A stretch of DNA of 34,980 nucleotides, from contig CALMAB010000712.1 in the NCBI GenBank assembly GCA_937858325.1, positions 1 to 34,980 of the forward strand, in the 5' to 3' direction. Below the pieces are notes generated by a model. That model was not told where the DNA came from. It was given only the letters and a program-made list of their open reading frames with translations, and ran no database searches. Below are positions 1-34,980 of the stretch, in pieces; position 1 is the stretch's first letter; each line of letters begins with the position of its first letter. The DNA is from an uncultured Acetobacteraceae bacterium. Its GTDB lineage: Bacteria; Pseudomonadota; Alphaproteobacteria; Acetobacterales; Acetobacteraceae. The position numbers were made by a program, and so were the translations under genes.

Positions 1-2
1 TC

Positions 3-143
3 AACCCGCCGAGCGGCTGCACTTTCCACCCGCGCTGCCCGCGGGCCAACGCGCGCTGCCGGGCGGAGGTGCCGAAGCACACGCGCGATGGGGACGTGCT
101 GGCGGCTTGCCATGCGGTGGAGGAGGGGCGGGAGGTAGGGTGA
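3..143 (+). CDS. Oligopeptide/dipeptide ABC transporter ATP-binding protein, C-terminal fragment (5' end outside window)
   Basis: Frame from position 3 reads [46 protein letters not shown], the Cys-containing C-terminal motif of DppD/DppF/OppD/OppF ATPases. Confidence 0.85.
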
Positions 144-199
144 GCGCTGGGTGCAGTCTCCTCCGCCTTGAAACCCAAGCTGATAGGTTATGCTTCCAC

Positions 200-664
200 A
201 TGAGCAGAGTGTGCGTCTCGGCACAAACAGGGGCGTCCGTTTATGTTTTCTCTGACGATCACTGCCCACCGCACGTGCACGCACGACACCGAAGGGATGG
301 ATGGGTCGCTCGGGTCGAGTTCTCGTTCGTCACGAACCACGTCCGATTGATGAGCGTCAACCCGGTGCAGAACGCCCCATCAGCGCGGATCATCGGGCAG
401 CTTCTGGAGGATGTGCGGGATGCCATACCTACCTGCCGCAATATGTGGTGGGCTATACAAGGCACGGTCTGCCTGACGAACCGATGGGCATCGCCGCCGC
501 TGATGGCGCACGCGATTATCATGAAACCGGAGCGGCGAGCGGGATATGTGCAGGTGAAAGGCGCGCAGTATCATCCGGCAAGCAACCAGTTGCTCATCTG
601 GTTTAAGAACGGAACGGAATTCACCATGGAAGCCGGAAGCGGGCTGGACGACGCCATATGGTAA
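200..664 (+). CDS. DUF4160-like protein
   Basis: ATG at 200 inside ORF 107..664; VYVFSDDHCPPHVHARHRRDGWVARVEFSF resembles the DUF4160 (D/E)H.PPH.HA motif; followed by an overlapping DUF2442-like gene. Confidence 0.7.
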   Translation: MSRVCVSAQTGASVYVFSDDHCPPHVHARHRRDGWVARVEFSFVTNHVRLMSVNPVQNAPSARIIGQLLEDVRDAIPTCRNMWWAIQGTVCLTNRWASPPLMAHAIIMKPERRAGYVQVKGAQYHPASNQLLIWFKNGTEFTMEAGSGLDDAIW

Positions 665-1095
665 TAGAGATTGTTGGTCAGAGCCTCAGCCGTGCCCTGG
701 ATGCTGGGCAGCGAGAGGCAGAAACGGAGTTCCGGGCGCGTTCGGTCCGCTACGACTCTGATCGCGATGCGGTCGAGATCATAACGACGCGAAACGTCGG
801 ATTCCTGGTGCCCCGGGTTTGGATCGGCTCCCTCGCTGCCCTTCGCCCGGACCAGCTCACCTTTTTGGATGTTTGGCCCGACGGTTCAGCCATCGAGTTG
901 GAAGCTTTGGATATACAGGTCAGCGTGCATGGACTGTTAAGCCAGGTACTGCCGGCAATTCTTCCAGCCAGCTTCCTTGCCGGGCTGTTTGGCAGCCGCG
1001 GCGGCAAATCCACATCCGATGCTAAAAAAGCTACGGCGCGCGAGAATGGCCGCAAGGGCGGGCGACCACGCAAGTCGGCTAAGTCTGTCGCGTGA
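658..1095 (+). CDS. DUF2442-like protein with basic C-terminal tail (ARENGRKGGRPRKSAK)
   Basis: Start overlaps the upstream stop (ATGGTAA); central region plus GRKGGRPRK tail typical of DUF2442 proteins paired with DUF4160. Confidence 0.7.
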   Translation: MVIEIVGQSLSRALDAGQREAETEFRARSVRYDSDRDAVEIITTRNVGFLVPRVWIGSLAALRPDQLTFLDVWPDGSAIELEALDIQVSVHGLLSQVLPAILPASFLAGLFGSRGGKSTSDAKKATARENGRKGGRPRKSAKSVA

Positions 1096-1185
1096 AGGGG
1101 CAAGCACGGGCAGTCACCCAACCCCATTTGCATCACTTCCGAACCAGCGCCTAATAAGGCCCGCTGCTACGAACAAGGGACAACG

Positions 1186-2763
1186 ATGCTGAACCGTAAG
1201 TTGGCGACCTTCCTGCTGGCCCTCGGGCTGAGCACGGCAACCGCCTCCGCCGCGACCTTCCGCTGGGCCAACGACGGCGACGCCAACTCCATGGACCCCT
1301 ATACCCGGAACGAGACGTTCCTGCTGAGCTTCACGCAGAACATCTACGACCCCCTGGTGCGCCGCAACCGCGAGCTGAAGGTCGAGCCGGCGCTGGCGGC
1401 GAGCTGGGAACAGCCGGACCCGCTGACCTGGCGCTTCCACCTGCGCCCGAACGTCAAGTTCCACGGCGGCGAGGCGTTCACCGCGGACGACGTGCTGTTC
1501 AGCTACCGGCGGGCGACCGGCCCGGGCAGCCAGATCAACGGCAACTTCTCGACGGTCAAAGAGGTAAAGAAGGTCGATGACCTGACCGTTGATGTCATCA
1601 CCAAGGCCCCCAACCCGATCTTCGTGCAGGAGATCACGCAGTGGGTCATCATGTCCAAGGCGTGGTGCGAAGCGCACAACGCCGTGCAGCCGACAGATCT
1701 CACGAAGACCAAGGAAGAGAACTACGCCACCCGCAACGCCAACGGCACCGGCCCCTTCGTCCTGGGCCTGCGCGAGCCGGACCGGCGCACCACGATGCGC
1801 AACAATCCGGCCTGGTGGGACAAGCCCGAGCACAACCTGACCGAGGTGACGTTCAACGTCATCTCCGCCGCCAACACCCGCGTTGCCGCCCTGCTGTCGG
1901 GCGACGTGGACATGATCTACACCGTGCCGCCGCAGGACATGGACCGGATCAGCCGCACCCCGGGCCTCAAGCTCGCGGTCGGGCCGGAGCTGCGCACGAT
2001 CTTCTTCGGGTTCGACCAGTCGCGGCCGGAACTGCTGAAATCGGACGTGAAGGGCAAGAACCCGTTCCAGGACGCGCGCGTGCGCCGGGCGTTCAACATG
2101 GCGGTGGATGCCAAGGCGATCCAAAGCCGGGTCATGCGCAACCAAAGCCACCCGACCGGCCTGATGTACGGACCCGGCGTCAACGGCTATACCGCCGAGT
2201 CCGACGTGCGCATCCCCTACGACCCCGACGGCGCCAAGAAGCTGCTGGCGGAGGCCGGCTATCCCAATGGCTTCGGCGTCACGCTCGACTGCCCGAACGA
2301 CCGCTACATCAACGACGAGGCGATCTGCCAAGCGGTCACCAACATGCTGGCCCGCATCGGCATGAAGATCACCCTGAACGCGCAGACCCGGCTGCAGTAC
2401 TTCGCGCAGATCTCCAACCCGGACTACCACACGAGCTTCTACATGCTCGGCTGGACGCCGACCACCTACGACGCGCTGAACAGCCTGTTCAACCTGGCGG
2501 GCACGCGCAACGGCGTGCGCGGGGTGTTCAACGACGGCGGCTGGTCGAACCAGGAGTTCGACGGCCTGCTCGATCAGATGACCGTCGAAACCGACCCGGC
2601 CAAACGCCAGCAGCAGATCGAGCGCGCGTCCAAGATCATCCACGACGAGGCGGCGTTCATCCCGCTGCACCAGCAGACCGTTGTTTGGGCCTACCGCAGC
2701 AACGTCGAACTGCGGCAGGGGGCGGACAACTTTTTCCCGCTGCGCTACGTGACCGTGAAGTAG
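1186..2763 (+). CDS. ABC transporter substrate-binding protein, family 5 (peptide/dipeptide type)
   Basis: 525 aa; signal peptide; FRWANDGDANSMDPY, WRFHLRPNVKFHGGEAFTADDVLFSYRRA and DARVRRAFNMAVD are SBP_bac_5 motifs. Confidence 0.93.
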   Translation: MLNRKLATFLLALGLSTATASAATFRWANDGDANSMDPYTRNETFLLSFTQNIYDPLVRRNRELKVEPALAASWEQPDPLTWRFHLRPNVKFHGGEAFTADDVLFSYRRATGPGSQINGNFSTVKEVKKVDDLTVDVITKAPNPIFVQEITQWVIMSKAWCEAHNAVQPTDLTKTKEENYATRNANGTGPFVLGLREPDRRTTMRNNPAWWDKPEHNLTEVTFNVISAANTRVAALLSGDVDMIYTVPPQDMDRISRTPGLKLAVGPELRTIFFGFDQSRPELLKSDVKGKNPFQDARVRRAFNMAVDAKAIQSRVMRNQSHPTGLMYGPGVNGYTAESDVRIPYDPDGAKKLLAEAGYPNGFGVTLDCPNDRYINDEAICQAVTNMLARIGMKITLNAQTRLQYFAQISNPDYHTSFYMLGWTPTTYDALNSLFNLAGTRNGVRGVFNDGGWSNQEFDGLLDQMTVETDPAKRQQQIERASKIIHDEAAFIPLHQQTVVWAYRSNVELRQGADNFFPLRYVTVK

Positions 2764-2775
2764 AAGGACCAGCCC

Positions 2776-4206
2776 ATGCGCAACGCCGAGCAAATCTGGC
2801 AGATCGTGGACGAGAAGCGCGCGGACTACACGGCGCTGGCCGACCGGGTGTGGGACACGCCGGAGCTGGCCTACGGCGAGCACCGCTCCGCCGCCGAGCA
2901 TTTGGCGATGCTGGAGCGTGAAGGCTTCCGCATCACCCGCGAGGTCGCCGGCATTCCCACGGCCATGATGGCGGAGGCCGGGGAAGGCGGCCCGGTGATC
3001 GCGATCCTCGGCGAGTACGATGCGCTGCCGGGCTTGAGCCAGGAGGCGGGGCTGGACGAGCCGCGCCCGGTGGAGGAGCAGGGCGGCGTCGGCCATGGCT
3101 GCGGCCACAACCTGCTGGGGTCGGCGGCGATGCTGGCGGCCTCCGCGGTCAAGGACTGGCTGGCGCAGTCCGGCGTGCCCGGCCGCGTGCGCTACTACGG
3201 CTGCCCGGCCGAAGAAGGGGGCGCGGCCAAGGGCTTCATGGTGCGCGCCGGCGCGTTCGCGGACGTGGACGTCGCGATCTCCTGGCACCCGGCCTCGTTC
3301 TCCGGCGTGAACGAGGCGGTGAGCCTCGCCAACACGCGGATCGACTTCACCTTCGTGGGCCGGGCCAGCCACGCCGCGGCGGCGCCGGACCTGGGCCGCA
3401 GCGCGCTGGACGCCGTGGAGCTGATGAACGTCGGCGTGAACTATCTGCGGGAGCACATGCCGGACGACGCGCGGGTGCATTACGCCTACCTGGACGCGGG
3501 CGGCATCGCGCCGAACGTGGTGCAGGCGCGGGCCAAGGTGCGCTATTTGATCCGCGCCCGGGACCTGGCGGGCCTGACCGCCCTGGTCGCGCGGGTGCGC
3601 AAGATCGCGGAGGGCGCGGCGCTGATGACGGAAACCACCGTCAGCGCGCAGACGGTCAGCGCCGTCAGCAACCTGATGGCCAACACGCCGCTGGAGCAGG
3701 CGATGCACGACAACTTCCAGCGCCTCGGCCCGCCCGGGTTCGACGACGCCGACCGCGCCTATGCCGAGCGCATCCGCGCCACGCTCACCGACGCCGACAT
3801 CGCCGCCGCCTTCGACCGCGCCGGGGTGCCTGTGCGGCGGGATCTCCCGATGTGCGACTTCGTGATCCCGTTCGGCGCCCGCGGCCGGGGCGGCAACGGC
3901 AGCACGGACGTGGGCGACGTGTCCTGGGTGGTGCCCACGGTGCAGGCGCGCGGCGCCACCTGCGCCGTGGGTACGCCGTTCCATTCCTGGCAGTTGACCG
4001 CGCAGGGCAAGAGTCCGGCGGCGCACAAGGGCCTCGTCCACGTCGCCAAGGTGATGGCGGGCACCGCGCTGGACGCCTTGCAGGACCCCGGGCTGATCGA
4101 GCGCGCCAAGGCGGACTTGGCGGAGCGCACCCGCGACACGCCGTACACGTCGCCGCTGCCCGACGACGTGCAGCCGCCGATCCAGGCCATGAGCCGCGGG
4201 GTGTAG
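2776..4206 (+). CDS. M20 family amidohydrolase, AbgB-like (p-aminobenzoyl-glutamate hydrolase type)
   Basis: 476 aa; ILGEYDALPGLSQ, GHGCGHNLLG, YYGCPAEEGGAAK, FVGRASHAAAAPDLGRSALDA. Confidence 0.9.
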   Translation: MRNAEQIWQIVDEKRADYTALADRVWDTPELAYGEHRSAAEHLAMLEREGFRITREVAGIPTAMMAEAGEGGPVIAILGEYDALPGLSQEAGLDEPRPVEEQGGVGHGCGHNLLGSAAMLAASAVKDWLAQSGVPGRVRYYGCPAEEGGAAKGFMVRAGAFADVDVAISWHPASFSGVNEAVSLANTRIDFTFVGRASHAAAAPDLGRSALDAVELMNVGVNYLREHMPDDARVHYAYLDAGGIAPNVVQARAKVRYLIRARDLAGLTALVARVRKIAEGAALMTETTVSAQTVSAVSNLMANTPLEQAMHDNFQRLGPPGFDDADRAYAERIRATLTDADIAAAFDRAGVPVRRDLPMCDFVIPFGARGRGGNGSTDVGDVSWVVPTVQARGATCAVGTPFHSWQLTAQGKSPAAHKGLVHVAKVMAGTALDALQDPGLIERAKADLAERTRDTPYTSPLPDDVQPPIQAMSRGV

Positions 4207-4217
4207 CCGGGTCCCGC

Positions 4218-5108
4218 TTAGCGCCCCGGCCCCATCCCGGTGATGGACGGCGACAGCGTGCGCGGGTCTCGCATCGGCCAGCGCCCGCTTTCCACATGCG
4301 CGAGGAACTGCCCGACCAGATGGTTGAACTGGTCAGGGTCCTCCAGATTGATGGTGTGCCCGCAGTTGGGCATCACCGACAGCGCCGCCGACGGGATCGT
4401 CTGCTTCATCAGCAGCGCCGGCTGCAGGCAGGGCCAATCCTCGTCGCCTGTCAGCACCAGCGTGGGGACGGTGAGCGCCCGCATCTGCTCCTGCAGGTCG
4501 TATAGCGACGGCCGTGCGCCCTGGACGCCAAGCTGGGTGTTGGCGGAGCCGAGGGCGCTGTGCTCGGCCAGGTGTCGGGTGAACTCGGCGAAGCCGCGGG
4601 GGTCCTTGTTCTCGAACTGCACGCGGGTCGGGCCTTGGGCATAGCGCGCGGCGAACGCCGCCATGCCGTCCCGCTTCAGGGCCTCACCGCTCGCGGCAGC
4701 CTCGGCCTTGAACCGGGCGGCCTGCGCCGGCTCGGCGCCGTAGCCGCAACCGGCGACCACCAAGGACACGGTTCGTCCTGGGTGGCGGAAGCCGAAGTGC
4801 AGGGTGGCGAACCCGCCCATGGACAGGCCGACGACATGGGCGCGCTCGATGCCGAGGTGGTCGAGCACCGCGGCGATGTCGTCCGCGGCGCGACCCTGCG
4901 AGTACTGCGCCGGGTCCTCCGGCACGGCGGAGGGCGGGTAGCCGCGGGCGTTGAAGGCAACCGCCCGGCGGCGCTGGCCGAAGTGCCGCAACTGCGGCTC
5001 CCAGCTTCGCAGGTCGCCGGCAAACTCGTGCACGAAGATGACCGGGGTGCCGGAGCCGGTTTCCTCATAATAAAGCGTCACATGGTCGTCCGTGGCGGCG
5101 TGCGGCAT
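4218..5108 (-). CDS. Alpha/beta fold hydrolase
   Basis: 296 aa; PVIFVHEFAGDLRSW, nucleophile elbow VVGLSMGGFATL, catalytic-His region MPNCGHTINLEDPDQFN. Confidence 0.92.
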   Translation of the reverse strand: MPHAATDDHVTLYYEETGSGTPVIFVHEFAGDLRSWEPQLRHFGQRRRAVAFNARGYPPSAVPEDPAQYSQGRAADDIAAVLDHLGIERAHVVGLSMGGFATLHFGFRHPGRTVSLVVAGCGYGAEPAQAARFKAEAAASGEALKRDGMAAFAARYAQGPTRVQFENKDPRGFAEFTRHLAEHSALGSANTQLGVQGARPSLYDLQEQMRALTVPTLVLTGDEDWPCLQPALLMKQTIPSAALSVMPNCGHTINLEDPDQFNHLVGQFLAHVESGRWPMRDPRTLSPSITGMGPGR

Positions 5109-5290
5109 GGCTGTGCGGTCCGTCGGTTGGGGGGCGGCACGGCTGCGCGCTGGGGCGCGCAGCCGTGCCCACCCAGTCCAGCACCCAGCCGCAGCCGTTG
5201 TCCACCGTCATCCCCCGCGGCGCCACGGCCCTCCTGACACGGACGCAGAACAGGTCCATGCTGGCTTTCAACCAACCGAGGGAGAGCGAG

Positions 5291-5722
5291 ATGCAACGTT
5301 CAATGCTGTTGCTGGGCGTCGCGTGCCTGTTCGGCAACGTCTTCTGGGGCGTCGCCCGCGCCGAAACGGTGCCGTTCAGCGCCACGCTGGCGGGCGCCAG
5401 CGAGGTGCCGCCCAAGACGAGCGCCGGCGCGGGAACGGCCACGGCCTCCTTGGACACCGCGACCAAGATGCTGACCTACGACGTGGAGTATTCCGGGCTG
5501 TCCGGCCCGGCCACCGCCGCGCATTTCCACGGCCCGGCCGAGCCTGGGGCGAACGCCGGGGTCGTCGTGCCGTTTCAAGCGCCGGCCAGCCCGATCAAAG
5601 GGACCGCCACGCTGACGGACGCGCAGATGGCCGACCTGATGGCGGGGAAGTGGTATGCCAATGTCCACACCGCCGCCAACCCGGCGGGCGAAATCCGGGG
5701 GCAGCTGACCCGCGCCAAGTGA
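5291..5722 (+). CDS. Secreted CHRD-domain protein
   Basis: ATG at 5291 inside ORF 5165..5722; signal peptide MQRSMLLLGVACLFGNVFWGVARA; FSATLAGASEVPP...AAHFHGPAEPGANAGVVVPF...WYANVHTAANPAGEIRGQL is a CHRD pattern. Confidence 0.88.
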   Translation: MQRSMLLLGVACLFGNVFWGVARAETVPFSATLAGASEVPPKTSAGAGTATASLDTATKMLTYDVEYSGLSGPATAAHFHGPAEPGANAGVVVPFQAPASPIKGTATLTDAQMADLMAGKWYANVHTAANPAGEIRGQLTRAK

Positions 5723-5863
5723 CGCGGACGGAGCTGCGGGCGGCCACAGGCCTTGGCCGCCCGGCATTTCGCACCCTCGGCGCGAAGAATCACATCGAAC
5801 TTTAACGCCCAGCCCGGGTTTGATGGGGCTACTTTCCTCTTTCCACCAGCAGGCGCCCCCCTC

Positions 5864-6928
5864 ATGCCGACCCCAAGCACACGAAGTCCCGGTCTCGCCG
5901 GCCACGGCGCGGGGCAGCTCGCCGCCGTGCACATCGACACCTACAATGCCGAGCTGCGCGACGAGGGCGGCTTCATCGGCGACCGCGCGAGCGGGCGGGC
6001 GTTCCGGGCCATCTTGGAGGACGGGCGGGAACGCGTGCGGGACGGCGACGATGACCCGGTCGGCAGCACGCCGAGCAAGGACATCAGCAAGAAGAAGCTC
6101 GACCGGATGGTGCAGGACGGCGACCCGGAAGCGGCGGGCGTGGTGCTCGGCACCATCGAGGAGTTCGCCCAGGAGTTCGCGACGGTGATCCGCCGCTTCA
6201 TGCGGCTCAAAGACTGGCGCGGCACGCAGCGCATCGTGGTCGGCGGCGGCCTGCGCGACAGCCGCATCGGCGAGCTGGCGATCGGCCGCACCGCGGTGCT
6301 GCTGAAAGGGTCGGAGCATGAGGTCGCCATGCAGCCGATCCGGCACCATCCCGACGAGGCCGGGCTGATCGGCTGCATCCACCTGGCGCCGTCATGGATC
6401 TTCTCGGGCCATGACAGCATCCTGGCGGTCGATATCGGCGGCTCCAACATCCGGGTCGGCATTGTCGGGCTGAACGTGCGCAAAGCCGCCGACCTGTCGC
6501 GGGCGGATGTGCTGATGTCGGAGCTGTGGCGCCATGCGGATGACCAGCCGGACCGGGAAGCGGCCGTCGCGCGCCTGGTCGGCATGTTGCAGGGCCTGAT
6601 CAAACGCGCCGGCAAGCAGGGGCTGAACCTGGCGCCGTTCATCGGCCTCGGCTGTCCCGGCCTGATCCGGGAGGACGGGTCGATCAAGAAAGGCGGGCAG
6701 AACCTGCCCGGCGATTGGGAGCACAAGAGCTTCAACCTGCCGCAGCTGCTGCGGGACGCCATCCCGAAGATCGATGGGCACGAGACGGTGGTGCTGATGC
6801 ACAACGACGCGGTGGTGCAGGGCCTGAGCGAGGTGCCGTTCATGCGCGACGTGGAGCGTTGGGGTGTCATGACCATCGGCACCGGGCTGGGCAACGCGCG
6901 CTTCACCAACAAGCCCGGCGCCGGGTAG
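5864..6928 (+). CDS. ROK-type (glucokinase-like) protein with long N-terminal extension and apparently no C-lobe
   Basis: ATG at 5864 inside ORF 5753..6928; ILAVDIGGSNIRVGIV, FIGLGCPGLI, MHNDAVVQGLSE, VMTIGTGLGNARF, then stop. Confidence 0.75.
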   Translation: MPTPSTRSPGLAGHGAGQLAAVHIDTYNAELRDEGGFIGDRASGRAFRAILEDGRERVRDGDDDPVGSTPSKDISKKKLDRMVQDGDPEAAGVVLGTIEEFAQEFATVIRRFMRLKDWRGTQRIVVGGGLRDSRIGELAIGRTAVLLKGSEHEVAMQPIRHHPDEAGLIGCIHLAPSWIFSGHDSILAVDIGGSNIRVGIVGLNVRKAADLSRADVLMSELWRHADDQPDREAAVARLVGMLQGLIKRAGKQGLNLAPFIGLGCPGLIREDGSIKKGGQNLPGDWEHKSFNLPQLLRDAIPKIDGHETVVLMHNDAVVQGLSEVPFMRDVERWGVMTIGTGLGNARFTNKPGAG

Positions 6929-6947
6929 CGCCGGGCCGCCGGAGCCG

Positions 6948-8642
6948 TCAGCCCGACGCGAACTTGAGCAGGCTGCCCATCGTGCGGATCGGCTGCCCGC
7001 CGATCACCGGCTCCCAATTTGGGTTCTGCCGCAGATAGGAGCGCCCGTCCGCGGCCAGCAAGCCGATCAGCGTTTCGGCGACGATCCTTCGACCCACAGC
7101 GCCGAGCCGCACCGGCTCCGCATTGCCTTTGCCGCCGGCTGCGGTGGCGCGGGTGAGCCATTCGTATTGCGCTTCCGCCAGCACGTAGTACCAGAGCGGC
7201 GCGCTGCCTGCGAAGCTCGGGTCGATATCGACGAGCTTGGGGCTGCTCGCCAGCTCACCCGTGATGGCCTTGCCGACGAAAAGCTGCTCGTCGGGCACGC
7301 GCGGGACGCCCATCGCGTCGGCGACCGCTTGCCCGCTCGGCAGCTCCATCGACATCCCGCGCAGCAGGTTGCGGGCCGCCAGGTTGGCCGGGTTGCGTTC
7401 GGGATCGACCGGCTTGGCCTGCAGTTGCTCCACGGTGAGCGGCGGCGAGGCGGGAACGGTTGTCGAGAACTCGGGCAGGAAGCCGAGCGGGTTCACCAGC
7501 GACGTGTCGATCTTGTAGGCCGGCTGCACGCGCCGGGCGCCCCCCCGCTCGCCGGACCCGTCGATGTCGAAGTAAAGGCTCCAGTCGATGGCCCATTGCT
7601 TGGGGAACGTATCAAAACCGTTGAGGCCGCGCGTCTGCACCCCGGCGAAGATGAAGAACCGCCCTTGCAGGCCGCGCTCGATCTCGTCCGGCGTCGCCAG
7701 CAGCGGGTTGTCGCCGCCGTGGAGCTGGGTGTTCAGGCGATAGATCGGCCGGACCATCGAATGGCCGAAGCGGTAGGCCGCGGCAGAGAACTCGATGGGC
7801 ATGAACGCGTCGTTCCGGGGCTTGTAGAATTGCAGCCTCGGCTCCTTGTCCCAGGCTCGCCGGGCTTCCAGCCGGTAGGGCAGGATGTGGTCCACCACTT
7901 CCTCGCCGCAGATGCGAACCAGGAAGTCGTTGACCACGATCCACTGGTAGTGCCAGCGGACGAGCTGCTGCACTTCCGCGAAGGCAAGCCCCGGGTTGAG
8001 GTCGGCCAGGCGGTTGTGGAACTGCAGCATCGTGGAGTGCAGCTGCGAGACGATGACGTTCTCGTCGTTCCGGGGATCGCCGATCAACGCGCGCTTGGCG
8101 CGGGACGGGTCCTCGGGATCGTCGTAGCGCGGCAGGTCGCGGCGCGGGCTGGGCTGGTCCAGCTCCAGCAGCGGCCGGCCGAGCCGGAACCGATTGCCGT
8201 CATACATGTAGGGTTGGTCGTTGGGACCCCGCCCATAGACCGAGTCCAGGTCCAGCCGGGGCGTGCGGAAATCCACCAGCGCGTCCGGGTCGTTCTGCTG
8301 CTGCAGGCTGGAGGCCGGGTCGAAGGTAATGTCATGGTCGATGAACTGGCCGAGGTAGGTGTAGCCTGCGGCGATGCCGCTGTTCTCCTCGTCGTCCTGC
8401 AGGATGGCGTCCGTTTCCGGGGAGGCGGTGGGAAGCTTGGGCGTGGTGTCCGTCGCTTCGGGCAGCGCCAGCATCGCGGCCCCCAGGGCGCGCAGCGCGT
8501 TTTCCGGCCAGGCGGCCGGCGGCAGGTTGCGGAACATGCGGCCGAAGCGGCCCTCGAACATGGAGGAGCGGCGGCGCATCGTGTCGCCGCGCACCCCGCC
8601 GCCGTGATTGCTGGACACAAGCTTGCTCATTCCCGCACTCAT
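6948..8642 (-). CDS. Animal-type heme peroxidase family protein
   Basis: 564 aa; YTYLGQFIDHDITFDPASSLQ, RTPRLDLDSVYGRGP, LIGDPRNDENVIVSQLHSTMLQFHNRLAD, FSAAAYRFGHSMVRPIYRLN. Confidence 0.92.
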   Translation of the reverse strand: MSAGMSKLVSSNHGGGVRGDTMRRRSSMFEGRFGRMFRNLPPAAWPENALRALGAAMLALPEATDTTPKLPTASPETDAILQDDEENSGIAAGYTYLGQFIDHDITFDPASSLQQQNDPDALVDFRTPRLDLDSVYGRGPNDQPYMYDGNRFRLGRPLLELDQPSPRRDLPRYDDPEDPSRAKRALIGDPRNDENVIVSQLHSTMLQFHNRLADLNPGLAFAEVQQLVRWHYQWIVVNDFLVRICGEEVVDHILPYRLEARRAWDKEPRLQFYKPRNDAFMPIEFSAAAYRFGHSMVRPIYRLNTQLHGGDNPLLATPDEIERGLQGRFFIFAGVQTRGLNGFDTFPKQWAIDWSLYFDIDGSGERGGARRVQPAYKIDTSLVNPLGFLPEFSTTVPASPPLTVEQLQAKPVDPERNPANLAARNLLRGMSMELPSGQAVADAMGVPRVPDEQLFVGKAITGELASSPKLVDIDPSFAGSAPLWYYVLAEAQYEWLTRATAAGGKGNAEPVRLGAVGRRIVAETLIGLLAADGRSYLRQNPNWEPVIGGQPIRTMGSLLKFASG

Positions 8643-8833
8643 TTGTCTCTCCCCGGCATTGGTTGACCTTGCGCTCTGCCGCGCCGACAGTGGTTTGGGC
8701 CGGTTTGACGGATGACGCTGTGACCTTGGTCACGTTGTCGGGTCGTCAGTGCCGTTTGGCAGGCCGTCGCGGTCAGCGTTGCTGATCCGTCAACCCGCGC
8801 CATATCCTGGCAAGGCAGCGGAACGGTCTAGCC

Positions 8834-10177
8834 ATGCGCCCACGCGTGTTCGTCATCACTGGAATCATCATTCTCGCCGTCGCGGGCACCGTGGCGGCGT
8901 GCGGCGACCGCGCGACCTTGCCGCTCGAAGCGGGTGTCGGGCCAAGCCCGGCTCTGCCGCCACCCCACCCGACCCTGGTGCCGACCGTCAAAATCGCCGC
9001 GGCGAAGGGCTGGCCGGCGGATGCCGCGCCGGTGCCGGCGCCGGGCCTGCGCGTGTCTGCGCTGGCGCGGGGACTGGACCACCCGCGTTGGCTCGCGGTG
9101 CTGCCGAACAACGACGTCCTGGTGGCCGAAACCAACGCGCCGAAGCGCCCGGACGATGGAAAGGGCATCCGCGGCCTGGTACAGCGGACGCTGTTTTCCA
9201 AGGCCGGCGCGTCCGTGCCGAGCGCCAACCGCATTACCCTGCTGCGCGACGACGGCCATGGCGGGGTGGAGCGCCACGAGTTCCTCAAGGGCCTGACCTC
9301 GCCGTTCGGCATGGCGCTGGCCGGGGACAGCCTTTACGTGGCCGACACCGACGCGTTGCTGCGGTTCCCGTACCGGCCGGGGCAGACGGAGATCACGGCA
9401 CCGGGCACGGTGGTCTGCGACCTGCCCGGCGGACCCATCAACCACCATTGGACCAAGAACGTGGTGGCGAGCGCGGATGGCCGCACCCTGTATGTCAGCG
9501 TCGGCTCCAACAGCAACGTGGCGGAGAATGGCCTGCCGGCGGAGGATGGGCGCGCCGCGGTGTGGCAGGTCGATGCGGCGACCGGGGCGCACCGGGTGTT
9601 CGCCGGCGGGCTGCGCAACCCGGTGGGCATGGCCTGGCAGCCGCAGACCGGCGCGCTGTGGGTCGCGGTGAACGAGCGCGACGAGATCGGCAGCGACCTG
9701 GTGCCGGACTACATGACGGCGGTGCGGGACGGCGCGTTCTACGGCTGGCCGTTCAGCTACTACGGGCAGCACGTGGACGAGCGGGTGAAGCCGCCCCATC
9801 CCGAGATGGTGGCACGCGCCGCCGTGCCCGACTACGCGCTTGGCGCGCACACGGCGTCGCTGGGCCTCGCGTTCTCGGAGACGGGCAGCCTGCCGGCGTC
9901 GCTGACACAAGGGGCGTTCGTGGGCCAGCACGGCTCGTGGAACCGCAACCCGCCGAGCGGCTACCGCGTGATCTTCGTGCCCTTTGCGGCCGGCCGGCCG
10001 GCCGGGGAGCCGGTCGAGGTGCTGACCGGCTTCCTGAACGGATCAAGCGAGGCGCAGGGCCGCCCGGTGGGCGTCGCCATGGACCGGAACGGGGCGCTGC
10101 TGGTCGCCGACGACGTGGGCAACACCGTGTGGAAGGTGACAGGGGCGGTCGGAAGCGGGAGCGAAGCCAAGCGGTGA
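8834..10177 (+). CDS. L-sorbosone dehydrogenase-like PQQ/beta-propeller lipoprotein
   Basis: 447 aa; lipobox-like [79 protein letters not shown]. Confidence 0.92.
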
Positions 10178-10538
10178 TCACCCGGCGTCGAGGGTGGGCC
10201 GGCCGGCATTTGGCCATGGGGGTTAAGATCCATTCTCGATCCTGATTGCTTGTCACGAATGGATGAGTTGCTGACCGTACGCGACCGTGGCTCTTGATTA
10301 CGAAACTGTTGGGGATAAATGCCGAGTCTCAGCCTGTGGCTCAAGGATCAATTTAGATGCATTGCGCCTGCCGCGTGCCTGGCCAGTGCGCCGATCACCC
10401 CATGCAGCTCGCCATTGTCCAGCCGTTCGTTCGACTCGAACCGCTTGTGCAGCGTCACTCTGCGCAATCGATGCACCCAGGGCAGCCTGTCGGCTCTTTC
10501 CGTATCGTACAGCGTCGCATTGCGCGATACGGGCGTCC

Positions 10539-10820
10539 ATGAGATTGCCGAAGCCATGGGCGTGCTTCCGCGCGACGACTTGCCTGGGGCTATGTTCATT
10601 GCTGCTGGTGCTCCCGGCTTGCACCAACACTCCGCGTCGGGCTGGGCAAAGCTCGGTCTTGTCCGCACAGAAGACCCAGCCGCAACGGAACGTCCAAACC
10701 CGCCTCCGCCCGGCACGCACCGTAATGCCGGGCGCCGCGGCGGTGACAGATGCCGATGAAAAGGAAAGATTGTTCCGGGGCTTTGTGGAATGGCAGGGCA
10801 GCCAAGACCCTGACCATTAG
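10539..10820 (+). CDS. Small putative lipoprotein
   Basis: ATG at 10539 inside ORF 10287..10820; MRLPKPWACFRATTCLGLCSLLLVLPACTNT has a hydrophobic stretch plus LPAC lipobox; no domain recognised. Confidence 0.45.
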   Translation: MRLPKPWACFRATTCLGLCSLLLVLPACTNTPRRAGQSSVLSAQKTQPQRNVQTRLRPARTVMPGAAAVTDADEKERLFRGFVEWQGSQDPDH

Positions 10821-10950
10821 GCGGTTGCTTATCAACCGCAGGCGTTCATGATTTCGGCATGAGCGTGCGTGCGGCGGCATCCCGGGATTGACGGGCCAGC
10901 AACAGGAGGCGGCGATCTCTTTCGTGCGTGCGAAATCCCACGGCCAGGCC

Positions 10951-12147
10951 ATGAGCCAGCGCCCGGGTGATCCGGCGGCCCAACTTGCGGACGCGGTTCG
11001 GCAGGCGAAGCCGATGGCGGCCTTGCTCGGCACGAACGCGCATGCCGTGTCGGCCGCCGTTGATCGCTGCCTTGCCCTGCTGTCTGACGATCCCGTTCGC
11101 GTGGTGCGGGTCCGCGGCCTGCCCGGCACGCCGCTCACCCTGTCGCGGATCGTCGAAGAGATCGGCACCGACCACCCCGGCGGCCCGCGGGCCGATGATG
11201 ACGAGCTGATCGTCCGGGTGCTGGCAACGCGCGCCCGCGGGGAGAGCCAAGTCGCCCTCCTTCTGGAGCAGGCCGAACTCCTGCCGTTGCCGACGCTTGC
11301 CTTCTTGCAGGTGGCGCTCACGGTGTTCGGCACCCGGACGCCGCGGCTGCAGCTGCTGTTTGCCGGGCATCCCAGGTTTCTTCACCTGATCGACCAGGAC
11401 GAACTGGCCCCGCTCCGCGACCGGCTCGGACCTGTGATCCGGGTTCAGGTGCCGCTTGCCGGCGTGGAACTCGGCGCGGCCGTGCCGGGGCGCGTGGGGC
11501 TTGGCGGCACGGCCGCGACGCGGCGCACCATGCCCGGTCCCAGCCGTTGGCGGTGGGTGCTCGCCGCGGTGCCGGCGTTGGTGCTTGCTGCGGTCGTCGC
11601 CATATTCGGCACCGACTGGCATGGTGCGGCGCGGCCGCCCACCCAGGCCGTTGTTGCCCCTGCACCCCCTGTGCAAAGTGATCCGCAGCCGCCGGCTCAA
11701 CCCTTGCCAGGGAACGCGCAGCCGCCATTCGCGCCGGCCTTGCCGCCGCAAGCTGCTGGGCCAGAGGCGGCACCGGTACGGCCCAACCCTGATGCTGATG
11801 TGGCAGCGGTGCCATCCCTCACGCCGCCGCCGGGCCGCGAACCCGATGCGGCAACGGAGCCGGCACCCCTCCCGCCGCCAAGCCGCGAAGCTGACGTGGC
11901 AGTCCTGCCGCCAACCGCCCAACCTTCGCCGCCAAGCCGCGAACCCGAGGTAGCGCCGTCGCCGCCAGAACGCCGCGCTCTGCCGAGCAGCGAGCAGTTG
12001 GCCCGGCTGCGCAGCGAGTTCGACCGCTTCCTGTCCCAAACGGAATGGGGATCAAAGAAGCTGAGCGAAAACGAACGGTCTCGCCTCTTCAATGAGTATC
12101 TTCGCTGGAACTACGGCAGCCTTGCGGCCACCCCTGGTTCGCCCTGA
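10951..12147 (+). CDS. ExeA/GspA-like protein with degenerate ATPase motifs, one TM helix and a Pro-rich tail
   Basis: ORF 10888..12147 (TTG) with ATG at 10951; VALLLEQAELLPLPTLAFLQVALTVFGTRTPRLQLLFAGHPRF aligns by eye with ExeA Walker B/sensor region; TM WVLAAVPALVLAAVVAIFG; Pro-rich tail. Confidence 0.7.
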   Translation: MSQRPGDPAAQLADAVRQAKPMAALLGTNAHAVSAAVDRCLALLSDDPVRVVRVRGLPGTPLTLSRIVEEIGTDHPGGPRADDDELIVRVLATRARGESQVALLLEQAELLPLPTLAFLQVALTVFGTRTPRLQLLFAGHPRFLHLIDQDELAPLRDRLGPVIRVQVPLAGVELGAAVPGRVGLGGTAATRRTMPGPSRWRWVLAAVPALVLAAVVAIFGTDWHGAARPPTQAVVAPAPPVQSDPQPPAQPLPGNAQPPFAPALPPQAAGPEAAPVRPNPDADVAAVPSLTPPPGREPDAATEPAPLPPPSREADVAVLPPTAQPSPPSREPEVAPSPPERRALPSSEQLARLRSEFDRFLSQTEWGSKKLSENERSRLFNEYLRWNYGSLAATPGSP

Positions 12148-12159
12148 CGGTGCCGCGCT

Positions 12160-12888
12160 TTATCGGCGGCTGGCGAGCAGGATCATGCGCGGCTGCGCCG
12201 GCCGCAGCGTCGCTCCCCATTGCGCTTCCAACACCCGGGGGCCTCGCCGCGGCGCTGCCGCCTCCGACCCGCCGAGCGTCGAGGCCCAGGCGTTGGTCAG
12301 GGAAAGCTGCTCGGCAGAAACGGCCTGGACGCGGGCGGCACCGGGAAGCTGGGCGAGCACCTTGCGCTGATAAGCCAAGGCGAGATCAGGGGTCTTGGAA
12401 TGGTAATGGGCGGCGGCGGTGTCCCAATTCCCGCTTTCGGCGAACAACTGGCCGAGAAACTTGGCTGCGTATCGCACGTTCGCCGTCGGGTCGAACGCTT
12501 CCTCCAGCGACACGAACGCTGCGGGATGGTACATCAGGTTGACCTGCATGCAGCCCACATCGACTGATTGGACGTTGCGGGCACGGAGAGCGACCACTGC
12601 GGCAATCGCCTCGGCCTTTGTGTTGAAGACGTATCCGCGACCCTCGGCATTGATGCTCCACGGCCACGCCTTGACGCTGCCGTCCCGCGGATCGACGCGC
12701 CCGCTCTCCACCCGGCCAATCGCGGTGAGCAGGTTTGGAGGCAGGCGCGTCGCCGGCGCGTGCCCGGCAATCGCCATCTGGCAAAGGTCGCCAGCGCGCC
12801 CCGCATCAGCAGCCGCAGCCTGCGCAAGGCCGCACAACGGCACAAGGCAAACTGCAATCACAGCACCGCGCAGCCCGTGCATCCTCAT
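12160..12888 (-). CDS. Lytic transglycosylase, SLT domain
   Basis: Start at MRMHGLRGAVIAVCLVPLCGLAQA inside ORF 12160..12966; LLTAIGRVESGR, VGCMQVNLMYHPAAF, FDPTANVRYAAKFLGQLFAESGNWDTAAAHYHS. Confidence 0.88.
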   Translation of the reverse strand: MRMHGLRGAVIAVCLVPLCGLAQAAAADAGRAGDLCQMAIAGHAPATRLPPNLLTAIGRVESGRVDPRDGSVKAWPWSINAEGRGYVFNTKAEAIAAVVALRARNVQSVDVGCMQVNLMYHPAAFVSLEEAFDPTANVRYAAKFLGQLFAESGNWDTAAAHYHSKTPDLALAYQRKVLAQLPGAARVQAVSAEQLSLTNAWASTLGGSEAAAPRRGPRVLEAQWGATLRPAQPRMILLASRR

Positions 12889-13079
12889 CCTCCAACCCTT
12901 CAACCCACCCTCCAGCATCACGTCAGGCGTCACAAATATATCGTTTTGCAAACAATAGCGAGACATATCGTCTCCGAAGGCGATCCGGCTCTCAAAGAGT
13001 CGCGATCACGCGCTTATGCAAACGCATTCTGGCATTTTTCTGGCTTTTTCGTGCTGGCGTTGCACGGGCATGACGGGGC

Positions 13080-13937
13080 ATGCCGGTCCACGAAAGGGGC
13101 GGCATGAGACGGTGGCAGCGCCTGGCCCGATGCGTCCGGCACGGGCCATGCCTGGCCTCGACCGCCTTGGCGCGGGTCCGGGCGCTGCCGGAAGCCGCTC
13201 TCCGGGATGTGCTGGGTGGCCGGCCGGCGCTCGTCGTCGCGCCGCACCCCGACGATGAAAGCCTGGGGTGCGGCGGGTTGATCGCGGAGTCGGTCCGGCT
13301 CGGGGAGGTGGTGCACGTCGCCGTGGTGACGGACGGCGCCGGGTCGCATTCCGGGTCTCAGACGCACCGCCCCGAGCTAATAAGGCAGCTTCGCCGGAGT
13401 GAGACGCTCGAAGCGGTCGCGGCGCTGGGCATGCCGCCTGGGCGCGTCAGCTTCCTGGACATCCCGGACGGCCTCGCGCCGCACCGCGGCGTGGCGGCAG
13501 AGGCGGCTGGAAAACGGCTTGCAGCGCTGGCCCGGGATATCGCGGCCGGAACGATCTTCACGAGCTGGGACTACGACACTCATCCCGACCACGTCGCGGC
13601 CCATCACTACGCGGCAGCTGCGGCGCGCGAAGTTCAGGCTTCCTTGTTTTCGTATCCTGTCTGGGCCTGGATGCTGCCGGACCGGACCCTCATGCCGAAC
13701 TTGCGCTGGAAAGGGTTTTCGATTGACATCGGGCCGCATGTCGCCGCCAAGCGCGCGGCTGTGCTCAAGCATCGGTCGCAGACCACGCCGCTGATCGCCG
13801 ACGATCCCTCGGGCTTCACGCTGTCCGACGCCCAACTCGCAACGATGATCACGTCAAAGGAGTTCTTCATTGCCGAAAACGAACGTGCCCGAAAGGTCGC
13901 ATTGCGCCGGGCCGCAAACCCGGCCGTCGCCAAATAA
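13080..13937 (+). CDS. PIG-L/LmbE-type deacetylase
   Basis: 285 aa; VVAPHPDDESLGCGGLIAESVRLG, VTDGAGSH, IFTSWDYDTHPDHVAAHHYA. Confidence 0.92.
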   Translation: MPVHERGGMRRWQRLARCVRHGPCLASTALARVRALPEAALRDVLGGRPALVVAPHPDDESLGCGGLIAESVRLGEVVHVAVVTDGAGSHSGSQTHRPELIRQLRRSETLEAVAALGMPPGRVSFLDIPDGLAPHRGVAAEAAGKRLAALARDIAAGTIFTSWDYDTHPDHVAAHHYAAAAAREVQASLFSYPVWAWMLPDRTLMPNLRWKGFSIDIGPHVAAKRAAVLKHRSQTTPLIADDPSGFTLSDAQLATMITSKEFFIAENERARKVALRRAANPAVAK

Positions 13938-14217
13938 GCGGGGCTGCGCCGGACGGCCTGTGCTTTGGGCAGGCCTCTTGGCCCTGATGGCGTGCAGCCC
14001 GGCGGCGGCCTGGGCGCAGGGGAACGAGGCGCGCAACACGGGGACGGCGCTGAAGTCGGCATGTCGAACCGACTACCGTGCCCACTGCGTCGGGAACGAC
14101 CCCGCCGCGCCCATTGCCGCGGCCTGCCTTGCCCAATTCTACCTGAACCTGTCGAAGAACTGCCAGGCGGCGCTGGATGCCTACAATGCTCCGCAAAGCG
14201 AAACCGACCAGGAATAA
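13870..14217 (+). CDS. Small cysteine-rich-repeat secreted protein
   Basis: ORF with TTG at 13870 (alternative GTG at 13960 in front of the signal peptide VLWAGLLALMACSPAAAWAQ); ALKSACRTDYRAHCVGNDPAAPIAAACLAQFYLNLSKNCQAAL. Confidence 0.65.
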   Translation: MPKTNVPERSHCAGPQTRPSPNKRGCAGRPVLWAGLLALMACSPAAAWAQGNEARNTGTALKSACRTDYRAHCVGNDPAAPIAAACLAQFYLNLSKNCQAALDAYNAPQSETDQE

Positions 14218-14248
14218 TGCCAGCAGCGGTTGGCTTGCATCATTTCTT

Positions 14249-14346
14249 GTCATTGCGAGGAGCGCAGCGACGCAGCAATGCAGGAGGCAGGGCGCCGTGC
14301 TGGCGGTTTCTGGATCGCCACGCCGCCGGGGCGGCTCGCAATGACG
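14249..14346. repeat. Imperfect palindromic intergenic repeat (GTCATTGCGAGGAGCGCAGCGAC ... GGCTCGCAATGACG)
   Basis: Ends GTCATTGCGAG and CTCGCAATGAC are exact reverse complements; the interior is imperfectly self-complementary; resembles REP-like elements of Alphaproteobacteria. Confidence 0.7.
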
Positions 14347-15149
14347 AAAGGGGCGCGGCAAGGGGTCGTTGGTATAGCTTTGGATCGGCGGCGGCGCTGA
14401 CCGCGTTCGCGCTGGGCGTCGCGCAACACGAATGGCGCGCTTGCTCCAGGACAGGAGGGCCGCTCCCACGGGGTTGGCAAAGTGGTTTCCGCAAGCCTGG
14501 GCGGCGACGTGCTCGCCCAATGCGCGCAAGTCACGATGGTGACATCGCCTATTCGCTGCCGCCTTACTAGACCGTTTACAATCCCTAATGCCTATGGCGC
14601 TGACCACCGAACAGGCGGAGTGTGCTTCACCGCCAAGTTCACAAGAAAGGCTTCGGAGTCATCGCTGTGCCCTGATTTCTGCCCTGCTGATGACGAGGTC
14701 GCTTCGCCGAGCTGAAATCTGAAACAACCGTCTGCACCGGTAATCCCTGCCAGAGACACGATGCCATTTGTTTCCACCATCCCTGTTTTCCATTCCGCCC
14801 AACTGATCGGCGATGCGGCCGGGTCGGCGCGAGCGCACCACACAAATCCGCCGAGATTTTCGTTATGAAAGAGGGTTCGACCAGTGACACGGTGGCGGTC
14901 GCCGGGAGATTGACGGCGGAGGTGGCTGGGTTCGGCTGGTGCTGTTGGACGCACCGGACAGTTCCTTGCACCGTGCCATGATGCGCCACATCAGCGTGGC
15001 CGAACTTGCATCGCGGTGGTTTCGCTTCGCGCAAGGGTGGTCAAGCAGCGCCAATCCGGTGCGGCGATCTTCCAGGTGCCCGAACGTCCCGCGCACATTG
15101 GCCGGGCAGGGCTTCGCGGCCTCAATCAAGGAATACCACGGAAACACGC

Positions 15150-16151
15150 ATGAGCGACGCGGAACAGGAGTGCCTTGTTTCCATTCTGCTGCCTGCCTAC
15201 AATTCCAGGCACCTGATCGGCACTGCCATCCAGTCGGTTCTCAATCAAACGCATCGTCACTTCGAGCTGATCGTCATCAATGATTGCTCGACGGACGACA
15301 CGGCGGAAGTGGTGGCAAAGTTCGCCCTTGGCGACGACCGGATCAAGCTGCTGCACACGGCGCGCAACGGCGGGCCTGCCGCCGCGCGCAACATCGGGTT
15401 CGATGCCGCGTGCGGACGCTGGATCGCGTTGCTCGATTCTGATGACGCCTACGTGCCGGAACGGCTCACGCGGCTCTTGAAGCTCGCCGATGCGAACGCC
15501 GCACACATGGTGTCGGACAACCTGCTGATGATGCCGGTCGGCGGGACCCCCTATCTGCTGATATCCCCGGACATTTTGGCGTGTCCTCAGCACCTGACGG
15601 CATCGGAATTCATCTACCGCAACATCGGCGATCCGAGAAATCCCCGGCTCAGCTACGGGTTCATGCAGCCCATGATCCGGCGCGACTTCCTGTTGCAGCA
15701 TGGCATCCGATACGACGAGCGGAACCGGTTCGGCGAGGACTTCATGCTCTACGTCGCGTGCCTGCGCGCCGGAGCCCGCTGGTGGGTCACGCCCGAGGTT
15801 CTCTACCATTACGCCACACGGCCGGGATCGCTGACCGAGGTGCAGAGCTCGGGCGACCTGCGGCGGATTGCGCAGCTTGAAGAAGACTATCTAAGCGACC
15901 ACGCTGTTTCGCGGAACGCAACGCTTCTTAGAGTTTTGCGCCAGCACAAGGCCAAGATCGACCGGTTGTACTACTACCGGGCGTTCACCGATGCGGTCAA
16001 ACAGGGGCACCTCGGGGAAGCCGGGCGGCTACTGGTCCAGTCGCCCTTGAGTTCCAGCTACATCTTCCTGGAAACGATCCGCCAAACGCCGGTCATCCTG
16101 CGCAAGACGCTCCGTGGCGGCTACTTCCCCAAAGCCAGCCGCTTCGTTTGA
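15150..16151 (+). CDS. Glycosyltransferase family 2 (ExoO-like)
   Basis: ATG at 15150 inside ORF 15006..16151; VSILLPAYNSRHLIGTAIQSVLNQTHRHFELIVINDCSTDDTAEV and WIALLDSDDAYVPERL. Confidence 0.92.
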   Translation: MSDAEQECLVSILLPAYNSRHLIGTAIQSVLNQTHRHFELIVINDCSTDDTAEVVAKFALGDDRIKLLHTARNGGPAAARNIGFDAACGRWIALLDSDDAYVPERLTRLLKLADANAAHMVSDNLLMMPVGGTPYLLISPDILACPQHLTASEFIYRNIGDPRNPRLSYGFMQPMIRRDFLLQHGIRYDERNRFGEDFMLYVACLRAGARWWVTPEVLYHYATRPGSLTEVQSSGDLRRIAQLEEDYLSDHAVSRNATLLRVLRQHKAKIDRLYYYRAFTDAVKQGHLGEAGRLLVQSPLSSSYIFLETIRQTPVILRKTLRGGYFPKASRFV

Positions 16152-17616
16152 GTGCGGAGCCTAAAACCGCAACCTCCTTCGTCAACACCGCCGGCAGCGT
16201 CTTCAGCAAAATGGCGATGTCGTGCCACAAGGACCAATTCCGCACATACCAGACATCGAGGGACACGCGATGCTCGTAGGTCGTGTTGCTCCGTCCGCTG
16301 ACCTGCCAAAGCCCGGTGATCCCCGGCTTGGTTTCAAAGTAGTAGGAGATGTCGCGGCCGTAGCGCGGGATTTCGGCGTCGATGATCGGGCGGGGGCCGA
16401 CCAGGCTCATCTCGCCGCGGACGACGTTGAGCAGTTGCGGCAGCTCGTCGAGGCTCGTCTTGCGGAGCACCCGGCCGATGGGGGTGATGCGGGGGTCATC
16501 CTGGAGCTTATGCGTCGCCAGCCATTGCGCCTTTGCCTGCGGATCGGTGTCAAGCACCTGGTGCAGCACCCCGTCCGCGTTCGTGACCATGGAGCGGAAC
16601 TTGAAGCAGCGGAACGTCCGCCCGTTTTCGCCGACCCGGCGGTGGCCGAACAGCGCCGGACCGCCATCGGCACGGATCAGCATGGCAAGCGCCAAGAAGA
16701 GCGGCGACAGGACCACCAGCAGGAGCAACGCCACTGCCTGGTCGAACAGCGCCTTGACGAAGCGGCTGATCGGACGCGCAAGGTTGTTGCCATACACCAG
16801 CAACGTCACGTCGTGGGTGAAGAAGTACTGGCTGTCAAAGGCGCTGACCGGCAGCCCGTCGAAAGCCGGCACGAGCGCGAAGGGCACGCGCTCGCGCGAC
16901 AGGTCCTCGGCGAAACGGGCCGCCTCACCGGAGATGTCGCCCCGCGTCGCGATGACCGCGAACTCCGCATCGTGCTGCTCCAGCAGCCACGTCCCGCGGC
17001 CCGGAGCGTGGTTGACCGCGTGCAAACCGACCGAGGCGACCACTTCGTAGCCGAGCCGGGCATCCGACTGGAACGCCGCCCGCGTTGATTTCAGGGCGGC
17101 GTCGTCGCCGATAATGAGGGTGCGCAGCCGCCACACGCCGAAGTCGTCAAGGATCGTCCGGGCCAGCTTGCGCATCAGGAGCAGGCAGGGCAGGAGCAGG
17201 ACCCAGCGGGATACGCTTTCAAACCCGAGGTGCGAGCCGTAAACGATGACGCGGATGTAGCTGTCGCACAGGAAGCCGATGGCCAACCCCGCTGCGAGGC
17301 TACGCAGTTCCGTCCAGATGGGCACACGCAAGGTGTAATGGCCGCGGCAGCCGAAATAAGCGACGAGCAGGCCGGCGACGAGCAGGCTGCCCCACCCGTG
17401 CCAACCGAATCCTTGGGTGGGGATCTGGCGCAACACCAGGTCCAGGGATACGTTGGCAAAGGTCATATGGGCGAACAACCCCGCCGCCGCCGCCAGGAAC
17501 AGCGCAACGATGTCGGCAGAGAACATTGCCATCCAGCGGATCGTCGCTGGCCTGAACGGCGCGCGTCGAACACGCGATTGTGACGAAGTCTCACGCGTTA
17601 GAGAGTTGACATGCAT
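16093..17616 (-). CDS. Undecaprenyl-phosphate glycosylphosphotransferase, WbaP-like
   Basis: 507 aa; N-terminal TM segments; FKFRSMVTNAD, RKTSLDELPQLLNVVRGEMSLVGPRPI, KPGITGLWQVSGRSNTTYEHRVSLDVWYVRNWSLWHDI. Confidence 0.94.
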   Translation of the reverse strand: MHVNSLTRETSSQSRVRRAPFRPATIRWMAMFSADIVALFLAAAAGLFAHMTFANVSLDLVLRQIPTQGFGWHGWGSLLVAGLLVAYFGCRGHYTLRVPIWTELRSLAAGLAIGFLCDSYIRVIVYGSHLGFESVSRWVLLLPCLLLMRKLARTILDDFGVWRLRTLIIGDDAALKSTRAAFQSDARLGYEVVASVGLHAVNHAPGRGTWLLEQHDAEFAVIATRGDISGEAARFAEDLSRERVPFALVPAFDGLPVSAFDSQYFFTHDVTLLVYGNNLARPISRFVKALFDQAVALLLLVVLSPLFLALAMLIRADGGPALFGHRRVGENGRTFRCFKFRSMVTNADGVLHQVLDTDPQAKAQWLATHKLQDDPRITPIGRVLRKTSLDELPQLLNVVRGEMSLVGPRPIIDAEIPRYGRDISYYFETKPGITGLWQVSGRSNTTYEHRVSLDVWYVRNWSLWHDIAILLKTLPAVLTKEVAVLGSALKRSGWLWGSSRHGASCAG

Positions 17617-17654
17617 CCGTAGATTCCCCGCCCATCGCCTCGGTCAGCTGCATA

Positions 17655-17694
17655 AGATGTAAACGCTATTCACAAGGGACGGTCCCTTACATCT
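17655..17694. promoter_or_regulatory. Nested inverted repeats upstream of the wbaP-like gene
   Basis: AGATGTAA (17655-17662) / TTACATCT (17687-17694), with AAGGGAC-G-GTCCCTT (17674-17688) inside. Confidence 0.45.
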
Positions 17695-17873
17695 GTTAAC
17701 GCGGACTATGCCGCAACGCACACAAAACGCCGATCACGTATCGTTGACGGCGCCCATGCGAGCCGCGGCGGTGCTTGGCTGATGAGGTGGGGATGCAGAA
17801 GCGTAACGGTAAATACCAATCAACTCATGTGGTTGTCCCGCTACAATGCTTGTGGCGGGTTCGCCACAGTCGG

Positions 17874-18473
17874 CTAGAAGATCCGCTCGAACACCGTGAT
17901 GACGTCGCCGGGTTGAACCAGCGTCTCCCGTATGGCGCCGCCCTCGGTCGTTTCCGGAGTCTTGTTGCTGGTGCGGACGATTGAGAACCGGTTCGTAACC
18001 GCGCGATAGGTGAAGCCGCCGGCCACCGCCGCCGCCGTGACGACGGTCATGGCAGGCTGATAAGGATACTGCCCCGGGCGGGCCACCTCGCCCAAGATGA
18101 AGATCGGCCGGTAGGCGATCACCTCGACCGAGACGCTGGGGTTCCTGTACAGCTTGGACCGGGTCAGCGCCTGGGCGACCGACGCCTCCAACTGCTTCGG
18201 GGTCAGGCCGCCAGCGTGTACGTCGCCAACGAGCGGCAGGGCGATCTCCCCGGCCGCATCGACCCGGAACTCGCCCGTCAACTGCTGCTCGCCGAACGTG
18301 ATGATGCGGATCTGGTCGCCCGGTCCCAACGTGTAGATGCTGGCATTCACATCGGGAACGGGCGGAAGCCCGGAACCACTGCAGCCCACAAGGCCAACCA
18401 TCGGCGCCGCCGCGATGCCGGCCAATGCGACCCGCCTCGACAGCAATCCGGGCCTTGTACTTGTCACACGCAT
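17874..18473 (-). CDS. Polysaccharide export lipoprotein, Wza/GumB-type
   Basis: 199 aa; lipobox-like LVGC; YTLGPGDQIRIITFGEQQLTGEFRVDAAGEIALPLVGDVHAGGLT and IFILGEVARPGQYPYQPAMTV. Confidence 0.93.
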   Translation of the reverse strand: MRVTSTRPGLLSRRVALAGIAAAPMVGLVGCSGSGLPPVPDVNASIYTLGPGDQIRIITFGEQQLTGEFRVDAAGEIALPLVGDVHAGGLTPKQLEASVAQALTRSKLYRNPSVSVEVIAYRPIFILGEVARPGQYPYQPAMTVVTAAAVAGGFTYRAVTNRFSIVRTSNKTPETTEGGAIRETLVQPGDVITVFERIF

Positions 18474-18685
18474 GACGTTCTCCTGATTTCGGCATCCATC
18501 TTAGCATGTTATGGCCGGATTGGTTGCACCGTCGAGAGCAACGGCCGCGCTTGGAGCACGATCAGGCATAAACGTTGCATCTGGGCCGCACGGCACGACC
18601 ATAATCGGGGGTGGCTCTCCCCAACCCCGTCTTGGACCGCCTTTGCCCTTGACCGCACCGGCACGGTCGTGTCCTTGCGGGAACG

Positions 18686-20086
18686 ATGGATGGCGGCGGA
18701 GGGGTCATGGCACGGTCAGGAACACGGCGGCGCCTGTCGTGTGTCGGGGTCGGCCTGCTGGCGTGGGGCTTCTCGTCAGGCGCCCATGCGCAGTACGTTG
18801 AAAGCTACTTCCCTACGGGCGTGCCAGGCTTTGACCGTGATCAAGGGGTGACGGTGCTGTCCCGGCTCCGGCCCTTGTATGATGAACCCGGCGTGCGGCT
18901 CGGGGCCTACACCGTCAACGCGCGCTTGGACGAAAGCGTCGGCTACGACTCGAACATCCTGGGCATCAGCGGTGGGCCGAGCAGCGGCTTTGTCAGGACA
19001 TCGCCCTCGGTCAGCGCCAATTCCAACTGGTCCCGCAACCGCTTCGGCATCTCCGTCAGCGCGGACAACTACTCGTACTTCACCGCCTCGCCGCAAAACT
19101 ACACCAACTACAACGTTTCGGTAGGCGGCGGTTACACGATTGGCCGGCATGATCTGGACATCGGCTACTCGCACTTCCGGCAGCACACGTTGGGCACGGA
19201 CATCGGCGCCATCGCGACGACGACGCCGCTGCCCTACGACGTCGATGCCGTCCGCGCGGACTACACGATTGAGGCCGGCCGTTTCTCCTTCGTACCCAAC
19301 GTCGATGTGCGCCTGTTCCAATTCGGCAGTGCCCCCGTCCTCGGGCAGCCGACCAACCAAAACTTCCGCGACCGGACGGTGCTGCTGGGCGGCGTCACGA
19401 CGCGCTACAGCCTCAGCGACCAGCGCAGCATTTTGGTCGTGCTGCAGGGCATCAACTCGCACTACATCCGGCCGCAGAACGGGCAGGTCAGCAACAACTC
19501 GAAAAGCGTCCTGCTCCTGGCTGGCATCGACTACCAGGCGACCGGCTTGTGGCGCTACCGCCTGCTCGGCGGGGTCGAGGTGCGGGACTTCCAATCGTCC
19601 GTTTACGGCACCCGCACGGCCCCCATTGCCGAGGCGAACGTGATCTACACGCCGACGGGGCTGACCACCCTGACCGGCTACGTGCGGCGGCAGATCGAGG
19701 ACGCGCAAGCGGAGGGGACCGCCGGCTACACCCTCACGACAACCGGCGTCGTCGTGGACCATGAACTCCAGCGCAACGTCCTGCTGCAGGGCCGGGGCAG
19801 CTTCCAGGCGGCGGAATATTTCCAATCTACCGGCACCACGACGAGCTACACGCTGGGCGGCGGCGTGAACTGGCTGGTCAACCGCCGCTTGCGCTTGTCC
19901 GCTGATTACGACTTCACGCAGCAGAGCAGTCCCGGCAACACAACGGTCGTCGGCACCCAAGTCGTGACGTCGCCGCTCAGCACCACCCAGCAGTTGATTA
20001 CACCCACCAGCCAAGCGTTGAACACGCTGACCACGGGCAACTACAACCGTAACGTCCTGCTGTTCGGCATCCACCTGGCGTTGTGA
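18686..20086 (+). CDS. Outer-membrane beta-barrel protein of the EPS locus
   Basis: 466 aa; signal peptide ending near SSGAHAQ; repeated amphipathic strands (SVSADNYSYFTASPQNYTNYNVSVGGGYTIGRHDLDIGYSHF); C-terminal NRNVLLFGIHLAL. Confidence 0.85.
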   Translation: MDGGGGVMARSGTRRRLSCVGVGLLAWGFSSGAHAQYVESYFPTGVPGFDRDQGVTVLSRLRPLYDEPGVRLGAYTVNARLDESVGYDSNILGISGGPSSGFVRTSPSVSANSNWSRNRFGISVSADNYSYFTASPQNYTNYNVSVGGGYTIGRHDLDIGYSHFRQHTLGTDIGAIATTTPLPYDVDAVRADYTIEAGRFSFVPNVDVRLFQFGSAPVLGQPTNQNFRDRTVLLGGVTTRYSLSDQRSILVVLQGINSHYIRPQNGQVSNNSKSVLLLAGIDYQATGLWRYRLLGGVEVRDFQSSVYGTRTAPIAEANVIYTPTGLTTLTGYVRRQIEDAQAEGTAGYTLTTTGVVVDHELQRNVLLQGRGSFQAAEYFQSTGTTTSYTLGGGVNWLVNRRLRLSADYDFTQQSSPGNTTVVGTQVVTSPLSTTQQLITPTSQALNTLTTGNYNRNVLLFGIHLAL

Positions 20087-20090
20087 AGCG

Positions 20091-20112
20091 GCGGCCAGCC
20101 CGGCCTGGCCGC
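20091..20112. terminator. Candidate bidirectional terminator hairpin between convergent genes
   Basis: GCGGCCAG-CCCGGC-CTGGCCGC, perfect 8-bp stem with 6-nt loop, no U-tract. Confidence 0.4.
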
Positions 20113-20120
20113 GCCTGCCG

Positions 20121-21443
20121 TCAGCCGAACGCGCCCCCGTTGTGGAGCGGCAGCCCACGGTCGAGCGCTTCCCGCATGAGGATGTAGTGCTGCAGCATCG
20201 GTTCGGAGAAAGCAAAACAGTCTGGGCCGATGCTCCGGCAGGCCCGCACCGTGCCGGTGTCCATGAGCCGCTCCCACACGCCCGGCTCCAGCCAATGGTC
20301 GGCGATGTAGTGCGCGCCTTCGTGCTCGGACACGATGAAGCGGGCAAAGCGGTCCTGCTCCCCGGCGGCGATGGCGCGCAGGCTTTCGAGCATCCCACGG
20401 TCGCGCTCGCCTCCCGTGATCCCTTGGTAGATCGCGGCCACGCGGGGATCGGCCTCGTCCACCGCCCGGCGGAAGGCCGCCAATAGGTCCGGCGGCTCGA
20501 CCTCCGGCGACGCGCGTGCAATCGCCTCCGTCCCCGCGTGCAATCCGAGAAGCTGGGCCACGTACGGCACGCCGCGGGCGACGTTCACGACGGCGTGGCG
20601 CACCTCCGGCAGAAACTCGATCCCGGCGTCCCGGCCGCCTTGCACAAGGATCTCGTCGATCTCGGTGTCGGACAGCAGCGGCAGGGCAAGGCCGAGGATG
20701 TTGCGCTGGATGGACGGGTGCCGCCCGACCAGTTCCTCAAGGCTGTCGGACACGCCGACGATGATGAAGCTGATCGCCGCGCCGCGGTCGGAGGCCTGCT
20801 TGATCGCGTCGGCGAACCAGGTCCGCGTCGCCGAGTCTTCCACGCGGTCGAACTCGTCCGCGATCAGCACGACGTGACGCCCGGCGAGACGGCCGGGCAG
20901 GGCGGCCACGTCGCGCGGCTGCACCCGGGCGCGCGGCAACGCGGCCTCGCACCCTTCAAGCTCGTCGTCCTGCACGATGGGCGCCGCCAGCATCGATTTC
21001 GGCAGGTCGCGCGCCAGCCCGCGCACGATGTCCTCGAAGCAGCTGTCAAAGGAGCAGGTGTAGCGGCCGACCATGTAGCCGGAACTCCGGGCGGCCGAGG
21101 CCACCAGGTTCACAAGGGAGGTCTTGCCGCGCCCGCGCTCGCCGTATAGCACGACGTGCGCCCGGTCGAGCGCGATGGCGCGGAAAATCCGCAGCAGCTC
21201 CGTCTGCCGTCCGCTGACCCGGCGCGAGCTGCGCTGCGGGCGCGTCGGCGTGAACACCTCGCGCAACGCGTGCTGCTGGGAAGGCGACGGCGCGATGTCG
21301 GTGGGGGAGGGGCCGCCAGGACGCGCGACGCCTGGGCGCGGAGGCATACTGAGGCGGGGCGCCGCGGCGTGCCGGGACGGCGCCAGGGAAACCTCCGGCG
21401 CAGGACGCGGCGAACGGCGGAGCATGCGCGTGACGAAACTCAT
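20121..21443 (-). CDS. AAA family ATPase (ORC/Cdc6-like P-loop ATPase)
   Basis: Start at MSFVTRMLRRSPRP inside ORF 20121..21473; Walker A VLYGERGRGKTSLVNLV, Walker B VVLIADEFDRVED. Confidence 0.88.
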   Translation of the reverse strand: MSFVTRMLRRSPRPAPEVSLAPSRHAAAPRLSMPPRPGVARPGGPSPTDIAPSPSQQHALREVFTPTRPQRSSRRVSGRQTELLRIFRAIALDRAHVVLYGERGRGKTSLVNLVASAARSSGYMVGRYTCSFDSCFEDIVRGLARDLPKSMLAAPIVQDDELEGCEAALPRARVQPRDVAALPGRLAGRHVVLIADEFDRVEDSATRTWFADAIKQASDRGAAISFIIVGVSDSLEELVGRHPSIQRNILGLALPLLSDTEIDEILVQGGRDAGIEFLPEVRHAVVNVARGVPYVAQLLGLHAGTEAIARASPEVEPPDLLAAFRRAVDEADPRVAAIYQGITGGERDRGMLESLRAIAAGEQDRFARFIVSEHEGAHYIADHWLEPGVWERLMDTGTVRACRSIGPDCFAFSEPMLQHYILMREALDRGLPLHNGGAFG

Positions 21444-21445
21444 GG

Positions 21446-22816
21446 ATGGAAGTAAATCACCTAGATGCTGCAATGCAACGCAAACCGTCGAACCATTTGG
21501 CGGATTTCAAGCAACACGTTCGCGTGACTCCCCGGAGATACTTTGTGCGCTTGACATTTCTGAACACGCTCTACCCACCCTACGGCGCGGCTGGGGCGGA
21601 GACGACGCTTCGCGTGCTCGCGCAACAGATGATGGGCCGCGGCCATGATTGCAACGTGGTGACGCTCACCCCGGGACGGCGGGCCGAGGCGCGCGAGATC
21701 GACGGCATCCCCGTACACTACATCCCGCTTGCAAACGTCTTTTGGCCGCACGGCGCAAGTAAAACAATGCCGTGGCGGCTCATGTTCCAAGCAGTGGAGG
21801 CATTCAACCCCGTGATGCAGCGGCGGCTCACCCGCTTGCTGCGCCGCTTGTCCCCTGATGTCGTGAACTTCCACAACCTCCAGGGCTTCTCGGCCTCGGT
21901 ATGGGCGGCGGCGCAGGGCCTGGGCATTCCCATCGTGCAAACGTTGCACGACTACTACACGGCCTGCCCGCGCAGCGCCATGTGGCGGCCCGGCCGGGGC
22001 AACTGCACGTCGCTTTGCGCGGAGTGCCGGGTGTTCAGCCGTCCGCGCCGGGCCATGTCGCGGATCCCGGACATGGTGACTTGCGTCAGCAACCGGGTGT
22101 TTGACCGCCTCACCGCGGCGGGCGCCTTTCCCCGCGCCGTGACGGGACGGCAGCCCATCCGCATCATCCGCGGCAACAACGCGGCGGACGCGCTGCCCGA
22201 GGCCGCGCCACCGGTGTCCCGCACGCCGCTCCGCCTGGGCTTCATGGGACGGCTCGACCCGTCCAAAGGCTTGGAGAACCTGATCGACGCGGTCCGGCGC
22301 TTGCCGGATGGCGCGGCTTCCCTCAGCATCGCCGGAACGGGAAAGCCCGACTACACGGCGGCGCTGCACGCGCGGGCGGCGAACGCGGCGGGCATCACCT
22401 TTGTCGGCCACGCCGCGCCGCCGGAATTCTTCCCATCCATCGACCTGCTGGTGGTTCCCTCGGTTTGGGAGGACCCGTTTCCCCGCGTGTACCATGAGGC
22501 CCTGGCCTACGGCGTGCCGAGCCTGGCGACGCCGCTGGGCGGGCTTTCGGAGGTGGTCGAGCATGGCCGCAACGGCTTCCTCATCGCGGGAACCGACGCG
22601 GAGGCGCTGTTCGCCAGTCTGACGGCGCTGATCAGCACTCCGTGGGATCGCGCAGCCGTGTTCGCGGAATGCCGCAAAGCCGCCGCAAACTTCGCGCCCT
22701 CTCGCATCACCGCCGAATACGAGGCAGTGCTGGAGGCAGCCGCCGCCCGCCGGCCGGTCCCGGAAGGGGCCGGCGCATTCTGGCGCGGCGCAACGGCCCA
22801 GCCCTGCCACTTGTAA
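21446..22816 (+). CDS. Glycosyltransferase family 4
   Basis: LNTLYPPYGAAGAETTLRVLAQQM, LGFMGRLDPSKGLENLIDAV, VVPSVWEDPFPRVYHEALAYGVPSLATPLGGLSEVV; start uncertain (ATG 21473 or GTG 21545 possible). Confidence 0.92.
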   Translation: MEVNHLDAAMQRKPSNHLADFKQHVRVTPRRYFVRLTFLNTLYPPYGAAGAETTLRVLAQQMMGRGHDCNVVTLTPGRRAEAREIDGIPVHYIPLANVFWPHGASKTMPWRLMFQAVEAFNPVMQRRLTRLLRRLSPDVVNFHNLQGFSASVWAAAQGLGIPIVQTLHDYYTACPRSAMWRPGRGNCTSLCAECRVFSRPRRAMSRIPDMVTCVSNRVFDRLTAAGAFPRAVTGRQPIRIIRGNNAADALPEAAPPVSRTPLRLGFMGRLDPSKGLENLIDAVRRLPDGAASLSIAGTGKPDYTAALHARAANAAGITFVGHAAPPEFFPSIDLLVVPSVWEDPFPRVYHEALAYGVPSLATPLGGLSEVVEHGRNGFLIAGTDAEALFASLTALISTPWDRAAVFAECRKAAANFAPSRITAEYEAVLEAAAARRPVPEGAGAFWRGATAQPCHL

Positions 22817-22838
22817 CGTCCTATCCGGGAGTCCCGCT

Positions 22839-23996
22839 TTGCTGGGTCAGCAACTGCTCGCCGGTGCCTGCGTCCTTGCGGGCATCGGCGTGCATCCATT
22901 CACTACGTATCCCCTGAGCCTGGCGCTGCTTGACCGCTTTCGACCGCGGCTCAGCGTAGCGGCGCGCCCGGCGCAGCCGACCCCGCCGCCCCGCGTGGCG
23001 CTGTGCGTTTGCGCCTACAACGAGGAAAAGGTCATCCGCGCCAAGGCCGACAACATGGTCAGCATGCGCAAGGCGGTGCCCGGCCTGGAACTGCTGGTCT
23101 ATGTCGATGCGTCGTCGGACGGCACGGCCGAAATCCTGCGCGAGTATGACGGCGTGATCACCGTCCACGCCTCGCCGACGCGGCACGGCAAGACCTACGG
23201 GATGAACACGCTCGTCCAGCAGACGGACGCCGACATCCTGGTGTTCTCCGACGCGAACGTCACCTTTGCGCCCGACGCCATCCCCCGGCTGCTGCAGCAA
23301 TTCGACGACCCGGCGGTGGGGTGCGTGTGCGGCCACCTCGTTTACACCCGGGCCAGCGACAGCGCCACGGCGGTGACGGGCTCGCTGTATTGGCGTTTGG
23401 AAGAGGCCATCAAGGAGCTTGAGTCGCGCAGCGGATCGACCATGGGCGCGGACGGGTCGATCTTCGCGATCCGGCGCGCGCTGCACCGCCCGCCGCCGCC
23501 CGACATCATCGACGACATGTTCGTGTCCTTGTCGATCCTGTGCGGCGGCCACCGGATCGTGCGGGCCAGCGACGCGCTGGCTTATGAGGAGGCGGCAACG
23601 CATCCCGGGGACGAGTTCCGGCGCAAGGTCCGCATTGCCTGCCAGGCGTTCAACGTGCACCGGCTGCTGCGGGCCGAGTTGGCCAAGCTTCCGTTGTTCG
23701 ACCGCTACAAGTACGTCTCGCACAAGCTGCTACGCTGGTTCGCGGCCTACCTGATGGGAGCAGCCGTGCTGTGCTTCGCGGCGGGACTGGCTGTATTGGG
23801 TGCATGGAGGCTGTTGCTGCTGTGCGCCCTGGCTGGAGCGGTGTTTCTGGTTGTCGCGCGGCTGCGTCCCGCCGGGCCGTTCGGCAAGCTCCTCGGTATC
23901 GCCGCGGCGTTCGTGGCAACCGGCTTGGGCGTTGCCCAGTCCGTGCGCGGCGAGCGGTTCCAGATCTGGACGCCCCCCGCCTCCGCCCGCGGCTGA
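22839..23996 (+). CDS. Membrane-associated glycosyltransferase family 2
   Basis: 385 aa, TTG start; VALCVCAYNEEKVIRAKADNM, DILVFSDANVTF, TM segments near the C-terminus. Confidence 0.9.
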   Translation: MLGQQLLAGACVLAGIGVHPFTTYPLSLALLDRFRPRLSVAARPAQPTPPPRVALCVCAYNEEKVIRAKADNMVSMRKAVPGLELLVYVDASSDGTAEILREYDGVITVHASPTRHGKTYGMNTLVQQTDADILVFSDANVTFAPDAIPRLLQQFDDPAVGCVCGHLVYTRASDSATAVTGSLYWRLEEAIKELESRSGSTMGADGSIFAIRRALHRPPPPDIIDDMFVSLSILCGGHRIVRASDALAYEEAATHPGDEFRRKVRIACQAFNVHRLLRAELAKLPLFDRYKYVSHKLLRWFAAYLMGAAVLCFAAGLAVLGAWRLLLLCALAGAVFLVVARLRPAGPFGKLLGIAAAFVATGLGVAQSVRGERFQIWTPPASARG

Positions 23997-24041
23997 CGCA
24001 GGCAGCTTCGCGCGGAGCTACGGTAGCAGCATAAGCGGAGG

Positions 24042-24069
24042 GACCCGGCATCAGGCTCCTCTCCGGGTC
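24042..24069. terminator. Candidate terminator hairpin between convergent genes
   Basis: GACCCGG (24042-24048) / CCGGGTC (24063-24069). Confidence 0.3.
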
Positions 24070-26251
24070 AAGCCGCCATGTTGAGCGCCAGCACGACCGG
24101 CTTACGGGACGCGACGGCCAGCGTGTGCATCGACTCGCGCACCGCCGCCCGCCTCGCACGCTTGGCGCCAACCACCAGGACGACGGCGTCAACGATGTGC
24201 GCCAGCACCATGCTTTGCGTGGCGCTGCCGATTGGCTGGCTGTCCATGACCACGAGGTTGTACTCGTCGCGCGCCTCGGCGACCAGGTTCTGCAGCTGCA
24301 TCGAGTCCAGGAGTTGGTTCGCCGCAGGCTGCGGCCCGGCGACGAGCAGGTGGTCAAGCGACGTGCGCCTGTCCTGCTGCACCTGCTCCTGCCAGTGCTC
24401 GCTGCCCTGAAGCGTATCGATCAGGCCGTTGGAGGGCGGGATCTTGAGCACGCGGGCGAGCGATGGCTCCCGCAGGTCGCCTTCGAGCAACAGGACCCGA
24501 AGCCCATCGATGGCCGCCACGCGGGCGAACGCCGCGGTGAACTCCGCCGTTCCCTCCCCGGCCGAGCTGGACACGAACAGCACGCTGCGCGGCACCGAGC
24601 CGCGCCCGGAGAACCGCAGCCGGGTGCGCAGCGAGCGCAGGGCCTCCGCTTCCGGCCCGCTCGGGTCGGCGGCGACGCACTCCGCCAAGGACACCCCGTT
24701 TGCCGGGCGCGGCACGGTGCCGAGCGGCGTCAGGCCAAGGGCGCCCTTGATTTCGTCCGGCCCGCCAAAACCCTTGTCGCGGCGGCCCCGCGCCAGCGAC
24801 AGCAGCCCGCCAAAGGCGCAGCCGCTCAACAGGCCCAGCAGCCCCGCGATCTTCGGCCTGGGGCTGGACGGAAAGGACGGCGCCACGGCCAGGCTGACCA
24901 CGCGCACGCCGCTCTGCTCAGGCCCGATCTTGCGGGACGCGGTTTGCGCCTCGCCTTGCAGCAGGGTTTGCAGGACGTTGCGGCGCGATTCCGCATCCTT
25001 TTCGAGCTGCTGCAGCTCGGACTGTACCGCGGCGAGGCCGCCGGCGTTCTTTTGCGCGTTTTCGAGCTGGTTCTTCAGGTCAGCCTCGCGCGCGCGCGCG
25101 GAGTCCGCCTGCGCGTTGAGCGAGGCCAGGACCCGCTGCGTTTCCGCCGCGAGCGCGCGGCGCACGGACGCAAGCTCGGCCTGCGCCGCGCCGATCTGCG
25201 GGTGGCCTTGGCCCAGCGTCGTCGAAAGCTGCGACAGCTTGCGGTCCGCCGCCGCTTCCTTGTCCCGCAAGCCGCTGATGGTGCTGGAGCCGAGCACCGC
25301 GACGTTGTCGTTCGACACGACCCCGGCCCGGGCGATGGCGCCGGCGCGCTGGACGTTCGCCACCGCCTGCGCGCGCTCGGCGCTGGCGTGGGTCAGGGCG
25401 CTGGACAGATCCTCAAGCTGCTGCTGGCTGACGCTGCCGGCTCGCGTCTGCACGAGGTTGTACTTTTCCCGCGTCGCGGCGATCTTGCCTTCAAGGTCGC
25501 CGATCTCCTTGCGCGCTTCCACCACCCGCCGCGACAGCTCGGAGTTGGCGTCGCTGTTGGCGGCGCTGCGGCTTTGCGCCTTGTCCGCCGTGTAGTTCTT
25601 GATGACGCTGTTCACCACGGCAGCGGCCATGTTCGCGTCCTTGGACGTGAACTGGACCAGCACGATCAGGCTGCGGTTGTCGTTGATGATGCTGAGGTGC
25701 TGCGCGATGCTGCCGATGACGCCGTCCTTCTGCACCGCGTCCGGCGGCGGCTCGATGGGCTGGGACGCGTCGGGCAGCAGGCCCACGTCGATCAGCGGCT
25801 GTGCCACGGCGTCCGGCAACGCGGCCGAGATGGACCGCTTCGCCTGCTCGCCCCAGGGCAGCGGGCGCAGCGCGGCGTTGAATTCCGGGTTGTCGATCAG
25901 GTGCAGGTCGTCGGCCACCTTTTGCAGCAGGGAGCGCGACGTCAGGATCTGCACCTCGCTGCGGACCTGCGGCATCGGGTCCGACAACCCTTCGCCGCTG
26001 AGTGCCCCTTGCAGCACCGGAACGGTGAAGCGCTCCATGTCGATCGACAGGGTTCCCGCCGTGGTGAACTGCTTGGGGACCGAAGTCACGGTATAGGCAT
26101 ACCCAGCCGCGCCGAACAGCAGGCCGAACAACAGGATCAGGGGCCAGTTGCGGCGGAGCGTCGCCAGGAGTTGCGCCGGGGAGATAACCGATTCGTCGGC
26201 CGCCGGAGGCGTCTTCTCAAACCGCTCGTCGAGGAGCGCAAGCTCCGACAT
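24068..26251 (-). CDS. Wzc/GumC/ExoP-like polysaccharide co-polymerase fused to a BY-kinase-like domain (degenerate Walker A)
   Basis: Start at MSELALLDERFEKTPP inside ORF 24068..26320; Wzz domain, coiled coil, then SVLFVSSSAGEGTAEFTAAFARVA, VLLLEGDLREPSLARVL, NLVVMDSQPIG. Confidence 0.92.
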   Translation of the reverse strand: MSELALLDERFEKTPPAADESVISPAQLLATLRRNWPLILLFGLLFGAAGYAYTVTSVPKQFTTAGTLSIDMERFTVPVLQGALSGEGLSDPMPQVRSEVQILTSRSLLQKVADDLHLIDNPEFNAALRPLPWGEQAKRSISAALPDAVAQPLIDVGLLPDASQPIEPPPDAVQKDGVIGSIAQHLSIINDNRSLIVLVQFTSKDANMAAAVVNSVIKNYTADKAQSRSAANSDANSELSRRVVEARKEIGDLEGKIAATREKYNLVQTRAGSVSQQQLEDLSSALTHASAERAQAVANVQRAGAIARAGVVSNDNVAVLGSSTISGLRDKEAAADRKLSQLSTTLGQGHPQIGAAQAELASVRRALAAETQRVLASLNAQADSARAREADLKNQLENAQKNAGGLAAVQSELQQLEKDAESRRNVLQTLLQGEAQTASRKIGPEQSGVRVVSLAVAPSFPSSPRPKIAGLLGLLSGCAFGGLLSLARGRRDKGFGGPDEIKGALGLTPLGTVPRPANGVSLAECVAADPSGPEAEALRSLRTRLRFSGRGSVPRSVLFVSSSAGEGTAEFTAAFARVAAIDGLRVLLLEGDLREPSLARVLKIPPSNGLIDTLQGSEHWQEQVQQDRRTSLDHLLVAGPQPAANQLLDSMQLQNLVAEARDEYNLVVMDSQPIGSATQSMVLAHIVDAVVLVVGAKRARRAAVRESMHTLAVASRKPVVLALNMAA

Positions 26252-26403
26252 GCCTAGTGTCCTTTCCTGCGAACCGGCAAGCGCCGGCCGGCTAAGCTTT
26301 CCGGTGATGCAACGCAGCAACGCGCCGAACGGTGCAGGCCGCCCGGACGAGTTTTAAGCGGTTGTGACTTTTGGCCGGGTTGCAACGATGCCATCTAACA
26401 GTC

Positions 26404-27318
26404 ATGCACAACGGGATAGCGTATTTCATATTGGCCCACCATCGGCCCCAGCAACTGCGCTGGCTCGTCGAAGCCTTGGCGCGGCCTCGCAGCTCCGGCC
26501 GCGACACGATTATCCTGCATATCGACCGCAAGTCGATGCTGGGCCTCAAGGCCGACCGGCGCGGCATCTGGCAAATGGCGAAGGCGCTGGCGGCCGAATA
26601 CCCGAATCTGATCCTTATGCGGCCGCACTTCACCAACTGGGGCGGGTGGAGCCTGGCACGCATCCAGCTCGATGCCATCGCCGTCGCGTTGAAGGCCTCT
26701 GCCGAATGGTCGCATTTCGTCAATCTGAGTGGGCAGTGCTATCCAATCAAGCCGATTGAACACATCCGACAGGCACTTGCCGCCGATCCGGATCAAGTCT
26801 TTGTGGAACTGCGGCACCTTTCGACGCTGCCGGCCGATGACTGGCACCTGCGCTGGCATCCGATGCTTGAGCTGCCGCACCGCGCCGTGAAGTTCAAAGG
26901 CCCGCGCCAACCACCGTCCGATTTCGAGCTCGCTTACAAAGGCTCGCAGTGGTCGATCCTGCCCCGCGCCTTCTGCGAATGGCAGCAGCGCGCGCCCATC
27001 GTCAGGCCCATCAAACGGTATCTCAGCCGCCTGCTGCTGTCCGACGAGCTGATCATGCAGACGCTGGTCCGCAACGGTCCGTGGCGCGACAAGGTGGCGC
27101 CGCATTACGGGCGGGAGATCATCTTTCCCGGCCCCACGGTGCTCACCCGGGACGACCTGCCCCGGCTGCTGTCCAGTTCCGCTTTCATTTCACGCAAGTT
27201 TGACCACGAGCGCGATCCCGAGGTCCTGCCGCAACTGGCCCGGCAGCTAGGGTTCCCGATGAGCGGGCCGCCCCCGTCGCGCGTGGACGCCGTGCCGGAC
27301 GAGGCGCTGGTGCAGTGA
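26404..27318 (+). CDS. GT14-like (core-2/I-branching type) glycosyltransferase
   Basis: ATG at 26404 inside ORF 26371..27318; GIAYFILAHHRPQQLRWLVEAL, IILHIDRKS, VNLSGQCYPIKPIEHI, GSQWSILPRAFCEW. Confidence 0.88.
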   Translation: MHNGIAYFILAHHRPQQLRWLVEALARPRSSGRDTIILHIDRKSMLGLKADRRGIWQMAKALAAEYPNLILMRPHFTNWGGWSLARIQLDAIAVALKASAEWSHFVNLSGQCYPIKPIEHIRQALAADPDQVFVELRHLSTLPADDWHLRWHPMLELPHRAVKFKGPRQPPSDFELAYKGSQWSILPRAFCEWQQRAPIVRPIKRYLSRLLLSDELIMQTLVRNGPWRDKVAPHYGREIIFPGPTVLTRDDLPRLLSSSAFISRKFDHERDPEVLPQLARQLGFPMSGPPPSRVDAVPDEALVQ

Positions 27319-28484
27319 GCCGAACCATGCGGGTGGCATTGATCGATCCGTCGCTGTTCACCTTGCCCTACGACGCGGCGCTGGCGGCCGGGCTGCAGGC
27401 GCAAGGGCACCAGGTCGTGCTGCACGGCCGTGCGCCCGGCCCGGACGACAACGCCACCGAGGGTGCGCCGCTGCGCGCGAGCTTCTACCGGGTCGCCGGC
27501 GCCCCGGCCCTTGCGCGCCTGCCCCGGGCGCTTCGGCTGGGCATCAAGGGCCTCGACCACGCCTGGTCGATGGGGGCGCTGGTGCGGCGGCTGCGGCGGG
27601 AGCGCCCGGACGTGATCCATTTCCAATGGCTGCCGTTGCCGATGGTGGACCGGCACTTCCTGCGGCGCTTGCGCGGGATCGCCCCGCTGGTGCTGACCGT
27701 GCACGACACCAACCCGTTCAACGGCAATCCCACCGGCGGGCTGCAGCGGGTGGGCGCCCACGCGGCGTTCGCGGATTTCGACCGCCTGATCGTGCACACC
27801 GAGCAAGGCCGCGCCCGGCTGCTGGCCCATGGGGAGGGGAAGGACCGGGTGGTGATGCTGCCGCACGGGCTGCTCGGGCGCGCTTCGGCGCAGGCCCGCG
27901 CGGACGCCATGCAGGGGGAGATCACCTTTCTGCTGTTCGGCAAGATCAAGCCCTACAAAGGCGCCGACCTGCTGATCGAGGCCTTCGCGCAACTGGACCC
28001 GGCGCTGCGCGCGCAGGCGCGGTTGCGGATCGTCGGCAAGCCCTACATGGATTTGACGCCGCTGCACGACCTGGCCCGGCAACGGGGCGTCGCCGACCGG
28101 GTGGCCATCGAGCCGCGCTTCGTCTGTGACTCGGAGGTGGGCGGCATCTTCGCCCCCGGCGTCGTCGCCTGCTTTCCTTACCGCGAGATCGAGGCGAGCG
28201 GCGTGCTGAGCCTGGCCCTCACCTTCGGCCGCCCGATCCTCGCGACGCGCCTCGGCGGCTTCATCGAGGCGGTGGAGGACGGCGAGCACGGGTTTCTGGT
28301 GCCGCCCGAGGACGTGGGCGAGCTTTCCGCCGCCATGGCGCGCTTCGTCGCGGACCGCCCGTTCGCAGCGGCCTGCGCGGCGCGCGTCCTTGCGCTGACG
28401 GCCTCCGTTCCAACTTGGCCGGAGATCGCCCGGCGGACGGCCGAACTCTACGCTTCCCTGCCGCCCGTCCCGCCCCCCCGATAG
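27315..28484 (+). CDS. Glycosyltransferase family 4
   Basis: 389 aa; GTG start overlapping the upstream TGA (GTGA); LLFGKIKPYKGADLLIEAF and FPYREIEASGVLSLALTFGRPILATRLGGFIEAVEDGEHGFLV. Confidence 0.92.
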   Translation: MSRTMRVALIDPSLFTLPYDAALAAGLQAQGHQVVLHGRAPGPDDNATEGAPLRASFYRVAGAPALARLPRALRLGIKGLDHAWSMGALVRRLRRERPDVIHFQWLPLPMVDRHFLRRLRGIAPLVLTVHDTNPFNGNPTGGLQRVGAHAAFADFDRLIVHTEQGRARLLAHGEGKDRVVMLPHGLLGRASAQARADAMQGEITFLLFGKIKPYKGADLLIEAFAQLDPALRAQARLRIVGKPYMDLTPLHDLARQRGVADRVAIEPRFVCDSEVGGIFAPGVVACFPYREIEASGVLSLALTFGRPILATRLGGFIEAVEDGEHGFLVPPEDVGELSAAMARFVADRPFAAACAARVLALTASVPTWPEIARRTAELYASLPPVPPPR

Positions 28485-28505
28485 CGGCGCCGGGTCAGGC
28501 GCCGC
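28484..28505. terminator. Candidate bidirectional terminator hairpin between convergent genes
   Basis: GCGGCGCC-GGGTCA-GGCGCCGC, perfect 8-bp stem with 6-nt loop in an approximately 10-bp intergenic gap; no U-tract. Confidence 0.4.
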
Positions 28506-29460
28506 GTTGCAGCCCGGCGCGCAGCGCCTTGGCCGCTTCCGGCAGGCGGCCGTCCGTGACCTTGGCATCGTAGTCCGGGGCGCGGTAGTTCCAATAGCAG
28601 GCGTAATCGACCGGGCCGCCGTCCCGCATCCAGTTCAGCATGTTGCGGACGAACACGGGATCGTCGCCGGCGCCGTGCCCATCGGGCCGCGTGCCGGTGC
28701 CCCATTCCGGGAAGGAGCGGGGCTTGCCATGGGTCTTGGCGAAATCGCGGTGCCAGCGCAGGCCGGCCTCGTGGTCCAGCAGGTATTGCCAGCGTTGCGC
28801 CGGGTCGGCGATCAGCGGCCAGGACTGGTTGTAAACGTCGAGGCCGATGATATCGACCACGTCGTTGCCGGGGTAAACCTCGTCCCTGGGGCCATCGACG
28901 GTGGTGGCGCTCCAATCGAAGCGGAAGCGCGCACCGGGCACGCCGCGCATCGCCAGCGCGATGCGGCGCCAGTAGGCCTTGAAATCGGCCGGGTTGCCGC
29001 GCGCCGTCCAGGAATACCAGCCGCCGTTGAACTCCCAGCCGATGCGGACCACGCTGTTTCCGTAGGAAGTCTCGACCAGCTTGCGGCCCAGCGCCGCGAA
29101 GTGCTGGTCGTAGTCGCCCCGCGCGCCTTGGGCCAGGGTCGGCTGCCCCTCGCTCACCAGCATCGGCACGGAAACGATCAGGTTCTTGCGCCCGGCGTCC
29201 CGCCAGCAGCCGGCCATCCATCCGGCCTCGTTCACCATTCCCGCCCATGTTTCCTTTTCAAGGAAGTCCAGCACCACGTCGAGCGGTCGGCCGAGCCACT
29301 TTTCGTAAGCGGCAACCTCCGGCACGCCGGTGTAGCCGGCGCCGCCATAGGTGCCAATGCGGACGCCCGGCGCCCCCCGGGCCGGCGCGGCCGACGCCAC
29401 GACCACCGCAGCTGCGGTGCGGGCGAGGGCGCGGCGCGTGAGGCTGGTTGGATCGGTCAT
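28495..29460 (-). CDS. GH26-like endoglycanase with Tat-like signal peptide
   Basis: ATG (minus) at 29458-29460 inside ORF 28495..30123; TRRALARTAAAVVVASAAPARG leader; VVRIGWEFNGGWYSW and SFPEWGTGTR as putative catalytic Glu segments. Confidence 0.85.
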   Translation of the reverse strand: MTDPTSLTRRALARTAAAVVVASAAPARGAPGVRIGTYGGAGYTGVPEVAAYEKWLGRPLDVVLDFLEKETWAGMVNEAGWMAGCWRDAGRKNLIVSVPMLVSEGQPTLAQGARGDYDQHFAALGRKLVETSYGNSVVRIGWEFNGGWYSWTARGNPADFKAYWRRIALAMRGVPGARFRFDWSATTVDGPRDEVYPGNDVVDIIGLDVYNQSWPLIADPAQRWQYLLDHEAGLRWHRDFAKTHGKPRSFPEWGTGTRPDGHGAGDDPVFVRNMLNWMRDGGPVDYACYWNYRAPDYDAKVTDGRLPEAAKALRAGLQRGA

Positions 29461-30626
29461 GCACTCTCCATGCGGTGCTGCGGCATCGGGGTGAGGGCGG
29501 GCGGCTGCAGGGGCTGCGTGTGGCGCAGCCGCCGGCGCATCCAAGCTGCGAAGCGCCGCTCCAGCACGCGCTGGCTCGCATGGGACACCACGAGCGACAA
29601 GGGCAGGGCGACCACAAAGAACAGAGCTTGCGCCCACACCCCCGACGCTTGCAGCACCCCTGCCCGCAAGAGGTAAGTCTTGACGCCGGACATCACGACG
29701 GGATGCCAGAGATAGAAGCTGTAGCTGATGGTGCCTAGGTAGTGCAGCGGGCGGGTGCGCAAGAAGGCGCCGAGCAGGCCGTACCCGGCCACGATTCCCT
29801 GGAAGCCCAGCGCCGCCGCGGAGAAGCCCAGCAATGCAAGCGGCAGCCGCCAGTCGCCGGCCCACTCGATCATGGTCGTAGCGATGATGTGCTGGGGTGC
29901 GCTGAGGCTCTGAATGGTGCGCCAGCACAGCAGGAACACCGCAAGGAGCGCTACGGGATGCCGGGCCAGGCGAAGGAGCGCCGGCGTGCGCGGCCATTCT
30001 TCGGCCACCAACATCCCCGCGAGCAGAAGCACGCCACGGGGATAATGGGCGATCAGCACAGCCGCGACGGGGACGATGAGCCAGTAGGCCTTCAAGCCAA
30101 AGCGCCTGCACAGGCCCCAGCAAACAGCGCAGAACAGGTAAAAGGCCATCTCATAGCTCAACGACCAGGCTGCCGGATGGATGTTGTCAAGCGGCAGGAC
30201 GCCCGGCAGCGCCAGCAGATTGATCGGCACCGCGACCAGCAGCCGGCTCCATGCCCCGGTCTCGAAGCCGTGCGTCCTGGTCGCCAGGCCGGCGGCAACG
30301 ATGACGAGCACGGAGGCCCAAAGCACGGGAAAGATGCGGATGGCGCGATCCTGGATGAACACGGCGGGATTGAGGGCGCGCCGCAACGTTCCAGCGATCA
30401 CGTAGCCGCTGATGCAGAAGAACAGTTCCACCCCGTATTCCGAGGTGGAAGCGAGGAAGAAGCCAAGGGGCGTCGAGAGCGGGGCGAAGGTGGCCAGGCC
30501 CGAGTTCACGACGTGGAAGGCGAACACCATAAAGGCGAACAATCCACGCGCGCCGTGAACGTTCTGGTTGAAATGTCCATGGGATGGCCGAGACGGCACC
30601 ACGGCGACAAGCCCGCTCTTCGCCAA
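29457..30626 (-). CDS. Acyltransferase family 3 (OafA-like) membrane protein
   Basis: 389 aa; NVHGARGLFAFMVFAFHVV, YGVELFFCISGYVIAG, AVFIQDRAIRIFPVLW; many TM helices; ATGA overlap with the downstream GH26-like gene. Confidence 0.93.
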   Translation of the reverse strand: MAKSGLVAVVPSRPSHGHFNQNVHGARGLFAFMVFAFHVVNSGLATFAPLSTPLGFFLASTSEYGVELFFCISGYVIAGTLRRALNPAVFIQDRAIRIFPVLWASVLVIVAAGLATRTHGFETGAWSRLLVAVPINLLALPGVLPLDNIHPAAWSLSYEMAFYLFCAVCWGLCRRFGLKAYWLIVPVAAVLIAHYPRGVLLLAGMLVAEEWPRTPALLRLARHPVALLAVFLLCWRTIQSLSAPQHIIATTMIEWAGDWRLPLALLGFSAAALGFQGIVAGYGLLGAFLRTRPLHYLGTISYSFYLWHPVVMSGVKTYLLRAGVLQASGVWAQALFFVVALPLSLVVSHASQRVLERRFAAWMRRRLRHTQPLQPPALTPMPQHRMESA

Positions 30627-30832
30627 CTTGATCTTTCACCAGCAAACGCCGGCCATGATTTGTGATAGAAGCACAATTAAAACACACCCGGCGCTTTATC
30701 TACTCTTTTTTGAACATTGAACGGCTGCGCGCTACCCTTGTAGATCACGATTGTGCGATGTCGCCGCAGAGGCGTTCCCGGCACGCCCACGCCGGGCGCG
30801 ACGGGCCTGCTCGCGCGGTCCATAATGCCGAC

Positions 30833-32119
30833 ATGGCCTTTTCCACGAAAACAGCCGAGTTCACCGCGGCGCGTCCGAGCCGTGCGATTCCGGTCACGGC
30901 GCTGCAGCCATCGATCTGGCGCGGCCGGCTCGGCGTCAACGCCTTTACCTGGGGCACGCTGTTCTGCTGCATCGTGCTGCAGCGTTTCGCGATCCCGGCG
31001 GCCGGCCTCAAGATCAGCATGGCGACCCCGTTGGTGCTCAGCCTGGCCGCCTGGGCGGTCGCGAGCGGCACGCTGGTCATCGAGCGGCGTCGGATGGCGC
31101 TGTATTGCGGGCTTTGCGCCGTGGCCCTGTTCTCGGTCGCCACCCAGATCAACCTGCCGCTCGCGATGGCGCCGCGGATGAGCCTGACCTCCCTGTACTA
31201 TTGGCTGGCCATCACCGGGTTCGCCGTGCTGCGGTTCCGCCACGCGGTGAGCGAGAGCGCGTTCTTCCGCATCGTGTCGTTCGCCTTGGCAGCGCTCGCC
31301 GTCGCGGGCCTCGCGCAGTTCGCGCTGCAGTTCGTCGGCATCAGCTTGTTCGCCTTCACAGGCATCGTGCCCGACCAGTTCCTGATCGAGGAGCAGTTCA
31401 ACGTCACCATCCCGATCGACCGCGGGCTGAACAAGTCGAACGGGTTCTTCCTCGTCGAGCCTTCCGTGTTCTCCCAGCTCATGGCCTTGGCGGTGGTGAT
31501 CGAGGCACTGTACTTCCGCCGAACCGCCTACCTCGCGATGTTCTTCGTAGCCCTGCTGTCATCCATGTCCGGCACCGGCTGGCTGGTGCTGGGATCGTAT
31601 ATCGCCGTGCTTGCGATCAGCGCCGGGCGGCGCGGCCTTTTGGGGGCCATCCTGCTGGCGGCGGGTTGCGCGCTGGCCTTCACCGCGCTCAGCGTCGTGC
31701 TGCCTGACTTCGCCGACATGATGTCGGGCCGGGTTTACGAGTTCACGCTGCCCGGCACGAGCGGCCATGAGCGGTTCGTGACGCCCTTCCTGGCCTTGCA
31801 GGACCTGCTCAACGCGGCGCCTTGGGTGTCCGTGACCGGGGTTGGACCCGGCGCCTCGGAACAGCTCATGATCCCCTACGTCTATCACCTCAACACCCCG
31901 ATCAAAGTCTTGATGGAGTACGGGATCTTCGGCCTGCTGCTTTACCTTGGCCTCCTCACCTGGGGGACCCGCACCAGGCGGCAATGGACGCTGCTTGCTC
32001 CCCTTATGGTGCTGCTATTGCTGACCGGCGGCTATCACCAGTTCTCGCCTATTCTTTTCGCCGTCCTGCTTGTCGGTACCGTTGCCTTCGTGCATCAGGA
32101 CGAAACCCATGTCAATTAA
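30833..32119 (+). CDS. O-antigen polymerase/ligase-like membrane protein (Wzy-like)
   Basis: ATG at 30833 inside ORF 30662..32119; multiple TM helices; NKSNGFFLVEPSVFSQLMALAVVIEAL, GTGWLVLGSYIAVLAIS, GVGPGASEQLMIPYVYHLNTPIKVLMEYGIFGLLLYLGLL. Confidence 0.88.
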   Translation: MAFSTKTAEFTAARPSRAIPVTALQPSIWRGRLGVNAFTWGTLFCCIVLQRFAIPAAGLKISMATPLVLSLAAWAVASGTLVIERRRMALYCGLCAVALFSVATQINLPLAMAPRMSLTSLYYWLAITGFAVLRFRHAVSESAFFRIVSFALAALAVAGLAQFALQFVGISLFAFTGIVPDQFLIEEQFNVTIPIDRGLNKSNGFFLVEPSVFSQLMALAVVIEALYFRRTAYLAMFFVALLSSMSGTGWLVLGSYIAVLAISAGRRGLLGAILLAAGCALAFTALSVVLPDFADMMSGRVYEFTLPGTSGHERFVTPFLALQDLLNAAPWVSVTGVGPGASEQLMIPYVYHLNTPIKVLMEYGIFGLLLYLGLLTWGTRTRRQWTLLAPLMVLLLLTGGYHQFSPILFAVLLVGTVAFVHQDETHVN

Positions 32120-32200
32120 GCTTGAACAAGCACAATGGACCGTTTTGAGCTTTACAGTTCGTCGATTCCGATGTTATTCTGATATCGGGATGGATTCGAA

Positions 32201-32536
32201 ATGCGACAGCCGGCTTGGATCAGGCACCGCGTTATGCAGGCAACTCCGTGGCAGCGGTGGTCTTTTGCACTTGTGACGGTCAGTGTCCTGGGCACATTGC
32301 TTGCCGGGGTGACGCTGGCTTTCGATGGGTGGATCGATGCGCTCGCCCTTTACGCCGCGTGCGTACTCCTGCTGGCCTTGATGCTCTGCCATTTCGCGGG
32401 GCAGCAGACGCAGCCCGTCCCGTTTGCCAAGCGTCACGGGGCCGATCCTGACAGTTGCCCCGCAGGCTTGATGCTGTCGGGCGCAGACCGCGCCGCGATC
32501 CCCGCATCCCTCGGCAACGCGACCCCGATAGATTGA
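32201..32536 (+). CDS. Small putative inner-membrane protein, two TM helices
   Basis: 111 aa; WSFALVTVSVLGTLLAGVTLAF and ALALYAACVLLLALMLCHFA; follows the wzy-like gene on the same strand. Confidence 0.5.
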   Translation: MRQPAWIRHRVMQATPWQRWSFALVTVSVLGTLLAGVTLAFDGWIDALALYAACVLLLALMLCHFAGQQTQPVPFAKRHGADPDSCPAGLMLSGADRAAIPASLGNATPID

Positions 32537-32539
32537 TCA

Positions 32540-33090
32540 GCTCGGTCCGCACGGCGCTGCGAAGCCGCCAAAGGTTGCGGAGCATACCGTCGTTTGCGAG
32601 CACGGCAACCGCCGGGTAGAACGCCGCCGGCCCCGCGGTGCCGGTTGATCAAGAACTGCCGGGGACCGGTGCCAGGGCGCACCCGAGGGTAAGTGCCACC
32701 GAGCGCGTTGGATTCGCGGGACCGCGCAGACCCGCTGCGCCACGGCAGGTCATGGTGCAGAACGGCGGGCGAGAGCCGACCACCCGGAGAGATGCTGCGG
32801 ACACGGCGACGATGCCGATTGGTCTCCATCCCACGATTTTGGCTGCGGTTGCCGGCAATTGTGAAAGCCGGGATGCGGTGATCGGACGAGCAACGCCGTA
32901 AGCCGCATGACCGAAAGCAGCACGAGCCGGAACACGCGGCCGTAGAACCCGAGGGCACCGATCCCGCTCGCCCGGCCGACAAGAGCATTGTCCAATCTGG
33001 GCAAGGCGTCGTTGACGAGGATGTACACGGGCGCCGCCGTGGATCGGCCTGCATGTGGTTGCTGATGGGTCTCCACCCGACCCATGCCGT
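32540..33090 (-). pseudogene. Probable remnant of a MOP-superfamily polysaccharide flippase (Wzx-like)
   Basis: Minus frame of ORF 32750..33085 reads VNDALPRLDNALVGRASGIGALGFYGRVFRLVLLSVMR, resembling the flippase signature D..LVGR..G..ALG.Y.RA..L; similarity appears to shift frame (ITASRLSQLPAT...) and no full ORF is open. Confidence 0.45.
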
Positions 33091-33818
33091 TGGGTGGTGC
33101 CCATCGGCAGATGACGGTCGTTCCACTTAGCCCTCAGTGGCAGCTCGTTCGTTGCCGTCGAAGCGGGGCAGGGGCACCGCTGCCGCGTCCAGGTGGCCCG
33201 GCTCTCACCCGAAAACGGCCCGGGCAGCCGCAGGCGCGCTTCCCCGCAGCCCGGTCGCGACCCGCTTGCGCACAATGGCGGGCGCGGATGCCCAGGCGAG
33301 GCGCTCAGACGAAGCTGCGAACCGGTTGGCGGGATTGCCAAAGACGCAGACGAGGAGCGCGTCGAACGCGCCCGGCGAAACGATGCCGGCGTTTGACTCT
33401 GGCGTGGTGAACCGGGGCAGCGCCTCGTCGTGCCAGGCGATCAAACGACCATGCCAGACGTCGGCGCAGCCTCGTTCATAAGCGGCCTGACGATGGACGG
33501 GGCTGGTCGGCGTTCGTAGCCGTCGCTGGGTGCGCCGGGCCTCTCGCGAACATGCGGCCATGGCGAAATGCCCGGCAATCTCGGGCACAGCGGTCCGCGT
33601 CAGCCCTTATAAGGCTGAAGCAGTCAACTGCTGCTTATCACAGTATTCGCTTGCTGGGGACATGTTAATTCCACTTGACCTATGATGCTCACTGTCATGC
33701 TTCGTGCGACAATGTTTCCGTTGCTTGAGTTTTGTAGAACACACAAGAATGTGATTGCGAAAAGCCCGTAGAAATAGGAGAGTTGCCTGGTCATCACGGA
33801 AAAGTGAGCATCGCGATC

Positions 33819-34980
33819 ATGGCATCCAAGTACGTCGTCGGCGGGTATTTCGGCAACCCGAATGGCAACGATGCGGCGGCGGAAGCTGACTTCGAGAAGC
33901 AGTTCAACAGCTTCGTCACGACCATGGGCGGCGCCCAGCCCGTCACCATGAACGCCTTTGTCGATTTCTCGCACGACCCGAGCACCTGGGCCGGCAATGC
34001 CGGCTGGACCGCCTGGTCGTGGACCCAGTCGCCGGTGGTCAAGACCGGTATCCTGCCGGTGATCGGCATTCCGATGTCCGACAACAATCATTGGGAGGGC
34101 AACGCCGCAGGCTCGACCAACGACGACTTCTTCAAGGGCATCATCAACGGCACCTATGACAGCGCCTACAAGGGCGTCGTGGATGCCTGGGCCAACGCTG
34201 GCTTCAAGACCATGGACCTGCGGCTTGGCTACGAGATGAACGGCACCTTCATGCCGTGGTTCATGGGCAGCGACGCCAGCACGCAGGCCGACTGGGTCAA
34301 GGCGTTCCAGCACCTTTCGACCCTGATGCGCGGCGAGGCCCAGGCCGTGGGCGCCACGGCCAAGATCGAGTGGAACCCCAACAGCCAGGGCTGGAGCAAC
34401 CAGCCGGTCGTCAATTCCTACCCGGGCGACTCCTACGTCGATATCGTGTCCGTCGATACCTACAGCCCGGTGTGGCCCAACGGCCTTTACAACTGGGCCA
34501 AGAACGACGGCAGCTACAACGCCAACGCGACCGAATGGGCGGCGGACCCGGTGAACCGGGCGCACTTCTGGTCCTACCCGGACGCCAACGAGTGGAACCC
34601 CACCGGCACGGGCGCGGGCTTCGGCATGGAGAACGCCATCGCCTTCGCGAAGGCGCACGGCAAGGCGCTGTCGATCTCAGAAACCGGCGCGGGCAACAAC
34701 GGCACGACGACCGGCCCCGTGGATGACCCGGCCTTCCCGCAATGGCTCGCCTCGGAGCTGGACAAGGCGCAGTCGCAGGGCGTGAAGATCGAGCACGTCA
34801 ACATCTGGGACCGGGAGATGGGCGACGGCAACTGGAACTTCGCCCCCGAAGCGAACAAGCCGCTCGAGGCCGCCGCTTGGGGCAAGTATTTCGGCATCAA
34901 CTCGGGCAGTTCCACTCCGCCTGTCCCCCCGTCCAAGGCGACGGACACGCTGGTGCTGCAGCTGTCGGAGGACGCGTGGC
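33819..34980 (+). CDS. GH26-like glycoside hydrolase followed by a CBM-like domain, 3' end outside window
   Basis: Open from ATG 33819 to window end without a stop; MASKYVVGGYFGNPNG...MDLRLGYEMNGTFMPWFMG...ALSISETGAGNNG...VNIWDREMGDGNWNF, then Pro/Ser linker and ATDTLVLQLSEDAW; no signal peptide. Confidence 0.87.
   Translation, partial: MASKYVVGGYFGNPNGNDAAAEADFEKQFNSFVTTMGGAQPVTMNAFVDFSHDPSTWAGNAGWTAWSWTQSPVVKTGILPVIGIPMSDNNHWEGNAAGSTNDDFFKGIINGTYDSAYKGVVDAWANAGFKTMDLRLGYEMNGTFMPWFMGSDASTQADWVKAFQHLSTLMRGEAQAVGATAKIEWNPNSQGWSNQPVVNSYPGDSYVDIVSVDTYSPVWPNGLYNWAKNDGSYNANATEWAADPVNRAHFWSYPDANEWNPTGTGAGFGMENAIAFAKAHGKALSISETGAGNNGTTTGPVDDPAFPQWLASELDKAQSQGVKIEHVNIWDREMGDGNWNFAPEANKPLEAAAWGKYFGINSGSSTPPVPPSKATDTLVLQLSEDAW

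Follow-up and report, generated by a model that had tools for sequence, protein, structure and literature searches.

In a clade of Acetobacteraceae polysaccharide co-polymerases (PCPs), the fused BY-kinase domain has lost its catalytic Lys and the loss is fixed, the domain is under purifying selection, its ring interface is kept, and the gene is accompanied at its locus by an AAA+ ATPase gene. One relative carries a natural fusion in which the ATPase is joined to a PCP lacking the kinase domain. The explanation that we favor for the whole is that the PCP ring is kinase-dead and that its ATP-dependent control has passed to the AAA+ ATPase. Its two parts differ in strength: the fused BY-kinase domain is very probably a pseudokinase scaffold, and the proposal that the ATPase took over the control step is tentative, falling somewhat short of even. 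Coordinates below refer to the window, the whole 34,980-nucleotide stretch that was analysed.

A co-polymerase with a degenerate kinase domain

The protein at issue and its parts are as follows:

24068..26251, minus strand: PCP-2 (Wzc-like) protein of 727 aa with a putative C-terminal BY pseudokinase (family and structure matches)
25904..26173, minus strand: Wzz domain, residues 27-116 (Pfam PF02706, 34.1 bits, over the cut-off)
24788..25024, minus strand: GNVR region and second transmembrane helix, residues 410-488 (Pfam PF13807, hydropathy)
24071..24769, minus strand: putative BY pseudokinase domain, residues 495-727 (TIGR01007, 87 bits; Foldseek to CapAB)
24626..24646, minus strand: retained EX2RX2R ring-interface motif, E536, R539 and R542 (clade alignment)
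24539..24571, minus strand: degenerate Walker A, SSSAGEGTAEF (ORF translation)
24464..24493, minus strand: altered Walker A', LLLEGDLREP, with the first Asp replaced by Glu590

The open reading frame begins MSELALLDERF, downstream of an AGGA-type ribosome site. The Wzz domain, two transmembrane helices and a periplasmic coiled coil identify its product as a PCP-2 protein. The first helix spans approximately residues 36-57, inside the Wzz domain, according to the AF2 model, and the hydropathy peak of the second lies at residue 468; the GNVR score (27.4 bits) is just below the cut-off of 27.7. Approximately 230 C-terminal residues match the BY-kinase models TIGR01007 and PRK09841 as well as solved BY-kinases, and this part is therefore a real BY-kinase-fold domain. 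Its fold is also predicted from the model of the protein (mean pLDDT 80.8), in which the pseudokinase part aligns with CapAB crystal structures at a TMt of 0.88-0.91 and an rmsd of 2.1-2.4 Å, and the whole chain retrieves Wzc octamer structures first. The best solved-structure matches are Wzc and CapAB, so that of the earlier label "Wzc/GumC-like" the Wzc half stands and GumC was a loose comparison.

Thr568 (codon 24550-24548, minus strand) stands where the catalytic Lys would be, and the Walker B sequence VVMD ends at 24242 (minus strand). The protein terminates at the last beta strand with ...VVLALNMAA and has no Tyr in its last 40 residues. The original prediction had reported the missing Lys, the altered Walker A' and the absent Tyr-rich tail, and each was confirmed, as were its other statements on the sequence of this protein. 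With neither a Walker A Lys nor a C-terminal Tyr cluster, the protein does not qualify as an active BY-kinase, and the domain is presumably catalytically dead.

The gene belongs to a Wzx/Wzy-type polysaccharide cluster, in which its product would act as the co-polymerase of an exopolysaccharide pathway:

16093..17616, minus strand: WbaP-type initiating sugar-phosphate transferase (TIGR03022, 414 bits, above the cut-off)
17874..18473, minus strand: short outer-membrane polysaccharide export (OPX) protein, Poly_export plus SLBB (PF02563, 85.7 bits)
18686..20086, plus strand: BBP2_2 outer-membrane beta-barrel, probable outer-membrane translocon (PF10082, 160 bits)
21446..22816, plus strand: GT4 glycosyltransferase (family match; cluster member in clade loci)
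22839..23996, plus strand: GT2 glycosyltransferase (family match; cluster member in clade loci)
26371..27318, plus strand: Core-2/I-branching type glycosyltransferase (PF02485, 73.7 bits)
27315..28484, plus strand: GT4 glycosyltransferase (family match)
28495-29460, minus strand: GH26-type glycoside hydrolase, inside the cluster
30662..32119, plus strand: putative Wzy polymerase (about 10 hydrophobic segments, no family match; conserved in clade loci)

An acyltransferase gene is also part of the cluster. No Wzx flippase was found within the window itself, and five relatives (G002, G206, G121, G075 and G232) have a Wzx-type flippase in the same cluster. Congeners encode the GH26-type hydrolase at 89-93% identity, and a role in trimming or editing the polymer is possible. 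A search of three same-genus genomes (G000, G001 and G002) found no LMW-PTP of the Wzb type (PF01451). This absence speaks for the favored explanation, though these genomes also carry canonical Lys+ PCPs.

The PCP had been described as the second degenerate P-loop protein of the locus, the other probably being the product of 10888-12147 (plus strand). That protein is membrane-anchored, and part of it resembles, by eye, an ExeA-like ATPase without a P-loop; it has no Pfam match and no convincing family match. Among the loci checked, only those of the genus have it next to the cluster, and hhalign gave no support for kinship with the AAA+ ATPase. It is not part of the pseudokinase-ATPase story.

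Loss and maintenance across a clade

Relatives were drawn from 60 near genomes, 250 family genomes and a scan of named GTDB contigs, which places the clade in Acetobacteraceae/Rhodospirillales; its named records are all metagenome-assembled. We built the PCP tree from transmembrane and periplasmic columns only, excluding the kinase columns. Seventeen proteins formed one clade (SH-aLRT 98, or 99 after adding six more outgroup rows). Across the 250 family genomes, profile scores split sharply, with clade members at 550 bits or more and proteins outside at 361 bits or less.

The proposed alignment of orthologs, meant to reveal whether the loss is fixed, gave a clear answer: the Walker A Lys is present in 0/17 clade proteins versus 37/37 in a comparison set, which excludes two Lys-lacking PCPs from outside the clade (G022 and G039) and one protein too short for the tree (G049). 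Lys-bearing orthologs, which the original prediction had named as a refuting result, were sought and not found. Tyr is absent from the last 40 residues of all 17, and the first Walker A' Asp is Glu in 14 of 17, as compared with Asp in 31 of 37 outside. These patterns are most simply read as a single loss of Lys and Tyr tail, in the ancestor of this Acetobacteraceae/Rhodospirillales clade. The PCPs of G022 (L027, GSST) and G039 (L024, AGTT) also have no Walker A Lys, and these losses, with that of G049, look separate from the clade's own.

Two same-genus orthologs, at 93% and 78% identity to the window PCP and each from a different assembly, read AGEGAAEF and AAEGAAEI, so the window's P-loop is not a sequencing error; a strain-specific mutation is ruled out in the same way by the recurrence of the loss in independent assemblies. 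Some other clade members still read GEGASG, GEGASS or GEGCSS. Most P-loop columns rank with the best-conserved ones in canonical relatives, and in the clade most of them fall among the more variable. It looks as if Lys was lost once and the active site then eroded step by step, as judged from the alignment and the tree.

The degree of erosion bears on whether the domain could be an atypical kinase, binding nucleotide or acting through a non-canonical site. Three features retained in the window's own subclade speak for such an enzyme: GEG, the Walker B Asp and the second Asp of Walker A'. However, in the second subclade most of the Walker A motif is gone, GEG included, along with Walker A' residues and often the Walker B Asp, and none of the alignment columns that are invariant or almost so across the clade is a Lys. 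We consider an atypical kinase very unlikely.

The missing Walker B Asp in several second-subclade members might instead signal a decaying, non-functional domain. Against the window's two congeners, dN/dS was 0.10 and 0.11 for the pseudokinase part and 0.12 and 0.25 for the rest of the protein, rough values given that dS of the 78% pair is high and unequal between the two parts. All 17 frames are open. EX2RX2R, an interface motif in CapAB (PMC3795738), is acidic at its first position in 15/17 clade proteins and has Arg in 16/17 and 17/17 at the others. The variable P-loop beside this kept motif implies that the catalytic site was lost and the oligomer interface retained. Selection, open frames, fold, interface and the independent assemblies together refute decay or sequencing error in the main, and we regard this reading as negligible. 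Taken together, the fixed loss, the BY-kinase fold, the kept EX2RX2R and a dN/dS of about 0.1 point to a maintained pseudokinase. The domain thus has the predicted fold, the motif and Tyr-tail loss across orthologs, and the purifying selection expected of a BY pseudokinase. The original proposal of a kinase-dead co-polymerase whose regulation does not rely on tyrosine autophosphorylation gains support from the loss in 17/17, the selection and the kept interface.

Phosphorylation or regulation in trans, by intact BY-kinases elsewhere in the genome, would be another route to control. Lys+ PCPs that do end in Tyr-containing tails are encoded in the same genome and genus (L037, L039 and L041 among them), but none of the 17 clade PCPs offers a Tyr tail to phosphorylate, and for the pseudokinase EcpK the authors argue independence from the active kinases of Myxococcus (PMC12004946). 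Regulation in trans is therefore highly improbable.

An AAA+ ATPase companion and a natural fusion

The most informative neighbor of the PCP gene was missing from the original prediction:

20121..21473, minus strand: AAA+ ATPase (AAA_16/AAA_22), proposed partner (Pfam; conserved locus)
21143-21117, minus strand: Walker A of the ATPase, GERGRGKTS (intact P-loop)
20858-20844, minus strand: Walker B of the ATPase, DEFDR (intact)

The protein has both Walker motifs and an AAA+ fold, nearest to Orc1/Cdc6, RuvB and clamp loaders; it had no NCBIfam match at E 0.001. Wherever the flanks of a clade member can be read (16/16), the PCP locus also includes the ATPase gene. It adjoins the PCP gene in either order or lies within about 4 kb, the wider spacing occurring in the window and G206, with two glycosyltransferase genes between, and also in G232. 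Contig ends divide the pair in G020 and G028, and in G067 the contig stops 11 bases past the PCP match. Only 28/250 family genomes have any match to the ATPase, and this search found none beside any Lys+ PCP examined; three canonical Lys+ loci examined in full (L103, L104 and L106) have no AAA+ ATPase. The Walker A Lys and a DE[FV]DR Walker B are intact in 28/28 aligned copies, a few rows of which are the same gene from two sources.

Two candidate observations on the ATPase were rejected. An apparent loss of its P-loop in the second subclade proved to be replacement of the first Gly only, with GKTS intact. The long ATPase frames of G121 (915 aa) and G153 (740 aa) are not additional fusions, as their extra sequence matches no PCP and overlaps a gene read in another frame.

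One genuine fusion was found. On contig 34 of G187 (L095:7662-10538, plus strand), a single 959-aa open frame joins a divergent Wzz-type PCP to the AAA+ ATPase. A Wzz-like part with two hydrophobic segments leads directly into the ATPase, which stands exactly at the usual position of the kinase, and there is no BY-kinase domain. A sugar-phosphate transferase gene lies nearby. Two proteins found fused in this way usually work together. The weight of this case is reduced by the strong divergence of its PCP part (identity of 21% or less, long tree branch) and by the occurrence of the fusion in only 1/19 genomes of its genus.

These observations suggest how the system could operate. Canonical ATP binding and tyrosine phosphorylation would be gone from the pseudokinase, which would still hold the PCP oligomer as a cytoplasmic scaffold ring; that the window PCP assembles into a ring is suggested by its conserved residues. 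A Lys-to-Met mutant of Wzc still forms the octamer (PMC11986026), which makes a Lys-less ring plausible and implies that it should stay assembled unless something dismantles it. Without the Tyr tail, which clamps neighboring subunits in Wzc, the ring may equally need help to assemble. The AAA+ ATPase would dock on the PCP and supply an ATP-driven step that drives or gates assembly and disassembly, in place of the phosphorylation/dephosphorylation cycle. Stated for the class, Acetobacteraceae PCPs would have swapped tyrosine-phosphorylation control for an AAA+ ATPase, with the kinase domain reduced to a docking ring or, in the case of the G187 fusion, replaced outright by the ATPase; we offer this as a distinct possibility, on the lower side of even.

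The simpler rival to take-over by the ATPase is a pure, phosphorylation-independent scaffold, in which the ring suffices and the ATPase is a mere cluster gene, for example acting on WbaP or on the outer-membrane part. EcpK/EpsV and HfsB/HfsA are believed to need no active kinase (PMC12004946). The ATPase gene neighbors the WbaP gene in several loci, and in genus g24 (L096, L097 and L099) it occurs as solitary copies with no PCP gene found nearby, so the ATPase may have other jobs. The genomes of the Lys-lacking G022 and G039 PCPs yielded no ATPase match, and loss of Lys thus does not need the ATPase. On the other side stand the company of ATPase and pseudokinase PCP in 16/16 loci, its absence beside the Lys+ PCPs examined, and the natural fusion to a kinase-less PCP. 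We give the ring-alone reading a substantial chance, roughly that of a strong minority view, and retain ATPase-based control as the working proposal. Genes near the solitary g24 copies include ones that, by eye, resemble acetyl-CoA acetyltransferase and dihydrodipicolinate synthase.

Relation to known systems

BY pseudokinases, fused ones included, are already described in PMC12004946 and its references. EcpK of Myxococcus xanthus is the stand-alone BY pseudokinase of EpsV in a Wzx/Wzy pathway, and like the window domain it has a BY-kinase fold without Walker motifs or Tyr tail and serves a PCP-2 protein (PMC12004946). Its pathway pairs a periplasmic OPX protein with a separate outer-membrane barrel (PMC12004946), and the window cluster also encodes an OPX protein and a barrel. 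Unlike EcpK, the window pseudokinase forms one polypeptide with its PCP, and an AAA+ ATPase gene accompanies it; the EcpK paper does not use the term "AAA ATPase" (PMC12004946). HfsA/HfsB of Caulobacter crescentus, which serve the holdfast, likewise combine an alphaproteobacterial PCP-2 protein with a catalytically dead BY-kinase-like partner, but as two separate proteins rather than one polypeptide (PMC12004946). Whereas EcpK and HfsB are stand-alone partners of a kinase-less PCP-2, the window protein is of the fused subtype. Cuthbertson et al., as cited in PMC12004946, list fused PCP-2/pseudokinase variants, namely S. meliloti SMc01795, Mesorhizobium Mlr8439 and Vibrio VV1_2305: they share the domain order, the inactive BY-kinase part and the single polypeptide, a likeness drawn from description.

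E. coli Wzc and S. aureus CapAB share overall architecture, fold and the EX2RX2R interface with the window PCP, which differs in having neither the Lys nor the Tyr tail. Wzc cycles between octamer and dissociated states through phosphorylation of its Tyr tail and dephosphorylation by Wzb (PMC11986026). Work on EcpK and HfsB leaves the question of how a PCP-2 ring can cycle in the absence of tyrosine phosphorylation. The clade offers a testable candidate answer in a dedicated AAA+ ATPase, together with a fusion showing the domain that it may replace.

The conserved AAA+ ATPase companion of a pseudokinase PCP clade appears to be new. In the open-access literature searched, we found no report of an AAA ATPase paired with a PCP, nor of the clade, its apparently single-origin loss, the ATPase companion or the kinase-less fusion. 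The XrtA/PEP-CTERM locus also encodes a P-loop ATPase (TIGR03015) next to the PCP genes of an exopolysaccharide cluster; that locus carries a canonical tyrosine kinase (TIGR03018) as well, and the window ATPase differs in matching no NCBIfam model.

The clade further provides an evolutionary series from an intact kinase through a partly to a fully eroded site, with the ring interface conserved throughout. Outside it, and counting against the favored explanation, G396 (L127:5021-7342, plus strand) encodes a PCP with an intact Lys and no Tyr tail near a 33% identical homolog of the AAA+ ATPase, possibly an intermediate state in another family.
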